In this document: one piece after another, positions 1-64,000 of the stretch
Layout of the letters: every line of letters starts with the position of its first letter
How positions within the stretch are numbered: the stretch's first letter is position 1
Notes under the pieces: generated by a model
Databases searched by the model: none
What the model saw: the letters and a program-made list of their open reading frames with translations, nothing else
Told to the model about the DNA's origin: nothing
From: Phycisphaerae bacterium
Lineage (GTDB): Bacteria > Planctomycetota > Phycisphaerae > Phycisphaerales > UBA1924
Assembly: GCA_030429705.1 (NCBI GenBank)
Contig: JAUIES010000002.1
Span: 436,001 to 500,000 of the forward strand
Direction of reading: 5' to 3'
Length of the DNA stretch: 64,000 nucleotides
Position numbers and translations under genes: made by a program

Positions 1-1
1 A

Positions 2-76
2 GCAAGAGCTTGTGATGCCACGATAAAAGCTCGCGATGAGGAAGCAAATGCTGACGCGGCGGCTCCAAAAGCTTGA
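2..76 (+). CDS. Possible C-terminal tail of an upstream gene (partial)
   Basis: An open frame enters from the left edge and ends at TGA 74-76. It encodes about 24 residues, alanine- and charge-rich, ending in AAAPKA. Such tails are common at protein C-termini, but the fragment is too short to identify. The same DNA holds near-repeats of AAAAGCTYGAGCCGAC about 21 nt apart and an AAAAGC-GAAA-GCTTTT hairpin at 109-124, which could be a weak terminator for it. The alternative is non-coding DNA. Confidence 0.3.
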   Translation, partial: ARACDATIKARDEEANADAAAPKA

Positions 77-472
77 GCCGACCAAGCAAAAGCTCGAGCC
101 GACAGCGCAAAAGCGAAAGCTTTTCTCATCGCCGCTCGCGTTATCACGGACCCAGCAGCGGGTCTCCCCCTCGAAACTGCCGCAATATCCGCACATGATC
201 GAGCCATGTTCGATGCAATTCGCACCTGAATCGACCAATCGGCCGATTCTGCGTTCGTACCTGAGCCTTGTACCACTGCAGCTGCCTTCTGACGCTGTGG
301 CACGGACTGGTAAGTCATAAGGGGTCGGAGTCCAGTCCCAATTGTCGTGTTCGTATCGTACCCCGGATTTTAATTGTGAGCGAGCGAGCAGGGTTGATAC
401 AATCGAGGGCTCTCAAAGCGGTAGAAACGCGAAGGACAACCAGTCCTGCCATAGGTTTGCGAGGAGAGATTG
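77..472. other. Intergenic stretch before the HAF-repeat protein
   Basis: No convincing gene is seen here on either strand; the open frames lack ribosome sites and protein-like composition. The stretch holds the small AAAAGC-GAAA-GCTTTT hairpin (109-124) and a promoter candidate at 374-403. Confidence 0.5.
374..403 (+). promoter_or_regulatory. Candidate sigma-70 promoter for the HAF-repeat protein
   Basis: TTGTGA (374-379), an 18-nt spacer and TACAAT (398-403) lie about 70 nt upstream of the start codon. The -10 matches the consensus at five of six positions. Read by eye only. Confidence 0.45.
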
Positions 473-2761
473 ATGACTCGGACTTGGGGACAGAAAGTCG
501 CGTCGTGTGGAGTTTGGCTCGTGATGTGGTTTACGGGGTTCACAGTCTCCGCCACGTCGGCTCAGGACTGTTTTGGCATCGTGGACATGGGCACGATGGG
601 GGGATTTCACTCTGAAGCTCATGCTGTCTCGGCCGACGGATTCGTCGTGGTTGGGCATGTGATCACCACGTCGGGCGATAGGCACGCCTTTCGTTGGACG
701 GCGAACGAGGGCGTGCAGGACCTCGGCACGCTGGGGGGAGCCAACTCGTGGGCGAATGCTGTTTCGGCTGATGGATCTGTCGTGGTTGGGTCCTCGAACT
801 CCGCATCGGGACACGAACACGCCTTCCGCTGGACGGCGGGCGGGGGTATGCAGGACCTCGGCACGCTGGGGGGATTACACTCGGTAGCCCGTGGTGTTTC
901 GGCTGACGGATCCATCGTGGTTGGGTCCTCGAACACAGCGTCAGGCCCCGGGCATGCCTTCCGATGGACGACGGCAGGGGGCATGCAGGACCTCGGCACG
1001 TTGGCGGGGGGATCCGTATCGGACAGTCATGCTATTTCGGCCGACGGATCTGTCGTGGTTGGGTACTCGAAACCCGCATCGGGCTACGAGCATGCCTTCC
1101 GATGGACGACGGCAGGGGGCATGCAGGACCTCGGCACGCTGGGGGGAGCCAACTCGTGGGCGAATGCTGTTTCGGCTGACGGATCCGTCGTGGTTGGTCG
1201 CTCGTTCGTCTCGCCGACATACAACGCCTTTCGCTGGACGGCGGGCGGGGGTATGGAGGACCTCGGCACGCTGGTTGGATTCTGGACAGATGCTCGTGCT
1301 GTTTCGGCTAGCGGATCCGTGGTGGTTGGTCGCTCATATACCGCATCGGGCGATTACCACGCCTTCCGCTGGACCGCGAGCGGGGGTATGCAGGACCTCG
1401 GCACGCTCGAGGGAGATAACTCCTGGGCTCATGGTGTCTCGGCCGACGGATTCGTCGTGGTTGGGGGTTCGGATACCGATTCGGGCACATTCCACGCCGT
1501 TCGCTGGGGCAGCGACTCAGACGGCGACGGGCTGCTCGACTGCTGGGAGACCAACGGTATCGACATCAATGCTGACGGCATCATCGACCTCGATCTGCCC
1601 GCGATGGGCGCACGGGTAGACCGCAAGGACATCTTCGTCGAGGTTGATGCCATGGTCGGCCGTGCGCCCACCTTGGCTGAACTGCAAGGGGTCACCAACG
1701 CGTTCGATCAGGCACCTGTGCCAGCGCCCTCGAGCGGCGGCCAGGGCGGGATCGCTCTCCATATCCTGATCGACGAAACCAACATCGCACGCGCGCCTTT
1801 CCCTGGCGCGTTCACCGACTTCGACGCCATCAAGGCAGTCCGATACGGTACCGCCGCCGAGCGTGCCAACCCAAACTGGGCGAATATCAAAGCAGCTCGA
1901 GACAAATCCTTCCGCTACTGCATCTTTGCCGACACATACAGCGGCTCGAATAGTTCAGGGCTGGCCGAGTATCCCGGCAATGACTTTATGGTGACGCTCG
2001 GCGGGTGGACGCCTGCGGGCGGAACCGCCGACCAGCGGGCGGGCACCTTCATGCACGAACTCGGCCACACGCTGGGGCTGGGCCACGGCGGCTCGGACCG
2101 CACGCACTACAAACCGAACTACTACTCGGTCATGAACTACCGTTGGCAGACTCCACAGTCGAGCTACGCCAGCTTGTGGCGTCTTGACTACTCGCGCGAG
2201 GCACTCGCACCACTCAACGAGACCGCGCTCGACGAGTCGGCCAGCCTTGGCGCAACACGACCCGAGTACGCGGCCGTGCAGGTCCCCTTCACCACAACAG
2301 CCAATACTTGGGCTTGGGCAAACCTGGCAGGAGGGTTCATGGTGGATTGGAACGGCGACGGTATGACGCCGGCGGGCCAGCCAGTCGTCGCGGCCGACAT
2401 CAATCGACAGTCACCCATTGATTCGCCGGGCGCACTGACCTCGTTGACGGGTTTCAACGATTGGGCCAACCTGCGGTACGCGCTGACCGGGAATCCAAAC
2501 TTCGGCGACGGCCGAGACGAGACGACGATCGACGATGAGTTCGACCTCACGGAGTTCGAGATCAACGAACAGATCCCACCGCCACCGCCGCTCTGTGATG
2601 CAGACCTCAACAATGACGGTGTACTCGACTTCTTTGATATCCAGACGTTCCTGAACTGGTTCGCGGCGGGAGATCCACGAGCCGATTTCACTCCGGATGG
2701 CGAGTTTGACTTCTTTGATGTTCAAGCATTCCTGAATGCGTTCGCTTCAGGCTGCCCCTGA
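473..2761 (+). CDS. Secreted HAF-repeat protein with metzincin-like protease domain and C-terminal FFDVQ repeat domain
   Basis: A 762-residue exported protein. The N-terminus is a signal peptide with a likely cut after VSATSAQ. Residues of about 35-345 are seven copies of a 46-47 residue HAF (probable extracellular) repeat with the cores HAFRWT, DLGTLGG and AVSADGSVVVG. The middle part carries HELGHTLGLGH at 528-538, the HExxHxxGxxH zinc site of metzincin-type metalloproteases, so peptidase activity is plausible. The C-terminus has two FFD(I/V)Q-F-L repeats with acidic loops (NNDGVLD, TPDGEFD) and ends SGCP, like the end of the protein at 47120-48460; this resembles a dockerin/EF-hand type module. 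The start is ATG 473, with GAGGAG at 461-466; TTG 470 is also in frame. The substrate is unknown. Confidence 0.9.
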   Translation: MTRTWGQKVASCGVWLVMWFTGFTVSATSAQDCFGIVDMGTMGGFHSEAHAVSADGFVVVGHVITTSGDRHAFRWTANEGVQDLGTLGGANSWANAVSADGSVVVGSSNSASGHEHAFRWTAGGGMQDLGTLGGLHSVARGVSADGSIVVGSSNTASGPGHAFRWTTAGGMQDLGTLAGGSVSDSHAISADGSVVVGYSKPASGYEHAFRWTTAGGMQDLGTLGGANSWANAVSADGSVVVGRSFVSPTYNAFRWTAGGGMEDLGTLVGFWTDARAVSASGSVVVGRSYTASGDYHAFRWTASGGMQDLGTLEGDNSWAHGVSADGFVVVGGSDTDSGTFHAVRWGSDSDGDGLLDCWETNGIDINADGIIDLDLPAMGARVDRKDIFVEVDAMVGRAPTLAELQGVTNAFDQAPVPAPSSGGQGGIALHILIDETNIARAPFPGAFTDFDAIKAVRYGTAAERANPNWANIKAARDKSFRYCIFADTYSGSNSSGLAEYPGNDFMVTLGGWTPAGGTADQRAGTFMHELGHTLGLGHGGSDRTHYKPNYYSVMNYRWQTPQSSYASLWRLDYSREALAPLNETALDESASLGATRPEYAAVQVPFTTTANTWAWANLAGGFMVDWNGDGMTPAGQPVVAADINRQSPIDSPGALTSLTGFNDWANLRYALTGNPNFGDGRDETTIDDEFDLTEFEINEQIPPPPPLCDADLNNDGVLDFFDIQTFLNWFAAGDPRADFTPDGEFDFFDVQAFLNAFASGCP
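578..1508 (+). repeat. Tandem HAF-repeat coding units (about 138-141 bp, seven copies)
   Basis: Direct DNA repeats within the coding sequence. The units at about 730-788 and 1139-1196 are nearly identical over some 58 bases, so some copies are recent duplicates or gene-converted. Confidence 0.85.
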
Positions 2762-3124
2762 CACGCCGCAGGGGTGATATTGCAGATTGCCGTAACCGTG
2801 GCTTTGCATGACCACGAAAACGGGTCGTGCGCAGTCCGACCATGGTCATACAGGGCAATGATCGTGCATTTCACAATTGCTTCGAGTTTTGCATCCCGTG
2901 CCCGCTCTTCTAGATAAGAAACGGTCACTGCCGCTCGACTGGTCACGCGCAACATTGACCGGGCGCACATCACCGGAAATTTCAAAGTTTCTTGCCCTCG
3001 CCGTTCGATATGCACGGTCGAATGAAGCGATGGCGACATGGCCGCTCATGGACGGGTGGCTGGCGACCCATCACACCTCATGGCGGCGGCCTCGAACCCG
3101 CTGACCAATAGAAGGAGGGCCAGC
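2762..3124. other. Intergenic stretch, leader of the FN3 gene
   Basis: No gene seen. A weak promoter-like pair, TTGCAT (2889-2894) and TAGATA (2911-2916) with 16-nt spacing, would give a leader of about 200 nt for the gene at 3125. I see no clear terminator for the gene ending at 2761. Confidence 0.4.
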
Positions 3125-3805
3125 ATGGCCAAAGTGGTACCGGATAGCCGGACAGACATGATCGCATGGTTCGCCCAGCGCGCACCCATCTGGGCCGCCA
3201 ACGGCGCCAAGATCGGACTCACACCAGAACAAATCACCGCACTCGCTGGCTTTGTCAATACTGCACAAACCACCGAAGCCGCCGCGTTTGCAGCCAGAGC
3301 CGCCTCAAAAGACGCAACGGTTGTCTATCACAACGAAGCCGAAGTCCTCCGCGATTTCGGGGCCGGGCTCGTCAAGACCATCAAGGCCTATGCCGACGCG
3401 ACCGACAACCCCAATGTCTACTCGGACGCCTCCATCCCGCCGCCGGCCCCCCCGGCCCCCCTCGGACCGCCGGCCACCCCCACCGATGTGACCGCCTCGA
3501 TCAACAACGAAGGTCATGTCGAACTCAATTGGAGCGGCAGCCGAGCCGGCGGCACCTCTTTCCTCGTCGAACGAACCGTCACACCCGTCGGCGGCTCAAC
3601 CGGCGCATGGACCCTGCTCGCCAGCGTCGAAGAACGCGACTTCATCGACACCGCCGTCCCGCAAGGGCTCGCCTCCGCCCTCTACCGTATCAAAGCCCAA
3701 CGCGCCGGCGGCACGAGCGTCGCCAGCGAACCCGGCCAGGTGCTCTTCGGTACGGCCAGTGCCGGGTCCGGCCAAACGGCCAGCAACCTGAACCTCGCGG
3801 CGTAG
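3125..3805 (+). CDS. Fibronectin type III domain protein
   Basis: A 226-residue protein without an obvious signal peptide. Residues 1-100 are alanine-rich and helical (FVNTAQTTEAAAFAARAASK), followed by a conserved-looking NPNVYSDASIP turn and a proline linker. About residues 117-205 form one fibronectin type III domain (PTDVTASI, HVELNWSGS, FLVERT, ALYRIKAQ). The order helical region, PxVY motif, proline linker and FN3 domain matches a family of hypothetical proteins I recall from planctomycetes and verrucomicrobia; its role is unknown. The start is fixed by GGAGG (3114-3118), 6 nt before ATG 3125, although the frame is open from 3038. It is followed by a strong terminator. Confidence 0.85.
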   Translation: MAKVVPDSRTDMIAWFAQRAPIWAANGAKIGLTPEQITALAGFVNTAQTTEAAAFAARAASKDATVVYHNEAEVLRDFGAGLVKTIKAYADATDNPNVYSDASIPPPAPPAPLGPPATPTDVTASINNEGHVELNWSGSRAGGTSFLVERTVTPVGGSTGAWTLLASVEERDFIDTAVPQGLASALYRIKAQRAGGTSVASEPGQVLFGTASAGSGQTASNLNLAA

Positions 3806-3852
3806 AAGACGGCAAACGGCAACTGGCTTTCGGCAATGAATGCAGACATGAG

Positions 3853-3878
3853 CCCCGGGCTGTTCGCCGGGGTTTTTT
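3853..3878 (+). terminator. Rho-independent terminator after the FN3 gene
   Basis: CCCCGG and CCGGGG form a stem around an 8-nt loop and are followed directly by TTTTTT (3873-3878). Confidence 0.85.
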
Positions 3879-3934
3879 CGTGCGCCCCACGATACCGTAG
3901 AACCGAACGACCCGATCTCTCATTGGATCATCAG

Positions 3935-4252
3935 TCACCTCGAAGTTTGATCCACCACGCCCATCGACCAGCCGCATTCAGGACACACCTCGTGCGCCGC
4001 CCCACGAAGGTCATAGCCGCACTGAGGGCACACGCCGCGCGTCGCCAGATCAATCGTCTGGTTCGGATTCGGCCGCTTGAACATGGCGACCAAGCCTGAC
4101 TTCTTCAACTCGCCGACATCCATGAATGTCGACACCAACTCCCACCCCTCATCGCCGAGACGGTTCAGCACCGCATCCATCTCGAGGACATCCACCCGGT
4201 TGTTGATGATGCCGGAAAACTCGATTCGAACGGTCTTGTACTGCCATTGCAT
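3935..4252 (-). CDS. DUF4177-like protein with C-terminal zinc ribbon
   Basis: A 105-residue protein. The first 60 residues (MQWQYKTVRIEF, LNRLGDEGWELVSTF, LVAMFKRP) fit the small DUF4177 fold. The rest is a zinc ribbon with C75xxC78 and C90xxC93 in the form CPQCGYDLRG and CPECGW. The CPxCGYDLRG form is frequent in planctomycete proteins. The start at 4252 has GGAG about 9 nt upstream; the open frame runs on to 4789, but that part is a shadow of the opposite gene. It is divergent from the SPFH operon at 4376. Function unknown. Confidence 0.8.
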   Translation of the reverse strand: MQWQYKTVRIEFSGIINNRVDVLEMDAVLNRLGDEGWELVSTFMDVGELKKSGLVAMFKRPNPNQTIDLATRGVCPQCGYDLRGAAHEVCPECGWSMGVVDQTSR

Positions 4253-4375
4253 GACGGTATCTCCAAGAAAGAGGATCGCGAATGCTAGGGCCGCTCCGAA
4301 ACATGACTGCTGTGGGCTGCACCATGAAACCACACCGGCTAAACTCCGAAGAACCCAATGTCGAAAGGGGACAAC

Positions 4376-5515
4376 ATGGACTTTTGGAAAAAGCTCAAAG
4401 GCGAGCTCATCGATATCATCGAGTGGCCGGTCGAACGACCAGACACCCTCGTGTGGAAGTTCCCACGCGATAACAACGAAATCAAGAACGGCGCCCAACT
4501 GATCGTCCGCCCCGGCCAGGCCGCGGTCTTCGTCGATCAGGGCCGCGTCGCCGATGTCTTTGAACCGGGCCAGTACAAACTCTCGACCGACAACATCCCG
4601 ATCCTCTCCACGCTCAAGGGCTGGAAGTACGGATTCGAAAGCCCGTTCAAGGCCGATGTCTACTTCGTCGCGACCAACCGATTCACCGACCTCAAATGGG
4701 GCACTATGAACCCGGTCATGATCCGTGACCCCGAGTTCGGCCCGGTCCGCCTCCGTGCGTTCGGCACCTACGCGATGCAGGTCACCCACCCGAGTTCACT
4801 CATCTCAGAAGTCGCTGGCGCCGGGGCCGAGTTCACGGTCGATGGCATCATCGACCAGATGCGCAACATCGTCGTCGCCCGCTTCGTCGATGTGCTCGGC
4901 GAGAGCAAGATTCCGATTCTCGACCTCGCGGCCAGTTACGACGAACTCGGCAAGTTCCTTTCGGAACGCATCGCTCCGTCGATCGGCGAATACGGGCTCG
5001 CACTCAAGAACATCCTCGTCGAGAACATCTCGCTGCCGCCCGCCGTCGAAGAAGCACTCGACAAACGCTCGAGCATGGGGATCATCGGCGACCTCGGCAA
5101 GTACACGCAGTTCCAGACCGCCGAAGCCATCGGCGACGCCGCTCAGAATCCAGGTGGGGGCATGGGCGATGCGATGGGTCTCGGTGCCGGCTTCGCCATG
5201 GCATCGCAGATGGCGGCGACGATGGCACCCGGCGCCACCGGAGCCGCAACCGCCGGGCCGATCGGTGCCCCTCCGCCGCTGCCGCACGCGTCGCAGTACC
5301 ACATCGCGATCAACGGCCAGCAAGCCGGGCCGTTCACCGTCGACCAACTCCGCTCGCATGTTGCCAAGGGCACGATGAAGCCCGACTCGCTCGTGTGGAA
5401 GCCCGGCATGGCGGCATGGGCACCGGCATCGCAAGTCGCCGAACTCATCGCGGTCCTCAGCACCCCGCCGGAAGGTTCAGACGCACCGCCGCCCGTTCCG
5501 CCCAGTGGTTCCTGA
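4376..5515 (+). CDS. SPFH-domain protein with C-terminal GYF_2 domain (YdjI-like)
   Basis: A 379-residue protein. The N-terminus (MDFWKKLKGELIDIIEW, then DTLVWKFPRDNNEIKNGAQL) matches the B. subtilis YdjI class of SPFH proteins, called virion core protein-like in many genomes. The SPFH core covers about residues 20-250. After a glycine/methionine-rich linker, about residues 307-360 form a GYF_2 domain (GPFTVDQLRSHVAKG, LVWKPGMAAW). In B. subtilis the operon pspA-ydjGHI links this family to the envelope-stress protein PspA. No pspA is next to it here. AAGGGG (4365-4370) fixes the start at ATG 4376; ATG 4358 is in frame but has no site. The next gene follows after 9 nt and probably belongs to the same unit. 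Confidence 0.88.
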   Translation: MDFWKKLKGELIDIIEWPVERPDTLVWKFPRDNNEIKNGAQLIVRPGQAAVFVDQGRVADVFEPGQYKLSTDNIPILSTLKGWKYGFESPFKADVYFVATNRFTDLKWGTMNPVMIRDPEFGPVRLRAFGTYAMQVTHPSSLISEVAGAGAEFTVDGIIDQMRNIVVARFVDVLGESKIPILDLAASYDELGKFLSERIAPSIGEYGLALKNILVENISLPPAVEEALDKRSSMGIIGDLGKYTQFQTAEAIGDAAQNPGGGMGDAMGLGAGFAMASQMAATMAPGATGAATAGPIGAPPPLPHASQYHIAINGQQAGPFTVDQLRSHVAKGTMKPDSLVWKPGMAAWAPASQVAELIAVLSTPPEGSDAPPPVPPSGS

Positions 5516-5524
5516 TCAAAATCT

Positions 5525-6661
5525 ATGTCGGAAGCCCAGTCGGAAGCCATGTCGGAATCACCCATCGAGCAACCCTCGGCCACCGATCGCAAGTTCCCGT
5601 GCGTCAGTTGCGGGGCCGATGTGGCTTTTGCGCCCGGTGTCTCTCGCCTCAAGTGCCCCTACTGCGGCGCCGAGACCGACCTGCCCGATGTCGCCACCGA
5701 GCCGCTCGTCGAACTCGACTTCCGCGCTCAGGTCGCAGCCCTCGCCGACCGCGAGGAGACTGTCGACCAGATCTCCTCACATTGCAATACCTGCGGCGCC
5801 AATGTCCAGTTCCCGGACAATGTCACAAGTCACGCGTGCCCGTTCTGCAACTCGAACATCGTCGCGGTCGGCAAGTCCACCAAACACTTTCGACCAAAAG
5901 GGCTGCTCCCGTTCCGCATCGACCGCAATGGCACGCTCGAAGCCTACCAGACATGGATCAAGGCCCGATGGTTTGCCCCAAATGATCTGAAGAAGAAAGC
6001 CCGAGTCGATGCCCGCCTGACCGGTGTGTACATCCCCTACTGGACCTACGACAGCAATGTCACCACCGACTACCGCGGACAGCGCGGCGAACACTACTGG
6101 GTGACCGAGCACTACACCGACAGCAACGGCAACCGCCAGTCCCGCCAGGTTCGCAAGACCCGTTGGTACCCGGCCTCGGGTCGCGTGTACGACACCTTCG
6201 ACGACCTGCTCGTCATTGCTTCGCAGACGCTTGAACGCAAGAAACTCGCCAAACTTGAACCATGGGACATTGGCGACATCGAACCCTACCGCGACGAATA
6301 TCTCGCCGGGTTCCGCTCAGAGAGTTACACCATTGATGTCATTGACGGGTTTGGTCGCGCCCAACAACTCATGGAGCCCATTATCCGTAACACCATCTGC
6401 GCCGATATCGGTGGCGACGAACAACGCATCAGCCACATGACCCCGCACTACAACGACATCACCTTCAAGCACATCTTGCTTCCGGTCTGGATCATGGCGT
6501 ATCAGTATCGATCAAAGACATTCCAGGTCATCGTGAACGCCCGCACCGGCGAAGTCATCGGTGATCGACCCTATTCTTGGGTCAAAATCACCGGTTTGGT
6601 CTTGACCATCCTCGCCATTATTGCCGCTGTTGCGATCGGTGTCGCCATCAAGAACGGATAA
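5525..6661 (+). CDS. Double zinc-ribbon, single-TM membrane protein (YdjG-like)
   Basis: A 378-residue protein. Cysteine pairs at C26/C29 with C44/C47 (CVSCG, CPYCG) and again in CNTCG with CPFCN form two rubredoxin/TFIIB-like zinc ribbons. A soluble middle part (YIPYWTYDSNVTTDYRGQRG) follows, and the C-terminus is one transmembrane helix (about 353-375, ITGLVLTILAIIAAVAIGVA). In B. subtilis the zinc-ribbon membrane protein YdjG sits with SPFH protein YdjI and helps recruit it; the pairing here suggests the same partnership. ATG 5525 has no clear ribosome site; ATG 5549 is an alternative start. Confidence 0.83.
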   Translation: MSEAQSEAMSESPIEQPSATDRKFPCVSCGADVAFAPGVSRLKCPYCGAETDLPDVATEPLVELDFRAQVAALADREETVDQISSHCNTCGANVQFPDNVTSHACPFCNSNIVAVGKSTKHFRPKGLLPFRIDRNGTLEAYQTWIKARWFAPNDLKKKARVDARLTGVYIPYWTYDSNVTTDYRGQRGEHYWVTEHYTDSNGNRQSRQVRKTRWYPASGRVYDTFDDLLVIASQTLERKKLAKLEPWDIGDIEPYRDEYLAGFRSESYTIDVIDGFGRAQQLMEPIIRNTICADIGGDEQRISHMTPHYNDITFKHILLPVWIMAYQYRSKTFQVIVNARTGEVIGDRPYSWVKITGLVLTILAIIAAVAIGVAIKNG

Positions 6662-7898
6662 CATCGCCGATTTGTTCAGCCGCCGATCGCATCTCCGCTC
6701 GCGTCATCAGCACATCCGGACACAGCCGAATGTACCCCCCCTGTCCAGATGGACAAGGACGGCCGTCCGCGATCACGCCAACATCCGCCAGCCGACGGCA
6801 GTCACGCTTGACATCTTCAGTCAGCACAAGCAGGAATGCCCCGCGTGGCTCGATCAGTCGCGTCGGCACACCAACCCGGTCAAGTTCCGTCGCGAGGTAC
6901 GCTTGCTGTTCATCGTTGTACGCTGCAAGTCGATCAACGCCAATCGCCAAGAGCAACTGCTGCCCCGATCGCGCCTGATAGAACGGCAAGATTGCGGGCG
7001 TTGATTCCAACCACGCATCGCCCTCAGCACCGCGACGGACTGATTCGCCGCGCGCAAAACCAAAAGGGTCTTTGCGAGCAAACCACCCTGTATCAAGTGT
7101 CATCAATCGACTATCAGCCCCCAGGTGCCTCGGGTGAATCGCCAGCCAGCACGCACCAGTTCCCCCGCGCGCGTACTTGTAAGAACCACCTATCATGAAG
7201 TCAGCATCCGCAGCGACCGATTCGATCGGCACCGCACCCGCCGCGTGATACGCATCCAGAACAACAAGCGTGCCACACTCGTTTGCTCGTGTGATAATCT
7301 CATCGAGTCCGGTGAGGCTTTGCCCAGTTGCGTAGAACACAAGGCTGACGACGACAATATCTGTTTCGTCAGTTATCTCTTTAGTGATTGCAGCACTATC
7401 AAAAAGGCCGGTTGAGCCGGGCTTGACCCAAGTTAAGCGTGCCCGATCCTGCGCAGCATAACTTCGCAGAATGAAATCAATGGAGTCAAACTCACCTTGC
7501 GTTGCGACAATATTTGGCTGCGTCGTTGGAAGTGCGTTCAGGACTGCACGCAGCCCTTGCCCGGCGCTCGTCTTCGGCACCACAGCCCGTCCGTCCGGCC
7601 ACCCGACGATGGATGCGGTCCGTGCGCGGAACGCCTGCATTTCTTCGAGCCACGGCCCCCACGCTCCATCCAGATCTTGATACCAAAGATCCATCGCCTC
7701 AGCAACATCAACCGCAGCCTGATCCATCGGTCGGCCAAGCGAGTGATTGGCGAGGTAGATGCCCTCTCGCTGCAACACACGCGAAAACAATGGATGCAAC
7801 GAGCGGACGACACGCTCTTCGGTCAATGGGCCGCTGCCAATTTGATCGATGATCGATGTCAGAAACGCTGGGCACGCGTGTTGTTGTATCGCAGTCAT
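6648..7898 (-). CDS. kynU: Kynureninase-type PLP enzyme (aminotransferase class V fold)
   Basis: A 416-residue fold-type I PLP enzyme, the usual kynureninase length. Visible features are the N-terminal IYLANHSLGRP (kynureninases have a NSLG motif here), LDAYHAAGAVPIE with D215 for the PLP ring nitrogen, and GGSYKYARGG with the likely PLP lysine K241. Kynureninase splits kynurenine or 3-hydroxykynurenine to anthranilates and alanine. The dioxygenase directly upstream makes N-formylkynurenine, which supports the call. ATG 7898 starts one base after the dioxygenase TGA (7902-7900). Its 3' end overlaps the tail of the convergent zinc-ribbon gene by 14 nt. No kynurenine formamidase is seen nearby. 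Another class V aminotransferase-like role cannot be fully excluded. Confidence 0.82.
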   Translation of the reverse strand: MTAIQQHACPAFLTSIIDQIGSGPLTEERVVRSLHPLFSRVLQREGIYLANHSLGRPMDQAAVDVAEAMDLWYQDLDGAWGPWLEEMQAFRARTASIVGWPDGRAVVPKTSAGQGLRAVLNALPTTQPNIVATQGEFDSIDFILRSYAAQDRARLTWVKPGSTGLFDSAAITKEITDETDIVVVSLVFYATGQSLTGLDEIITRANECGTLVVLDAYHAAGAVPIESVAADADFMIGGSYKYARGGTGACWLAIHPRHLGADSRLMTLDTGWFARKDPFGFARGESVRRGAEGDAWLESTPAILPFYQARSGQQLLLAIGVDRLAAYNDEQQAYLATELDRVGVPTRLIEPRGAFLLVLTEDVKRDCRRLADVGVIADGRPCPSGQGGYIRLCPDVLMTRAEMRSAAEQIGDVIRS

Positions 7899-7899
7899 C

Positions 7900-8772
7900 T
7901 CAAAGTTCCGTCCGTACATCCCAAAGTTCCGGGAACATCGTTTGATCGACAATTTTCTTGAGGAACGGCACGCCCGGCGTCCCCCCCGTCCCCTGCTTGA
8001 ACCCGATGATTCGTTGAACCACTTTCAAATGCCGAAACCGCCAAATGCTGAACGCTTCCTCGACATCAACAAGACACTCGCACATCTGATACGCATCCCA
8101 GTGATCGTGCCGATTGGTGTAGATCGTCTTGAACACTTGGGTGATACGAGGGTCCTGCTGGTGTGGTTTGGAAAAGTCTCGGTCGATGGCATCCGATGGA
8201 ATCGGCAGCCCGCGACGCGAGAGATAGAGCAAAAACTCCTCATAAATACTGGGCGATATGAGTGCTGCTTGCAGGTCGGCGTGCGCCTCGGCATTCATTT
8301 CATGCAGCCGAAGCATGCCCGCGTTCTTATTGCCCAGCATGAACTCAACGAGACGATACTGGTAACTCTGAAATCCGCTCGCAGACCCGAACACGCCGCG
8401 AAACTCGAGGTACTCGCTTGGAGTCAATGTTGCGAGTACGCTCCATTGCTGAGCCACAGTCGTTTGAATCTGTTTGACGCGTGCGAGCACCTTGAAACAT
8501 GGCTGCAACTCATCGCGTCGGATCGCCTCCATCGCCAGGCGCATCTCATGAATGACAAGTTTGAACCAGAGTTCTGTCGTTTGGTGTTGGATAATGAACA
8601 ACATCTCGTCATGATGCGCCGGTTCACTGAGCGGGTGTTGTGCGTTGAGCAGCGAATTGAGATGTAGGTAACTGCCGTAGTTCACACCCTCGCCCGTGCC
8701 ATCGCCACCATGACCGAGCGGGCATCCACTGGACGAAGAACCTTCGTTGTCGTTCGCGTGTGACTGAGACAT
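7900..8772 (-). CDS. kynA: Tryptophan 2,3-dioxygenase
   Basis: A 290-residue haem dioxygenase that opens the indole ring of tryptophan to N-formylkynurenine. Family motifs are all visible: [44 protein letters not shown], and [22 protein letters not shown] with the proximal haem histidine in RFRHL. The start ATG 8772 has GGAGG about 10 nt upstream; the longer open frame upstream is the queG tail read in another frame. It lies 14 nt after queG and 1 nt before kynU, so the three are probably one transcript. Confidence 0.95.
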
Positions 8773-8786
8773 GGCGTAACCCCCTC

Positions 8787-9932
8787 CTACTCTTCTGCTG
8801 TTCGGTCGTGTGGTGTGTGGTGTCGTGTGGTCTGCTGTCGGGTTTGTTCGCCTGAAGCCGATGATTCGCAACGGTCAAGACCAAGTGCGTCCCTCGCTGC
8901 TTGACGCACCATATCCGTCTCGCTTTCATCGGCCGCCAGGCTCGTCAGTCTATCACGAAGCGCCGGCGATGCATGGTGTTTCAGGTCATGACCCGCAGCG
9001 ATCACGGCATTTCTCTTCATCATACCCAGTTTCGCACGCTTCATGGATGAACCAGTAAACGCCTCTCGCCGATCGTTTTCTGACCAGCCCAGCACCTCGA
9101 GTAGGTCAAAACTATGCACCGACGATTCGTACGCCGGATATGGCTCGACTCTTGAACTCGTCATGCGCGCCGAGTTATGTGGGCAAACTTCCTGGCAGAT
9201 ATCGCAGCCAAAAATCCAATCGCCCATCGGTTCATGAAACGCAGAATCAATCGCCTCTCGATGTTCGATCGACAGGTAACTGATACATCGATTGGCATCG
9301 ACCCGGTAAGGCGTAATCGCTTGCGTCGGGCACGCATCGATGCATCGGGTACATGTCCCGCAATGGTCCGTGCTCACTGCCTGATCATCTGGAACGGGCA
9401 ACTCGAGTGTGGTCACGATCCCGCCGAGGAGGAACCAACTACCCAGCGTTGGATTGATCGTGAGGGTGTGTTTGCCCTGCCACCCGATGCCACACCGGGC
9501 TGCGAGTTCACGCTCCATCACAGGAGCGGTATCGACAAACGCACGAAACGCTGCATCTGGGTGAGCCGACGCAAGTTCGTCGCACAGTTGGTGTAATCGC
9601 TTTTTGATAATCTTGTGGTAGTCTCGCCCTTGAGCGTAACGGGCGATGCGACCATGCCCGACAGCAATATCCCGAGTATCGCCGCGATTCGCGTACAGAT
9701 CGGCGACCATGATCACCGACTTCGCACCCTCGAGCATTGTTCTAATATCCGTCCGGACATCGACGCGCTCCGCCATCCATTTCATCGACGCATGCGCACC
9801 GCTCGCAAGCCACGCTTTGAGTTGCTCGCTCTGCTCACTGGGAAGCGCTGGGCATACACCAGCCGAAGCGAAGCCAAGTTGTCGGCACCGATCCAAAACC
9901 CAAGTCGTTCGTTGTAGAGCAGATCGCGTCAC
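8787..9932 (-). CDS. queG: Epoxyqueuosine reductase
   Basis: A 381-residue cobalamin and 4Fe-4S enzyme for the last step of tRNA queuosine synthesis. Two ferredoxin-type clusters are seen in [12 protein letters not shown] and [11 protein letters not shown], with [11 protein letters not shown] between them. The catalytic region has [13 protein letters not shown] and [19 protein letters not shown]-like C-terminal part follows, ending in a low-complexity tail ([20 protein letters not shown]) that may be an extended read-through of the ancestral end. The start is GTG 9932, one base after the stop of the upstream gene; the ATG formed at the junction runs into TGA at once. Its linkage with tryptophan catabolism looks like co-transcription, not shared function. 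Confidence 0.95.
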
Positions 9933-9933
9933 A

Positions 9934-10791
9934 TCAGGCAGTAACAGGTTCGCGCGATGGGCTCTTCGCCTCCGCTCGCCAATTGAAGAATCGCCGGACC
10001 ATCTCGGGCATGACTTCTTCGGCCGATGCGAGGTCTTTCAGCCAGATTCGATCCCATTCGAGCACAACCCAACCTTGATAGTCCGCTCGCTCAAGTTCAG
10101 AAACTGTTTCCTGGCATCGCATCTCGCCATCACCAATCATGACTGCACTCGTACCCTGGAAGTCCTTCAACTTGACAGACTCCAGTGAATTGCGCAGCGT
10201 GCGAATGCCACTGATCGGGTCTTCGCCGACTGCTTGCGCAACCGCCGGGTTGTATGCGGATGCAACCAGCGGACTACCAACGCGATCGATGATCTCACCA
10301 ATGTCTTCAGCCGTCGCGAACGATCCGCCATTTTCAAGAAGCAATCGCACACCCGTGTTGCGCGCACACGCCGCTGCGAGTGCAAGCCGCTCGACGATGC
10401 GACGCATACCGGATCGCCTCGATTCTTTACCCTGCATCTCGAAGGCAAACACACGCACAAATGGGCACTCGAACGCTGCGGCAATCTCAATCATGCGCCG
10501 CGTTGCCCGTACAGACAGGTCGGTCTCAGAAATCACACGCCCGACGACGTGCGGAAAGATCGGTGCGTCGTACCGAATCGAAGTCGCCAGTCCAGCCAGT
10601 TCGAGACCAGCATCTGCGACTTGCAGTTTCGTTTTCGCAAAAGACGACAGGCATGGATCGGCAGCAAACTGGGCGGTGTCGTCACCGAATGTCCGCAACT
10701 CGATGCCATTGACATCGAGTGTGCGCACAAAATCAATCGCGTCGGTGAGCGTGCGGTCGGGAAACGCGACAGTGCTGATCGCGGGCTTCAT
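9934..10791 (-). CDS. TIM-barrel sugar phosphate isomerase/epimerase family protein
   Basis: A 285-residue xylose-isomerase-like TIM barrel protein. Typical pieces are NGIELRTFGDD, CPFVRVFAFEMQ, VRLLLENGGSFAT (metal-binding Glu in LLEN), ESVKLKDFQG and WVVLEWDRIW. Members isomerise or epimerise sugars or inositols; the substrate cannot be read from sequence. ATG 10791 has GGAGA about 9 nt upstream; ATG 10806 is in frame with a poorer site. It is the first gene of a run that continues into queG, kynA and kynU. Confidence 0.85.
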   Translation of the reverse strand: MKPAISTVAFPDRTLTDAIDFVRTLDVNGIELRTFGDDTAQFAADPCLSSFAKTKLQVADAGLELAGLATSIRYDAPIFPHVVGRVISETDLSVRATRRMIEIAAAFECPFVRVFAFEMQGKESRRSGMRRIVERLALAAACARNTGVRLLLENGGSFATAEDIGEIIDRVGSPLVASAYNPAVAQAVGEDPISGIRTLRNSLESVKLKDFQGTSAVMIGDGEMRCQETVSELERADYQGWVVLEWDRIWLKDLASAEEVMPEMVRRFFNWRAEAKSPSREPVTA

Positions 10792-10836
10792 AAGGCTGGT
10801 CTCCATTGTCAGCAATTGATGATTCTGGACGGCATG

Positions 10837-10864
10837 ATAGTAGGACAGACACCGCGAACAGCAA
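10837..10864 (-). promoter_or_regulatory. Candidate promoter for the isomerase-queG-kynA-kynU run
   Basis: On the minus strand TTGCTG (10864-10859), 16 nt, TACTAT (10842-10837). It would give a leader of about 40 nt to ATG 10791. Confidence 0.4.
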
Positions 10865-11085
10865 CGACCTGTCAGGTCAGCGTCTGTGCAAGGTCCGATC
10901 TTCGGTCGTTTCATCGACCAGAGCGAGAGATTGTGCGGAAAAAACCGGAGATGAGGCTGCAAACCTCGGCAGAGGCGTGCTGTCGCATGGACACAAGCCG
11001 GTTCGATTGGCATGGTTTGGATAGCAACTTCTGTTGTTCGCAGTTGGGTCCCGTTCAGTGTTTCTGGCGAATGAAAGGCCACCCA

Positions 11086-11328
11086 ATGCGTACCAACCAA
11101 CCCACACGCCGAACGACCATACACACCGTGGCCATCGTCACCGTGATGATCACTTCGTCGCACCTGGCCGGGTGTACAGCAAACACGACCAAACGCGACT
11201 TCTATGCGATGCGCAGCGTCCGCCTCGGCGCTGCTGCAGGCGATGCCACGGTCATCGTGCGCGCCAAGCAGGATGATCTGCTGACACGCGAGCGACGAGC
11301 TCTGGCTCTCGGAACGGCACAGAAGTAG
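11086..11328 (+). CDS. Small predicted lipoprotein
   Basis: An 80-residue protein. It has a basic N-terminus (TNQPTRRTT), a hydrophobic stretch (VAIVTVMITSS) and a lipobox HLAGC, so Cys29 is the likely lipidated residue. The mature part is only about 50 residues and has no recognisable domain. ATG 11086 has AAAGG 7 nt upstream; ATG 11071 is in frame as an alternative. It lies 66 nt before the DUF2207 gene. Function unknown; reality rests on the lipobox and ribosome site. Confidence 0.6.
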   Translation: MRTNQPTRRTTIHTVAIVTVMITSSHLAGCTANTTKRDFYAMRSVRLGAAAGDATVIVRAKQDDLLTRERRALALGTAQK

Positions 11329-11394
11329 CAGCCGCAGGAGTCGATCGTGATCAAAACCATGCGACCGATGGAATGATTCGATACTATTTGCTCC

Positions 11395-13326
11395 ATGACG
11401 ACTCGCAAGATTCTGCACCTCGCCGTATTGGTCTGCTCCACAGTTTTAGGCCAGATCGCGACTGCTCAGACCGAACGCATCACACGATTTGAGAGCGAGA
11501 TCGAAGTTCGAGCCGACCGCTCACTGCGCGTGACCGAAACAATCGCGCTCACCGCAGATGGCCAGAAGATCAAACACGGCATTTACCGCGATCTTCCGCT
11601 CATCTACGAGGGGCCCTGGCTGGTTCGTGTTGAAGTGCCGTTTGAAGTCAAACAGGTTCTGCTCGACGGTGCCCCCGCTCCCTTTGTGATCGAGCACCTC
11701 GACCGAGGTGTACGCATTCGTGTCGGTGACGCCGACCGATTCGTGTCGAAGGGCGAGCACACCTACACCATCCAGTACGAGATCGGCGAGCAACTCGGTT
11801 TCTTTGATGACCACGACGAGTTGTATTGGCATGTCACCGGTAACGACTGGGGCTTTCCTATCGATGCCATCGTCGCCCGCGTCTCTCTGCCCGCTGGCAT
11901 CGTTCCCGAGAGCACCAAGTTGCAGGCGTATACCGGGCCGAAGGGATCGAAGGCACAAGACTACACCACAGCCGTCGATGAGACCGGACAGATTGTTTTC
12001 GAATCAACGACACCCCAATCGCCCGGCGGCAATATGAGCATCGTCGTCGGTTGGCAAAGGGGCATCATCGATCCGCCGACAACCATGCAGAAAATCAGCA
12101 GCGTGGCTCGAGGCAACGCGTTCGGCATCGTGGCAATCATCGGGTTCATCGGCTTGTGGGCGTACTTTCACATCCAGTGGGTGCGTGTCGGACGCGATCC
12201 ACCCAAAGGTGTAATTCAACCCCGAAGCACGCCGCCCGATGGCATGTCGCCCGCGGCTTGCCGATACCTCGAACGCATGGGGTATGACAAGACCTGCTTC
12301 TCGGCTGCGATCTTCAATCTTGCTGTCGGAGGCATCGTGTCCATCGATGCCGATAAGGGTCTTTTCGGAAAGAGTTCCTTTACGCTCCATCGTTCAGGCG
12401 AGACTGACAGCGCGTCGTATCAGGATGAACGCGTCGCTGCCAACAAACTGCTTTCTAAAGAATCGGCCATTGAGCTCGAGCAGGCCAACCATGCCCAAAT
12501 CAGCGCGGCACTCTCATCGCACGAAGATGCCTTGAAGTCACAACTCAAACATCTGTTTTCAAAGAACCGAAAGGAATGGGCCCTCGGTTTGATCGTGATT
12601 CTGATCACAGGAATCGTCGGCATTTTCTTCTTGCCCGGCCACGCCATTCCCGTGTTCCTGTTTCTCAGTCTGTGGCTTTCGGTCTGGTCGGCGTTTCTTT
12701 CCGTCCTGCTGTTCGCAGTCTTCAAAACATGGCGTGGTGCGATCGGTAAACCGAGCCAGATCATTCCCGCCATTTTTCTCTCCGCATTCGCTATTCCCTT
12801 CTGTATCGCTGAAGGTGCAGCAGCCTGGTTTCTGGCATCATCGACGAGTGTCCTGCTCATACCGGTGCTCGTCATGACCGGCGTGCTCGTTGCCGTCTAT
12901 GCCCATCTGCTCAAGGCCCCCACCCATGAAGGGCGACGAATCCTCGACCACATTGAAGGCATGCGACAGTTCTTTCAGCGTGATGCAGCGGCATCTGGGG
13001 TGATCGATTCTGAAGCGTTCGAGCACCTGTTGCCATACGCCGTGGCTCTGGACTGCGACCGCGAATGGAGTGCCTACTTTGAATCTCTGCTTCCGTCTGA
13101 TGCGCAGCCGGACAACAACGACGCTGCTCATCCGCACTACTTTCCGCTGTGGTATCACGGCGTATCTGACGGCTTTCAGGTTTCACAGTTTTCCAATGCC
13201 TTGGGTTCATCCATGACATCGGCACTGTCGACTTCCTCATCCGCTCCTGGATCATCCAGCGGGTTCAGCGGAGGTTCTTCCGGTGGCGGAGGAGGCGGAG
13301 GCGGTGGTGGCGGCGGCGGATGGTGA
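11395..13326 (+). CDS. DUF2207 family membrane protein
   Basis: A 643-residue predicted membrane protein. A signal peptide ends near ATAQ (about residue 24). The extracytoplasmic domain (VRADRSLRVTETIALTADG, IKHGIYRDLPL, ELYWHVTGNDWGFPIDA) is the DUF2207 signature. Transmembrane helices lie around 245-262, 397-418, 420-445 and 460-485. The C-terminus is a Ser/Gly tail ending in a run of Gly and a Trp, normal for this family and not a sequencing fault. The role of the family is unknown. There is no Shine-Dalgarno; TACTAT ends 7 nt before ATG 11395, so the mRNA may be leaderless. Confidence 0.9.
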   Translation: MTTRKILHLAVLVCSTVLGQIATAQTERITRFESEIEVRADRSLRVTETIALTADGQKIKHGIYRDLPLIYEGPWLVRVEVPFEVKQVLLDGAPAPFVIEHLDRGVRIRVGDADRFVSKGEHTYTIQYEIGEQLGFFDDHDELYWHVTGNDWGFPIDAIVARVSLPAGIVPESTKLQAYTGPKGSKAQDYTTAVDETGQIVFESTTPQSPGGNMSIVVGWQRGIIDPPTTMQKISSVARGNAFGIVAIIGFIGLWAYFHIQWVRVGRDPPKGVIQPRSTPPDGMSPAACRYLERMGYDKTCFSAAIFNLAVGGIVSIDADKGLFGKSSFTLHRSGETDSASYQDERVAANKLLSKESAIELEQANHAQISAALSSHEDALKSQLKHLFSKNRKEWALGLIVILITGIVGIFFLPGHAIPVFLFLSLWLSVWSAFLSVLLFAVFKTWRGAIGKPSQIIPAIFLSAFAIPFCIAEGAAAWFLASSTSVLLIPVLVMTGVLVAVYAHLLKAPTHEGRRILDHIEGMRQFFQRDAAASGVIDSEAFEHLLPYAVALDCDREWSAYFESLLPSDAQPDNNDAAHPHYFPLWYHGVSDGFQVSQFSNALGSSMTSALSTSSSAPGSSSGFSGGSSGGGGGGGGGGGGGW

Positions 13327-13426
13327 CCCATATTTTCTGACTTCAACTGTTCCTTTTTGTCAGGACGCTGCGACTGCACGCGGCTCTTCCACACAGACCG
13401 TAATTTCTGTGCAGAAGGAGAACAGC

Positions 13427-13759
13427 ATGATCTCGCAAAAAACGACCCGCGTCATTGGTCTCACTCTTGTCGGCGCCTGCGGGGTCGGCATCTTGGCTGC
13501 CTGGGCTGCTCAGCCGCCCATCATCCCCGTCTGGGAGCACGGCGAACTACGGGTTGCACAAACGGGTGTCCATGTCCGGTTCACACGCGCCGACGGCTCA
13601 GAAGTCTTGTATCCGCCTGATGAAATCTGCCGTTCGGCAGTTCGATCGAAACTGTATTATCTTGACGGGCTCACCGCAGCCGGCTGGGAACTGCTAGAGG
13701 TTGATCAGAGTGAACAGGACTGGGTCTTCCTGATGCGCCGGGCTCACCACCTGCCATAA
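13427..13759 (+). CDS. Small membrane-anchored or secreted protein of unknown function
   Basis: A 110-residue protein. Residues 9-28 (VIGLTLVGACGVGILAAWAA) are a signal or anchor helix. The rest has a DUF4177-like pattern (KLYYLDGLTAAGWELLEVDQ, WVFLMRRA), recalling the GWELV motif of the protein at 3935-4252. AAGGAG (13415-13420) sits 6 nt before the start. It lies 100 nt after the DUF2207 gene. Confidence 0.75.
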   Translation: MISQKTTRVIGLTLVGACGVGILAAWAAQPPIIPVWEHGELRVAQTGVHVRFTRADGSEVLYPPDEICRSAVRSKLYYLDGLTAAGWELLEVDQSEQDWVFLMRRAHHLP

Positions 13760-13862
13760 GCGGAAGACCGGCAACTTTCACAGACCGTTCAAGAGCCAGG
13801 CGACTACCCTTGGGTCCATGCGTGGTTGTGTCACGCAGGATAACCCCGAGTGAGAATCGCCC

Positions 13863-15578
13863 ATGACGAGCCCCCTGGCCTCCTTCACAACTGAGTTTCT
13901 TTCGACAGAATCAACGATTCGCGCGGGTGGCGGAGCCAAGGCCATCGAACGCCAGCATAAGAAAAGCAGGCTGACCGCTCGCGAGCGCGTCGCGCTGCTG
14001 ATCGATCCGAGCGCAAGTACCAACAACGACTTCGACCCCCACAGCGACCCCATCGCCGGGTTTCAGGAACTCGGGCTTTGGGACGCGCACAACATGTACC
14101 TTGAGCACGGCGGAGCGCCGGCAGCGGGCGTGGTGACCGGGATCGGTCAGATCCATGGCCAACGACACATGATCATCGCCAACGATGCCACCGTCAAAGC
14201 CGGTGCGTTTTTTCCCATGACCTGCAAGAAGATCATTCGCGCTCAGCACATGGCGCGGATGGCGCGGCTCCCATTGATCTATCTCGTTGATTCGGCAGGC
14301 GTGTTTCTGCCGCTACAGGAAGATGTCTTCCCCGACACCGATGACTTTGGTCGCATCTTTTATCTCAACAGCGTGCTCAGCGCCGAAGGCGTGCCACAGA
14401 TCGCAGCCATCATGGGTTTCTGCGTCGCGGGAGGAGGCTACCTGCCGGTGTTGTGCGACACACTTCTCATGACGGAGGGGAGTGGCTTGTACCTTGCCGG
14501 CCCAGCACTCGTCAAGGCGGCAATCGGGCAGGATGTCGATGATGAAGAACTTGGCGGCGCCCAAATGCACGCTGCCATCTCCGGCACAATCGACTTCCGC
14601 GAGCCGGACGATGAATCGTGTATCCGTCGGATCCGCGAACTCGTCAGCAAGCGACATCAGGATTGGGACCTGGCAACCCGGGAACCGAAATCGCTGCCTC
14701 GCCCAATGACGGCTGGCGGAGAGATCTACAAACTCTTCAAGTCTGAAGCCGGTCAACAGTACGATGTTCTCGATCTGATTGCGTGCATTGTGGATTCGCG
14801 AGCCGAAGCAGACAACGACGGCCGCGAAACACTCGCACCAGATTTTGACGAATACAAAGCCGAATACGGACGAAGTCTCGTGTGTGGCTATGCGAGGCTG
14901 GGTGGTCGTCCTGTCGGGATCGTCGCCAACCAGGGCAAACTGACCGAGCAGGTCGAAGCGGGCGGTAAAGCCGGGCCGCACAAGTCAACGAACATGCCGC
15001 GCGTGATCTATGACGAATCGGCGGAGAAGGCGGCTCGATTCATCATGGACTGCAACCAACGCAAGATCCCATTGGTGTTTCTGCACGACACGACCGGGTT
15101 CATGGTCGGGCGAGACAGCGAACAAGCGGGCATCATCCGGGCGGGCGCGAAAATGGTCAATGCCATGTGCAACTCCATCGTGCCAAAAATCGTTCTCATC
15201 ATGGGCGGGAGTTATGGCGCAGGCAACTACGCCATGTGCGGGCGGGCGTTCGAGCCGTTCATTTCGCTCGCGTGGCCGGGCTCAAAGTGTGCCGTCATGG
15301 GTGCAGCCCAGGCAACGGGAGTCCTCGCCATGATCGAAGAACGCAGCCGCCAACGAAAGGGCGAAGAGATCGACCCTGAGACACGCGAATCAATCCTCGA
15401 TGCGGTGCGAGCAAGTTACAACGAGCAGCAGGACATTCGCCACGCGGCTTCTCGCGGCTGGATCGATCGGATCATCGACCCCGCCGAGACGCGCGACGAG
15501 TTGATCAATGCCGTCGAAGCCGCGATGCAAGGGTGGGATGTCACGAGGCCGTTCCGGACGGGCGTGTTGCAGGTGTAG
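13863..15578 (+). CDS. Acyl-CoA carboxylase carboxyltransferase (beta) subunit
   Basis: A 571-residue carboxyltransferase that moves CO2 from carboxybiotin to an acyl-CoA. Both crotonase-like halves are present: the N half with VVTGIGQIHGQRHMIIAND and VDSAGVFLPLQ, the C half with LVFLHDTTGFMVGRDSEQ and LIMGGSYGAGNYAMCGRAFE. The oxyanion-hole glycines (FCVAGGGYLPV, GGSYGAGNYAM) are seen. The GRAFEP and KSTNMPRV parts are closest to methylcrotonyl-CoA or geranyl-CoA carboxylase beta chains; propionyl-CoA carboxylase is the alternative. No biotin carboxylase subunit is in the window. ATG 13863 has no strong ribosome site. Confidence 0.9.
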   Translation: MTSPLASFTTEFLSTESTIRAGGGAKAIERQHKKSRLTARERVALLIDPSASTNNDFDPHSDPIAGFQELGLWDAHNMYLEHGGAPAAGVVTGIGQIHGQRHMIIANDATVKAGAFFPMTCKKIIRAQHMARMARLPLIYLVDSAGVFLPLQEDVFPDTDDFGRIFYLNSVLSAEGVPQIAAIMGFCVAGGGYLPVLCDTLLMTEGSGLYLAGPALVKAAIGQDVDDEELGGAQMHAAISGTIDFREPDDESCIRRIRELVSKRHQDWDLATREPKSLPRPMTAGGEIYKLFKSEAGQQYDVLDLIACIVDSRAEADNDGRETLAPDFDEYKAEYGRSLVCGYARLGGRPVGIVANQGKLTEQVEAGGKAGPHKSTNMPRVIYDESAEKAARFIMDCNQRKIPLVFLHDTTGFMVGRDSEQAGIIRAGAKMVNAMCNSIVPKIVLIMGGSYGAGNYAMCGRAFEPFISLAWPGSKCAVMGAAQATGVLAMIEERSRQRKGEEIDPETRESILDAVRASYNEQQDIRHAASRGWIDRIIDPAETRDELINAVEAAMQGWDVTRPFRTGVLQV

Positions 15579-15637
15579 CAAGTCAGCCCGGTCAGGCAAG
15601 CTGCATGTGATTCATGAAAATCTTGATCAGGAAGCAT

Positions 15638-15666
15638 TTGACCGAACAACGATGGGACTATATACT
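15638..15666 (+). promoter_or_regulatory. Sigma-70 promoter of arsM
   Basis: TTGACC (15638-15643), a 17-nt spacer and TATACT (15661-15666). Both boxes match the consensus at five positions or nearly so, and the start of transcription would fall within the palindrome at 15661-15686. Confidence 0.7.
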
Positions 15667-15686
15667 TGCATGTTCGTGCAAACATA
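15661..15686 (+). promoter_or_regulatory. Imperfect palindrome overlapping the arsM -10 box (candidate repressor operator)
   Basis: Arms TATACTTGCA (15661-15670) and TGCAAACATA (15677-15686) pair at 8 of 10 positions around a 6-nt spacer. It covers the -10 box and the likely transcription start, the place for a repressor. An ArsR-type metalloregulator is a natural guess because the gene handles arsenic, but no arsR is in the window. Confidence 0.55.
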
Positions 15687-15716
15687 CTATCTTTCATCAA
15701 AGAAAGGCATTCAACG

Positions 15717-16685
15717 ATGACAACCAATACGAACCGCCCGTGTGGCTGTGACGAAAACTGCTGTGAAGCGAGCGACCTGAATCATGCCTCGCCGGCCACC
15801 ACCGATGCGCTCGTGCGAGACACCGTACGCACAGGCTACGCTGCAATTGCTCGCACAGGCCAATGGTCATCGGTCAAAGGAGCCGCAGCCCAGTCCGGCT
15901 GCTGCAGCGGCGATCAGTTGGAGAGCGGTGGCGGTTGTTGCGGCCCGACCACGCTGTCCCCGACACAGGTGGCCGAAGCAATCGGCTACGGATCAAGCGA
16001 TCTATCGTCTGTTCCTGAGGGCTCCAACCTTGGACTCTCTTGCGGAAACCCCACCGCGATCGCGGCTCTCAAACCGGGACAGGTCGTCGTCGATCTTGGC
16101 TGCGGTGCCGGGTTCGACTGCTTCGTCGCAGGACCAAAAGTAGGAGAGACCGGCCGTGTAATCGGTGTTGATATGACACCCGACATGCTCATGCGAGCAA
16201 GACAGAACTTGCCGGCGTACGCACGCCATAGCAATCTCGACAATATCGAGTTTCGTCTTGGAGAGATCGAACATCTTCCACTTGCCGATTCTTCGGTCGA
16301 TGTGGTCATATCCAATTGTGTGCTGAACCTGTCCCCGGATAAGCCTCAGGTCTGGCGTGAGATCGCTCGTGTGCTCAAGCCTGGCGGTTGGGTGGCGATA
16401 TCCGACCTCGCCCTGCTCAAGCCGCTCCCCGAAGACATCCTTGCCGATGTCGAAGCGTTGATCGGCTGTGTCGCTGGCGCTGTTCTGATTGACGAAATGC
16501 GCTCGCAGATCGAGGCTGCCGGCCTGACCGAGATCAAACTCGACTCCAAGCCGGAGTACATCGAAGCCATGACCGACTGGCAAGACCCGCTCTATCAAAA
16601 CATTCTGTCGAGACTCCCTGATGGTGCCCAAGCCAGCGACTATCTCACAAGTCTCGATGTCACCGCCAGATTGCCAGCGTCTTGA
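15717..16685 (+). CDS. arsM: Arsenite methyltransferase
   Basis: A 322-residue SAM-dependent methyltransferase that methylates As(III). The SAM site is VVVDLGCGAGFDC (123-135) with GVDMTPDML after it. The three cysteines needed for arsenite binding are present in the right places: C109 (NLGLSCGNP), C201 (ISNCVLNLSPDK) and C251 (LIGCVAGAV), matching Cys72, Cys174 and Cys224 of the algal enzyme. The N-terminal 75 residues add three Cys-Cys pairs (15-16, 62-63, 74-75) that may bind extra arsenic. ATG 15717 has AAAGG 8 nt upstream; the frame is open to 15666. Transcription is probably controlled at the palindrome over its promoter. Confidence 0.93.
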   Translation: MTTNTNRPCGCDENCCEASDLNHASPATTDALVRDTVRTGYAAIARTGQWSSVKGAAAQSGCCSGDQLESGGGCCGPTTLSPTQVAEAIGYGSSDLSSVPEGSNLGLSCGNPTAIAALKPGQVVVDLGCGAGFDCFVAGPKVGETGRVIGVDMTPDMLMRARQNLPAYARHSNLDNIEFRLGEIEHLPLADSSVDVVISNCVLNLSPDKPQVWREIARVLKPGGWVAISDLALLKPLPEDILADVEALIGCVAGAVLIDEMRSQIEAAGLTEIKLDSKPEYIEAMTDWQDPLYQNILSRLPDGAQASDYLTSLDVTARLPAS

Positions 16686-16710
16686 ACAACCAGTTCCAAA
16701 CCGTCGCGCG

Positions 16711-17481
16711 TCAGTCATCACGCGGCTTGAACTTTGGTAGCCACAGATCAGCAATGACAGCCAAGAGTGAAAGCACAACGCCAACTTGATACATGAACCC
16801 CCCCGCGACGATCAGATAGACGCCGGGTTCCCAATACCGCGCTCCGACCCACATCCCGAGATCCATCAGGAGCCCGAGCGCGGTGACGAACGCGATCAGT
16901 CCAATCAATGGCCTTGGCAATCTGGTCCAGGCGAGCAGCAGCACGGTCACAATGGTCAACGATGCCAATCCGAGCGAGTGGGCATGCAACGATTGGTACA
17001 TGACCTTTTCGTTCATCGGATTCACTTTGCGTGAAACGGAAACATCCATCACCTCGTCAAAGTACCGAAGGCTGAGTGATGGATAGGCATCATCACCAGT
17101 CGCATCGGATGAATGGCAACTGATGCAGTTGTCCGCGATGATCGTCTCTGGCGCCATATCACCCAGGTCAAAGTTGTCGTAGTCATCCTTCAGCGTGTCA
17201 CTCTTCAGCCATTCGATCAGCGCTGTTCGACTGGCCTCTTCGAGGTCGGCTGGGTGATTGTCTTCCAACGCCTGCAGCATCGGTGCCCGCGACTGAATGC
17301 CGTGATAGTGCGCACGAATGTCGTCAATCGTGAACCCATCAACCTCGTCGCGGCCGTCATGATGAATCTTCATGAAATAGCCCGACACGCCGCTCCCGGC
17401 AAGAACCGTCAACGCGAGGAGCGTCAGCGCCAAGCGCATCCCGAACCCAAAATCTCTGATTCGCATCTGTTGTGTGCTCAT
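16711..17481 (-). CDS. Membrane protein with monohaem cytochrome c motif
   Basis: A 256-residue membrane protein. A signal-anchor helix (about 16-36) is followed by a periplasmic domain with one haem c site, C119-I-S-C122-H123, then three or four transmembrane helices from about 168 to the C-terminus (LGLASLTIVTVLLLAW, PLIGLIAFVTALGLLMDLGM, VYLIVAGGFMYQVGVVLSLL). It may carry electrons at the inner membrane; a possible Met ligand cannot be assigned. It starts 4 nt after the oxidoreductase at 17486, so it is the last gene of that run. ATG 17466 is an alternative start. Confidence 0.78.
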   Translation of the reverse strand: MSTQQMRIRDFGFGMRLALTLLALTVLAGSGVSGYFMKIHHDGRDEVDGFTIDDIRAHYHGIQSRAPMLQALEDNHPADLEEASRTALIEWLKSDTLKDDYDNFDLGDMAPETIIADNCISCHSSDATGDDAYPSLSLRYFDEVMDVSVSRKVNPMNEKVMYQSLHAHSLGLASLTIVTVLLLAWTRLPRPLIGLIAFVTALGLLMDLGMWVGARYWEPGVYLIVAGGFMYQVGVVLSLLAVIADLWLPKFKPRDD

Positions 17482-17485
17482 GGGT

Positions 17486-18721
17486 TCAACTCACGCGGAG
17501 CATGTCTTCGGTGATTGCAACCTCTTCACCTGTCCTGACCGCCTGGGCGGCTGCTATGCCAACGATGGTCGAGCGATACCCTTCTTCAGCGCTACACACG
17601 ACATCCGCATCGTCTGTCACGCTCTTCAAGAAATCGCCGAGCGCGTAGTAGGTGCCGGGGTGAGGAAGCCCGATCCCTTCCTGCAACTTGCCTTGCTCGG
17701 CGAGTTTGGTGGCTCCCGAGATGAGCGTGATGCCTTCGTCGTTGTGGAACTGTTGCCGGTTGGCGTACACTTCCCACCCCTGTGTCGGAGCATCTGCCTC
17801 TTTGAACATCCAGGCATGCGTCTCTGCAATCTTGATAGCAGCATTGGTACCAAAGAGTGTTTCGAACGCGCCGCCATAGGAGTTGGCAAGTGTCGCGTCG
17901 TACGACATCACAACTTTGTTCTTATAGACCAGATGGCAGGCAACGGTGTCTGCCATTTCTCGCCCGTCGTTATGCAACCGGATCGAACCTACGCCTCGCA
18001 CCGAAGTCGGATATCGGCCGGTAAAATACGCGACCGAATCAAACTGATGCGTTCCGAGTTCGCCAGCAAGCCCGAGCGAGACCTCGGGGTTGAGTTTCCA
18101 GTTGAGTGCTTTCTCGCGCGCCGGATCGCCCGCGGGCACACGCCATGAAGTCTTCTCGTGGTTCTGCCCGTACACGGAAACAAGATCGCGGACTGCGTCT
18201 GATCGATAAAAACTCCGTGCGAGTTGATACACAGGATTTGACCGCGCCATCAACCCGACCTGCACGATAACCTTTGCACCGCGTGCAGCCCGCACAATGG
18301 CGGCTGCATCTTCGACCTTGTGCGCCAGCGGCGCTTCACAGAACACATGCTTGCCAGCAGCAATGCATGCTTCAGCGACGACTCGATGAGTATGCGTCGG
18401 GGTTGCGATGCAAACCGCATCAAACTCCTGACCGGCTTTGAGCAGTTCGTCGACCGAACCAAACCCCTTGGTGTCTCGTGCTCGGCGGACACCGGAACTC
18501 AGTCGCCGTTCATCTTCGTCACAAATGCCGACGACTGAAACGCCGTCCATCTTCTGGAGTTCACCGAGTATCGTTCGCCCCTGACGACCCGCCCCAATTA
18601 TGGCAACGCGAACCGCAGCCGAACTGAAGTCGTACGCAAACACATTGGTCGGCATCAAAGCAAGACCAGCCATAAGCCCGGCACCCTGCCCAAGAAAAGT
18701 TCGGCGATCATTGTCGGTCAT
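17486..18721 (-). CDS. Gfo/Idh/MocA family oxidoreductase with TAT signal (first of two)
   Basis: A 411-residue NAD(P)-dependent sugar-type oxidoreductase. It begins with a twin-arginine signal (DRRTFLGQGAGLMAGLALM), so it is folded before export, as with many planctomycete members. The Rossmann site is VRVAIIGAGRQG, and the substrate domain has the conserved VFCEAPLAHKVEDA in place of the usual EKP motif. The substrate is unknown. It lies 21 nt after apbE and 4 nt before the cytochrome gene, which suggests a periplasmic redox unit. Confidence 0.88.
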   Translation of the reverse strand: MTDNDRRTFLGQGAGLMAGLALMPTNVFAYDFSSAAVRVAIIGAGRQGRTILGELQKMDGVSVVGICDEDERRLSSGVRRARDTKGFGSVDELLKAGQEFDAVCIATPTHTHRVVAEACIAAGKHVFCEAPLAHKVEDAAAIVRAARGAKVIVQVGLMARSNPVYQLARSFYRSDAVRDLVSVYGQNHEKTSWRVPAGDPAREKALNWKLNPEVSLGLAGELGTHQFDSVAYFTGRYPTSVRGVGSIRLHNDGREMADTVACHLVYKNKVVMSYDATLANSYGGAFETLFGTNAAIKIAETHAWMFKEADAPTQGWEVYANRQQFHNDEGITLISGATKLAEQGKLQEGIGLPHPGTYYALGDFLKSVTDDADVVCSAEEGYRSTIVGIAAAQAVRTGEEVAITEDMLRVS

Positions 18722-18742
18722 CTCAAAATCTCCTTGTCCGCA

Positions 18743-19654
18743 TCAGTCACATCGGATGGCGAACACATCTTCCGCACCCGGTGAAAACATCCAACCCTCA
18801 TCAGCGCAAGCAATCGATGCACATGCGATATCAACCGGCATGGTAGCGTCTGATTCACAAAGCACAATGCGGGCGGTCGACCACGCATCCGCAGCCGTCG
18901 CCGACCCGGCAACCACCGCCGCGACGAGCATTCCATGCACAGGTCGACCTTGGCGCGGGTCAATCACATGACCCACCGATTCGCCGTCCACCGTCGCAAT
19001 GCGCCCACTCGGTGAAGACACCGCGAGCGCCTGATCGCATAGATCACAGTGAATCGCAGCCACTCCGGATCGATGGCTCGGGATCTCGACTCGCCATCCT
19101 TCACAACCTGGCGGTGCGCCGATCGCGACAGCCGAACTCGTCCCGCCGTGAATCAATGCACGCTCGACTCCCGATTCGCGCATCAATCGTGATGCCTGAT
19201 CAAGCGCCCACCCCTTTGCCACACCACCAAAGTCGAGCGCGGTATCGGGGTGATCGTACTGGACTGTTCTTCCTGTTTCATCAAGAATCACAGAGCCGAA
19301 ACCACACTTCCACCCAGCACGCTGACTCGTGACCACAGGTTTATCGCGGAAACCCCACGCCTTCATCAGATGCCCCACTGCAGGGTCGAATGCCCCCCGA
19401 GTCTCTTTCCACAACGATTGGCACAGTTTCAACAGGTCAAAGAGGTCATCGTCCACCGGCACCGGCCGATGCGGTGCTTTGGCATTCACCTGACTCAGGA
19501 GGCTCCCGCGTTCGAACACACTCAACCTTCGATGATGCTCCTGAATCTCCTGAATCGCTTCTTCACCGACCGCGCGCAGAAAGAACTCGTCCTTGCCATC
19601 AAGAACGAGTTCAAAACGTGTACCCATTGCCTCGGTCGCCAGACGAACGATCAT
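18743..19654 (-). CDS. apbE: FAD:protein FMN transferase
   Basis: A 303-residue ApbE-family flavin transferase, which attaches FMN to Thr/Ser of exported redox proteins. Typical motifs are EAMGTRFELVL, ALDFGGVAKGWALD, HGGTSSAVAIG and GHVIDPRQGRPV, with the magnesium-site region SATAADAWSTA. No signal peptide is seen at this start (ATG 19654, AAGGA 8 nt upstream). It lies between two TAT-exported oxidoreductases and a membrane cytochrome; no obvious FMN-accepting target (Rnf/Nqr subunit) is in the window. Confidence 0.93.
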   Translation of the reverse strand: MIVRLATEAMGTRFELVLDGKDEFFLRAVGEEAIQEIQEHHRRLSVFERGSLLSQVNAKAPHRPVPVDDDLFDLLKLCQSLWKETRGAFDPAVGHLMKAWGFRDKPVVTSQRAGWKCGFGSVILDETGRTVQYDHPDTALDFGGVAKGWALDQASRLMRESGVERALIHGGTSSAVAIGAPPGCEGWRVEIPSHRSGVAAIHCDLCDQALAVSSPSGRIATVDGESVGHVIDPRQGRPVHGMLVAAVVAGSATAADAWSTARIVLCESDATMPVDIACASIACADEGWMFSPGAEDVFAIRCD

Positions 19655-19687
19655 GCCGCCGTCCTTGTTACCGGATGCATGATTTCA

Positions 19688-20998
19688 TCAGAGTTTGTGG
19701 ACCGAAAGCGTCTTGCGGTCAAACTCGAATGACGAACCTTCCCACATCGAACGGGTGGCGAGATCAACAATAACCATGACCTTCGTCGCATGATCGACGC
19801 TGCTCAGCGCTTTCTCGCGGCTACGCATGCACGACATCCAGTTCAGGCGCAACTGATCTTGATCGTTCCCGATGTCAGCACACTCGATCGTCTCTTGCTC
19901 AACTTCGTCAACATACGGACGGGTAGGGCGAATGACGCAGTGGCGACTGTTGAGATAAATGTTGCCCTTGTTGCCGCGGATCATGTTCTCGAAACCGACT
20001 TCGTTGTTGGTCGAGCCGGCGACGATCATCGTGTGTTCGCCTTCGAGATTGATCGTCAGATTGACCTGGTCATGGTTCTCCATGTCCTTGTCGATGTAAT
20101 GCCCGCCCGATGCACACACCTTGGTCGGCCATCCTTGATTTTCCATCACCATCAACAGCGGCGTGATCTCGTGGACAAGCAAGTCACCGATGATGCCCGT
20201 CGAGAAATCGCGGTATCGGCGCCAGCGGGCATAAATCTTCGGATCCCATTCGCGATACGGAATGTCCCCTAGCCATGCCTTCCAGTCCACATTTTCGCCT
20301 GGCTTCCACTTGTCGTCGAGGCCGTAGTAGTTCCATTCACCAGACGGTGTGTTGCGGCAGTAACTGGTCTGGCTGAAAATCGGCTTCCCGATCGTTCCCG
20401 CTTCAACGACCTTCTTCGCTTCAATGTACTTGGGCAGCATCATCTTCTGCGTACCGACCTGGAAGATTCGGTCCGGGTTGGCATGCACAACTTCGCGAAG
20501 AGCGAGCGCTTCTGGCAGACGAAGTGTCATCGGCTTTTCGCAATAGACATCTTTGCCCGCCATCAAAGCGGCGATGGCGTGCTTGGCATGCCAATGTTCA
20601 GGGCTGGCGACATACACACCGTGGATGTCATCACGGGCGAGCAACTCGCGGTAATCGGTGTACTGGGCAACTTCGCCGCCCTGTTCCGAGTTAATCCGCT
20701 GTGCGGTGCTGCCCATGCGCACCTGATTGACATCACAAATGGCGACCATCTGCACATCTTCTTTGCCCGCCTTGTTCAGGCCGATGGTGTTCAGGCAGTG
20801 CCCGGTGCCCATGCCGCCCGGCCCGATGCAGCCGATTCGCAGGGTCTCACCGGCTTTGGGCGGTTTGACGGCTACCTTCGAGCGTGTCGCCGTAAAGTTG
20901 GGCTTCACCGAGGCACTGGCGCTGCCAGCGATCGCGGCTACGCCCGCGGCCGCAGCGGCCTGAGCAAGAAATGTACGGCGGGTTTGGTCTGATGACAT
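19688..20998 (-). CDS. Gfo/Idh/MocA family oxidoreductase with TAT signal (second of two)
   Basis: A 436-residue oxidoreductase. It has a twin-arginine signal (DQTRRTFLAQAAAAAGVAAI), a Rossmann site (LRIGCIGPGGMGTGH) and the family motif VYCEKPMTLRLPEA with the catalytic-region lysine of EKP. The middle part (GEWNYYGLDDKW, WKAWLGDIPYREWDPK) is the form common in planctomycete paralogues. GGGGA 6 nt before ATG 20998 fixes the start. It is the first gene of the minus-strand run that continues to apbE, the second oxidoreductase and the cytochrome. Confidence 0.9.
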   Translation of the reverse strand: MSSDQTRRTFLAQAAAAAGVAAIAGSASASVKPNFTATRSKVAVKPPKAGETLRIGCIGPGGMGTGHCLNTIGLNKAGKEDVQMVAICDVNQVRMGSTAQRINSEQGGEVAQYTDYRELLARDDIHGVYVASPEHWHAKHAIAALMAGKDVYCEKPMTLRLPEALALREVVHANPDRIFQVGTQKMMLPKYIEAKKVVEAGTIGKPIFSQTSYCRNTPSGEWNYYGLDDKWKPGENVDWKAWLGDIPYREWDPKIYARWRRYRDFSTGIIGDLLVHEITPLLMVMENQGWPTKVCASGGHYIDKDMENHDQVNLTINLEGEHTMIVAGSTNNEVGFENMIRGNKGNIYLNSRHCVIRPTRPYVDEVEQETIECADIGNDQDQLRLNWMSCMRSREKALSSVDHATKVMVIVDLATRSMWEGSSFEFDRKTLSVHKL

Positions 20999-21089
20999 GT
21001 TCGATCCCCGTGGTTGGATTGTGAAATCGGCATCAACACGCCGAACGCAAAATTCAGAATACACGATTCTCGCCCCGGTTCAAGTCCGA

Positions 21090-22469
21090 TCAGGGCGTTC
21101 CTTCAACATCTTCGGCTGCCTTGGCGATATCAAGATCGCTCAACGCCGCGTCATCGACACTCTTGCCACTGAACAGAGCGAAGAAGATGATCATGATAAC
21201 GCCCGCGAAAACAGCCGGGACGAGCCACACCATCTTCCAATCGGTCGCTTGCATGTATAGTTCGCTCGCATCGGCGATCAGCAGTGCACCGGCTTCACCG
21301 CCCATTTCGATACCCTGCGCCTTGAGCGCCCCAGCGCGTTCAGACAACTCGGCAAAATCCTCATGCCGATACAGACCAACAAGCCAACCGGCGATCTTGG
21401 CACCAAGGAACATGCCGAGCCCTTGCGTCACGAGCACAAGGAAACCTTGGGCGGCGCCGCGAATCTTTGGGTCGGCCTTTTTATCGACATAGATCTGACC
21501 GGTCACGAAGAAGAAGTCGTAGCAGATGCCGTGCAGCACGATCCCAGCAAGCACCATCCATCGGACTTGCGTGTCCGCAGCCCCGGCGAACAGGCCATAT
21601 CGCAAAACCCATGCACCCATACCGACCAGCAACATCCATTTCACGCCGAGCCTTGCGAAGAACAACGGCATGACGATCATGAACAAGATCTCTGACATTT
21701 GTCCATAGGACATGGACTGTGCAATCTTGACAAAGCCGACCTCGCCAACAAACTGCCCGCCGAACGAGTAGTACGCCGCCAGCGGAATGCACAGGAGGAA
21801 CGAACAGATCACGAAGATGGCGAACGACCGTTCTTTCATCAAGGCGATCGCATCGAGCCCGAGCGCTTCACGGGCGCTGAACGCTGTACCCTTGGCGGGC
21901 GGTGGCGTGTGCGGCATCGAAAAACTGTACAAACCAAGCGCTACGGCAGCACCACCACCGAGGTAGAACATCCCGGCGCTTGTGTCATATCCAAACTGCG
22001 AGACCGCCCAGTTTGCAGCGATCCAGCCGATCGTTCCCCACACACGAATCAGCGGGAATTGCTTCTCCTGATTCGTCATGTTGTGGAATGCAAGCGTGTT
22101 GGTCAGCCCGAGCGTCGGCATGTAGCAGAGCATGTGCAGGAGGATGGCGACCAGGAACAGGTTTTTGTCGATCTCCATCGCGTGCGGAGCAGCGATGAGG
22201 AACGCCCCCCCGAGCAACTGCATGACACCAAGAACCCGCTCAGTCGCAAAGAACCGGTCAGCAATCATCCCCAGGAAGAACGGACTCACGATCGCCGCGA
22301 TCGGTCCGAGCGAATAGGCCCATCCGATGTAGCCCGGCTCCATGTTCTTGTTGCCCAGATATGGGCCCATCGTGACATACCACGCGCCCCACAGGAAGAA
22401 CTCCAGAAACATCATGATGCTCAAGCGGGCTCCGATGGCCCCGCCCTTGTTCAACGCCGGTTCACTCAT
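21090..22469 (-). CDS. NupG-type nucleoside transporter (major facilitator family)
   Basis: A 459-residue membrane protein with about 12 helices. The start (RLSIMMFLEFFLWGAWYVTMGPYL) and the LIRVWGTIGWIAANW segment match NupG-class nucleoside/proton symporters, frequent in planctomycetes and Bacteroidetes. Substrate specificity is inferred from the family. ATG 22469 has AGGGGA 7 nt upstream. It lies downstream of the two tRNA genes on the same strand. Confidence 0.85.
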   Translation of the reverse strand: MSEPALNKGGAIGARLSIMMFLEFFLWGAWYVTMGPYLGNKNMEPGYIGWAYSLGPIAAIVSPFFLGMIADRFFATERVLGVMQLLGGAFLIAAPHAMEIDKNLFLVAILLHMLCYMPTLGLTNTLAFHNMTNQEKQFPLIRVWGTIGWIAANWAVSQFGYDTSAGMFYLGGGAAVALGLYSFSMPHTPPPAKGTAFSAREALGLDAIALMKERSFAIFVICSFLLCIPLAAYYSFGGQFVGEVGFVKIAQSMSYGQMSEILFMIVMPLFFARLGVKWMLLVGMGAWVLRYGLFAGAADTQVRWMVLAGIVLHGICYDFFFVTGQIYVDKKADPKIRGAAQGFLVLVTQGLGMFLGAKIAGWLVGLYRHEDFAELSERAGALKAQGIEMGGEAGALLIADASELYMQATDWKMVWLVPAVFAGVIMIIFFALFSGKSVDDAALSDLDIAKAAEDVEGTP

Positions 22470-22596
22470 ACTGGGTCCCCTGTCGCCGACCTGGTCCTCA
22501 AAACCCGTCCCAACCGTCTGGGACGCGGCGAGCAGTTTAGCGAATCATCACGACCCGTGTTGCCACACTCGAATTCCGGATCAATCAACCCAGAAA

Positions 22597-22681
22597 TGGG
22601 CCCGGGGGGACTCGAACCCCCACTCCCGTTACGGGAAGCGGATTTTAAGTCCGCCGCGTCTGCCAATTCCGCCACGGGCCC
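22597..22681 (-). tRNA. tRNA-Leu (anticodon UAA)
   Basis: An 85-nt cloverleaf with a class II variable arm. The acceptor stem GGGCCCG/CGGGCCC, anticodon stem GCGGA/TCCGC around CTTAAAA, and T stem GGGGG/CCCCC around TTCGAGT all pair. The discriminator is A, and CCA is not encoded. Confidence 0.96.
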
Positions 22682-22917
22682 GGCATCCGGGAGAATAGTC
22701 GCCCCGTCTCAACGATTCCTTGATGCTGAGCGCGAAGACAGCCAGGACTGGCATCTGTAAAGCTTCATCGACCGCTGCCTGCCAATCGGAAGCGAGTTAC
22801 GCTCTTCGGTTGTGGAGATGGCTCGCGGTCATCGCGCGTGTGCCAGAGACTTGGCTACACAGATGTCTCGGGATCATCCAGCATTGGACGCTCTGCGAGA
22901 CCGAGACGGTTGTTGAA
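22682..22917. other. Spacer between the two tRNA-Leu genes
   Basis: A 236-nt spacer. I see no gene or structure in it that I can support. Confidence 0.4.
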
Positions 22918-23001
22918 TACCGAAGGGGGGACTCGAACCCCCAAGCCCTTTCGGGCAGCGGATTTTGAATCCGCCGCGTCTGCCAATTCCGCCACTTCGG
23001 C
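22918..23001 (-). tRNA. tRNA-Leu (anticodon CAA)
   Basis: An 84-nt cloverleaf with a class II variable arm. The anticodon stem GCGGA/TCCGC encloses TTCAAAA. The acceptor stem GCCGAAG pairs with CTTCGGT, leaving a G1-U72 wobble at the end. Discriminator A, no encoded CCA. The D-arm region is the same as in the neighbouring tRNA-Leu. Confidence 0.96.
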
Positions 23002-23075
23002 GTGGGACACATGCTATGCCACTCGATCGGCATGTGGTGCAAACTTGGCCTCGAAACCATGATCCAATGCTTCGA

Positions 23076-23771
23076 TCAAGGCCAACCGATCGCGGATGCC
23101 AGATCCTGATTCCAGATCCCCAGCACTGGCTGAATCACATTCACCGTCACATCAATCGAAAAACCGAAGAGAAATCCGCCGACGGTCCAGAACGCCAGCA
23201 CGAAAATGCCGAGCCCGATCCACTGGCCGTTCGGACTATTCATCATGCGCTCGTACGCGGGTACGAAGGACCCGACAATCCGACTGCCATCGAGTGGCGG
23301 TGCCGGTAAAAGGTTGAAAAGAGCCAGCGCGATGTTCAGGAAGACTCCGACGAAGAAAAACTGGGACAGATTCGTGTACAGCGGGTCACTCACCTGATAC
23401 TTGTCAGCCAGCACAACCCACGCGACACAGCCGACACACGAAAACAGCGCCAGCAGGATGTTCATCCCAGGTCCGGCTGCCGCGACGATGGCCTCGCCGT
23501 GCCGCCCGCGAATACGCGACGGATTGATCGGCATCGCTCCCCACGCGATACCAATGAGTACCAGAACGAGCAGGCTGAAGCCGCCCATGTGCACCATCGG
23601 GTTCCAAGTCATGTGGCCTGTCACTCGTGGCGTGTCATCGCCGAGCCACATCGCAGCCCAGCCGTGGCTGAGTTCATGCAAGACGATCGAGACGATCACC
23701 CACACGATCCACGAGACAACAAACGCTGTCCCCATGCTTGCTTGCCAATTGGAAATCCACCATCCACTCAT
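23076..23771 (-). CDS. Site-2-protease-like M50 metalloprotease
   Basis: A 231-residue membrane zinc protease of the minimal M50B type. The zinc site is LHELSHG (H32, E33, H36) in the first helix region; the third ligand is D161 in NLLPAPPLDGSRI. About six hydrophobic helices, and no PDZ domain. Related proteins cut inside membranes, often to release regulators such as anti-sigma factors; the target is unknown. The frame is open to ATG 23843, but that codon lies at the base of the rplT terminator. ATG 23771 is preferred, with TACAGT 7 nt before it and no Shine-Dalgarno. Confidence 0.87.
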   Translation of the reverse strand: MSGWWISNWQASMGTAFVVSWIVWVIVSIVLHELSHGWAAMWLGDDTPRVTGHMTWNPMVHMGGFSLLVLVLIGIAWGAMPINPSRIRGRHGEAIVAAAGPGMNILLALFSCVGCVAWVVLADKYQVSDPLYTNLSQFFFVGVFLNIALALFNLLPAPPLDGSRIVGSFVPAYERMMNSPNGQWIGLGIFVLAFWTVGGFLFGFSIDVTVNVIQPVLGIWNQDLASAIGWP

Positions 23772-23844
23772 CGGGCACACTGTAGGGTCACCAGTGCTTC
23801 GATGTGCCAGCGTCCGAAACCTCTCACGCCGCGCAGAGGGCATG

Positions 23845-23874
23845 AAAAAACCCGCAACCGTGCAAGGTTGCGGG
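23845..23874 (-). terminator. Rho-independent terminator of rpmI-rplT
   Basis: On the minus strand CCCGCAACC and GGTTGCGGG form a 9-bp stem around a 6-nt loop, followed by TTTTTT (23850-23845). Confidence 0.9.
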
Positions 23875-23907
23875 TGAAGAGATCAAATCGTTATTCAGCC
23901 GAGCGAG

Positions 23908-24282
23908 TCAGGCACTGGCCGCTTGAGCGGTCGTGTTTTCTTTCGCGGTCGAAACCAACTGATCAAATAACTTCGGATCTTCGATCGCAAGTTGGCTGAG
24001 CATCTTGCGATTGAGTTTAATGCCCGCCATGCGAAGCCCGTTCATGAACAGGCTATAGCGTGTTCCACGCATGCGGCACGCCGCCGTGATACGCGTGATC
24101 CACAGCGCACGAATATCGCGCTTGCGCTGACGACGGTCGCGATAGGCATAACAGCCCGCGCGAATAATCGCATCCTTGGCGCGATATGGTGAACTGCGAT
24201 TAGACCCAAAGTATCCACGGGCCTGACGACGAATTTTGCGGCGAGCCTGATTTCTGGCTGCACCCTTGCGTACACGCGGCAT
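23908..24282 (-). CDS. rplT: 50S ribosomal protein L20
   Basis: A 124-residue protein that binds 23S rRNA early in 50S assembly. It begins with MPRVRKGAARNQARRKI and has ARGYFGSNRSSPYRAKDAI, RDRRQRKRDIRALWITRI and GIKLNRKMLSQLAIED, all typical of L20. It follows rpmI by 87 nt and ends in a strong terminator. L20 represses its own operon in several bacteria, which is of interest given the hairpins before rpmI. Confidence 0.98.
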   Translation of the reverse strand: MPRVRKGAARNQARRKIRRQARGYFGSNRSSPYRAKDAIIRAGCYAYRDRRQRKRDIRALWITRITAACRMRGTRYSLFMNGLRMAGIKLNRKMLSQLAIEDPKLFDQLVSTAKENTTAQAASA

Positions 24283-24369
24283 GATTCACACTCCTTCGCG
24301 TTCGACGGAGCGGGTAACACCCGACTTGGTCACCCGGCGAACATCGATCAATGACTCAAAATGACTGAT

Positions 24370-24663
24370 TCAAGATTCGTTCTTCGCACGCTCGGCACGC
24401 ATCTCGGCGCGCTCCGCAGGCGATGGGCTGCGTTTGCGACCTGACAACGGCCCGGTCCGACCACGCAAACGACGATAGAGAAGTTTCTCGAACTTCTTTG
24501 CATCGGGGTTCGCTGCGTACGGATCCTTCCGCAAACGGCGCAGCCGCTTACCACTCTTGTGCGAACTCAAGTGCTTGTGGTTCGCGGAACGGTGGCGAAC
24601 TTTGCCGGTTCGACTAATGCGTACTCGTTTGAGCAAGCCCTTGTGGGTCTTGAGCTTGGGCAT
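24370..24663 (-). CDS. rpmI: 50S ribosomal protein L35 with long C-terminal tail
   Basis: A 97-residue protein. The first 65 residues are ordinary L35 (MPKLKTHKGLLKRVRISRTG, HLSSHKSGKRLRRLRK). About 30 extra residues follow (GRTGPLSGRKRSPSPAERAE and on), basic and then charged, beyond the usual 64-66 residue end. The start has GGAG 7 nt upstream. infC, the usual first gene of this operon, is absent; a membrane protein gene lies upstream instead. Confidence 0.96.
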   Translation of the reverse strand: MPKLKTHKGLLKRVRISRTGKVRHRSANHKHLSSHKSGKRLRRLRKDPYAANPDAKKFEKLLYRRLRGRTGPLSGRKRSPSPAERAEMRAERAKNES

Positions 24664-24740
24664 AAGACAACTCCAATGCGTCCTGACAAGGTCAGGTCGC
24701 CGAACAGAAACCAATGGCACGGTCCAAAAAACCGTGCCTG
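24664..24740 (-). promoter_or_regulatory. Structured leader of rpmI-rplT (candidate L20 autoregulation site)
   Basis: Two hairpins precede rpmI on the minus strand. The first has arms GGCACGGT and ACCGTGCC (24738-24716) around a 7-nt loop with five U. The second has CCTGAC and GTCAGG (24696-24682) around a 3-nt loop and ends about 6 nt before the ribosome site. L20 leaders in E. coli and Bacillus also use tandem helices, but I cannot align this one with them. Confidence 0.4.
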
Positions 24741-24801
24741 CTAGCGTAGGGCCCAGATCGGCCCCGAGCAACGATTCTAGGCGGGAACATTCGTGAATCC
24801 A

Positions 24802-26028
24802 TCAGGGACCAAGCAGAGCATCCTGCCCGGACGCTGGAACTTCATTCCCCTTCATGCCGTAGTACCTTTTGACTTCACTCACAACCTGCTCGATCGAGCG
24901 AGGCAGCCAAATGTTGTCCTTGTTTTCCAGCACCGGCGAGGTTGCCCAGGTCACCGACCCGTCGGTCCAGATCAAATGCTGACCTCTGGAACCATGATTT
25001 GGTGAGTTGGCTTCGGGTTGAATCGGCTCGCCGCGAACGATGCGGAGCACAACCGGCGACCGATCAGCAATCGTTGGCGTAGGTAAAGCCGTCTCCCAGA
25101 ACCGACGAGCCGTTTGCCCATCTTGCACCTGGTAGCTGTACGACACATCCTCAAGTTGCTGCCAGTCGTGGGCATCTGATCGAGTCTCGCGAGTCGGGGC
25201 ATTTGGGTTGCCAGGGCACGCAAGGTCAGACATTTCAGCGTATCGATTCCGCACGAGAACATAAAGATTCGCTGAGTTCGAGTTTTTCGGTTCTTGCCCT
25301 ACACGCATCCAGGACCCGCCACCAAATCCGGCCGTCATCACTGGAAGTGACGATTCATTCGCCCCGGCATAGATACCAAGTGCCGACGCAACACGACCCA
25401 GATTGGCATCACAAGCCGAAAGACGCGACTGATGACGCATCGACCCGAACAGCGGGAACGCCACCGAAACAGCCAATAACAGAATGGCAGCCACCGACAC
25501 AATATCGGCAAGTTGCAGCCCTCGAATGCGCCCGATGCTCATGCGATCTCGCTGATCCACTTCGGTTTGTGAAACGCGATGAAGCGTTGCTTCAATCAAA
25601 TCTGCCGATGTTCGACCACGCTCCGCGACTGGCGTGTCCTTGATCAGTTGGGCAAGATGTTCGTGCTGCTGGGCGCGATCTCGAAGCGACCCTGGGATGG
25701 ATGATCGTCTGGCGCCAGCCATGACCCACGCATCCAACGCGTCTTCATCCGCCGGACTAAGTTGCGCGTTCATCGAATCTGAAACCAGGCTTGTTCGTTC
25801 CGCCCTGCCAATCAAATCAGCGGTCCGGTTGACAAGATCTGTCTGAGACTGTTCGATTGGCGTATCGATTAAACCAAGCAGATCCGCAATCCGGGCTGCC
25901 CGTTGCCGGAGCGGTTCGCGCACTTGGTTCAGGTCGTAGCCCGCATCGATCAGCGCTTCCAAAGCCGCCGCATCGTCAGGCCCGAGATGAGATGAATCCG
26001 TCGTCTCATGTCCATGATTGGTTGACAA
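24802..26028 (-). CDS. Anti-sigma-like membrane protein with DUF1559/pseudopilin-like outer domain
   Basis: A 408-residue protein. The cytoplasmic part holds two tandem, related blocks at about 17-76 and 92-150 (EPLRQRAARIADLLGLIDTP and GSLRDRAQQHEHLAQLIKDT). One transmembrane helix lies at 174-195 (DIVSVAAILLLAVSVAFPLF). Right after it the sequence RLSACDANLGRVASALGIYA resembles the start of DUF1559 pseudopilins, and the C-terminal HLIWTDGSVTWATS resembles their DGSV motif. It lies 14 nt after an ECF sigma gene, the normal place for an anti-sigma factor. No zinc-binding anti-sigma motif is seen. Function is inferred from position. Confidence 0.75.
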   Translation of the reverse strand: MSTNHGHETTDSSHLGPDDAAALEALIDAGYDLNQVREPLRQRAARIADLLGLIDTPIEQSQTDLVNRTADLIGRAERTSLVSDSMNAQLSPADEDALDAWVMAGARRSSIPGSLRDRAQQHEHLAQLIKDTPVAERGRTSADLIEATLHRVSQTEVDQRDRMSIGRIRGLQLADIVSVAAILLLAVSVAFPLFGSMRHQSRLSACDANLGRVASALGIYAGANESSLPVMTAGFGGGSWMRVGQEPKNSNSANLYVLVRNRYAEMSDLACPGNPNAPTRETRSDAHDWQQLEDVSYSYQVQDGQTARRFWETALPTPTIADRSPVVLRIVRGEPIQPEANSPNHGSRGQHLIWTDGSVTWATSPVLENKDNIWLPRSIEQVVSEVKRYYGMKGNEVPASGQDALLGP

Positions 26029-26042
26029 ATTCGTGCTCCGTT

Positions 26043-26624
26043 TTACCTACCGGTTTCAGCAACCGCTTGCCATTGCTTCGCAAAGCCCGCCACCGCTGCG
26101 TGGAGTCTCGATTTCACGGTGCCGAGCGGAATGTTGAGGTCTTCTGCCATTTGTGCGTAACTCAGTCGTTGGAAGTAGGCCAACAGGAGAATCTCGCGCA
26201 TCGTCGGCGACAAGTTACTCAATGCTCGCTGAACTTTGTGATCCCTCTCGCGTTCATCCATCGCCGAATCAGGTGTGGGGATATCGATCTCCATGAGGTC
26301 CACGATCGTGAGCCTCTCACCGTCGCCGCCCACTGGAGCAGAAACCTCCATCGAGCGTTGTCTGTTTCTCTTACGAAGGTGGTCCCGCGCTTTGTTCGCT
26401 GCAATTGTGAAGAGCCATGGTCGAAATTTGCGGGAAGTGTCAAATGTCCCCGCTGACCTGTGAATCTGGAGAAAGGTTTCCTGAAATACATCTTCAGCCG
26501 AGGACCGATCACCAACAAGTCTCGTCAAAAACCGCATCAGATCGCCCTCATGCCTTTCCATCAGAGGACGCAAGCACGCTGCGTTCCCGGACCGGTACGC
26601 ATCGAGCAGCTTTTCATCAGACAT
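26043..26624 (-). CDS. ECF-type RNA polymerase sigma factor
   Basis: A 193-residue sigma factor. Region 2 is seen in PLMERHEGDLMRFLTRLVGD and SAEDVFQETFLQIHR, with RPWLFTIAANKARDHLRKRN; region 4 in LSPTMREILLLAYFQRLSYA and IPLGTVKSRLHAAV. The start is unsure: ATG 26624 is used because homology begins at SDEKLLDAYRSG; TTG 26663 in frame is possible, and GAGGAG lies between the two. It pairs with the membrane protein gene 14 nt downstream. Confidence 0.9.
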   Translation of the reverse strand: MSDEKLLDAYRSGNAACLRPLMERHEGDLMRFLTRLVGDRSSAEDVFQETFLQIHRSAGTFDTSRKFRPWLFTIAANKARDHLRKRNRQRSMEVSAPVGGDGERLTIVDLMEIDIPTPDSAMDERERDHKVQRALSNLSPTMREILLLAYFQRLSYAQMAEDLNIPLGTVKSRLHAAVAGFAKQWQAVAETGR

Positions 26625-26788
26625 GGTGTCGGGGTCTGGCAGGTGATACTCCTCGCAGAGCAAGTCTCGATTCAGTTACGCCGCCACGAAGGCTTGGGGT
26701 CGATGCGAATTCAGGATTGCTTGACGACACTGATGCTATCGGACTGATCGCGAGGATCACTTCCGCCAGCCATTGCACCCGCTTGCCT

Positions 26789-27115
26789 CTACGAAACAAA
26801 ACTTTCGAGTTCGCCGATCCGCCTCGACATCGACACACCTCGATGAGGTGGAAACAGCGCCAGTCCTTCCTGCCGAAGTGCGGGTGCCGATTCTTCGATA
26901 TATCGTTCGAATACCGCTCTGTTTCGGAAGCGATACCGAACTTCAACCGCACGACCCGGTGATTCCGAGCCGTGGTCGAGAAGGACAATCTCCGCAGACT
27001 CTGCGCCGGCTGCCACGACCTGGGCTGCATGCGTGTCTACGAGCCAGCGGATGAACGCCTCACAGACCTCTTCAGAGGCACAGTCTGCGTGGACGGTATA
27101 GATCAAGGGTTGCAT
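26789..27115 (-). CDS. DUF4286 family protein
   Basis: A 108-residue small protein of the DUF4286 family (IYTVHADCASEEVCEAFIRW, then FERYIEESAPALRQEGLALF), a ferredoxin-like fold of unknown role. It lies between two sigma-factor modules and diverges from the second. There is no Shine-Dalgarno, but TATCCT ends 7 nt before ATG 27115, so the transcript may be leaderless. Confidence 0.82.
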   Translation of the reverse strand: MQPLIYTVHADCASEEVCEAFIRWLVDTHAAQVVAAGAESAEIVLLDHGSESPGRAVEVRYRFRNRAVFERYIEESAPALRQEGLALFPPHRGVSMSRRIGELESFVS

Positions 27116-27172
27116 GGTGGAGAGGATATCGTCAATCTGTGCAATGTTCGGGCAACATGTTCGTTACGCCCC

Positions 27173-27787
27173 ATGAGCAAGGAGGCCTGGTTGGATGACG
27201 GTCAGCGTGAAGCGGAAGCTCGTCAAAGCGACGACCTGACCGATGTGCTCGCGCGGGCAGCGTCGGGTGAAGATGCTGCATGGACGGAGTTGGTGCAATT
27301 GTACTCCAAGCGGCTCTTCGCTCTGGCGCGAAGTCGACTCGGATCGGTCGAACTTGCAGAAGAGGTGGTTCAGTCGGTGCTTGTCACGGTTGCGACAAAA
27401 ATGACGGGCGGGGCGTATGCGGAAAGTGGACGGTTCGAGCCGTGGCTGTTTCGCGTCGCGATGAATCGCATTCGCGATGAGATCCGTCGTCAAAGGCGTA
27501 GCCTTGCCCAGACGAATGGGCATGTTCCTGAAATCGCGATTGACAGTCGCGCTGAAGACACTGACGATCGAATCGATTCGCTCCGCCGTGCACTCCAGGA
27601 GATTCCTGACGCGGATCGCGAAGTCATCGAGTTGCGACATCACGGGCAAATGAGTTTCAAAGAGATCGCTATTTTGACAGACGAACCGTTGGGCACATTG
27701 CTGGCTCGACACCATCGCGCATTGCGTAAAATTCGCTCGCTGATCGAGGCCGATGCAACTGAGTGTGAAACGAAGAGGTCCACATGA
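27173..27787 (+). CDS. ECF-type RNA polymerase sigma factor (second module)
   Basis: A 204-residue sigma factor. Region 2 appears in WTELVQLYSKRLFALARSRL, ELAEEVVQSVLVTVATKM and EPWLFRVAMNRIRDEIRRQR; region 4 in IPDADREVIELRHHGQMSFK and LGTLLARHHRALRKIR. It overlaps the next gene by 4 nt (ATGA), a sign of translational coupling. The start ATG 27173 has no clear ribosome site. Confidence 0.9.
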   Translation: MSKEAWLDDGQREAEARQSDDLTDVLARAASGEDAAWTELVQLYSKRLFALARSRLGSVELAEEVVQSVLVTVATKMTGGAYAESGRFEPWLFRVAMNRIRDEIRRQRRSLAQTNGHVPEIAIDSRAEDTDDRIDSLRRALQEIPDADREVIELRHHGQMSFKEIAILTDEPLGTLLARHHRALRKIRSLIEADATECETKRST

Positions 27788-28263
27788 ACGAGAATCTTGA
27801 ACAGTTTGATGATTCCATCAAAGCCATTGCATCGGACCTTGATCGCCTGGGTCAACACGAGCGGGATGCCGCACCCGTCACGCTTGAGCGTGATGCGTTA
27901 CATGCAATACAGACGCAAGTTCTCGATAGGCGTAGTGAACCTTTATCAATCACACGGGCATCGCCGTGGTGGCGTCATGAGCGCGTCGCGCTTGGTATGG
28001 CTGCGACCATCATGCTTGGCTTCACCGTCGCGATGGTGTTCATGGTCAATCGTCCGTCGCCGATGCAGCCGCAACCAACCCTGGCTGTGAACACAGCAGC
28101 CGAAGAGTTTGAAGAATACATCGAAACGGTGGCATGGCTCAGTGAGTCAATGCCCCAGTTCATTGACGACTCGTCGAACGGTGGCACCACCGAACTCGAC
28201 TCGCTCGATGCCTTGTTCACCGATGTTCAAGAGTCATTGCAAGGAACCGAGGAGACTGGCTAA
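27784..28263 (+). CDS. Single-TM protein, probable anti-sigma factor
   Basis: A 159-residue protein. About 60 cytoplasmic residues, one helix at about 66-87 (VALGMAATIMLGFTVAMVFM) and an acidic outer part. It has no recognisable zinc-binding motif. Its 4-nt overlap with the sigma gene and its topology suggest that it holds the sigma factor at the membrane; this is inference from position. It overlaps the next gene by one base (TAATG). Confidence 0.72.
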   Translation: MNENLEQFDDSIKAIASDLDRLGQHERDAAPVTLERDALHAIQTQVLDRRSEPLSITRASPWWRHERVALGMAATIMLGFTVAMVFMVNRPSPMQPQPTLAVNTAAEEFEEYIETVAWLSESMPQFIDDSSNGGTTELDSLDALFTDVQESLQGTEETG

Positions 28264-29174
28264 TGACGAACACTCATCGCACCAAAGTGGGTACAGCGTT
28301 ACTCGCATTGTCGGCTGCCATCAGTGCGCAAGCATCAGCGACCTGCCAGCCAACTCCGGTCCCGCAATCCGACAGTGCATCTGATGATGCGCAGCCCGAG
28401 CGTCTCCAGACAAACGACCAATGGCGTGAACGGCTGGAAGCCCAACTCGAACGAGCGCGGGCCCACGCAGACCGATGTGAACAGGCCCTTCGTGATCTTG
28501 ATGAAGGGAAGTCTCCTGATCCTTCATTTGCGCAGGAATTTGACAGGCCGCTCAGTGATGGACCTCGCCAGTTCGGAGGCCATCGAGCGAGACCTGACGG
28601 ATCGAGTCGCGATGAATTGCTCAGCGATCGCTCGCCCGAAAACGAAGCACCGCCATCAATTGAAGAAATCCGGGCTTTTGTGGCTGAAAAATTGCCGTGG
28701 CTTGCCGAACGCCTTTCGCGTGTCGATGCTGAACGACCCGGTTCAAGCGAGATGATGCTTCGGAAGACACAGCCCCGCATCATCGAACTCATGCACAAGT
28801 TTGAGACTGATCCTGAGCAGGCTGCGATTCAAATCGAGCAGTTCCGACTCGGATCAGATATCGTCGACGCGATCCGCAAGATGCGGCACAATCTTGAATC
28901 GGGCGAAATCTCAGAATCGGATCTTCGAATCACTGTCCGCGGTTTTGCCGAACGGCACTTCAACTTGCGCATTCAGCTCACCCAACTGGAAGTCGATCGA
29001 GGTCGGGCAAGTCTTGCCGAACTCGAAGCGCAGCTCGCCCACGATGTCGAGACACGCGAAGCAATGATCGATGAAGTCACAGAGCGAATGATGTCGCGCT
29101 GGTCACGCATGGGCGACCGCGGGAACCGACCGCCGAACGATCGGCAGCGACCTCGCAATAATGACCGCCCGTAG
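28263..29174 (+). CDS. Secreted coiled-coil protein of a sigma-factor operon
   Basis: A 303-residue protein with a signal peptide (TALLALSAAISAQASA). The mature part is highly charged and mostly helical (WRERLEAQLERARAHADRCE, LTQLEVDRGRASLAELEAQL), with a Pro/Arg/Asn-rich end. It could sense envelope stress for the sigma/anti-sigma pair or be its main target; no domain is recognised. It is the third gene of the module. Confidence 0.7.
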   Translation: MTNTHRTKVGTALLALSAAISAQASATCQPTPVPQSDSASDDAQPERLQTNDQWRERLEAQLERARAHADRCEQALRDLDEGKSPDPSFAQEFDRPLSDGPRQFGGHRARPDGSSRDELLSDRSPENEAPPSIEEIRAFVAEKLPWLAERLSRVDAERPGSSEMMLRKTQPRIIELMHKFETDPEQAAIQIEQFRLGSDIVDAIRKMRHNLESGEISESDLRITVRGFAERHFNLRIQLTQLEVDRGRASLAELEAQLAHDVETREAMIDEVTERMMSRWSRMGDRGNRPPNDRQRPRNNDRP

Positions 29175-29180
29175 AACCTG

Positions 29181-29573
29181 CTATGAGACTGTCGAGCCGG
29201 GTGCGATATCACCCATCGGTGTCATCAACACAACACTTCGATCGCCGTCTCCCTTTGGTGCATCACTTCCTGCGAGCAACATCCCTCGTGACTCTTCGCC
29301 GCGAATCTTCCGGGGCGCGAGATTGGCCACGATGACAATGCTTCGGCCGACCAAGTCTGCCGGTTCGTAGTGCCCCTTGATACCGGCACAAATCTGCCGA
29401 GGCGTGTCCGACCCGTCTTCAAGTTGCAACCGAAGCAAACGGTCTGCATTGGGATGTGGCTCGGCTGCAGTAATGCGGGCCACGCGGAGGTCCAGTTTTA
29501 CGAAATCGTCGTAAGTGACTTCCGGCTTGAATGCGGCTTGTTCAACACCTGACGCTGCACCTGATTCTGTCAT
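29181..29573 (-). CDS. tRNA-binding domain protein (MetG C-terminal / CsaA type)
   Basis: A 130-residue stand-alone OB-fold tRNA-binding domain. TYDDFVKLDLRVARITAAEP, PNADRLLRLQLEDG, QICAGIKGHYEPADLVGRSI and ESRGMLLAGSD are the conserved segments of the dimerisation domain of methionyl-tRNA synthetase. As a separate small protein it may serve a MetRS that lacks this domain; no metG is in the window. ATG 29573 has AGGGG about 6 nt upstream; the longer frame to 29675 is not needed. Confidence 0.9.
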   Translation of the reverse strand: MTESGAASGVEQAAFKPEVTYDDFVKLDLRVARITAAEPHPNADRLLRLQLEDGSDTPRQICAGIKGHYEPADLVGRSIVIVANLAPRKIRGEESRGMLLAGSDAPKGDGDRSVVLMTPMGDIAPGSTVS

Positions 29574-29616
29574 CGTGTACCCCTGTCTATGAATCCACCC
29601 GTCATGGGCGAAGACT

Positions 29617-30582
29617 CTAGGGAGCATCTTCTGGCGTGGTCGAATCTGATTCCCCGTTGTCGTCTGCATCCTCATGCGATTCAGTAGGCAGCGGCTCTAC
29701 CCATTGGCCATTTCGATACAACACCCGCTTGGGGTCAACACCAAAACGCAATGCGAGGTCGCCAATCTCAGGGTCGCGCATGGGCTCACCGAGATCAGCT
29801 GCGACCTGAGCGCCCCAGGACCTTTGACGACTGTTCAGCAGAAAAGACTCGAATCGGAGTTGTCCGATCAGTTCGTCTGGTGTCATTTCAGGTCCCGGAT
29901 TGCCACCACAGGTATAACACAATCGACGCTCGATGCGCCCGGTGTGTCGTTTGGTCACCACGCGATCGTTCCGGCACTCCGGGCATGGCCATTCCTTTGC
30001 CTGCCGTTCAAGTTCGGGGAGAATGTTCTGCTGAATGGTGCCAGTGATCAGTGCTGAATATCGCCTGATCAATCGTTGGACATCGTCCCGTCGCAGGTCG
30101 GCAACCGCGCGTGACCCCCAACCAGAGCGTATATGTCCAAGAGCCGTCGCCGTTTCAAAGGCGACATCGTCCGTCACGACCACATCCGTCGACCGGCTCC
30201 AATCGCGGATGCTGTAACGCGGATCAAGCATGCGAGCAATCGCCCACAGCACCCGTCGATCAGCATCGGCACGCGCCGTATCCGCCAGCGCGATGCACGC
30301 GCTGGCCGCCAGCGTCGCACCGTTCGGTTGATCGTGTGACTGCAAAATGGTGATGAGATAGAGACGCTGCACCAACTTGTAGTCTTGCTCAGTCCTCGCT
30401 TCGGCTGCCAACTCCTCACCGAGCGTGAAGTATGCTTCAGGCATGCTCGGGTCGAGTACTTCAAGTTGTTCTTCGATGTCAAGGAGCCCCGTTGGTTGAA
30501 CAGATGCCCCCCCATAAGCCGGACCAATCGGCAACGACATAATGACAACGAGTACCAATGTGAGGTATGGAACGCAGCTCAT
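29617..30582 (-). CDS. Secreted zinc-ribbon protein, last gene of the VWA/ExbBD operon
   Basis: A 321-residue exported protein (signal VLVVIMSLPIGPAYG). Residues of about 30-200 look helical and repeat-like. In the second half a zinc ribbon is formed by CPECRNDRVVTK and LCYTCGG, odd for an exported protein. The C-terminus is acidic (DADDNGESDSTTPEDAP). It overlaps the 898-residue gene by 4 nt (ATGA). No family is recognised. Confidence 0.75.
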   Translation of the reverse strand: MSCVPYLTLVLVVIMSLPIGPAYGGASVQPTGLLDIEEQLEVLDPSMPEAYFTLGEELAAEARTEQDYKLVQRLYLITILQSHDQPNGATLAASACIALADTARADADRRVLWAIARMLDPRYSIRDWSRSTDVVVTDDVAFETATALGHIRSGWGSRAVADLRRDDVQRLIRRYSALITGTIQQNILPELERQAKEWPCPECRNDRVVTKRHTGRIERRLCYTCGGNPGPEMTPDELIGQLRFESFLLNSRQRSWGAQVAADLGEPMRDPEIGDLALRFGVDPKRVLYRNGQWVEPLPTESHEDADDNGESDSTTPEDAP

Positions 30583-33275
30583 AATCCGTTCACTCCCAAC
30601 CGGATCTCCCAGAGTTTGGCCATGGCCCGTTCTGCAGCCGCGATTTGATAGAAGATATGTGATGCATCTCGCCGAGATTGACTCAGGTCCTCCAGGACAG
30701 TTTCAACAGCCGCACGATGGCTTGACTGTTCACTGACGACCACCACCGCCATTGTCTCGGCGAGCGCCAGTTGTTCGACGGCAAACTCTTGCACCATCCC
30801 GACCGCCAAACTGCGTCGACCTTCGAGTCGCCGCGCCACTTCGTTGATGGTCAACGCGAATCCCGCTGCAGGAATTCCCCGCTGCGCCGCCCGAGTCCAT
30901 CGAGCCCGCAGTTCTCGAACAGATCGTTCGGCAGAAGCAACAATGACATCACCCGAGTCTGTCATCGATAGCGCCGAACTCGTGCGCTGGTCATACGCCT
31001 CATCCAGAAGACGAGCAAGTTCATCCACACCAGCAACGATACTGTCTGCAGCGATGAGTTCGAGCAGTCGTTCGACGAGCGCCCGGCGAACAGCCAGACG
31101 CCATTCAGGATTGGTCCAATCGGGTAAGGGCTGCCCGGTGACACTGACGATCAACTCACTGATCATGGGGGTCGGCGCCATACGCGGCGATTCTTCGAGC
31201 AGCGCGTTGACAATCGCCGGCGACGAACCGAACAACTCGACGATGTCGCGCGCAGCGTCGCGCACGGCGCGACCACCACCGCGTAGCGCCGCTTCGACGA
31301 GGACTTCGGCATCGACGGAGCCCAGTTGACGGCGAGTGCTCGATCGAAGCTGAGCAAGGAGTCGCATTCGTTCCTCGGTATTCACACCTGCCAGCAAAAA
31401 CTGCTCGCCCCACCTGCCGTCTTGTGACTCACTGCCCATGTCAGCGCCAGACCCGTTTGGAGACGCACCCGGTTGGACCGCATAGTTGCTCAGAATGAGG
31501 TTGGCGGCTACGGCATCACCCTGCCAATGTGCCGATGCTGCAGCACTGATCCGAGCGTAACTGACTGCGATTCCGAGAGCGTCGTTCGAATCTCGCACAG
31601 ACTTGAGTTCGGCATCGAGTTGACCTGTTGCGTTGGTCAACGCATCGAGGATCGCGATATCGCTCCCCGGTGATTCGAGCCCCCACGCGAGCAGGTACTG
31701 GTCACGCAGACTTCGTCGATCAAGGTCGTTCGCCGATGCGGACAACACCATCGTTGGATCGATGTTGTCTGCGTCGGTCGCTGCGACGAGTGTCCGCGTG
31801 GCTGCACTCAATGAGGACGCGGGCACATTGCGATTGTCGAACTGCCGAACCATCCAGCGTTTGCTGTCATCGTTGTTGCGCCATGGCATCGCGCGAATCA
31901 CCGCCTCGATCGCTTCGTACATGTCATTGCGCGCTTCGGGGTCGATGGATTGCACAAGTAGTCGTTCCGCCCCCCTCGACAACAGACTGACTCTACGCTC
32001 GGCATCCGATGCCGTGACCGCGGCGGCGGCCCGAGCCCACCCGGTCCACGCCGATCCTCGTTCGTCGGGTTGGGTGGCCAACCCGTCCATGATCGACTGC
32101 AGGCAAGCCAGCGCACCTCCGGCAAAGCTGAGTTGGGCCGGTCGGCTGCCATCGAGTGAAGCCCCAAGCCAACGATCAATCAGCGCATGAGACTGTGCAG
32201 ACAGATCGCGTTCGCGGCGAATCCGCGTCAATGCACCGATGGACCACACTGCACGCTCGACCTCTTCCTGATCGAATGTGCCTCGACGCGATCGCAGCAC
32301 AATCGAGCCTCGGCCGACGGTGTTGAGGAGTGCTCGCGCATCGCCGGTCGGGCCGCCCAATCGGTACATCAACTCGACAATGGCATCCATCGCACGCGTC
32401 CGAACCGGAGCGGGCAACTCGAGCCAATCGGCAGAGAGCGCCTCCGTCGCGGCGACCGCTGACTGATGAGCCCCATCGAGATCCGACTCAGCAATCGAGA
32501 CCGCGTGAAGCAGAGTATCAAGGATCGCGTCACGCTCGACAACCATCCTTGGAACCGTTGTTGTCTGAGGCTTGGCTGATGCTGCATCCCCATCAGTCGG
32601 AAGTAAGCCTGGTTGAGACGGCGGCGCCGCATCCATGAGTGCTGATTGCGTCCCGGTATCTTTGACCAATGCTCGGTCACCCGTCACAACGAGCACCGTC
32701 CATACTGTGCCGACAATCATAAGAATTGCGACTAAACCGATGACGATCGACCAGTGGTTCCTGGAGACTGCGGAACGAGAGGGAAATGCGTCGTCGGGAG
32801 ATGCACCTTGAGCGGCGCTGGTATTTCGACGCCGCGTGGACATGTGCCGAAGTGTTTCGGCCACATCTGAGGCGCGCAGCCCGCGTGAGTGCGCGAGCGC
32901 CATGAGCCTTGGCAGACTTTTGCGTGTCCACCCGCCAAACATGGCGAGCGTGAGGATGACATCTTGTTCCAAGCCGACCATCGCAGCAGCGCGTGCACTC
33001 GAAGACTGCCCCCTGCGCAGGTGTGACCGAATGGCCGGGTTGAGTAACTGAGCCGTCGCCGCGTGCAGTGCCAGTCTGACTTCGTCAGAGGCTGGCGATT
33101 GTCCCTGGGGGTGGGCATCGATTGCCTGCATGCGTCGGTCGCGGGCCGAGATGATATCGAGATCCGAAAAGCCATCCGGTGGCAACCCCAGTAGGGCGCA
33201 AGGACCACCGCGCGCAGCCTCGGCCCCTAAAAACTGCTCCACAAAACTCACAGCATGGCGCCGCCCGGTGGTCAT
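30579..33275 (-). CDS. Large membrane protein with degenerate J-domain
   Basis: An 898-residue protein. Residues of about 26-89 (CALLGLPPDGFSDLDIISAR, AIDAHPQGQSP, LLNPAIRSHLRRG) follow the helix pattern of a DnaJ domain, but the catalytic HPD is HPQ at 55-57, so it should not stimulate Hsp70. One transmembrane helix lies at 176-197 (SIVIGLVAILMIVGTVWTVL). The roughly 700 residues outside are helical and repeat-like, with no family recognised. It overlaps both neighbours by 4 nt. Confidence 0.82.
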   Translation of the reverse strand: MTTGRRHAVSFVEQFLGAEAARGGPCALLGLPPDGFSDLDIISARDRRMQAIDAHPQGQSPASDEVRLALHAATAQLLNPAIRSHLRRGQSSSARAAAMVGLEQDVILTLAMFGGWTRKSLPRLMALAHSRGLRASDVAETLRHMSTRRRNTSAAQGASPDDAFPSRSAVSRNHWSIVIGLVAILMIVGTVWTVLVVTGDRALVKDTGTQSALMDAAPPSQPGLLPTDGDAASAKPQTTTVPRMVVERDAILDTLLHAVSIAESDLDGAHQSAVAATEALSADWLELPAPVRTRAMDAIVELMYRLGGPTGDARALLNTVGRGSIVLRSRRGTFDQEEVERAVWSIGALTRIRRERDLSAQSHALIDRWLGASLDGSRPAQLSFAGGALACLQSIMDGLATQPDERGSAWTGWARAAAAVTASDAERRVSLLSRGAERLLVQSIDPEARNDMYEAIEAVIRAMPWRNNDDSKRWMVRQFDNRNVPASSLSAATRTLVAATDADNIDPTMVLSASANDLDRRSLRDQYLLAWGLESPGSDIAILDALTNATGQLDAELKSVRDSNDALGIAVSYARISAAASAHWQGDAVAANLILSNYAVQPGASPNGSGADMGSESQDGRWGEQFLLAGVNTEERMRLLAQLRSSTRRQLGSVDAEVLVEAALRGGGRAVRDAARDIVELFGSSPAIVNALLEESPRMAPTPMISELIVSVTGQPLPDWTNPEWRLAVRRALVERLLELIAADSIVAGVDELARLLDEAYDQRTSSALSMTDSGDVIVASAERSVRELRARWTRAAQRGIPAAGFALTINEVARRLEGRRSLAVGMVQEFAVEQLALAETMAVVVVSEQSSHRAAVETVLEDLSQSRRDASHIFYQIAAAERAMAKLWEIRLGVNGL

Positions 33276-35959
33276 GGGTCTGACCCTCCGGGAAGGGGGA
33301 CCGCGGGCTGCAACTCAAGCCTGGCCTCCAGCGCTCGCAATTTTGGGCCGTACGGATCAGGGCCGTAACTCGGGTACATGACACGATGTTGCACCATCGC
33401 ATCACGAGCACCCTGCGGGTTCAAGTTGATCATCAACCGAATCGCGTTGTACCGCGCTTCAAACCATGGCTCTTCACCAGCGTGGTAAGTTGCTGAGAGC
33501 GCCGTCCACGCTTCGAGCGAGGCCTGCGGATCGCTGACCAACTCACTGAATCGTGCGAGAACTCGAAGCATGTCTTCGGTCCAAATGTCGCGTTCAAACC
33601 AGTCCTTGGACAATCGAAGCGCAAGCGAACGCATGTTCTCGTCCTGATGTTCATCCCAAAGCCATGCGGCAGCCTCCACCACATGATTGACGACACCCAA
33701 CAGCGCCTGCTGCGACAACCGATCACCCGGGTCATCCGGATTCGCCAGGATCCGTCCACCAAATCGGACGAGTGCCGTTGCCTCTGCCACGCCGGCATCT
33801 GGCATCGACCACGCCTGTGTTGCCGTGCGATAGAGCGTTCGGTCCGCGTGCCTGGCGAATCGTCCTCCGATTCGAGTCAGCCGCGTCAGTTGCGATTCCA
33901 CTTCGTCCATCTGTCCACGCGCCAGAGCAATCTGCAATCGGCGATAGGCGAGTTCACCTTCGAGTTCGCCAAGCCCCATGCCCATTTCGTTGGCAATGCG
34001 CTCAAGCGTTGTGATCGCACGATCGGCACGATCCAGTTCGGGTGCTCGACTTGAAAGCACAACATCGAGAATCTGGCGAACCAGGACGACGACAGATTGC
34101 GATGCCTTCACCTTGTCCTCGGGCTCACCTTCTGAAACCGCTGCTTCATCAATGCGCAGCAGTTCTTCCGCAACTGTCAAAAATCGTGACGCTTCCGCGT
34201 CTTTGCGTGATGCCGGCGACCCGCGATAAGCCCGATACAACAACCGGATCAGATGACGACGGGCAGTCGCGTAAATCGGACTCGAAGGATCGACCGCAAA
34301 CAACACTTCGATAGCATGATCCGTATCAGCCGTACTTGAGTCTGCCTGACGCAAAAGAAGGAGTGCCGCTCGTTCGACACTCGGGAACTCAGCAATGTAC
34401 AACCCGCTGAGACGCTCGGACCATTGACGGGCTTCTTCGCTACCGGCTTCAGCTGCTCGGTCGAGCGCCACCACCGCCATCCAGAGGGCTTCTTCACGAA
34501 TGCGATCATCGGTCGCGACAGCCGCACACTTTTCGAGTGCCTCGGCCGCATCCAGCATTCGACCACGATAGTAATCGCTCAGCCCCCAACTGAGCCCCGC
34601 ACGCGCGCGATCCATCGGATAGGAACGAGCATCTTCGGCTTCAAATGCACCGCGAAGCAAGTCGCTGCTCGACGCATACATTTGCGCGATTTCAATCGTT
34701 GTTGTCGGCTTCTTGTTGGTACCGTCCGCAGACTGATGCGCCTTCCTCGCTTCGTCATAGGCGAGAAGCCCACGCACATATCCAACGATAAACCCATCGC
34801 CGCCCAGCGGGAGCGTACCGAACTGCTTGAGCAACGAGAGCACCTGATTCACCTCGCCGCGCGCAACCAGATCACCGACACCGATCCCAGCCAGCCGTTC
34901 TGCCGGGCCGCCTCGGGTGGCACCAGACTGCACGCCCTCGCGCATCGCAAGAACCGCGAGCAATCGTGCATCGTGCGTATTCAACGACTCATCCCCGCGG
35001 CGCGTCGCGACCTCAGAAGCCAGATCGTCCCACCGACCAGCGTTCGCGAGCAACTCCATATTGCGCCCAAACAACTCATCGCGGACGGTCGGATGGAGTT
35101 CGGTCGACTGTCGCAACTGGCGCATCCAGGTCAGCGCACCGCCATGATCATCTTCGAGCGACTTTGAAAGGGCGATCGCCATCGCAGCCCGCGCAACATG
35201 TTCGTATCGGACAAGCGCTGACCCCAATTGCTCGATGGACGGCGATCGGCCTTCAGCGTTCAACATCCAACCAAGATCGCCTTGTGCACGATGGGCATCG
35301 TTTGCCCCCCCATCGAGCAAAGCCAAGTAATACCCCGACCAACCAGCGTAATAGAATGCCGCAGATCGTTCTGCGGTCGCCTGTTGCAACCGTGTTGCGA
35401 TCTCACCCTGAATCGAATCGTTTCCTCGTGACTGTTGACGCTTGAGCATGTCAACGCGACGGACGAGCGCTTGCCCTAAATCATCGAACGCTTCTCGCAC
35501 CTCGCGAAGCACCCGTTTGGCTTCAGCCACATCTTCCGGCGTGGATGACCCCAGTCGCCAGTGCTCCGCGATTGACTCCGCTGGTGCATAGCGCGCTTTG
35601 GCAAGTTTGATGCGCAGGCCGAACGAATCGATGTCGGGCACGAACTGAAACAAATGAGCGCTCAGATCTTCGAGTTCGCGCCTTCGTTCATTCGATATGT
35701 TCTCGCCGAGCATGCTGGCGTAGATGTCCGCCAATCGTTCAGCCATCTCAAGCCGATCGTCACCGGATGCACGACCGAGACGCGAACGCAACTGGGTCGC
35801 CTGCAGTTCCTCCAACTGATGCATCTGCATGTAGCGTTCGACGATCGCATCCGGCGAATCGGGGTTCACCAACTCATCCTGCGCCCGCGCGTCATGAAAC
35901 GCAAATACGACTGCAACCACTGACACAATCGCTCTAATTGGAACCACTCGACGGCACAT
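33272..35959 (-). CDS. Large secreted helical-repeat (TPR-like) protein
   Basis: An 895-residue exported protein; signal peptide CRRVVPIRAIVSVVAVVFAF with a cut after ARA. The rest is almost all alpha-helical, with TPR-like segments (SDYYRGRMLDAAEALEKCAA, ARKDAEASRFLTVAEELLRI), suited to bind proteins in the periplasm. ATG 35959 is chosen because AGAGGA lies 4-5 nt upstream and the signal peptide starts there; it overlaps the end of the ExbD gene by 26 nt. It ends in an ATGA overlap with the 898-residue gene. Confidence 0.82.
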   Translation of the reverse strand: MCRRVVPIRAIVSVVAVVFAFHDARAQDELVNPDSPDAIVERYMQMHQLEELQATQLRSRLGRASGDDRLEMAERLADIYASMLGENISNERRRELEDLSAHLFQFVPDIDSFGLRIKLAKARYAPAESIAEHWRLGSSTPEDVAEAKRVLREVREAFDDLGQALVRRVDMLKRQQSRGNDSIQGEIATRLQQATAERSAAFYYAGWSGYYLALLDGGANDAHRAQGDLGWMLNAEGRSPSIEQLGSALVRYEHVARAAMAIALSKSLEDDHGGALTWMRQLRQSTELHPTVRDELFGRNMELLANAGRWDDLASEVATRRGDESLNTHDARLLAVLAMREGVQSGATRGGPAERLAGIGVGDLVARGEVNQVLSLLKQFGTLPLGGDGFIVGYVRGLLAYDEARKAHQSADGTNKKPTTTIEIAQMYASSSDLLRGAFEAEDARSYPMDRARAGLSWGLSDYYRGRMLDAAEALEKCAAVATDDRIREEALWMAVVALDRAAEAGSEEARQWSERLSGLYIAEFPSVERAALLLLRQADSSTADTDHAIEVLFAVDPSSPIYATARRHLIRLLYRAYRGSPASRKDAEASRFLTVAEELLRIDEAAVSEGEPEDKVKASQSVVVLVRQILDVVLSSRAPELDRADRAITTLERIANEMGMGLGELEGELAYRRLQIALARGQMDEVESQLTRLTRIGGRFARHADRTLYRTATQAWSMPDAGVAEATALVRFGGRILANPDDPGDRLSQQALLGVVNHVVEAAAWLWDEHQDENMRSLALRLSKDWFERDIWTEDMLRVLARFSELVSDPQASLEAWTALSATYHAGEEPWFEARYNAIRLMINLNPQGARDAMVQHRVMYPSYGPDPYGPKLRALEARLELQPAVPLPGGSDP

Positions 35960-36356
35960 AGGTCCTCTTCGTAAAACCCGCATCATGGGCTGCTTGCAGC
36001 GCGGTCGCAGCCGCTTGAATCGGTACTCGATCATCCACCTTCACGGCCACGCCGGCCTCCTTGGGCAGTTGCGTCAAGATGGCCTCGAGCGCTTGACCGG
36101 TAAACACCGCTCGTTCGCCGATGCGAAACCCGACACGACCCTGGATCATTTCGACAGACACCACCTGAGGCTGCAACTCAGAAATGCTCGAACCAGACTG
36201 CTCACTTTGGATCGTCGCCTGGAGTCGGTCTTCACTCTGGCTGAAGTTTGCCGTGAGCAGAAAGAAGATGAGCAACAGAAAAACAACATCGATCATGCTC
36301 GTCATGGGGACGGACCCGAGTGCGGATGCTTGCAAGCGTGCCGGTGACATTCTCAT
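35934..36356 (-). CDS. ExbD/TolR-family protein (second copy)
   Basis: A 140-residue single-helix protein. The helix PMTSMIDVVFLLLIFFLLTA carries the conserved Asp (D23) that takes part in proton flow in ExbD/TolR. The periplasmic domain is short (RVGFRIGERAVFTGQALEAI, VAVKVDDRVPIQ). It overlaps the first exbD copy by 4 nt. Two exbD genes after one exbB gene are frequent in planctomycetes and Bacteroidetes; a mixed dimer is possible. Confidence 0.9.
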   Translation of the reverse strand: MRMSPARLQASALGSVPMTSMIDVVFLLLIFFLLTANFSQSEDRLQATIQSEQSGSSISELQPQVVSVEMIQGRVGFRIGERAVFTGQALEAILTQLPKEAGVAVKVDDRVPIQAAATALQAAHDAGFTKRTYVPSSGSN

Positions 36357-36784
36357 GGCGCCCCCCCGCTCGGATCAGTCGTCCCGATGCGCCAGCGGCG
36401 AACGCCTCGCTCGCGCAGATCGAGCGCCAGACCGTTGAGATGCCGCGCCGCCAGTGAACGATCGGGACGAACCAGAATCGTGACTTGATCAGGTCCTCCG
36501 CTGCGCCCGATCTCTGTATCGACCAGCCGCAGAAACTGAGCCCGGCTCATGGTTCGGCCATCGACAATGAGCGAACCGTCGTCAGCCAGATCAACAGCAA
36601 ATGAAGGCGGTTCTTCCACCGGCGACTTCTCGCCAGCCTCGAGAGGTAACGCCACCTCGGTCTGTGTGATCTGTCCAAACTGTGATGTAAACATGAAAAA
36701 GATGATGAGTTGCAAGACCACATCAATCATCGGGGTGAGATTGAAACTGAGAACCTTGGGACGGGATGGACGCGCGAGTTGCAT
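36353..36784 (-). CDS. ExbD/TolR-family protein (first copy)
   Basis: A 143-residue protein. The helix NLTPMIDVVLQLIIFFMFTS holds the conserved Asp (D21). The periplasmic part (LIVDGRTMSRAQFLRLVDTE, VTILVRPDRSLAARHLNGLA) is the usual ExbD fold. ATG 36784 lies one base after the stop of the tolQ-like gene; the frame upstream is a read of that gene. Confidence 0.92.
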   Translation of the reverse strand: MQLARPSRPKVLSFNLTPMIDVVLQLIIFFMFTSQFGQITQTEVALPLEAGEKSPVEEPPSFAVDLADDGSLIVDGRTMSRAQFLRLVDTEIGRSGGPDQVTILVRPDRSLAARHLNGLALDLRERGVRRWRIGTTDPSGGAP

Positions 36785-36785
36785 G

Positions 36786-37499
36786 TCAGGTGTTCCGCCC
36801 CGGGCCGTTGCTTGGCGCACCAGCGCCAGACTCGAGATGTGCCGCCAGGTCTTCGATGATCTGCCCGACTTCGTCAGCGAGCGTGTCGATTCGATTCCTC
36901 AGGAAGGTGTACGCTGCAGTCGCTGGAATCGCAACGATCAGACCGAGCACTGTGGTAATCAAAGCCTGCGAGATATTGCCGGCGAGTGCATCAGGACGAA
37001 CCGGCCCGTCTGCCGCCTGAATGGCATCGAATGCACCAACCATGCCGATGACGGTTCCAAGCAGCCCGAGCATCGGCGCGATCGCAGCGATCAGATTGAT
37101 CCCATCTGTCAAACGATACAAACGGGCCACCTGCAATTGCCCGACTTCCTCGAGGGCTGCTTTGAGTTCGAGAAAGCCGAACGGACTTCGGCTGCAACGA
37201 ATCAGCGCCGAACCCACAATCCTGGTCAGGAACGACCCGTGGTCCGGGCTCTGGCAAAAGGCGATCGCCTGTTCGACCTGCCCCTCTCGCAGGTGCCGGT
37301 CGAGCGTATCGATTGATTCCGGGGGGGCGAGCGCGGCTCGCCGGACCCGAATCAACTGTGCGACGATCAGAACAACAGCAACGAACGAGAGCATGATGAT
37401 GACCAGCCCCACCGGTCCACCCTGCGCCACATAGGTTAGCAGGCTCTTGCTGGTTGCACTGCTCGCAGGAGCTGCCAAGGTAATCAAATCGTGATGCAT
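36786..37499 (-). CDS. MotA/TolQ/ExbB proton-channel family protein
   Basis: A 237-residue channel subunit with three transmembrane helices (about 28-50, 125-150, 165-190). The conserved segments NLIAAIAPMLGLLGTVIGMV and NISQALITTVLGLIVAIPAT are present with the threonines of the proton path. With ExbD partners it turns proton flow into motion. The start ATG 37499 has a near-perfect site GAGGTGAT just upstream and lies one base after the previous stop. Confidence 0.94.
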   Translation of the reverse strand: MHHDLITLAAPASSATSKSLLTYVAQGGPVGLVIIMLSFVAVVLIVAQLIRVRRAALAPPESIDTLDRHLREGQVEQAIAFCQSPDHGSFLTRIVGSALIRCSRSPFGFLELKAALEEVGQLQVARLYRLTDGINLIAAIAPMLGLLGTVIGMVGAFDAIQAADGPVRPDALAGNISQALITTVLGLIVAIPATAAYTFLRNRIDTLADEVGQIIEDLAAHLESGAGAPSNGPGRNT

Positions 37500-37500
37500 A

Positions 37501-38697
37501 TCACCTCTCAATGGTTCGTGTCGTTCGTATGGATGTCGCTTGCAGACTATTCAAATGAGAGCGTACCGCATCCAGATTGGTGGCGGCGTGGGTGCTATAG
37601 GCATCGCGCAATTCGGTAAACAATGAGTTCGCACCCGCAGCATCACCCAATGCATCGAGCGCCAGGGCCGACTCTGCCAAGGCGATCCCCGCGAGATATG
37701 GTTGACTCTTGCCAAAACGCGCAGGCAAATGCAGTAACTGAATCACACCCCGGCGTTGTGATTCTCGATCAGACTCGCGCAAGAGCGAACGGCCGATACC
37801 AAGCCGACACCAGGCTTCGATCCACGCGTGATCGGCACTTTCTCGACGGGTTCCGGCCATCTCTGATTCGAGCGTGCTTCGAGCCGCTTGTCGCTGTTCA
37901 GCATCACCAACTCGGGCAAGAACAATCGCGTGCACCAGTCGCACGCCGTCGTCAGCAAGATCAGTCTTGGTCAGTGACAAGTCCGGCGAGCCAATCGTCA
38001 AACCACACTCAAATCGGGCAGCGTGTCGATAGAGACGCTCAAGAATTTCCGCACGCTTGGGGCCGATGTCTTGCGATTGATCCCACACGACGATCGGTTC
38101 GGATCGGGCAAAGACTTCGACCGCTGGGGTCTTCATCCAGACAGGAGCGAGCGAGGGGACCAACCCGGTCTCCTGATCACACGCCGGTCGCAGAGCCCCG
38201 ACCATGCGTGACTGATACGGACCCGCCTGAGCCGAAACCAGATACGCGAGCCACGGGCGTATCGCCGCGGTCTGTGCGCTTCGACGCAATCGACATCGCA
38301 TGAGTCCTTCCGCGACCATCGATGCCATGTCGCTGCTCAGACCTTCATAGACCGGGTACAACTCTTCAAAGATTGGTTCCGCTGTGACCGCGTCGCCTCG
38401 TTCGAGTCTCGTCCGCGCTCGCCATGCGAGTCGACCGAGTCGCAGGAACGGCTCCGCCTCTTCTGCATGCGCGCCGGTCAGTGATCGTACGAAGTCCCAT
38501 CGAACAGTTCGTTGAACCCCGAACGGGTCCTCGAACACGATTCCGCCATAATCCAAATCGAGGATCTCGCCATCCGGCACTTCGCGGCCGCTCCATAACT
38601 GCACCTCGGGCACCGCTGCGTCATCCGGGGTCGCGTCTTGTGCGTAAGCAACACACATGACCAGGCACACAAACGACGCAAACCAGCGGAGACTCAC
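37501..38697 (-). CDS. Secreted protein of unknown function in the VWA/ExbBD operon
   Basis: A 398-residue exported protein (signal SLRWFASFVCLVMCVAYAQ). Early residues VQLWSGREVPDGEILDLDYG and GVQRTVRWDFVRSLTG look like a small beta domain of the kind seen in planctomycete proteins that sense a default value; the rest is helical and repeat-like. It overlaps the VWA gene by 4 nt. No family recognised. Confidence 0.78.
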   Translation of the reverse strand: MSLRWFASFVCLVMCVAYAQDATPDDAAVPEVQLWSGREVPDGEILDLDYGGIVFEDPFGVQRTVRWDFVRSLTGAHAEEAEPFLRLGRLAWRARTRLERGDAVTAEPIFEELYPVYEGLSSDMASMVAEGLMRCRLRRSAQTAAIRPWLAYLVSAQAGPYQSRMVGALRPACDQETGLVPSLAPVWMKTPAVEVFARSEPIVVWDQSQDIGPKRAEILERLYRHAARFECGLTIGSPDLSLTKTDLADDGVRLVHAIVLARVGDAEQRQAARSTLESEMAGTRRESADHAWIEAWCRLGIGRSLLRESDRESQRRGVIQLLHLPARFGKSQPYLAGIALAESALALDALGDAAGANSLFTELRDAYSTHAATNLDAVRSHLNSLQATSIRTTRTIER

Positions 38698-39671
38698 GGG
38701 CTCGCCCTTACATGCTTGTACAGCCCCCCCGAGTCCCGCGCAATATCGCGCAGCCTGTTCTCGACTTGCGCCCGGATCGCGGCGTTACCGATGTCACCAA
38801 ACATGATGCAATGGACGGGAACCTTGGTTCGGCCGTTCAGTTGCCGCACCGCGCCAACCACCTCGTCTGAAAACTCGCCGTCGGTCATGAAGTAGATTGC
38901 GTCCGGCCTCGGCCTCATCTTGAAAATCATCTCAAATGCGCCCAGGGGCTGCGTGCTGCCATTGGCTGTGACATCCATGATGTCGCGGCGCAGGCTGATC
39001 TTCGTGCGCTTGTCAGTCTGATACCACTTGACACGACCAGTCAATGGCGACGGGCCGTTCGAATACAGCACCACACAGACCTCGCCGCTCTCACTCATCG
39101 CTGAAATGGACCGAGCGAGTTCGGCCTTGGTCTGATCCATCTTGCCGCCCGAGTTCATCGAACTGGACCGGTCGACGATGTATGCAAATCGGCTCCCCTG
39201 CGCTTCGACGCCGAAGAAACTCGCGCCGTCGCCACTGAGTCCTCCACCACCCGATGTTCCGTCGTTGAGTGAACCCGTCGAGATATCGCCGCCGCCCGAT
39301 GAGACATCGAGATCGACCATCTCCTGCATCAACGCGTCTATTTCGCCGCCATCCTGCTCGCTGACCAACTCGATGTCTTCAAGGCTTGGCGAGGCGAGTT
39401 CCGGAGCATGGGTTGCGCTGACCCGGGCGGCATCGTCGGTCATTTCGGCGAGTTCGGCTTCGCTCATGACTGCGAAATCAACCGTTTCTGCCCCACTGCC
39501 CCCTGCGTCGCCACCTTCATATGTCACCGTGAACACCGCGGCGATCAGCAGCGCCACGACATGAACCATGACGCTGGCACCGATTCCCACGAAAGTTGCT
39601 CGGCGAAACCAGAGCCAGCCCTGGGCGCCCTTTTCGCTCGTTCGACTTGCGGTTTCCGTGTGATCGTGCAT
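38694..39671 (-). CDS. VWA-domain protein on a TonB/TolA-like transmembrane helix
   Basis: A 325-residue protein, first gene of the operon. About 25 cytoplasmic residues lead into one helix (about 26-48) with S33-V-M-V-H37, the S-x3-H pattern of the TonB anchor helix that couples to ExbB/ExbD. A low-complexity Gly/Asp/Glu linker (about 52-155) follows, then a von Willebrand A domain with a full metal site: D167-R-S-S-S171, T240 and D264 (YFMTDGEFSDE). So the domain should bind Mg and a ligand. No Shine-Dalgarno is seen at ATG 39671. There is no TonB or TolA C-terminal domain. Confidence 0.88.
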   Translation of the reverse strand: MHDHTETASRTSEKGAQGWLWFRRATFVGIGASVMVHVVALLIAAVFTVTYEGGDAGGSGAETVDFAVMSEAELAEMTDDAARVSATHAPELASPSLEDIELVSEQDGGEIDALMQEMVDLDVSSGGGDISTGSLNDGTSGGGGLSGDGASFFGVEAQGSRFAYIVDRSSSMNSGGKMDQTKAELARSISAMSESGEVCVVLYSNGPSPLTGRVKWYQTDKRTKISLRRDIMDVTANGSTQPLGAFEMIFKMRPRPDAIYFMTDGEFSDEVVGAVRQLNGRTKVPVHCIMFGDIGNAAIRAQVENRLRDIARDSGGLYKHVRASP

Positions 39672-39715
39672 GGTTCAGTTGATTGTTGACGCGACTGCAG
39701 GTCTGGTCTGCACCC

Positions 39716-39744
39716 AGTTTCGGCTTGCGGGTCCGCCGCGTCAA
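39716..39744 (-). promoter_or_regulatory. Candidate promoter of the VWA/ExbBD operon
   Basis: On the minus strand TTGACG (39744-39739), 17 nt, GAAACT (39721-39716); good -35, weak -10. Confidence 0.3.
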
Positions 39745-39800
39745 GTGACGGTTCGCACGCCGACCCGTGCGGTTCTACCGAGACCCCCACGATCGGTGGC

Positions 39801-39828
39801 AAGACTTTCACTGTTTCGGCGATATGAT
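39801..39828 (+). promoter_or_regulatory. Candidate promoter of pyrH-frr
   Basis: AAGACT (39801-39806), 16 nt, TATGAT (39823-39828); good -10, moderate -35. Leader of about 40 nt. Confidence 0.4.
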
Positions 39829-39876
39829 GGCTTGAACGGTTGTTTTCGTCGCTCAACAACTCCCGATGGAGCCCCC

Positions 39877-40650
39877 ATGCCCTCATCCTCGGCCACCAAA
39901 CCCGAATCAGCACCAACATTGGTCTCACGGCTCGGACATCCACCAACCCGCGTCCTGCTCAAGATCAGCGGTGAAGCCTTCGCTGCACCCGGAGGATTCG
40001 GGATCGATTCGCATGAACTATCGGTCATCGCCGAGGAGATTCGTGAGGCGGCTTCGGCGAACTGCCAGATCGCGGTCGTCGTCGGGGGCGGCAACATCAT
40101 CCGAGGTGCGGCTTTGGCGGCCGCCGGCGATATCCACCAGGCCACCGCAGACTATATGGGCATGCTCGGCACGGTGATGAACGCGGCAGCCCTCAAAGAA
40201 AAACTGCTGACCCTCGGTGTCGAGAGTCGCGTGCAATCCGCTCTCGAGATCAAGGCGCTGGCCGAGCCGTTCATTCGAGGCCGAGCCATTCGACATCTCG
40301 AAAAGGGTCGCGTGGTGATTCTCGCAGCGGGGACTGGCAATCCTTTTTTTACGACTGACACCTGCGCAGCCCTGCGCGCCAGCGAACTCGATTGCGATGT
40401 CCTGCTCAAAGCCACCAAGGTCGATGGCATCTACACCGCTGACCCCGAGAAAGACCCGGCAGCCACCCGCTACGAGCACCTGACCTTCGCAGAGGCGCTC
40501 AACAAGCGGCTGGGTGTCATGGACATGACCGCGCTTGCCATGTGTCAGGAACGCGACCTGCCGGTCCTGGTGTTTGATTTCAAGAAGCCTCACAACATTC
40601 GCAAGGTGATCGACGGCGAGCCGATCGGCACACTCGTTACCTGTGCCTGA
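39877..40650 (+). CDS. pyrH: UMP kinase
   Basis: A 257-residue bacterial UMP kinase, which makes UDP from UMP. The amino-acid-kinase fold is seen in RVLLKISGEAFAAPGGFGID, IAVVVGGGNIIRGA, DYMGMLGTVMNAAALKE and LKATKVDGIYTADPEKDPAA. The first 23 residues are a Ser/Pro/Thr-rich extension. GGAG lies 5 nt before ATG 39877, which decides the start. It is followed by frr, as in many bacteria. Confidence 0.97.
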   Translation: MPSSSATKPESAPTLVSRLGHPPTRVLLKISGEAFAAPGGFGIDSHELSVIAEEIREAASANCQIAVVVGGGNIIRGAALAAAGDIHQATADYMGMLGTVMNAAALKEKLLTLGVESRVQSALEIKALAEPFIRGRAIRHLEKGRVVILAAGTGNPFFTTDTCAALRASELDCDVLLKATKVDGIYTADPEKDPAATRYEHLTFAEALNKRLGVMDMTALAMCQERDLPVLVFDFKKPHNIRKVIDGEPIGTLVTCA

Positions 40651-40762
40651 ATGGGCTTGTTGGTTCTATGATGTTCGAGTCAGTTATCCGCTCAATGATT
40701 CGGTTTTTCATCCAGCGTTTCATCATGCGTTTCATTCGGCGGCAATGTACGGAGACCTAGCC

Positions 40763-41332
40763 ATGACGACCGACCCCGACACAATCTTGCTCGAAGCCGA
40801 AGAAGCGATGATCAAGGCTCACGACTACTTGAAGCAGGAGTACCTCGGCCTGCGGGCCGGGCGCGCCTCGACAGCGCTCGTCGATTACATCAAAGTCGAT
40901 TACTACGGCAGCATGTCTGACCTCAAGTCGATCGCCGCGATCAGTATCCCCGAGCCCACGCAGATTCTCATCAAGCCGTTCGATGCGACATCACTGGCAG
41001 CGATCAAGACCGCGATCGAGACCTCCGGCCTCGGCTTGAATCCGAATGTCGAAGCCAAGCAGATCAGGCTCAATATTCCCAGTCTTTCGAGCGAGCGTCG
41101 TCAGCAACTCGTCTCGCAGGCCAAGAAAATGGGCGAAGAGCAGAAGGTCGTGATGCGCAACGCTCGCCGCGATGCCAACAAGCACGCCGATGCCATTGGC
41201 AAGGGCGACGGACACATCTCGGAAGACGAGGTCAAGACGCTCAAGGAAGAGATTCAGGAGTTGCTCAAAAAGTACGAAGCGATGATGGACGAGATGATCA
41301 ACAAGAAAGCGGACGAAATCACGGCCGTGTGA
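40763..41332 (+). CDS. frr: Ribosome-recycling factor
   Basis: A 189-residue protein that splits post-termination ribosomes with EF-G. LRAGRASTALVDYIKVDYYG, ISIPEPTQILIKPFD and LNIPSLSSERRQQLVSQAKK are typical. GGAG 8 nt before ATG 40763 sets the start. The 112-nt gap after pyrH contains an upstream in-frame extension that lacks homology. Confidence 0.97.
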   Translation: MTTDPDTILLEAEEAMIKAHDYLKQEYLGLRAGRASTALVDYIKVDYYGSMSDLKSIAAISIPEPTQILIKPFDATSLAAIKTAIETSGLGLNPNVEAKQIRLNIPSLSSERRQQLVSQAKKMGEEQKVVMRNARRDANKHADAIGKGDGHISEDEVKTLKEEIQELLKKYEAMMDEMINKKADEITAV

Positions 41333-41398
41333 TGTGGCTCATCGTTGCGCCGAGGCTGACGAACCACCATCGGTCATGGGTCAATCACGAGGTGTGGC

Positions 41399-41503
41399 AT
41401 GGCTGATGTGTACTTTGCCGCGATCATCGCTGTGATCGTGATCGGGATGGTGTACATCGCGTACCGCGAGATTCGCTGCATCCAGTCCGACCCCAAGAAA
41501 TAG
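41399..41503 (+). CDS. 34-residue single-TM microprotein
   Basis: A small gene with GAGGTG 4 nt before ATG 41399 and a TAG at 41501-41503. The product is one transmembrane helix (VYFAAIIAVIVIGMVYIAY) with a short charged tail (REIRCIQSDPKK). It follows frr by 66 nt and ends 28 nt before a strong palindromic terminator, so it can be the last gene of that transcript. Function unknown. Confidence 0.6.
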   Translation: MADVYFAAIIAVIVIGMVYIAYREIRCIQSDPKK

Positions 41504-41531
41504 CAGACGATTCGACTATTCAGCCAGACGA

Positions 41532-41557
41532 AAACGGCCGCATCGATGCGGCCGTTT
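41532..41557. terminator. Bidirectional terminator between frr unit and PEP-CTERM gene
   Basis: AAACGGCCGCA and TGCGGCCGTTT form an 11-bp stem with a TCGA loop. There is a short T-run on both strands, so it can end both convergent transcripts. Confidence 0.75.
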
Positions 41558-41592
41558 CCATGGGAGGATATGGATTGAAGACGATTGTTGCC

Positions 41593-42204
41593 TTAGCGGC
41601 GACGACGCACAGCGACGAGCCCACCGAGCCCGAGCATCGCCAGGCTGCCAGGTGCCGGGATGAATGAAACCGATACATCATCAATGAAGAGAACCATAAC
41701 GCTACTGGGATCGGCACCAGTCACGGATGCGAACTGCAGCGTCACACCGCCGCTCACATCAGGGCCGGCTGCGAGTGAGAAGTTAAAAACCTGCCATTGA
41801 TCAGTCAAGGCCAGCGGCGTACCGCCCAGAAGGACACTGTCCGACACACCACCGCCGTCAATCTCCGAGAAAAACTCTGCAAATGCGACACCGCCGGCCG
41901 CGCCTGAGCCCTTGGCAGCGAACGAAATATCGACTGTGTCCCCTGCGCTAATCACGCCTGCACCGAGGTTGGCCTGTTTCACCACCGCACCTGAGGCAAG
42001 TGTGTCATTGAACAGCTCAGCACCAAAGTTGCCGCTATTCGCGTCGATGGTCACATTAAATGTTGAACTGGCTGTCGGGAACGAAACCCAGCCTGAGGTG
42101 TCACCAGTTTCGAAACCGCCGTTGACGGCGAAATCGGTACCCGCTGTGGCTGTGGCCGCGGCTGCGGCGACGAGCGATACGACGATCATTGTCTTGTTCT
42201 TCAT
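41593..42204 (-). CDS. PEP-CTERM-like secreted protein
   Basis: A 203-residue exported protein: signal peptide (IVVSLVAAAAATATA), a jelly-roll-like domain that resembles carbohydrate-binding modules (DFAVNGGFETGDTSGWVSF, TLQFASVTGADPSSVMVLFI) and a C-terminal sorting tail, IPAPGSLAMLGLGGLVAVRRRR split as PAPG, hydrophobic helix, RRRR. The tail is the PEP-CTERM type recognised by exosortase. Start ATG 42204, AGAGG about 9 nt upstream. Two palindromes lie in its promoter. Confidence 0.88.
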   Translation of the reverse strand: MKNKTMIVVSLVAAAAATATAGTDFAVNGGFETGDTSGWVSFPTASSTFNVTIDANSGNFGAELFNDTLASGAVVKQANLGAGVISAGDTVDISFAAKGSGAAGGVAFAEFFSEIDGGGVSDSVLLGGTPLALTDQWQVFNFSLAAGPDVSGGVTLQFASVTGADPSSVMVLFIDDVSVSFIPAPGSLAMLGLGGLVAVRRRR

Positions 42205-42313
42205 GGTCAGATTCCTCTCTGCTAGGCGACCGCCTTGGTCGCACACTCCAATAAACACCATTGGAACAGATGATCTCACGGAAGGCGGATTGGATGAGAT
42301 CTCCAATGGCACG

Positions 42314-42332
42314 AGATGTAACTGTTACATCT
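42314..42332. promoter_or_regulatory. Operator-like palindrome, copy 1
   Basis: AGATGTAAC-T-GTTACATCT, a perfect 19-bp palindrome around one base. It shares the core GTAAC(A/T)GTTAC with copy 2; the centres are 29 bp apart. Confidence 0.6.
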
Positions 42333-42343
42333 CAATCATCCAA

Positions 42344-42371
42344 AGCGTAACAGTTACGAAAACTCTGTCAA
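42344..42371 (-). promoter_or_regulatory. Promoter of the PEP-CTERM gene
   Basis: On the minus strand a perfect TTGACA (42371-42366), 16 nt, TACGCT (42349-42344). Palindrome copy 2 fills the spacer and touches the -10. Confidence 0.5.
42346..42358. promoter_or_regulatory. Operator-like palindrome, copy 2
   Basis: CGTAACAGTTACG, a perfect 13-bp palindrome around one base, between the -35 and -10 boxes of the PEP-CTERM gene. Confidence 0.6.
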
Positions 42372-42847
42372 CGATAAATCGTGATTTTTCCGGACGAAAG
42401 CACGATATTCTCTGCCAGAGGCAGCCGAGTCGATGCCGAGTTCGTAACCAGGACCGTTCAGATTCACAATTTGCCCACCAATTATCGCTTTTCGGCCCTC
42501 AAAGTGTCTTTGTCGCGATTCTCGGCGCCTCGATCCGTCCTGGTCCGTCCTCTGGAAGGGACCCCTCTGGCTTTGATTCTCTTTTGCGTGCTTGATCCGC
42601 GCCAATCCAAAACCAAAGCTTGATCCGTACATCTCCCGCAGCGGTGTGTGCGGATCGCGCTTCGATATGGAAGAGTCCCGCATTGAAGCGGCCTCGTTCG
42701 TGTGTTGCCGTGTTTGTCGCAAAACGCTCTCGAACGGCATTGCGGCAAAAGCAAAGAGACAGTTAAACCGATGGTGCGCAGTTGGTGTGAGAGGACTGGG
42801 TGTGCGCGCAGAGCCGCAGCCTGTAAGTGGCTCGCTACACTGGGGCC

Positions 42848-44338
42848 ATGTGCAGTCTCCGCCATGTTGCCGTGCCGTGTCAGGCCGCAGTCTACATCCT
42901 CGTCTTCACGCTCAGTGCGTCGTATTCGCACGCTCAAACCTTCGTCGATCGCACCGACGACCTCGGGCTCGCCATCGGCAACGGACCGGCTGCCTTTGGT
43001 GATGTCAACGGCGACGGCTGGCCGGACCTCTACGCCGGCGGGGCCGTCTGGCTGAACAACAAAGGCACCGCCTTCACCCGCATCGACGCGCAAGGCTACG
43101 GGCTCATCGCCGACCTCAATAACGACGGCCTTGGCGATCTGGTCTCCATTTCCCCCCCGGCCATTGCGTTCGCCGAACGCCATGAAGGGGTCATTCGATT
43201 CAATCCCATACCGCTGCCCGAACTCCCGAGCACGGTCTGCCGCGGAGCCGCCGCAGCCGACTTCAACAACGACGGCTTTGTCGATCTTTATATTGGCGGC
43301 TACGAGGCCTGGGAAAAGCAGATCACCTACCCCGATCTGCTGCTGATCAATCAACAAGGCACGGGCTTTGTTGTCGTGCAACTCCCCAAGTCGTTCCGGG
43401 CGCGCGGCGTCACTGCCTGCGACTTCGACGAAGATGCGGATGTCGACATTTATGTTTCCAACTACCGGCTGCAGCCAAACTTGCTGTGGGTGAACGACGG
43501 TCACGCATCGTTCACCGACTCCGCCGAACAAAGCAATGCGATCGCCACCAGCCAAGGCTTCGGCGGCGGGCACTCCATCGGGGCCTGCTGGGGCGACTTT
43601 GACAGCGACGGCCATATCGACCTCTTCGCCGGCAGCTTCGCCCACAACGACTCGCGCGGTGACCAGCCGAAGAGTCGGTTCCTTCGGAACATGGGAAACG
43701 AGCACGAATTCGTCTTTGAAGACCTCGGCGAATGCGGCGTGTGGTATCAGGAAAGTTATGCCAGCCCCGCCAGTGCAGACTTTGACAACGACGGCCACCT
43801 CGATCTGTACTTCACCATCGTCTACGCCAATGCCAGCTTTGGCAAGAAGAACCACCCGGTGCTCTACCGCAACCAATCCACCACGGATGCCTGGGTCTTC
43901 GAAGACATCACCGCCGGGTCTGGCCTTGAACAACGCCCGGCGACCTATCAAGCCGCCTGGGCGGATGTCGATCGAGATGGCCGAATCGATCTGGTGACGG
44001 GTGGCCGACTTTATATGAATACGACGGCCAAGGATGCCCATTGGCTCCAGATTCGTCTCATTGGCGATGGCCTGGCGATCAACACGCACGCGATCGGTGC
44101 TCAGGTTCGCATCACACTTCCTGATGGCCGAACACTCACCCGTCAAGTTGAAGTCGGCACAGGTGAAGGCAACGCCAACAGCCCGATCCTCCACTTCGGA
44201 CTCGGATCGATTGCCGGCCCGGTGCGTATGGTCGTCCACTGGCCAAACGGCCAAACGGATATCATGCGTGGCGTCAAACCTGACCGCGTCGTCGATGTTG
44301 ACTTCACTCCAGCTCCAGCCACCGATGAAGATGAGTAG
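42848..44338 (+). CDS. CRTAC1-like secreted protein (FG-GAP/VCBS repeats, ASPIC/UnbV domain)
   Basis: A 496-residue exported protein with a signal peptide ending SYSHAQ. Several FG-GAP repeats with calcium loops of the form DxNxDGxxD are visible (GDVNGDGWPDLYAGG, DFNNDGFVDLYIGG, DFDSDGHIDLFAGS), folding as a beta propeller. The C-terminus (IGAQVRITLPDGRTL, HFGLGSIAGPVRMVVHWPNG) is the ASPIC/UnbV domain. Binding or adhesion is likely; the ligand is unknown. ATG 42848 has no Shine-Dalgarno, but TACACT ends 7 nt before it; GTG 42827 is in frame. Confidence 0.9.
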   Translation: MCSLRHVAVPCQAAVYILVFTLSASYSHAQTFVDRTDDLGLAIGNGPAAFGDVNGDGWPDLYAGGAVWLNNKGTAFTRIDAQGYGLIADLNNDGLGDLVSISPPAIAFAERHEGVIRFNPIPLPELPSTVCRGAAAADFNNDGFVDLYIGGYEAWEKQITYPDLLLINQQGTGFVVVQLPKSFRARGVTACDFDEDADVDIYVSNYRLQPNLLWVNDGHASFTDSAEQSNAIATSQGFGGGHSIGACWGDFDSDGHIDLFAGSFAHNDSRGDQPKSRFLRNMGNEHEFVFEDLGECGVWYQESYASPASADFDNDGHLDLYFTIVYANASFGKKNHPVLYRNQSTTDAWVFEDITAGSGLEQRPATYQAAWADVDRDGRIDLVTGGRLYMNTTAKDAHWLQIRLIGDGLAINTHAIGAQVRITLPDGRTLTRQVEVGTGEGNANSPILHFGLGSIAGPVRMVVHWPNGQTDIMRGVKPDRVVDVDFTPAPATDEDE

Positions 44339-44418
44339 ATTCGGTTCTCTATCTTCTTCTGAAACCAGTTGCACCCAAATCCCATACACACAACACCAAC
44401 ACCCGACGGGGATCGTCT

Positions 44419-45345
44419 TTGATCGAAACAACTGATATCCGAGTCGACTACGGCGATGTCACAGCCGTCCATGACCTCACGCTCTCCATCGACAGCGGCG
44501 AAGTGTTCGGACTCATTGGACCCAATGGTGCTGGCAAGACCAGTCTCATCCGGGTCCTCGCCACACTTAGCGAACCGACCTACGGCGAAGCGGTCGTTGC
44601 CGGGTTTGATGTCGCCGACAACCGGGCCGATGCCCGCAGGCAGATCGGGTACATGCCAGATCTCGCGCCGGTCTTCAAAGACCTTCGCTGCTGGGAGTTC
44701 CTCGACCTGTTTGCAGCGTCGCATGGCATCCCGCGGGCCGATCGCCGTCGCCGCATTGAATACGCACTCGAACGCGTGAATCTCACCGGCAAACGAACCG
44801 CCATGGCCGGTACGCTCAGCCGCGGCATGACGCAACGGCTTGTCCTCGCCAAGACCATGCTCCACGACCCGGCGGTGCTCCTGCTCGATGAGCCCGCGAG
44901 CGGCCTCGACCCGATCGCACGCGTTGACCTGCGCAACATTCTCCGCGACCTGGCAGCGGACGGCAAGACCATTCTGATCAGTTCGCACATCCTCAACGAA
45001 CTCAGCGAATTCTGTACCTCGATCGGCATCATGGAAAAGGGCCGGCTCGTCCTCTCGGGCAACATCGACACCATCATCGCCAATATCAACACACACCGAC
45101 GCTACACCGTCGAAACCATCGGGCCGGTCGCGGCTGCCGCCGACCGACTCGCAACACACAGTGGCATTTCCAATATCGAACCGCAAGGCGATCGCTGCAC
45201 ATTCGAGTCAACATTGACCGACGCGGAGACCGCAGCAGTGCTTGCAGAACTGATCCAAGGCGGGATCGTGGTCCGCGCATTCTTCGAGCGACGACGCGGC
45301 GTTGAAGATGTCATGATGCAGGTCGGGGCCTCTGAAGTCTCTTGA
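44419..45345 (+). CDS. ABC transporter ATP-binding protein
   Basis: A 308-residue ATPase. Walker A GPNGAGKTS, signature LSRGMTQRLVLAKT (LSRGM in place of LSGGQ), Walker B VLLLDEPASGLDP and switch ISSHIL are all present. It is of the ABC-2/NatA drug- or lipid-export type. The start is TTG 44419 with GGGGAT upstream. It forms a pair with the permease 24 nt downstream. Confidence 0.94.
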   Translation: MIETTDIRVDYGDVTAVHDLTLSIDSGEVFGLIGPNGAGKTSLIRVLATLSEPTYGEAVVAGFDVADNRADARRQIGYMPDLAPVFKDLRCWEFLDLFAASHGIPRADRRRRIEYALERVNLTGKRTAMAGTLSRGMTQRLVLAKTMLHDPAVLLLDEPASGLDPIARVDLRNILRDLAADGKTILISSHILNELSEFCTSIGIMEKGRLVLSGNIDTIIANINTHRRYTVETIGPVAAAADRLATHSGISNIEPQGDRCTFESTLTDAETAAVLAELIQGGIVVRAFFERRRGVEDVMMQVGASEVS

Positions 45346-45369
45346 CGAAAACACAACGAAAGCAATCAC

Positions 45370-47037
45370 ATGAGCCAAGCGGCATCGCGATTTGAGATCA
45401 ATCCCCTGTGCGTGAAAGGCCTGCGCTCACGCTGTCGGCTCAAGTTTCTCATCAGTTGGGGCGTGATCTGGTTGACCATCTCGACCTTCGTGTTTCTCTC
45501 GACCTATCTCACGCTGGTCGAACAGGAACTTTCCTCCAAAGCCGACGCCGCCAAAGCCGCGCTGCCCGGCATTCTGGTGATTCAATCGATCATCCTCATG
45601 CTTTTCGGCACCAGCACCGTCGCATCGGGGGTCGCCCAGGAACGAGACGAAGGGCTGCTCGACTACATCCGCATGACACCCATGTCCCCCACCGCAAAGG
45701 TGCTTGGGTATCTGTTCGGCCTGCCGATTCGTGAGTACATTCTCTTCGCCTTCACACTCCCGCTGGTCGCGATCATCGTCATTATCAGCGGGTTCAGCCT
45801 GCTCACCCTCGCACACTTTTACCTCGTCTTCTTTACATCAGTGCTCGTCTATCACATGACCGCGCTCGTTGTCGGCACGGTTTCGCCTAAACCACGACTG
45901 GCATCGATGATGTCCATGGGGCTCGTCGTCATCCTCTACTTCGCATTGCCAAATCTCTCACGCGTGGGAATCACCTTCTTTGAGTTCCTCACCATTCGCC
46001 CGACTTTCCTCGGCCTCCTGCAGCAGGAACTGCCCGATGGTCTGCGAGCCCGGGCAGAACTCAACGGCATTGACACTTTTCGTCCGGTCCCCTTTTTCAA
46101 CGGTACGGTTCGCCCCACCCTGTACACAATCATGGTGCAGGGCTTTCTAATCGCCGTCATGTTCAGCATCGTCTATCGCAAGTGGCGCGATCAAGCCAAC
46201 CACTTGTTTTCAAAGACCGGCGCGCTCGTCGTGTTCGGTGGTGTGACCACATTCACACTCGCCAGCATCTGGTCAGTCGTTGCACAGGATGAAGCGTACC
46301 ACCAGTTGTTCAATCCGTTCGGCTCCATGGATTCGTCAAGCCGTATACCCCAAACGCTCTACGCACTCATGATGATCGGGTTGATGATCTTGGGCGGGAC
46401 CTATCTGTTCCTGATCTGTGCAACCACACCCTCACGCAATCGGACACTCGTCGGGTTCCGTCAGATGCGGAGGCTCGGCCGGTCCAATATCCCGCTCGCG
46501 GCGGATGCGGCCAGCAGTTTCCCGCTCGCCATGATCATGCTCACGATCACAGCACTCGCTGGCGCCGCCATCCTGATGCTCGCACACAGCAAGGGCGACT
46601 ACATAGCCTCCAGCCCAAGTGCACAATCAATCCTGACAGTGCTCGTTCTGCTGTTCGCCATCGGTCTCAGCATTCAGGCGCTTACTGAACGCATCGCGTT
46701 GCGGGCCTTTGGTGTGGCAGCATTCCTGCTATGGATGATCCCCTTCTTCACCATGGTCATCTTCATGGCTGCCTTTGAAGCGTATGAAGTTGGGTTCTAT
46801 GTCGGTCAACCGTTCCCCCCCGTGTCGATGGGACTCGCACTCGGCTGGCTGCTCGAATCCACCACCCCTGTGTCGGGCGGTGATGTTTCGAGTCAACGAT
46901 TCTTGCCGACCGACGACAACCTGACCTTCCATCCGCAGACAGTCGTCACCGCCGGCACAATCGGATACGCCGCAGCGGCGCTCGTGCTCCAACGCATGCG
47001 TTTACGCCACCGTCGGCACCTCAAGGGAATGCAGTAG
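45370..47037 (+). CDS. ABC transporter permease
   Basis: A 555-residue membrane protein with about 12 helices. The region GVAQERDEGLLDYIRMTPMS followed by KVLGYLFGLPIREYILFAFT is the ABC-2 type pattern (cytoplasmic EExR-like loop). It is longer than usual, as if two six-helix halves were joined. The exported substrate is unknown. Confidence 0.9.
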   Translation: MSQAASRFEINPLCVKGLRSRCRLKFLISWGVIWLTISTFVFLSTYLTLVEQELSSKADAAKAALPGILVIQSIILMLFGTSTVASGVAQERDEGLLDYIRMTPMSPTAKVLGYLFGLPIREYILFAFTLPLVAIIVIISGFSLLTLAHFYLVFFTSVLVYHMTALVVGTVSPKPRLASMMSMGLVVILYFALPNLSRVGITFFEFLTIRPTFLGLLQQELPDGLRARAELNGIDTFRPVPFFNGTVRPTLYTIMVQGFLIAVMFSIVYRKWRDQANHLFSKTGALVVFGGVTTFTLASIWSVVAQDEAYHQLFNPFGSMDSSSRIPQTLYALMMIGLMILGGTYLFLICATTPSRNRTLVGFRQMRRLGRSNIPLAADAASSFPLAMIMLTITALAGAAILMLAHSKGDYIASSPSAQSILTVLVLLFAIGLSIQALTERIALRAFGVAAFLLWMIPFFTMVIFMAAFEAYEVGFYVGQPFPPVSMGLALGWLLESTTPVSGGDVSSQRFLPTDDNLTFHPQTVVTAGTIGYAAAALVLQRMRLRHRRHLKGMQ

Positions 47038-47048
47038 ACCATGTTGGT

Positions 47049-47075
47049 AAAAAAACAAGCGGGGCTTACCCCGCT
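47049..47075 (-). terminator. Terminator of the WD-like repeat protein gene
   Basis: On the minus strand AGCGGGG-TAAG-CCCCGCT is a 7-bp stem, then TG and seven T (47055-47049). Confidence 0.85.
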
Positions 47076-47119
47076 CGTGAAAAACGCAAAGATCAAATCT
47101 AAAACCGTCGCCGGTCGAA

Positions 47120-48460
47120 CTACGGGCAGCCGCTGCTGAATGCAGACAAGAACGCCTGCACATCAAAGAAGTCCCAGGTGTCATCATCGACCAGGTCCGC
47201 CGAATGGCACTGACCGACAAATGCGCCAAGGAACGATTGGACATCAAAGAAGTTCAACACGCCATCGGTGACAAAGTCAGGCACACACGATCGGGCATTG
47301 ATGGACGCCACGCGATTGCTCATGGTGCAGTCTGCTTGTGTGATACTGCCGCCGATGATCAATGACTCACCCTCCCCGATGTCATAGACGATCGCCCCGA
47401 AGAGATTGGCATCGGTCCCTGATCCGACAGCCTCCCACGAAGTGCCGTTCCATTTGGCGATGTGGGCTGCCGGTGTCGCGCCTGAGTTGCTGAAATTTCC
47501 AAGAGCATACAACGCATCGCCAGATCCATCATCGAACACAATGAGTTCCTGCACCGCCGAATCGAAGCCATCGCCAACCGCTGACCATGAGGTGCCATCC
47601 CATTTGGCGACATTGGCGACCGGTTGGCCTCCTGCGAGGTTGAACGATCCACCGACATACAACGCCGGCCCATTGCCATCATCGAATGTTGTCATATGGA
47701 AAACCTGCGCAATGCCCGAAGTGCGGGTCAAACCCAGTCCGAGAGCATTCCAACCCGCCCCATCCCACGCACCGATGTTGAGTGCCGCAGTGCCGCCAAT
47801 CGTCAGGAATCGCCCTGCTGCGTAGAGCGTGGGCCCGCCACCCAGATCAGTCGAGTGAATATCGAGTACAATCAGCGGAATACCGGCCCCGCCGATGGTC
47901 CCCCCCACAGCGGAATAGTTGGCCCCATCCCACCTGGCAATGTGATCCAGCGCCGGATCGCCCGCGAGATCACCATAGTTCCCTGCGATGTACAGTTGTT
48001 CACCCGTTCCATCGTCATGGACTTCCAGATCCCAGATCGAGTTGAGAAAAATCTCCGACTGTGCATTCATCGAGTTCCAGTTTGTGCCGTCCCACCGAGC
48101 GAGTTTTGCCGACCCCGAGACGCCGCCAGCGGTATCAAAGTATCCACCAACAATCAGATCGCCCTGAAACGATGCGAGGGTGCTCGAGTACTGGTTCTGC
48201 AGCCCACCGCCGACGGATTGCCAACTCGACCCGTCCCAGCGGGCAATCAGTCCACCGCCTGCCACACCAGCCGCTTGAAAAGAGCCGGTTGCGTACAGCG
48301 ACTCGCCGGTCCCGTCATCATGGACGACAAACGCAGCGACATATGACCCGTTGAACCCAGGCGTACCAAGTGTGTTTGAATAGGACAGCGTCTGTGCATG
48401 CACACCACATGCACAGCAAGCCAACACGCCGAATCCCAACGACGATTGCATCAATGACAT
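47120..48460 (-). CDS. Secreted repeat protein with C-terminal FFDVQ domain
   Basis: A 446-residue exported protein (signal GFGVLACCACGVHAQ). The body is built of about eight repeats of some 45-50 residues with the cores IARWDG(S/T)SW, (S/A)VGGG, DDGTGE and LYAGG, likely a beta-propeller. The last 55 residues are a double FFDVQ-FL module (LNFFDVQSFLGAF, WDFFDVQAFLSAF) ending SGCP, as in the protein at 473-2761. AAGGAG 6 nt before ATG 48460 sets the start. Confidence 0.9.
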   Translation of the reverse strand: MSLMQSSLGFGVLACCACGVHAQTLSYSNTLGTPGFNGSYVAAFVVHDDGTGESLYATGSFQAAGVAGGGLIARWDGSSWQSVGGGLQNQYSSTLASFQGDLIVGGYFDTAGGVSGSAKLARWDGTNWNSMNAQSEIFLNSIWDLEVHDDGTGEQLYIAGNYGDLAGDPALDHIARWDGANYSAVGGTIGGAGIPLIVLDIHSTDLGGGPTLYAAGRFLTIGGTAALNIGAWDGAGWNALGLGLTRTSGIAQVFHMTTFDDGNGPALYVGGSFNLAGGQPVANVAKWDGTSWSAVGDGFDSAVQELIVFDDGSGDALYALGNFSNSGATPAAHIAKWNGTSWEAVGSGTDANLFGAIVYDIGEGESLIIGGSITQADCTMSNRVASINARSCVPDFVTDGVLNFFDVQSFLGAFVGQCHSADLVDDDTWDFFDVQAFLSAFSSGCP

Positions 48461-48678
48461 TGTTTTCTCCTTCTCACTCATCTGGTCTCGCGCATGTGAG
48501 ACTCTTTTTGACGCTATGAAACGCTCTCAGAGGATATCGGAATAGTAAAATTCTGCAAGCATGTTGTTGAAGAATGGCGCATTCAGCGCACATCAGTCAA
48601 AGACCTCATGCTGACCACACGCACCGCACGCGTCATGCTGTCAGCTCACCGGGTCAACACGACCAATATGGCGTTTCT

Positions 48679-49224
48679 TCAGGACAACGAACTGACGACG
48701 GTCTCATCCACACCGATCCGCGTCGTCACACGCTGCATCGCGACTTTCCCGTCACGCGTCCTTCCATGCTCACCAGCAATTTTCTGTTCGTAAGCCTGCG
48801 GGATTGCAGCCTCGTCGATCGCCTGAAAACCAAACCGCTCAAAAAAGCCGGGTGTCTTGGTCAACAACACCACACGCTCGATGCCACGCGCCTGCGCTTT
48901 GGCCATCAACGCATCCATCACCGCACGCCCGGCTTTGACGGTTCGGGCGCCCGGGTCAACTGCGATCGAGCGAATCTCACCGAGTAGACCATCAGGCCCT
49001 GCAAAAGTCTCAATCGCGCCACAGCCAACGACGCGTTGGTGATACATCGCCACAGAAAAGTCATCAATCGAACGCACGACCGATCGCAGGTCACGCCGAA
49101 TCGTGAGACCCTGGTCAGCCCAGTAGCCAATCAAACGACAAATCGCAGCCGCATGGATCGGGCTTCCATGCATAGCAATCGCGACCTCGCCTGGTTGGTA
49201 GTCATTCAAACTTGCCATGATCAT
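48679..49224 (-). CDS. GNAT acetyltransferase, probable N-acetylglutamate synthase
   Basis: A 181-residue GNAT-fold enzyme. The acetyl-CoA site is in IRSIAVDPGARTVKAGRAVM, and LTKTPGFFERFGFQ is the motif of short ArgA-type acetyltransferases. Its place as the last gene of the arginine operon supports N-acetylglutamate synthesis, the first step, in the absence of argJ. It overlaps argH by 4 nt (ATGA). The kinase domain of full-length ArgA is absent; N-acetylation of another amino acid is possible. Confidence 0.82.
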   Translation of the reverse strand: MIMASLNDYQPGEVAIAMHGSPIHAAAICRLIGYWADQGLTIRRDLRSVVRSIDDFSVAMYHQRVVGCGAIETFAGPDGLLGEIRSIAVDPGARTVKAGRAVMDALMAKAQARGIERVVLLTKTPGFFERFGFQAIDEAAIPQAYEQKIAGEHGRTRDGKVAMQRVTTRIGVDETVVSSLS

Positions 49225-50672
49225 GCTATAACCTCGGGTTTGGCGTACGGCTGCCTATGCGTACCCAGCCGTTCTCGTGCTGCCACGAGCGCCTCTCGCA
49301 CGCGTTCCTGACTTGTTCCGCCAAGTGCACTTCTTCTTTCAACTGCACCATCAATCGTCAACCACTCGGCGACATCAGCGCCCGCTTCTGACGCGATCGC
49401 CTGTATTGATTCGATCGGCATTTGATCCAACTCGACACCAGTCTCGATGGACGCACGCACCACACGCCCCACCTGTTCATGGGCATCTCGAAATGGCACA
49501 CCTTTGGTCACAAGATAATCGGCAAGTTCTGTGGCGAGTGTCCCGCCGCGCACTGCTGACCGACGGCATGCAGATTCATTCACCCGAAGACCACCGACAA
49601 CGCGGGCTGCAATCCGCAAACACAGGCCCAGGTCATCGATCGCACTAAAGAGAAGCGACTTGTCTTCCTGCAAGTCCTTGTTGTAAGCCAGTGGCAGGCC
49701 CTTCAGCGTCATCAGCATCGCGGCGTGGGCCGAGCCGATTGATCCACACTTTCCGCGGAGCAACTCAAGAGCATCCGGATTCTTCTTCTGCGGCATGAGC
49801 GACGACCCGCTCGAAACCCCGTCATCCGGTTCAACAAACCCAAACTCCTGACTCGTATAAACAATCAAGTCTTCAGCCATTCTCGACAAATGCATGGAAC
49901 ACGACGCACACGCTGCAAGTGCATCAAGCACGAAATCTCGATCACTGACCGCATCCAGACTGTTCAGACACGGGCCGTCAAAACCGAGTTGTGTGGCAAT
50001 CCAGTCTCGATCGATCGGATACGCGGTCCCAGCCAATGCCCCACACCCGAGCGGGCACTGACTCGCCGTCGCCCGAGCACCGGCAAATCGACCCAGATCG
50101 CGTTCAAGCATCTCCACATACGCGAGACACCAGTGCGCGAACAGCACAGGCTGTGCTCGCTGCAAATGCGTATACCCTGGAAGTATGAAGCCGAGCGTGC
50201 GTTCGCCGAGTTCGATCAGCGATGCCTGCACCTCACAAATCGTCAAACAAAATTGATCCAACACCTCCATCGTCCACAGGCGAAGATCAGTGGCGACCTG
50301 ATCGTTTCGGCTGCGCCCGGTGTGGAGTTTCTTTCCGACCGGGCCGAGATTCTCAACGAGTCGCTGTTCGACCCATGTGTGCACATCTTCGGCGCCAGAT
50401 TCAATCGGAGGTGCCGATCGTTCGAACGCTTCAGCCGACAGCGACTCGAGGCCGCGCGTCAGACTCGAAACTTCATCCGATTGAAGCACGCCCACTTGCC
50501 CAAGCGCTTGTGCCCAGACGATTGACCCTCGAATATCCTGCTGCACGAGTCTCCAATCGATGGGCAGCGAGTCATTGATCGCGCAGAACAACGGATCGGC
50601 ACCTTGCTCAAACCGTCCCCCCCACATGCCATCGCCTGACTTCGATTCCACAATTACACCCTCGATTGTCAT
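49221..50672 (-). CDS. argH: Argininosuccinate lyase
   Basis: A 483-residue enzyme that splits argininosuccinate to arginine and fumarate. MWGGRFEQGADPLFCAIN, KLHTGRSRNDQVATDLRLW, YTHLQRAQPV and the signature GSSLMPQKKNPDALEL are all seen. It starts 10 nt after argG. The C-terminal tail is longer than usual by some 20 residues. Confidence 0.97.
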   Translation of the reverse strand: MTIEGVIVESKSGDGMWGGRFEQGADPLFCAINDSLPIDWRLVQQDIRGSIVWAQALGQVGVLQSDEVSSLTRGLESLSAEAFERSAPPIESGAEDVHTWVEQRLVENLGPVGKKLHTGRSRNDQVATDLRLWTMEVLDQFCLTICEVQASLIELGERTLGFILPGYTHLQRAQPVLFAHWCLAYVEMLERDLGRFAGARATASQCPLGCGALAGTAYPIDRDWIATQLGFDGPCLNSLDAVSDRDFVLDALAACASCSMHLSRMAEDLIVYTSQEFGFVEPDDGVSSGSSLMPQKKNPDALELLRGKCGSIGSAHAAMLMTLKGLPLAYNKDLQEDKSLLFSAIDDLGLCLRIAARVVGGLRVNESACRRSAVRGGTLATELADYLVTKGVPFRDAHEQVGRVVRASIETGVELDQMPIESIQAIASEAGADVAEWLTIDGAVERRSALGGTSQERVREALVAARERLGTHRQPYAKPEVIA

Positions 50673-50682
50673 ATCAACTCAC

Positions 50683-52023
50683 TCAGACAGCGTTGCCTTC
50701 TTTGATAAATGGATCCTCGACCGGAGCAAACGCAGGTTCTGCAATCGGACCCGTTCGCGGGCCGATGAAGGGTGCGACACCGGGGTCACCGGCCTCAACA
50801 TCCTTCGACTCCGATATCAGGTTCATCCCGTTCAAGGCAGCGATGCGCTCCGGCAGCGTCAACAGTCGAATGAACCCCTCCGCATGCTGCTGGTTGTACA
50901 CCTCATCAGCACCAAAAGTCGCAAAGTCTTCACTGTACAAACTAAATGGACTTCGCCGCTTGATCGCGGTCGCCAACCCCTTGTACAGCCTCACCACAAC
51001 CTCGCCAGTCGTCCGGGCAGCAATCCGTTCACAGCAATGCGAAATCGCATCACGCTGCGAAGTAAACCACCTGCCGTCATACACAAGTTTCGCAAACTTC
51101 AACCCCAGCTCCTGCCGGAAATGCAACGAATCGCGGTCCAGTGTCAACTCTTCGAGCGCCCGCAGTGCTTCAACAATGATGGTGCCACCTGGCGTCTCAT
51201 ACAGCCCGCGGCTCTTCATGCCCACACACCGGTTCTCCACGAGATCAACTCGCCCGACACCGTTCGGGCCGGCCAGACTGTTCAACTTCTCAACCAACGC
51301 ATGCCCACGGAGACGCTCGCCATCCACAGAGACCGGTCGGCCCTGCTCAAAACCGATGCACACATCGGTCGCCTGATTCGGCGCGTCAATCGGCGATGTG
51401 GTCAGCATCCACGCGTCTTCCGGCGGCTCGGTCCATGGATCTTCGATCGCCCCCCCTTCATGACTGATATGCCACAGATTGCGATCTCGGCTATAGATCT
51501 TGGTCAGGCTCGATGAACACGGAATGCCCCGCTCATCCAGATAAGCAAGCAACTGCTCTCGGCTGCGCAGGTCCCACTCACGCCACGGTGCGACCACAGC
51601 AAGGTCCGGAGCAAGGGCTGCAAATGTCGCCTCAAATCGAACCTGATCATTGCCCTTGCCGGTACAACCATGCGACACCGCATCAGCGCCAACCTCGCGG
51701 GCAAGTTCAACCTGTGCCTTCGCAATCACCGGCCGCGCCATTGATGTACCAAGCAGATAGCGCCCCTCGTAAACAGCACCTGTGAGCAGCGTCGGATAGA
51801 CATAATCCTCGACAAATGACTGACGCAGATCGACGATGTGACACGAACTCGCTCCACTCGCGCGGGCTTTTTCTTCTACGCCTTCCAGTTCGTCGGCTCC
51901 TTGCCCGACATCGGCGACAAATGCCACAACTTCACAGCCTTTGTTCTCAACAAGCCATGGGACAATTGCCGAGGTATCAAGCCCGCCAGAATACGCCAGG
52001 ACTATCTTGTTCACACCGCTCAT
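50683..52023 (-). CDS. argG: Argininosuccinate synthase
   Basis: A 446-residue enzyme that joins citrulline and aspartate at the cost of [18 protein letters not shown] holds the ATP-pyrophosphatase loop; [16 protein letters not shown] is the citrulline-site region. About 45 residues beyond the usual 400 follow ([20 protein letters not shown] and on). AGGGG 8 nt before ATG 52023 sets the start; the longer frame overlaps argF. It follows argF by 29 nt. Confidence 0.97.
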
Positions 52024-52052
52024 CAATCGACCCCTCTGCGCCCGCAGGCACT

Positions 52053-53060
52053 TCAACGACCCGTTTCACTCAGCAGCATCATCATCAACGCGTTCTGCAC
52101 ATGCATCCGATTTTCCGCCTGTTCGTACACCAATGAGTACGACGCGTCAATCACGGTATCCACGACTTCTTCGCCGCGATGCGCTGGCAGGCAATGCAGG
52201 AACACAGCCCCGCCGTCAATCCCATTGCTCGCCATCGCCATGACTTCGTCGTCGATCTGAAAACCGACGAAACTGTCCTTCCGAAGCCCCTCCTGATGCC
52301 CCTGCCCCATCGAAACCCAGGTATCCGTATACACCGCATCGTGACCGGCGATCGCATCGAGAGTGTTGGAAAGTGTAATCGTCGCGCCCGACTGCTCGGC
52401 AAGACGCAATGCTTGCCGTACAACATGATACTTCGGCTCAAAACCCTTTGGTGTCACGACGGACATGTTGACACCCAGCATCGCTGAGCACAACAACAAC
52501 GAATGGCAGACATTGTTCCCATCACCGACATAGGCAAGTTTCCGACCGGCAAGCGTCCCGAGTCGTTCCTGAAGCGTAAACAGGTCTGCCAACGCCTGGC
52601 ACGGGTGCTCAAGATCGCTGAGCGCATTCACGACCGGGATTGACGCGTTTTCTGCAAGTTCATCAAGCACATCGTGCGAAAACACGCGTGCAACAATCGC
52701 ATCCGCCCAGCGTTCGAGGTTCTTTGCGTAGTCCTTTACACTCTCACGCTCACCCAGCCGTTGCTGACCGTGATCCAGATACACGACATGGGCCCCGAGT
52801 TTGGAAAGACCAATGTCAAAAGTGACCCGCGTCCGAAGTGATGGCTTCTCAAAGAGCATGACAACACTCTTCCCCGACAAGACTCCATGATAAGCAGCGG
52901 GCTCGGCTTTCCAGGCGGCAGCCGTCTCAAAGATCGTCTCAACAAGCCCGGTTGACAGGCCGGAAATCGTCAGCAGGTCTTTGCCGATATGCCCGTGAAA
53001 AGCGATCGGCTTGGTCTCTGTTTGAACGCCGAGTGGTATTTGTTTCATAACAAGACTCAT
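52053..53060 (-). CDS. argF: Ornithine carbamoyltransferase
   Basis: A 335-residue enzyme that makes citrulline. The carbamoyl-phosphate site [15 protein letters not shown] and the ornithine/closing motif [10 protein letters not shown] are present, with [10 protein letters not shown], which marks true ornithine carbamoyltransferase. GGAG is 8 nt before ATG 53060. It lies 79 nt after argB. The first 20 residues are an extension. Confidence 0.96.
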
Positions 53061-53139
53061 GGTGGATACTCCAAGCCGATGCGATACACATTGGCTTCGA
53101 TGGTTTGTGTGGGTACGGGAATACGAAAAGAATCAAATC

Positions 53140-53973
53140 TCATTCGCCGATCGGCTGAACCCCGATCGGCTGCGTTCGCACGCGCGAATCACTGACGCGC
53201 GTCCCGACGGACTGGTCACCATCCAAAATGGCACCGACATCACGCTCGTGGGCAATAATCACCGCCCGTTCGAGCCGCTGCGCGCACGCTGCAGCAGCGT
53301 TCACCTTCGCAGCCATACCGCCGACGACAACGCCTGACGAGACGAGCCCCGGAATCTCGTCCACGCCAAGGCGCGACAGCAACTGACCATTCGCATCCAG
53401 CACGCCGGGCACATCGGTAAGCAAGAGGAGCGATTCGGCGTTGACGCTTGCCGCCACGCCCTCGGCTGCGTCATCGGCGTTCACATTCAGAATCTGCCCC
53501 TGATCATCGACACCAATCGAAGCCACGACAGGTACAAATCCGGCAGATAACAGCGCATGAAACACCGACCCATCATGCGACACCACTCGACCGACGCACC
53601 CGAGATCAGTTCCATGTCGATTGTCAGTCGTCATGACAACCGTACCAGCATCGGCCAGCGTCAGCCCGACCGCAGGCACGCCGTTCGCACGCAGCGACGC
53701 CACGAGTTGGGTGTTCACAACCCCAGCCAGTACACCCGTGACCGTTTCAAGGTGTTCTTTCGGCGTCACGCGAATGCCATCGCGCTTTTCAGATGTGAGT
53801 CCTTGCGCCTTGAGGTGCTTGTCAACAGCCCCCCCGCCCCCATGACAGATAATCAAACCAGATTCGGCTGCGCCGCACGCATTGGCGTGACTGATTTCAC
53901 GCCAGAGCGCTGTTTTGCGCTCCATCGATTCGAGCAGGGAGCCACCGATCTTGATCACGATTGGTCCGCTCAC
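53140..53973 (-). CDS. argB: Acetylglutamate kinase
   Basis: A 277-residue amino-acid kinase that phosphorylates N-acetylglutamate. The motifs are IVIKIGGSLLE, GLIICHGGGGAVDKHLKAQG, NADDAAEGVAASVNAESLLL and LLTDVPGVLD. The start is GTG 53973, which overlaps the argC stop by 4 nt (GTGA), with AGGTGG upstream. The frame is open to 54045. Confidence 0.95.
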   Translation of the reverse strand: MSGPIVIKIGGSLLESMERKTALWREISHANACGAAESGLIICHGGGGAVDKHLKAQGLTSEKRDGIRVTPKEHLETVTGVLAGVVNTQLVASLRANGVPAVGLTLADAGTVVMTTDNRHGTDLGCVGRVVSHDGSVFHALLSAGFVPVVASIGVDDQGQILNVNADDAAEGVAASVNAESLLLLTDVPGVLDANGQLLSRLGVDEIPGLVSSGVVVGGMAAKVNAAAACAQRLERAVIIAHERDVGAILDGDQSVGTRVSDSRVRTQPIGVQPIGE

Positions 53974-54992
53974 AGCACCACCTCGTTGGAACAACAATCG
54001 ACCAACCCAAGCCGCTGATCGAGCCCGTGCATGAGATTGAGGCACTGCACCGCTTGCCCGCTCGCGCCCTTCAGCAGATTGTCCAAGGCACCAAAGAGCA
54101 CCACCCGACCCAGTGTTTCGTGCACTTCAAATGCAATGTCAATAAAGTTTGTCCCCTCGACAGCCCCCACACTCGGCCACACGCCACGAGGGAGCAATCG
54201 AACGAAGGGCGCATCTCCATAACAGCCCTGCAGCGCCTGCTCAACATCGTGACGCCCCTTGCCGTCGACAAGAGACGCATGAACCGTCGCCAAAATCCCT
54301 CGTTTCCAAGGCCCGAGTGTTGGCGTGAACATCACCGTCGCACCCGTCGCCATCGCGATCTCGGGCTCATGCCGATGGGACCAGACCTTATAAGGGGTCG
54401 CAGAGACCTCACAGAAACTTGTTGTGGCGCTTGGTACGCGCCCTGCGCCACTTACTCCACTGATCGCATCGATCAGGACCGGTTCTTCGACATTCACAAT
54501 GCCCGCGCGGACAAGTGCCGCCAATGGCACACTCGCCGCTGTCACATAGCAACCGGCACACGATACCAGCGCTGCGGAACGCCAATCGACTTCGACAAGT
54601 TCCGGCAGCCCGTAGACACGATCTCGAAGTATCGCATCATCAGCATGGCGAAACCCATAGACCGACTCCACCGCATCGTTGGTCGGCAACCGAAACGCAC
54701 CCGAAAGATCCACAACACGCCGACCCATGGACATGAACTGCGCGCCCAGCCGGGCGCTGACCTCGTGAGGGGTCGCAAGCAAAACCACCTCAGCATCGGT
54801 CGCAGTCTCTGGCGACGAGAATATGAGATCACACACACCACGCAACGCGGGCAAGCGATCCGCGACCGCGATGCCCGTCGAATCAGCCGACCCGTGGACA
54901 CTGACGACATCAAACGCAGGATGACCGCACAGCAGCCGCACCAGCTCCGCACCGGTGTACCCACCCGCGCCGTAGATCGCAACGCGCGTCAT
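53970..54992 (-). CDS. argC: N-acetyl-gamma-glutamyl-phosphate reductase
   Basis: A 340-residue NADPH-dependent reductase. The Rossmann site is VAIYGAGGYTGAELVRLL; the active-site cysteine lies in SCAGCYVTAASVPLA. It overlaps argR by 4 nt (ATGA) and argB by 4 nt. The expected next enzyme, ArgD aminotransferase, is missing from the cluster. Confidence 0.96.
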   Translation of the reverse strand: MTRVAIYGAGGYTGAELVRLLCGHPAFDVVSVHGSADSTGIAVADRLPALRGVCDLIFSSPETATDAEVVLLATPHEVSARLGAQFMSMGRRVVDLSGAFRLPTNDAVESVYGFRHADDAILRDRVYGLPELVEVDWRSAALVSCAGCYVTAASVPLAALVRAGIVNVEEPVLIDAISGVSGAGRVPSATTSFCEVSATPYKVWSHRHEPEIAMATGATVMFTPTLGPWKRGILATVHASLVDGKGRHDVEQALQGCYGDAPFVRLLPRGVWPSVGAVEGTNFIDIAFEVHETLGRVVLFGALDNLLKGASGQAVQCLNLMHGLDQRLGLVDCCSNEVVL

Positions 54993-55474
54993 GACCCGCC
55001 CCCCGATCGCGACAGGCCCGCGAGGTCGATCACACGGTCACGCATCGCATTCGCACACTTCTCGTTCTTGAGCGCCAAAAAGATCGTGTCATCTCCAGCG
55101 ATGACTCCAACGACCTGAGGCTGCGGATGGCGATCAAACTCGACCGCCACCACCTGCGCCTGTCCGGGACCGGTTTTAAGTACGAGCAGATTGCCCGCGA
55201 CCTCAGCCGATACAAGAAAAGTCTCGAGCGCCTGCCGCATCGACTTCTCGGAGTTGCTGTACAGACCCGCGGACCCATTTGACGCTTGACCGATGAGTCG
55301 ATATCCGTCAGCAGATTTGATCGCACCCAACTCACGCAGGTCGCGGGACACCGTCGCCTGGGTCGCTTCGACGCCGTGCGATTCAAGCAGGGCGCACACC
55401 TCCGCTTGGCTCGCAACCGTACCCTGCTGCAAGGCTGCCACAATCAACTCTCGTCTACGGACACCTTTTCCCAT
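54989..55474 (-). CDS. argR: Arginine repressor
   Basis: A 161-residue regulator. The winged helix (GTVASQAEVCALLESHGVEA, QATVSRDLRELGAIK) binds ARG boxes; the C-terminal part (VVGVIAGDDTIFLAL) is the arginine-binding, hexamer-forming domain with the GDDTI motif. It is the first gene of the operon and probably represses itself. No Shine-Dalgarno; TAGACT ends 8 nt before ATG 55474, so the transcript is probably leaderless. Confidence 0.95.
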   Translation of the reverse strand: MGKGVRRRELIVAALQQGTVASQAEVCALLESHGVEATQATVSRDLRELGAIKSADGYRLIGQASNGSAGLYSNSEKSMRQALETFLVSAEVAGNLLVLKTGPGQAQVVAVEFDRHPQPQVVGVIAGDDTIFLALKNEKCANAMRDRVIDLAGLSRSGGGS

Positions 55475-55482
55475 AAGTGGAG

Positions 55483-55512
55483 AGTCTATCGACGAAATGT
55501 ATGTTTATTCAA
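55483..55512 (-). promoter_or_regulatory. argR operon promoter
   Basis: On the minus strand TTGAAT (55512-55507), 18 nt, TAGACT (55488-55483). Transcription would start within a few bases of the argR start codon. Confidence 0.55.
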
Positions 55513-55522
55513 CACATGAATA
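55506..55522. promoter_or_regulatory. ARG-box-like palindrome between argR and the divergent methyltransferase
   Basis: TATTCA-ACACA-TGAATA. Both arms are ARG-box half sites (CATGAATA on the right, as in Bacillus boxes), here facing away from each other with a 5-bp spacer. It overlaps the argR -35 box. Confidence 0.6.
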
Positions 55523-55579
55523 CAAAAAACTGCATATCGGCGCACATCTGCTGACGATCGGTCGCAGTATCCTCGGTTG

Positions 55580-56743
55580 ATGCAATCGCTCGACACATGG
55601 CAGCAACTCCTGACCGATGCCGGTTCAGCACTCCTCGAACGCTGTTCCGCACTCGATCTGGGACACCCGGGTGCTGCTGAAGTGCTCAGACGAACCCACC
55701 CACCAGAATTGGTGGCGGCCGCGATCGAACTGACGCTGGCCCGCAAACAGGCAGTACCAAAGTTTGGTTCACTCGCTCAGACCATCTTCGCAGATCGACA
55801 AGGTCTGCAAATGGCTTCATCGCTCAAGTCCGCGCAGCACAAAGCACAACGATTCAAAGGTCTCGGTCAACCAGTCCTCGATCTGTGCTGTGGCATCGGT
55901 GCGGATGCCCTCGCCTTCACCCAAGCCGGGATTCTGGTCACAGCGATCGATATCGACCCCGTGCGCGCATGGATGACACAGCAAAACGCTGGCTGCGATA
56001 CCAGCGTCGGCGATGTCACGCGCGCCGACCTGCCGGACGGACTTGCTCACATCGATCCGCAGCGACGCGCCGTCGAGGGTTCACGCCACTTGCCGAGACT
56101 CACCGACCTCATACCTTCGTTTGACTGGGTGCGAACACTCATTGAGAACCGGACCGGAGCATGTATCAAACTATTCCCCGGAGTCGCGTTTGATGCCTTG
56201 CCGCCGGGGGAAGTCGAACTCGTCAGCGAACGAGGACGGCTTCGCCAGGCACTTCATTGGTCCGGCTGTCTTGCAGAACACGCGCGAACCGCCACATCGC
56301 TTACGCATCGCATGTCAATCTCCGGTTCGCCCGGTCCCGCAGACCTTGGCATCGTTGGGCCGTTTCTTCACACGGTGGATCCCGCCGTTGAAAGGGCAGA
56401 ACTGATGGGCGTGCTTGCTGAGCAAACCGGATTGACATCCCCGCATCCTTCGAGTGGCCTCTTGTGTGGCGATCAGCCGCATGAATCCGGTTTCCTCACA
56501 CCATTCGAACTGATTGCCGATGTCGTGTGGCAGCCAAAGCGAGCGCGAAGACTCATGCGCCAGTTGAATGCAGGTATTGTGGAAATCAAGACGCGCGGAG
56601 GCATCGTCGACCCCGACCGACTTCAGCGTGAACTTCGTGGCACGGGTGAGGAACGATATACCTTGTTTATACAGCGTTTTGATCGTGAACAACGACTGTT
56701 CGTGACGCGTCGATGTCACAAAACCACGCTGTCCTTACACTAG
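55580..56743 (+). CDS. Class I SAM methyltransferase with THUMP-like domain
   Basis: A 387-residue protein. A Rossmann SAM site is in PVLDLCCGIGADALAFTQAG with AIDIDPVRAWMT and ADLPDGLAHIDPQRRA, in which IDPxRR replaces the DPPY motif. The C-terminal third is the THUMP-like domain (IVEIKTRGGIVDPDRLQREL, TLFIQRF). The family is poorly studied and probably modifies RNA. It is divergent from argR. No Shine-Dalgarno; TATCCT ends 6 nt before ATG 55580; TTG 55577 is in frame. Confidence 0.88.
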   Translation: MQSLDTWQQLLTDAGSALLERCSALDLGHPGAAEVLRRTHPPELVAAAIELTLARKQAVPKFGSLAQTIFADRQGLQMASSLKSAQHKAQRFKGLGQPVLDLCCGIGADALAFTQAGILVTAIDIDPVRAWMTQQNAGCDTSVGDVTRADLPDGLAHIDPQRRAVEGSRHLPRLTDLIPSFDWVRTLIENRTGACIKLFPGVAFDALPPGEVELVSERGRLRQALHWSGCLAEHARTATSLTHRMSISGSPGPADLGIVGPFLHTVDPAVERAELMGVLAEQTGLTSPHPSSGLLCGDQPHESGFLTPFELIADVVWQPKRARRLMRQLNAGIVEIKTRGGIVDPDRLQRELRGTGEERYTLFIQRFDREQRLFVTRRCHKTTLSLH

Positions 56744-56973
56744 TATTTTTCGGTATCGCTGTTTTTATTGCTCTTTGTGGAAACCGCTGCGCTGCCGGTC
56801 CGTATGACACTCTGTCGTCCGGGATTCTCCGGGCGGGGAGCTGGTCAAACACAGCACTCATTCATTTTCCATTCCGCATTCGCGGGCTGGCGAGCTCCCC
56901 TGAAGACAACAACCCGTTCCGTGATTTGAGTAGCAGACTCTTGGATGTCGCAGTCTCTGATCACAAGTCCTGA
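56713..56973 (+). CDS. Possible small exported protein (tentative)
   Basis: An 86-residue frame that overlaps the methyltransferase end by 31 nt. Residues 6-27 (AVLTLVFFGIAVFIALCGNR) could be a signal or anchor helix. The rest has no known domain, and no ribosome site is clear. The local DNA is more AT-rich than the neighbours. It may be non-coding. Confidence 0.3.
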   Translation: MSQNHAVLTLVFFGIAVFIALCGNRCAAGPYDTLSSGILRAGSWSNTALIHFPFRIRGLASSPEDNNPFRDLSSRLLDVAVSDHKS

Positions 56974-57020
56974 CAGTTGTCGGCCACGGTTCCGGTGCGC
57001 CGACGGGGAGAAATGTCGTG

Positions 57021-57254
57021 ATGAGCAAGCTGCCCAAAGCATGGCGGCGCACAGTGATCGGTGCGCTCGAAAGACTTCAATCTGGTGATGATCGCGGGTT
57101 CGAAGATGAACTCTGGCTCGGTCTGGGTGATGCCTGGTGGCCTCTCCGATCGGCGCTCCTGAAAAAGGGCCTGATCGAACTCCCCACGCACGCCATCTAC
57201 CCCCGATTAACCGAACGCGGGCAGCAATTTCTGATGTCACCCCATCGTATCTGA
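57021..57254 (+). CDS. Small winged-helix-like protein
   Basis: A 77-residue protein rich in Trp, Leu and basic residues (AWRRTVIGALERLQSGDD, LWLGLGDAWWPLRSALLKKG, PRLTERGQQFL). The pattern helix-helix-LIEL-LTERG is that of a winged helix, as in small DNA-binding or regulatory proteins. GGGGAG lies upstream of GTG 57018 and ATG 57021, both usable. No partner is obvious. Confidence 0.55.
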   Translation: MSKLPKAWRRTVIGALERLQSGDDRGFEDELWLGLGDAWWPLRSALLKKGLIELPTHAIYPRLTERGQQFLMSPHRI

Positions 57255-57323
57255 TTCCCCATCGAAAACTCTCTTCCCTCTGGGCGGCGTTCTCTTTCCG
57301 GGAATCGCCAGCCCATTCAATAT

Positions 57324-57360
57324 CCGAGGCTGCTGCTCACTCGTGGGGCAGCAGTCTCGG
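57324..57360. other. Long perfect-type hairpin between convergent genes
   Basis: CCGAGGCTGCTGC and GCAGCAGTCTCGG pair over 13 bp with one G-T, around an 11-nt loop. On the plus strand it is followed by AAAAAA and on the minus strand by no T-run, so it is not a standard terminator. Confidence 0.5.
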
Positions 57361-57407
57361 AAAAAACTCCTCTTCCCAGGGGGTGGCGGACTCCCCTCCC
57401 GACCCCC

Positions 57408-57458
57408 AGACCGAGCCGGACCCTCATCTCGATGAGACCGGCTCGGTCTCCTCGTTTT
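57408..57458 (+). terminator. Candidate terminator after the winged-helix gene
   Basis: AGACCGAGCCGG and CCGGCTCGGTCT form a perfect 12-bp stem; the 18-nt loop can pair within itself (TCAT/ATGA). TTTT follows at 57455-57458, after a 5-nt gap. Confidence 0.5.
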
Positions 57459-57485
57459 GAGGCAACAAGAAGTCTCGACAGGCTG

Positions 57486-58628
57486 CTACGCCTGAGATCG
57501 ACGAGGCCAGAAACGGAGGCTGGCCTGAACCGTGCACGCATGTTCATGCGCACCATCACGCATGGTCAGCACCGTTGAAGGATTCGATTGTGCCCATCGA
57601 ACCATCGCAAAACAAATCGGCTCGCCGCCCAGCATCGGGCTGGGTGTCGAACTTGTGACCACCCCCACCTGCCCTTCGTCGCTTGATGCATACAGCGGTG
57701 TCCCCGTGACGGGTTGCCATGACTCAGAATCATCGGGAGCATTGAGCCGAAGCCCAACCAATCGCTGCTTCGGGTTGCCGAGATTGTGCATGCGAGCGAC
57801 AATTTCCTGCCCTAGATAACAGCCCTTGGCAAAACTCACGCGTGAATCCTCGACACCCGTTTCAGCGGGCAGTGACTCGCCACTGAAGTCGAGGTGGAAC
57901 ATTGGGACGCCGCTCTCAATGCGAGCAATGTTGTACGCGTGCCATCCCGCAGGGCGCAGCCGAATCGAATGCGCCTCGGCAGCCGAAGCAAGCGCCACCC
58001 ATACGCGCACTGACTCCGATTCGGGCACAAAGAACTCGATCCCCGGCTCGCCGGTTGTATCAAGCCTCTCGACAACCACAGCGACACGATCGATCTCGAC
58101 CGTTCGTACCTGTCCGGGAAGTAGAGCATCCGATGCACCACTCGCCGCTTGCATGAGTTTCTCTGCATCCGGGCCATGCGCCGCGATCCGATGCCATTGA
58201 TCTTGAGATGCGACCAGTTCGAGGTCTTCAGCAAACACAAATGCACCCAGTGTGTTCATTAGTTCTGTCGAAGTGGCGGCATCAACATCAAGCAACACAC
58301 CTGCTTCGGTCGCGAGCACACGCAGATCGGCTACGAGGCGTCCCTTCCTGTTGAGCCAGAAAGATGCCCGCGATTGACCAGGCATCAGGTCGCTCAGTTT
58401 CTGCGTCAACATGCGATCCAGAAATGACACTGCGTCTGTGCCCTTGACTTCGATCACATGTCGATGAGGCTGATCAATGAGCACACACGAACGACGAAGC
58501 GCCGCATATTCAAACTCCAACTCACCGAATGTACTGATGACGAGCGGCGCAGCATCACCATTCCCCCATGGCATCAAGTCAGGCTCAGACGCGGATAAGT
58601 GGTTCACAATGGGGCTCAGGGTGGTCAT
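57486..58628 (-). CDS. ygfZ: Folate-binding YgfZ/GcvT-like protein
   Basis: A 380-residue tetrahydrofolate-binding protein of the YgfZ/IbaG57-type that aids Fe-S cluster assembly. The diagnostic motif KGCYLGQEIVARMHNLGNPK is present (K-G-C-Y-x-G-Q-E), which separates it from GcvT. Start ATG 58628 with GGAGAG 10 nt upstream. It is divergent from the M42 peptidase. Confidence 0.92.
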   Translation of the reverse strand: MTTLSPIVNHLSASEPDLMPWGNGDAAPLVISTFGELEFEYAALRRSCVLIDQPHRHVIEVKGTDAVSFLDRMLTQKLSDLMPGQSRASFWLNRKGRLVADLRVLATEAGVLLDVDAATSTELMNTLGAFVFAEDLELVASQDQWHRIAAHGPDAEKLMQAASGASDALLPGQVRTVEIDRVAVVVERLDTTGEPGIEFFVPESESVRVWVALASAAEAHSIRLRPAGWHAYNIARIESGVPMFHLDFSGESLPAETGVEDSRVSFAKGCYLGQEIVARMHNLGNPKQRLVGLRLNAPDDSESWQPVTGTPLYASSDEGQVGVVTSSTPSPMLGGEPICFAMVRWAQSNPSTVLTMRDGAHEHACTVQASLRFWPRRSQA

Positions 58629-58700
58629 GCGATACACTCTCCATATGATCGGGCGCATCCTACGCGACAAACAACAACCCTCTCATTCAGGAGATCACCA

Positions 58701-59780
58701 GTGAACACGGACCTGCTTAAACGACTGTGCGAGACCCCAGGAATTCCTGGCCGCGAAGAACGCGTCCGCGAACTCATTCAAAAAGAGATCAAAGGGCTGT
58801 TTGACGAAGTTGAGACCGATGCCATGGGCTCGCTCATTTGCCGACGCAAACCGCGTTCAGCCGCAGGAAAAAAAACGACAACTCGGAAAAACACGCTCGA
58901 CACCAAGACCGCGATGCTGTTGTGCCACATGGACGAGATCGGTTTCTATGTCTCATCGATCGATGAAAATGGATTTCTGTGGATCAATCCTGCTGGTGGC
59001 TTCGACCCACGCAACCTGTTCAGCCGCCGAGTCCTGGTGTGCACCGAAAAGGGCGATTTCCATGGCGTGATGAATCCCGGCGGGCGCCCCATCCACATCT
59101 CCAGTGCAGAAGACCGTAAAAAAGTACCTGAAGTCAAAGAATTCTTCGTTGACCTCGGAATGAGCGCGACCAAGGTCAAGAAGACCGTCCAGGTCGGCGA
59201 CTTCATCGTCATGGATGAACCCTTCCGCGTAATGGGCGACAAGTTCGTCAGTAAAGCGCTCGATAACCGCGTTGCCTGCTGGCTTGGTATCGAGGCGGTG
59301 CGCAAACTCGCCGCTTCCAAGACCGGGCACGCCTGCGAAGTGGTCGTTGCATTCACCACGCAGGAAGAAGTCGGTTTGCGAGGTGCAAAGACAGCATCGT
59401 TCGCGGTCCAACCGGATATCGGATTCGGCATCGATGTCACGCTCGCATGCGACACACCGGGCGTCCCCGCATCAGAATCGGTGACGACACACGGCAAGGG
59501 CTTTGGGCTGCACATCAAGGATGGCAGTTTCATATCAGACAAGTCGTTGACCGATCAGGTTGAAAAGGTTGCCAAGTCAAAACGCATCCCCTACCAGCGC
59601 ACCATCCTGGCTGCAGGTGGTCAGGACGGTGCAGCCGCACAGCAGGCAGCCGCGGGTGCGCGAGCGGTCGGTATCACGGTTGGCACCAGATATATCCACA
59701 CGGTGACTGAAATGATCGATCAGAAAGACCTTGCAGCCGCTTGTGACATCCTCGCGGCGATGCTCGGCACGATCAAATAA
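58701..59780 (+). CDS. M42 family metallo-aminopeptidase
   Basis: A 359-residue di-zinc peptidase of the tetrahedral (TET) aminopeptidase / glutamyl aminopeptidase family. Zinc and catalytic residues are visible in LLCHMDEIGF, SKALDNRVACW, FTTQEEVGLRGA, GFGIDVTLACDTPG and GTRYIHTVTEMID. A short basic insertion (SAAGKKTTTRKNTLDTK) lies before the first zinc motif. The start is GTG 58701 with AGGAG 7 nt upstream; the frame is open further, but that part is upstream DNA. Confidence 0.94.
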   Translation: MNTDLLKRLCETPGIPGREERVRELIQKEIKGLFDEVETDAMGSLICRRKPRSAAGKKTTTRKNTLDTKTAMLLCHMDEIGFYVSSIDENGFLWINPAGGFDPRNLFSRRVLVCTEKGDFHGVMNPGGRPIHISSAEDRKKVPEVKEFFVDLGMSATKVKKTVQVGDFIVMDEPFRVMGDKFVSKALDNRVACWLGIEAVRKLAASKTGHACEVVVAFTTQEEVGLRGAKTASFAVQPDIGFGIDVTLACDTPGVPASESVTTHGKGFGLHIKDGSFISDKSLTDQVEKVAKSKRIPYQRTILAAGGQDGAAAQQAAAGARAVGITVGTRYIHTVTEMIDQKDLAAACDILAAMLGTIK

Positions 59781-59803
59781 ACCGGCCTGAATCAACGATG
59801 CCC

Positions 59804-59840
59804 AAAAAGCACGAGCCCGGAGGTTCATCCTCCGGGCTCG
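59804..59840 (-). terminator. Terminator of the HTH/receiver gene
   Basis: CGAGCCCGGAGG and CCTCCGGGCTCG form a 12-bp stem around a 5-nt loop. On the minus strand TGC and TTTTT (59808-59804) follow. On the plus strand it may also end the M42 transcript, without a T-run. Confidence 0.8.
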
Positions 59841-59864
59841 CGTCATAGGGCGTTGAGGCAAGAT

Positions 59865-60443
59865 TCAGTGGACCAGGCTGGTCACATCTTCGATCGCTTT
59901 GACCGCGTCACGAACGGCGAACGGCTTCTTGAGGAACGCGTCGTATCCCACGGAACGCAAACTTTGAGCCTGCCCATCGGTGAGTTTGCCGCTCATGGCG
60001 ATCACGCGCGCCATCTGCATGTGTTCGCTCTCGCGAATCATCTTGGCGAGCGACTGTCCTTCGGTGTCAGCAATGTGGATATCCATGAGCACAACCAGCG
60101 GTCTGAACCGTTCGCACTCGAGCCCGGCCTGGAAGGCTGATGTCGCTGATCGCACTTCGTAGTCTGTCGATCCACTCAGCGCTCGTTCGAGCGCATCCAC
60201 AATTTCCGGTTGGCTATCGATGATCAGGACCCGGGTTTCGGCATAACTGATCCCTTCCATGGGGATGCCGTGTGCCTTCATGAACCGGTAGAGCTCGGAA
60301 ACGGGGATTCTGCGGTCTTTGGAACCGGGGATCCGGTAGCCGCCAAGTTGGCCGTTATCGAACCATTTTGAGACGGTCCGGGGTGCCACATTGCAAATCT
60401 TGGCCACTTCGCCGGTCGTCAGTACATCTTTTTCGATGCTCAT
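59865..60443 (-). CDS. Regulator with MerR-type helix-turn-helix and receiver domain
   Basis: A 192-residue protein. Residues 7-58 are an excisionase/MerR-type helix-turn-helix (LTTGEVAKICNVAPRTVSKW, then YRIPGSKDRRIPVSELYRF). Residues of about 70-190 are a response-regulator receiver: D121 in VVLMDIH is the phosphorylation site, S151 in IAMSG the switch residue, and K in FLKKPF the conserved lysine. The acid pair is reduced to one Asp (LIIDS). The order HTH first, receiver second is the reverse of most response regulators. No kinase gene is adjacent. AGGGG is 7 nt before ATG 60443. Confidence 0.9.
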   Translation of the reverse strand: MSIEKDVLTTGEVAKICNVAPRTVSKWFDNGQLGGYRIPGSKDRRIPVSELYRFMKAHGIPMEGISYAETRVLIIDSQPEIVDALERALSGSTDYEVRSATSAFQAGLECERFRPLVVLMDIHIADTEGQSLAKMIRESEHMQMARVIAMSGKLTDGQAQSLRSVGYDAFLKKPFAVRDAVKAIEDVTSLVH

Positions 60444-60868
60444 AGGGATGCCCCTGCACAACAGAGTGGGTTGGTCGCAGCGCTCCGCGACCTGTGATAA
60501 GCGGATCGGCATTGCACAAGCCCGGGTTAACCGATCCTCTCGATTCAATCGAAATAGGGCGTTCAAACCGGCCAGTTGGAGCGGATCAGGCACGAATCTC
60601 ATCCCCGATACAAGTACCTGGGGAAGCAAACAGATGACTTTGGATCCGAATGGAGCCGACCGCGAATCGGACAAGGCGCTACCATGCTCGGCTTCCGATT
60701 GACGGTTCACCGGTGGAGTCGTTACAGTGTTGCACCCTCATGGGTGAGGGTTTTCGATCCGGTTCGTCCGGTAAGGTGTGATCACCTCGTATAGGTGGTG
60801 ACCGTGAGAAGGGGTTCCTCCAATGAGACACGGGTCTTGTTGGATCGTTCGTAGTTCAGGAGAAGATC
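60444..60868. other. Long intergenic region upstream of the HEAT-repeat gene
   Basis: No gene is supported in it. It holds a promoter candidate (60699-60728) and two small hairpins in the leader, at 60734-60751 (ACCCTCA/TGAGGGT, then TTT) and 60781-60799 (ATCACCT/AGGTGGT). Confidence 0.5.
60699..60728 (+). promoter_or_regulatory. Candidate promoter of the HEAT-repeat gene
   Basis: TTGACG (60699-60704), 18 nt, TACAGT (60723-60728). The leader would begin at the ACCCTCA hairpin and be about 130 nt long. Confidence 0.45.
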
Positions 60869-63076
60869 GTGCCACGATCGAACAGATGGTCGTTTTTGGT
60901 CGCTGCTCTCATCACTTTGCCGCTGACATTCGGGCCTGCGCCCAGTGCCAACGCGCAGGCGGGCGAGGAAAAAACCAATGAGCAGTTACTGAAAAACTTT
61001 GAGCACTTCATTCTCATCGCCAACTACGATTTGGCGGCGGCCGAAGGTAGCGAACTGATGGATCGTAACCTCGATCCGGTTGAGTTCGTCTCCCTGGTTG
61101 AGTCCAGCCGAAACACGCGTCGGTATGAACAGGCGCTCGCTCGGGCCATGAATGTGGCTGAACTCGAAGACCTCGCAGCGGTCATGGATCGCACCTACCG
61201 ACAAGGCAAACTGAATCGCGCACGCGATCCTTCTGAAGTTGCTCGAAACATCCAGTTGCTTTCCGGCACGCTTCGTCAGCAGCAGTTGGCCCGCGAACGA
61301 CTTGTTGCAGCTGGTGAGTACGCGATGCCGCAACTCCTCGATGCCGTGCTGCAAGGTCAGAACTCCGAACTTCGTGCAAGGGCCACCATGGTCATGCGCG
61401 ATCTCGGTCGTCAAGCGGTCATGCCGCTCGTCACAGCGTTGCCCGCCCTCGATGCCGCTCGTCAAGAAACCATCGTCGATGTGCTCGGTCAGATTCCGTA
61501 CCGCACAAGCCTGCCGTTTCTTGTGTTGTTGAATCAGACAACGGATAGCAATGCCGTGCGTGAAGCCACGCGTCGCGCCGTCAACCGATTGGAAGGCCGC
61601 CTCGACGCACGCCCGGCGGATCTGTTCCTTGCATTGGGCGAAGGGTACTACGACGAACGCGTCGAACTCACCAGTTTTTCCGGCGAAGACTTCCAACTGC
61701 TTTGGAATTATGACCCGGGCCTCGGCTTGGTCATGGTCCCGATCGTGACAGAAGTTTTCCATGAGGCGATGGCGATGTCGCTGTGTGAGCAGGCGTTGGC
61801 GCTCGACGCATCAAACCCTGTCACAGTCGGTCTGTGGCTCGCTGCCAATTTCTCACGCGAGATTGATTCGCCTGCTGAATACCAGAATCCGGTCTATCCC
61901 GCGACCAGACCAGAGGCGATGTACTACGCCGTCAGCGCCGGCCCGCAGATTGGACAAATGGTCCTCGCTCGCGGTCTTGATGACCGAGACACGCCGCTCG
62001 CGCGTCGGGCGATCGCGTCGATCGAACAAACCGCTGGCAGCGATTCATTGATCTCGGTTGGACTCGGGACAGAGGCTCGCAGCCCGTTGCTCGAAGCGCT
62101 GCGCTATCCCGATCGTCGTGTGCAATATGAAGCCGCACTCGCTCTGGGCAAGTCACAACCCGCGGAAGGCTTTGAAGGTTCGCAACGCGTGGTCCCCACG
62201 CTGGCGAGTGCCGTTCGTAACGCAGGAACCAGAACCGCAGTGGTGATGACTGGTTCCGATCGCGAAGCCTACGACGGTTACCGCGGCATGCTTGAGCAGG
62301 ATGGGTTCACTGTGCTGCCAGCTGCTCCAAACGGTTTGGATGACATCGCCGGCCCCATCGCCGAAGCCCCCGCGATCGACCTCGTGATCGTGGCTCTCGG
62401 TGAAGATGATGCCCGTGCCGTGATTGATGCAGCCAAGGCAAGTCAGAAACTCGCTGTTTCACCGATCCTCGCGTTCGGCAGTGCGGAAGATTTCCCGAAT
62501 CTCGATCGCATCTACGGCCGCGACCGCTTGGTCGTCGTCCGTCGAAACTCAATCAGTGATGCTCAGATGCGAAACGCAGCAGAATTGGCCATTAATATCG
62601 GCTCAGGCGGGTTGATTTCGACCGCGGAAGCCCAGGACTATGCCGACCGCGCCTTGTCTGTGCTCCGTGATCTGGCTGTGAGTGGTAACGCGGTCCTGCT
62701 CGTCGAAGATGCCCGCACCTCGTTGGCGACCGCACTTGGTGAGCGTAGCGGTCGCACGCGTCTGGAAATCGCTGAGGTGCTTGCTCATGTGGACCGTGAA
62801 GAGTCACAAATGGCGCTGATGGATTCTGCGATCCGCACGAATGGATCGGAGCAGATCGACCTGCTCGCCAAGGTTGGCGATTCGGCCAAGCGCTTTGGCA
62901 ATCTCCTTCCAGAACGCCAGGTTCGTCGTCTGCTCGAGTTGGCTCGCGCTGACGATGCAGCCCTCGCCACATCGGCTGCAGCAGTTGTTGGTGCACTCGA
63001 ATTGCCCAACTTTGCCATCACGCCAGTGATTCTGGAACAAAGCGATGCCGCCCCAGCGCGTGCCGATCGCCGATAA
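60869..63076 (+). CDS. Secreted HEAT-repeat protein with an embedded pseudo-receiver domain
   Basis: A 735-residue exported protein (signal FLVAALITLPLTFGPAPSANA). The first 440 residues are helical, with HEAT-type repeats (LLDAVLQGQNSELRARATMV, ALGKSQ). About residues 450-570 follow the receiver-domain pattern (TAVVMTGSDREAYDGYRGML, IDLVIVALGEDDARAV, VSPILAFG), but the phosphorylation Asp is absent (IVAL). More HEAT-like helices follow (RTRLEIAEVLAHVDREESQM). The start is GTG 60869 with AGGAG 6 nt upstream. Scaffold function is likely. Confidence 0.85.
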   Translation: MPRSNRWSFLVAALITLPLTFGPAPSANAQAGEEKTNEQLLKNFEHFILIANYDLAAAEGSELMDRNLDPVEFVSLVESSRNTRRYEQALARAMNVAELEDLAAVMDRTYRQGKLNRARDPSEVARNIQLLSGTLRQQQLARERLVAAGEYAMPQLLDAVLQGQNSELRARATMVMRDLGRQAVMPLVTALPALDAARQETIVDVLGQIPYRTSLPFLVLLNQTTDSNAVREATRRAVNRLEGRLDARPADLFLALGEGYYDERVELTSFSGEDFQLLWNYDPGLGLVMVPIVTEVFHEAMAMSLCEQALALDASNPVTVGLWLAANFSREIDSPAEYQNPVYPATRPEAMYYAVSAGPQIGQMVLARGLDDRDTPLARRAIASIEQTAGSDSLISVGLGTEARSPLLEALRYPDRRVQYEAALALGKSQPAEGFEGSQRVVPTLASAVRNAGTRTAVVMTGSDREAYDGYRGMLEQDGFTVLPAAPNGLDDIAGPIAEAPAIDLVIVALGEDDARAVIDAAKASQKLAVSPILAFGSAEDFPNLDRIYGRDRLVVVRRNSISDAQMRNAAELAINIGSGGLISTAEAQDYADRALSVLRDLAVSGNAVLLVEDARTSLATALGERSGRTRLEIAEVLAHVDREESQMALMDSAIRTNGSEQIDLLAKVGDSAKRFGNLLPERQVRRLLELARADDAALATSAAAVVGALELPNFAITPVILEQSDAAPARADRR

Positions 63077-63448
63077 CCCAATCGCAAACGGATCATCAAC
63101 TCGATTCTGGCACGCCGCACGCAAGTGCGGCGTGCTTTCTTTTGGACATTGGTCACTCATTTCTGGGGTGCACAGTGCGCGCACGCTGGTCCGATTTGCC
63201 GCAATTCGTCCGGATAAACGATCTTTCTGGATACCCGGACCCCTCAGAGCGTACAACCGGCGCGAAGTCGACTTCGGGTTCCTTGCAGGAAGTCAATTTG
63301 AATGTGATATCTCCCGATGTGTGGTGTGCAGCGGCAAGTGTCGTCTGCCGTCCGAGCCGCGGAGGAGGGGCTCGGGCGAATCCGAATCGTACGACAGGAT
63401 GGCGTGGGTGACGCCATCCTGAACTGAGTTCCTGAAGGAGTGTTCACA
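63077..63448. other. Intergenic region between the HEAT-repeat gene and the pseudopilin
   Basis: It holds a terminator (63110-63143) and, just before the pseudopilin, a 10-bp hairpin AGGATGGCGT/ACGCCATCCT at 63396-63420. I see no gene in it. Confidence 0.5.
63110..63143 (+). terminator. Terminator of the HEAT-repeat gene
   Basis: GCACGCCGCAC and GTGCGGCGTGC form an 11-bp stem with a GCAA loop, followed by TTTCTTTT. Confidence 0.92.
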
Positions 63449-63883
63449 ATGCAGTACAGTCGTAAAAGTCGTGCGGGCTTCACGCTCGTGGAAATTTTGA
63501 TCGTGGTCGTCATTCTCGGCATTCTCGCCGCGATCGTCGTGCCTCAGTTCACGAATGCAGCAAACGATGCCCGTGCAGGCAACCTGCAAACACAGATCAG
63601 TACGATCTCGAATCAGATCGAACTGTTCCGTGCCCGCACCGGCGCGTATCCGACGCTCGCTCAGCTCAATGCTGCGCCCACGGACGGTACGCTCGGCACC
63701 TCATTCGGTGCATTGGTCGACAATGATTACCTCAAGGCCAGCCCGACCAACCCCGTCAACGGCGAGCAGGATTGCGCTGTTGCAGCAGCTGCCGATGTTG
63801 GATGGACCTGGGTTGTCGGTACCGGTGTGTTCGGCGCGTCATACTTTGACGAGTCAACTGGCACCATCACCACCACCCCGTAA
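63449..63883 (+). CDS. Type II secretion/type IV pilin-like pseudopilin
   Basis: A 144-residue protein with the prepilin peptidase site RAG-FTLVE and the helix ILIVVVILGILAAIVVPQFT. The body resembles GspG (NLQTQISTISNQIELFRART, AYPTLAQL). Two-residue CA and Trp-rich end. No other secretion genes are in the window, so it may be a stand-alone major pseudopilin. GAAGGAG is 8 nt before ATG 63449; GTG 63440 is in frame. Confidence 0.92.
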   Translation: MQYSRKSRAGFTLVEILIVVVILGILAAIVVPQFTNAANDARAGNLQTQISTISNQIELFRARTGAYPTLAQLNAAPTDGTLGTSFGALVDNDYLKASPTNPVNGEQDCAVAAAADVGWTWVVGTGVFGASYFDESTGTITTTP

Positions 63884-63935
63884 TCGGGCCGTCAGAATCG
63901 TCTCAGGACGAATATACAGTCCATGTTCTCCAGGC

Positions 63936-63968
63936 GGCCGATCCCGAACAGGGATCGGTCGTCATTTT
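63936..63968 (+). terminator. Candidate terminator of the pseudopilin gene
   Basis: GGCCGATCCC and GGGATCGGTC form a 10-bp stem (one G-T) around GAACA; TTTT lies 4 nt further on. Confidence 0.55.
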
Positions 63969-64000
63969 GTCCCTGACTCAGGGTGCCCATCGAATCAACC

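Follow-up and report, generated by a model that had tools for sequence, protein, structure and literature searches.

Few proton-driven transducers are understood so far: TonB, TolA, the Glt transducer, and the flagellar stators. Cryo-EM places the Ser-His pair of TonB and TolA in contact with Ser34/Trp38 of ExbB and with Ser28/Trp32 of TolQ, respectively (PMC12215075). In Myxococcus, the Agl-Glt machinery is made of aglR, aglQ, and aglS together with gltG and the TPR proteins gltC/D/E, and its core is also found in non-gliding bacteria (PMC3169522). In Campylobacter, stators are scaffolded by PflA, a TPR superhelix (PMC12222027). Closest to the locus presented here, the main text of a 2025 paper in Mol Biol Evol describes an inner-membrane vWA class from the PVC group, whose members have Ser-His helices and are encoded beside tolQ, two tolR genes, and a TPR gene (PMC12204202). 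In that text the vWA proteins are proposed to be force transducers, gliding is suggested as a possible role, and no phenotype is reported.

The operon studied here lies in a 64,000-nucleotide stretch of a Phycisphaerales genome (the window), itself part of a 791-kb contig in a genome of 3.49 Mb. Its closest named relatives are Phycisphaerales MAGs, with a best ExbB identity of 68%. All eight genes of the predicted cluster are confirmed as open frames, tightly packed on the minus strand between positions 29617 and 39671. The first, at 38694..39671, encodes a 325-residue VWA protein with a short cytosolic N-terminus, one transmembrane helix, a linker, and a C-terminal VWA domain (PF00092, E 1.4e-6). 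It is followed by SEC (37501..38697), a secreted protein of 398 residues. The motor genes come next: an ExbB/TolQ-like subunit at 36786..37511 (241 residues from a TTG, with an in-frame ATG at 37499; PF01618, E 1.5e-26), a first ExbD/TolR-like subunit at 36353..36820 (a 155-residue frame whose likely start is the ATG at 36784), and a second at 35934..36356. Both ExbD proteins match PF02472 (4.2e-17 and 1.2e-15), so that the VWA, ExbB, and two ExbD assignments are all backed by Pfam. Three further genes complete the operon: the secreted G920 (33272..35959, 895 residues, with an open frame reaching 36034), the one-helix membrane protein G898 (30579..33275, 898 residues), and the secreted ZNR (29617..30582, 321 residues). 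Pfam and NCBIfam hold no family for the 398-, 895/920-, 898-, and 321-residue proteins, and for G898 and ZNR, searches of Pfam, NCBIfam, and PDB sequences yielded no family and nothing beyond faint hints of TPR or zinc ribbon.

The genes overlap by 4 nt at four of the seven junctions, through GTGA between VWA and SEC and through ATGA at ExbD1/ExbD2, G920/G898, and G898/ZNR. The ExbD2/G920 overlap is 26 nt, and SEC/ExbB and ExbB/ExbD1 lie within about 2 nt provided that internal ATGs are used as starts. The tight junctions of the original prediction thus stand, the remaining three being nearly as tight. The operon is followed at 29181-29675 by a stand-alone tRNA-binding protein resembling the MetG C-terminal domain, which is the same neighbor in many relatives. 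Elsewhere in the window, two adjacent tRNA-Leu genes with anticodons TAA and CAA occupy 22597-23001.

Judged by its helix, fold, and gene neighbors, the operon belongs to the vWA force-transducer class. As in the main text of PMC12204202, it comes from the Planctomycetes and combines a tethered vWA domain, a Ser-His helix, and genes for TolQ, two TolR, and TPR proteins; a stretch after the helix may correspond to the motor-box strand. The machine is therefore not “undescribed” as originally predicted, since a 2025 publication already presents vWA transducers accompanied by TolQ, two TolR, and a TPR gene. It differs in that there are eight genes here, including G920, G898, and ZNR, whereas one TPR gene is mentioned in that main text; in that the VWA gene comes first here and last there; and in that the motor genes are separable here. 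Relative to that text, what is new is the eight-gene form, the giant proteins, and a natural experiment in which the motor genes are missing, the transducer class itself having already been named. With TonB-ExbBD and TolA-TolQR, the operon shares proton motor subunits with their key residues and a Ser-x3-His docking pair, but it has a VWA head, no TonB/TolA C-terminal domain, and two different ExbD genes. TolB and Pal are encoded with tolQRA in the Tol-Pal system, and neither is found in the window operon. The likeness to the Agl-Glt core is one of kind, limited to the parts list: a single TolQ with two TolR, a transducer with one helix, and several secreted TPR proteins. The transducer there is an FHA-TonB protein (GltG), whereas here it would be a VWA protein with no TonB domain. 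By parts list, Agl-Glt appears as the closest experimentally studied analog. Like Campylobacter PflA/PflB, the operon includes a predicted large periplasmic TPR superhelix; there it is flagellar and tied to a MotA/ExbB-type motor, while its resemblance to G920 is a generic fold match only.

The transmembrane helix of the VWA protein carries a Ser33-x3-His37 pair that is invariant in all 26 close orthologs, while nearly all other positions of the helix vary. The pair is present in 63 of 67 wider VWA matches, and a 15-member planctomycete VWA alignment, with sequences 19-44% identical to the window protein, shows no variation at S33 or H37. In a comparison set of 124 hydrophobic segments from the six remaining non-ExbB operon proteins of the same genomes, the pair does not occur. 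The Leu-Ser half of the SHLS motif is absent or not conserved in the VWA helix among the 26 orthologs. On the motor side, ExbB S42, which corresponds to TolQ Ser28 and ExbB Ser34, is invariant (28/28), the HMMER alignment around it being a low-scoring segment. The pore threonines T153 and T187 are likewise invariant in the 28 sequences, as is P196, and so are the transmembrane aspartates D33 of ExbD1 and D23 of ExbD2 (27/27 each). The docking Trp partner of ExbB/TolQ is not kept, a V or L being found at the aligned position. In the VWA domain, the MIDAS is intact and conserved (D167-x-S169-x-S171, T240, D264), and past the helix the linker has a single conserved hydrophobic stretch, V64-M69, in the position that the motor box takes in TonB and TolA; it is read as a putative strand from the sequence. 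Because the Ser-x3-His pair is invariant, and because the matching ExbB serine, the ExbD aspartates, and the MIDAS are conserved with it, the VWA protein is probably the force transducer, replacing TonB or TolA. The original proposal of the VWA protein as the likely moving part thus gains strong independent support from the invariant Ser-x3-His and its matching invariant ExbB serine.

Several loci vary on this arrangement. Tandem VWA transducer genes lie upstream of a single ExbB-ExbD-ExbD set in L061 and L063; in L061 the docking Ser is replaced by Ala in both proteins and the His is kept. In L184 (13176-14333), the docking His of the operon VWA is an Asn (VSLAANVLL), and the motor genes are adjacent nonetheless. 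In distant planctomycetes (loci L251, L257, L258), a Ser-His VWA gene is followed directly or one gene on by a same-strand protein of 1,171-1,565 residues, and no motor gene was detected within the stretch fetched.

In relatives, about 100 regions around the motor genes, the VWA gene, or G920 were collected, and each of their ORFs was scored with the eight protein profiles. The exact order VWA-SEC-ExbB-ExbD-ExbD-G920-G898-ZNR is kept in at least 31 loci, the window included, and in three more it is broken only by a spurious overlapping ORF. Since the same genes stand in the same order in 31 loci, the eight-gene set is not a chance grouping. Most of these loci are from the Phycisphaerales and are distributed over its families f1-f4; copies in other parts of the phylum are rarer. 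Locus L190, from a different family of the class, unites the VWA, motor, G920, G898, and ZNR genes. A more distant planctomycete has all eight genes (L245) and, in L244, a further VWA-motor-giant set that is more divergent. Across the Planctomycetota, a simpler core is seen: VWA, in many cases a SEC-like gene, then ExbB and two ExbD, with a large gene often next in line. Within the order, the ExbB proteins encoded in the operon group in a single clade (support 100/100). G920 was found in every genome tested from the window's own family (27/27 in the class sample, 6/6 of the chosen genomes, and further ones besides).

The motor genes can nevertheless be missing. Five genomes of the same family (G004, G012, G015, G019, G122) show VWA-SEC-G920-G898-ZNR, a string that lacks the three motor genes in its middle, and a sixth genome (G030) shows VWA-G920-G898-ZNR. 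The Ser-His pair is retained in the VWA proteins of all six. Two of them (G012, G030) carry, at another place in the genome, an ExbB-ExbD-ExbD set that belongs to the same clade. The other four have distant ExbB proteins only (28-36% identity) and no close ortholog, and in G015 there is one detectable ExbB in all. Since five genomes keep the block without its motor genes and with the Ser-His pair intact, this suggests that the core unit passed on by inheritance is the VWA protein with its envelope partners, and that the motor is a separable, exchangeable module. As the VWA block persists in four genomes that have no close ExbB ortholog, the dedicated motor is not indispensable, and where it is missing the VWA protein would use another ExbBD motor. 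The idea that tight coupling implies a single complex with set proportions is weakened accordingly, as six genomes hold a VWA block with no motor genes in it.

The AF2 model of G920 is an all-helical superhelix of about 40 helices, arranged as repeated helix pairs in a TPR solenoid (mean pLDDT 86.0), and that of SEC starts with a small beta barrel and continues into TPR-like helices (mean pLDDT 84.6). The structural neighbors of both are generic TPR proteins of many functions, and for this reason the fold names no function for either. The Campylobacter flagellar periplasmic scaffold 9hmf_K is among the Foldseek matches of G920; it is not in the best 50 rows of the VIA-align list, which is led by unrelated TPR proteins. 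G898 has a cytosolic domain, a transmembrane helix, and a periplasmic region of about 700 residues. Its cytosolic N-terminus resembles a J domain in which the Asp of HPD is absent; the match is weak in a profile comparison with J-domain sequences (E 4.5e-4, probability 14%), and Pfam DnaJ is found in one of 15 members (E 0.18). ZNR does have the expected CxxC..CxxC zinc ribbon in its window copy, but the cysteines are lost in several orthologs and are not a feature of the family, so a zinc-dependent role as a family trait was rejected. The view of the giants as scaffold or load would fit the predicted TPR superhelix and the linkage to VWA.

The operon encodes no TonB/TolA C-terminal domain, receptor, or Pal; the domain search bears out this part of the original prediction, the VWA protein matching VWA and not PF03544. 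Three OmpA-domain proteins are encoded elsewhere in the host genome and none in the operon. Pfam models for TonB_C, TonB receptor barrels, and TolB_N have no match in the host, the genomes searched being near-complete but not closed, and TolB_N is found in none of 41 genomes. A plain replacement of Ton was rejected, as some families of the order hold both Ton components and the operon. Besides the operon copy, the host has two further ExbB genes. One is in a second ExbB-ExbD-ExbD set (L066:11950-14302, contig C4) located directly after a TsaE-YacG gene, with no transducer gene beside it. The other (L067:12971-13711, contig C7) has no adjacent ExbD, and its neighbors are an M60 peptidase gene, an S74-chaperone protein, and isoprenoid genes. 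The P. limnophila essentiality paper does not name ExbB/ExbD in its main text.

From these data a model can be proposed, and it is quite likely that the operon encodes an envelope machine of the vWA force-transducer class, powered by the proton-motive force. ExbB and the two ExbD proteins would form a motor of the 5:2 type in the inner membrane. The VWA protein would dock on the edge of this motor through the Ser-His face of its single helix, and the short strand after the helix would contact ExbD. The movement of the motor would then be carried over the periplasm to the metal-binding VWA head. This head may bind the giants and act on an assembly of G920, SEC, G898, and ZNR, which would link the inner membrane, the wall, and the outer membrane.

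What such a machine would do can be approached by weighing several readings. As G920 is in every own-family genome tested, and as TonB, its receptors, and TolB are undetected in the host, our best guess is a Tol-like coupling of the envelope, which is our first choice over a machine of surface or motility type, like the Agl-Glt core, that would move or assemble surface material. The latter, to which we give a modest chance, draws on a parts list of the same kind, on the presence of that core in non-gliding bacteria (PMC3169522), and on the main text of PMC12204202, where gliding is raised as a possible role; however, the head is VWA here and not TonB with FHA, and the constancy of G920 within the family suits housekeeping better than a motility accessory. 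An uptake system like TonB, with its outer-membrane partner encoded elsewhere, would have the motor and docking chemistry of Ton, yet neither the beta-barrel of a TonB receptor nor a TonB C-terminal domain could be detected in the host genome, and none is in the operon, which makes it very improbable.

The periplasmic TPR proteins could instead be a static scaffold that gathers or anchors motors as PflA/PflB do for MotAB, the VWA protein being a ligand-gated regulator or brake. The Foldseek match of G920 to 9hmf_K recalls the stator-scaffolding superhelix of PflA (PMC12222027), and the intact MIDAS would suit a regulator. But the TPR match is generic, with 9hmf outside the best 50 rows of the VIA-align list; the invariant Ser-His is a feature of transducers; and a VWA block that persists without its motor genes would be odd for a motor scaffold. 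A static scaffold is thus rather unlikely, and the transducer model with a Tol-like role is preferred.

For the recently proposed vWA class, the operon supplies a complete and conserved list of parts, and it shows which of these stay together and which are exchangeable. It also names the exact residues for testing force transfer across the planctomycete envelope, where TolB is undetected. We tentatively raise the possibility that the operon is the family's main proton-driven coupler between the inner membrane and the outer envelope. It would then do the housekeeping work of Tol-Pal using parts unrelated to it, with a VWA head standing in for the TolA C-terminus and the TPR giants for TolB-Pal, and would be driven by an exchangeable ExbBD motor.

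Follow-up and report, generated by a model that had tools for sequence, protein, structure and literature searches.

What is a VWA domain doing behind a membrane anchor that looks like that of TonB? TonB and TolA are the textbook carriers of inner-membrane proton energy to the outer membrane. In a stretch of 64,000 nucleotides from a Phycisphaerae bacterium (contig JAUIES010000002.1, positions 436,001 to 500,000; here called the window), an earlier note made from the letters alone pointed to a VWA protein with a Ser-x3-His motif in its only helix, and proposed that it would be a new kind of energy-transducing protein. The named relatives belong to the Phycisphaerales (Planctomycetota), and we used them, together with structure prediction and the published work, to ask whether the motif is real, whether the protein has a motor and whether its kind is new.

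Architecture of the VWA protein

The gene and the features of its product are as follows.

38694-39671, minus strand: putative vWA force-transducer gene, 325 aa, with a match in 57 of 61 relatives
39516-39632, minus strand: single N-terminal membrane helix, residues 14-52 (AlphaFold2 model)
39561-39575, minus strand: predicted motor-docking motif S33-VMV-H37, S and H each in 54 of 56 homologues
38706-39227, minus strand: VWA domain, residues 149-322 (PF00092, AlphaFold2, PDB fold matches)
39159-39173, minus strand: MIDAS D167-x-S169-x-S171, each residue in 56 of 56
38952-38954, minus strand: MIDAS T240, T in 54 of 56 and S in 2 of 56
38880-38882, minus strand: MIDAS D264, in 56 of 56

The reading frame 39671-38694 contains S33-V-M-V-H37 exactly as the earlier note had read it, inside the sole hydrophobic helix of the protein, and no Asp occurs in the sequence of this helix. 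The AlphaFold2 model, which was built on 54 homologues, has one long helix (residues 14-52), a linker (residues 53-148) that is mostly of low confidence and includes a short helix (residues 71-82), and a VWA domain (residues 149-322) whose block-mean pLDDT is above 90 nearly throughout. The VWA domain is also recognised by Pfam (PF00092, E 1.4e-6), and its fold matches in PDB include ITIH4, the calcium-channel alpha-2/delta subunit, CLCA1 and bacterial BatB VWA domains. The metal site named by the note is complete, with D167, S169, S171, T240 and D264 supplying the whole D-x-S-x-S...T...D pattern. Because the MIDAS residues are invariant, it is plausible from the sequence that the VWA domain binds a metal and grips a partner in a metal-dependent way.

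Conservation of the Ser-His motif

The note had proposed aligning homologues to see whether the Ser and His are invariant, and they are nearly so. In an alignment of 56 homologues drawn from relatives, with identity down to about 15-20%, 54 retain S33 and 54 retain H37, and the next-best column of the helix is A44 (40 of 56). With named genomes added there are 119 distinct VWA sequences, five of which have another architecture (L045, L046, L084, L086 and L090). Among the homologues with both ExbB and ExbD in the examined locus DNA, His is found in 92 of 92 and Ser in 90 of 92, the two exceptions carrying Ala (L050) and Thr (L184); homologues in the same operon context that lack both residues, which the note had named as the case against its proposal, are absent from this set. 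In L049 the aligned helix reads TSLLFH, with Ser and His present. Relatives of the VWA protein are spread through the phylum sample, and among the best matches beyond the order all 16 have the His and 15 of them the Ser.

The sole true His exception (L043) has Asn for His; its contig ends 499 bases past the gene, and the same genome carries a second copy with SGGLH that adjoins ExbB. L046, which has neither Ser nor His, was considered as a loss of the motif and rejected, as it is a paralogue with no motor genes in the examined DNA; its genome has another VWA copy with SLLLH next to ExbB.

For comparison, we screened the 526 hydrophobic helices of another 889 long ORFs from these loci; only 3 of them (<1%) contain S-x3-H, and 2 of the 3 seem to belong to additional copies of the VWA protein. 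Conservation and background counts together rule out a chance origin of the motif. Among the reading frames of at least 150 aa in the window, the sole other S-x3-H helix is SIVLHELSH (23076-23882, minus strand), a membrane helix that contains an HExxH motif, and for this reason its protein is probably a site-2-type membrane protease and not a transducer.

A D-box-like strand in the linker

In E. coli TonB, residues 43-54 (QPISVTMVTPAD) form the D-box, which is captured as a beta strand by the ExbD pair and follows the pattern hydrophobic-hydrophilic-hydrophobic-hydrophilic-hydrophobic-hydrophobic-hydrophilic (PMC10907165). A similar segment lies in the linker of the VWA protein.

39462-39482, minus strand: D-box-like strand V64-DFAVM-S70 at His+27 (sequence pattern; definition from PMC10907165)

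Residues 64-70 read VDFAVMS and start at His+27, and ISVTMVT of TonB starts at His+25. The D-box call comes from the sequence pattern, with Ala at a place that is hydrophilic in the published pattern, and the AlphaFold2 model draws no strand at V64-S70. The consensus of the family is [VI]-E-[FL]-A-[VI]-[LM]-[ST], with E-L three and four residues further on. When Ala was allowed at the fourth place, the pattern was found between His+25 and His+31 in 23 of 54 homologues, all except one of them at His+25 to +28, whereas 200 shuffles of the linkers gave 0.8 on average and never more than 4; elsewhere in the linkers there was 1 match in 3774 positions. The strict pattern is missing in 31 of the 54 homologues, and the most distant homologues differ. 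With the Ser-His conservation and this strand at a near-TonB distance, the idea of a TonB-type anchor joined to a VWA domain holds up. Four homologues with no dedicated motor (L068, L075, L077 and L037), which are few, deviate from the strict pattern and retain Ser and His despite this deviation.

Motor subunits and their predicted docking residues

ExbB and two ExbDs are linked to vwa across the order, and two distinct ExbDs are present at 85 loci. Their genes in the window are the following.

36786-37511, minus strand: ExbB/TolQ-type motor subunit (PF01618, E 1.5e-26)
36353-36820, minus strand: ExbD/TolR-type subunit 1, membrane Asp D33 (PF02472, E 4.2e-17; D33 in 92 of 92)
35934-36356, minus strand: ExbD/TolR-type subunit 2, membrane Asp D23 (PF02472, E 1.2e-15; D23 in 85 of 85)

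According to cryo-EM, Ser16 and His20 of E. coli TonB contact Ser34 and Trp38 of ExbB, the Trp being linked on to Pro190, and His22 of E. coli TolA contacts Ser28 and Trp32 of TolQ (PMC12215075). In the operon ExbBs, S42 (95 of 95), P196 (94 of 94) and the pore threonines T153 and T187 (94 of 94) match by position Ser34, Pro190, Thr148 and Thr181 of E. coli ExbB. In the TM1 register, which was placed by eye since HMMER finds nothing significant in that stretch, the position of ExbB Trp38 and TolQ Trp32 is taken by V46 and, in relatives, mostly by V, L, M or I. This Trp is one of the main contacts of the His in TonB and TolA, and as it is replaced, the pocket is not identical to theirs. Other ExbB copies in these genomes also carry the TM1 Ser, and some carry Trp. 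The TM1 Ser was thus ruled out as a marker of VWA partnership; being shared by other ExbBs, it is a trait of the ExbB family, and the absence of Trp is what sets the operon ExbB group apart.

The operon and its genome

The gene order on the minus strand is vwa, a TPR-like gene (398 aa), exbB, exbD1, exbD2 and then genes for proteins of 920, 898 and 321 aa. The ends of vwa and the downstream operon genes overlap on one strand, and the gene set is retained in most relatives examined. Besides the transducer and its motor, the operon encodes four proteins.

37501-38697, minus strand: 398 aa protein, predicted to be exported, with a TPR-like solenoid and a small beta domain at its N-terminus (AlphaFold2 mean pLDDT 89.9)
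33272-36034, minus strand: conserved protein of 920 aa with an N-terminal signal-like segment, no Pfam family
30579-33275, minus strand: conserved protein of 898 aa, no Pfam family; its single hydrophobic segment lies near residue 180
29617-30582, minus strand: conserved protein of 321 aa with a signal-like N-terminus; C200, C203, C222 and C225 invariant (14 of 14 sequences)

In the AlphaFold2 model of the 398 aa protein, a signal segment is followed by a small beta domain and then by an alpha solenoid, and its best fold matches are TPR proteins, all weak and none under E 0.001. The signal-like and hydrophobic segments of the other three were read from the sequence; the 321 aa protein looks exported, and its cysteines form a zinc-ribbon-like CPEC...CYTC pair. 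Searches of these four proteins against Pfam and NCBIfam gave no informative family. Among the operon proteins, Pfam detected no MoxR-type ATPase, there was no TolB or Pal family match, and no second transducer gene was recognised in the operon.

In the genome as a whole, no TonB_C (PF03544), TonB_2 or receptor plug (PF07715) domain was detected, and there are four ExbB-family and five ExbD-family matches. The genome also encodes Omp85 and OmpA-type proteins, which favours the presence of an outer membrane.

Operons without motor genes

In five relatives (G004, G012, G015, G019 and G029) the 398 aa gene is directly followed by the 920 aa gene, and the examined locus DNA contains no ExbB-like ORF. 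One of them (G012) has an ExbB-ExbD-ExbD set of the same type at another locus, and in the other four, which are 92-98% complete, the best ExbB matches elsewhere are all of other types. By topology alone, the VWA tree (FastTree, midpoint-rooted) spreads the five operons over at least three places. Ser and His are kept in all five.

In E. coli, TonB and TolA are each able to work with the motor of the other (PMC12215075), and the simplest reading of the five genomes is that the VWA transducer can likewise use another motor of the cell, with gaps in the assemblies as a further possible cause. Since the motor is absent or moved in these five and the anchor is kept in all of them, we suggest tentatively, and with less than even confidence, that the VWA transducer and the four non-motor proteins encoded with it (the TPR-like one and those of 920, 898 and 321 aa) may form one envelope machine of the Phycisphaerales, and that a general ExbB-ExbD-ExbD set of the cell could power the transducer in trans.

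Comparison with known transducers

Inner-membrane-tethered vWA transducers with an SHLS motif were described by Williams-Jones et al. (Mol Biol Evol, June 2025; PMC12204202), who found them in the PVC group beside a TPR gene, tolQ and two tolR (Fig. 4a,b). The claim of a new kind of energy-transducing protein therefore falls, and because that paper already describes the class, our finding is an independent rediscovery from raw sequence, combined with a family-wide test. A literature search gave no description of the class beyond that paper. The VWA protein is likely, by its sequence, a member of this class, which is so far purely predicted and whose Tichowtungia founder is compared here by description only.

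With the first family of PMC12204202 it shares a single TM helix with the Ser and His of SHLS, a disordered linker of about 100 residues (53-148) with a predicted motor box (V64-S70), a C-terminal VWA fold in place of the TonB or TolA domain, and synteny with TPR, tolQ-like and two tolR-like genes. However, the Leu and second Ser of SHLS (S-x3-H-x6-L-x3-S) are replaced by A44 and T48, so that only the Ser-His half matches; vwa is first in the operon, whereas the vWA gene of the published class is often downstream; and three more conserved genes follow here. The second family (TPH-vWA) also has a membrane-tethered VWA protein next to a TolQ-like gene, but it has no Ser-His, a proton-binding Asp in its own membrane helix and no tolR, and the VWA protein is the opposite in all three.

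The likeness to E. coli TonB consists of the Ser-x3-His anchor, the D-box-like strand about 25 residues past His and the ExbB and ExbD partners. Unlike TonB, the protein has a VWA domain instead of the TonB C-terminal domain, no proline-rich linker and neither the Leu nor the second Ser of SHLS, and its host genome has no TonB-dependent receptor plug (PF07715). E. coli TolA resembles it in the Ser18-x3-His22 anchor (PMC12215075), the D-box-like sequence (PMC10907165) and the TolQ and TolR relatives alongside; the TolA C-terminal domain and the long helical domain II are missing here, as is any TolB or Pal match in the operon.

A predicted motor box is mentioned for the class in PMC12204202, and over that paper the D-box-like register and its count are new, as are the conservation tests, the missing ExbB Trp, the further conserved operon genes, and the five genomes in which motor genes are absent from the operon and the anchor is kept.

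Proposed mechanism and alternatives

From the observed anatomy, residue conservation and gene linkage, together with the independent published prediction of the class, it is very probable that the VWA protein is a motor-docked proton-motive-force transducer of the vWA class. Helix 14-52 would sit against the outer face of an ExbB pentamer, with S33 and H37 as its docking residues. The ExbD1/ExbD2 pair, whose membrane Asp would carry protons, would capture the D-box-like strand 64-70 and by its movement would pull the flexible linker. The VWA domain, via a metal at the MIDAS, would then keep hold of a load, either periplasmic or located at the outer membrane, and the likeliest candidates for load or scaffold would be the exported proteins encoded alongside, in first place the TPR-like one of 398 aa and then those of 920, 898 and 321 aa. 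Points that weigh against this reading are the replaced ExbB Trp, the TM1 Ser shared with other ExbB copies, the lost Leu and second Ser of SHLS, and the 31 homologues of 54 that lack the strict D-box pattern.

Anatomy alone cannot separate force from gating, and the protein might dock on the motor without transmitting force. As a regulator or a tether it would then detect some periplasmic ligand with its MIDAS and open or close the ExbBD proton channel. This would suit the proposal of the cryo-EM authors that signals may pass through the Ser-His network to ExbB TM3 (PMC12215075), and the suggestion of the D-box authors that the helix may serve localisation (PMC10907165). However, a pulling protein agrees better with the D-box-like strand near TonB spacing and with the length of the linker, about 95 residues that are mostly disordered, and with no other transducer gene recognised in the operon we regard pure regulation as unlikely. 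Alternatively, the protein could be a generic VWA membrane protein, of the type of BatA/BatB or CoxE, that serves as an assembly factor and carries Ser-His incidentally; in favour of this, BatB domains are among the fold matches and family members also match the VWA_3 and VWA_CoxE profiles. This is disfavoured and very unlikely, because Ser and His are near absolute while the remaining helix drifts, S-x3-H is rare in the background, genes for ExbB and two ExbDs accompany vwa across the order, and a MoxR-type ATPase is missing among the operon proteins. A rotor-type transducer with its helix inside the ExbB pore could be imagined after the example of the second vWA family of PMC12204202, in which vWA proteins are likewise paired with TolQ-like pentamers; in that family, though, a membrane Asp is present and tolR is absent, whereas the helix here has no Asp and two Asp-bearing ExbDs are encoded next door, and we give this arrangement almost no credence.

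If the VWA protein is a transducer, a third sort of load may be pulled besides those of TonB and TolA, because no TonB is detected here and yet a TonB-like docking code is present, in a protein with relatives across the phylum sample. The analysis names exact residues for mutation (S33, H37, V64-S70, the MIDAS, and S42 and V46 of ExbB), and the absent ExbB Trp offers a probe of how the published Ser-Trp-Pro coupling network works without Trp.

Other transducer-like genes and neighbours

Tandem pairs of VWA-transducer-like genes were observed at four loci (L250, L255, L087 and L047) from more distant families of the order, where both genes encode S-x3-H or A-x3-H helices and the pair adjoins ExbB and several ExbDs. 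In the window, a PEP-CTERM-like exported protein (41593-42312, minus strand) and an FG-GAP/UnbV_ASPIC repeat protein (42827-44338, plus strand) are also encoded. In G004, a 1096 aa protein (L225, 2639-5929, minus strand) is encoded next to an ExbB-ExbD pair; besides an internal SLLIH helix it contains propeller repeats (PD40, TolB-like) and gives a weak squalene-cyclase-like match, and it is perhaps another transducer architecture.
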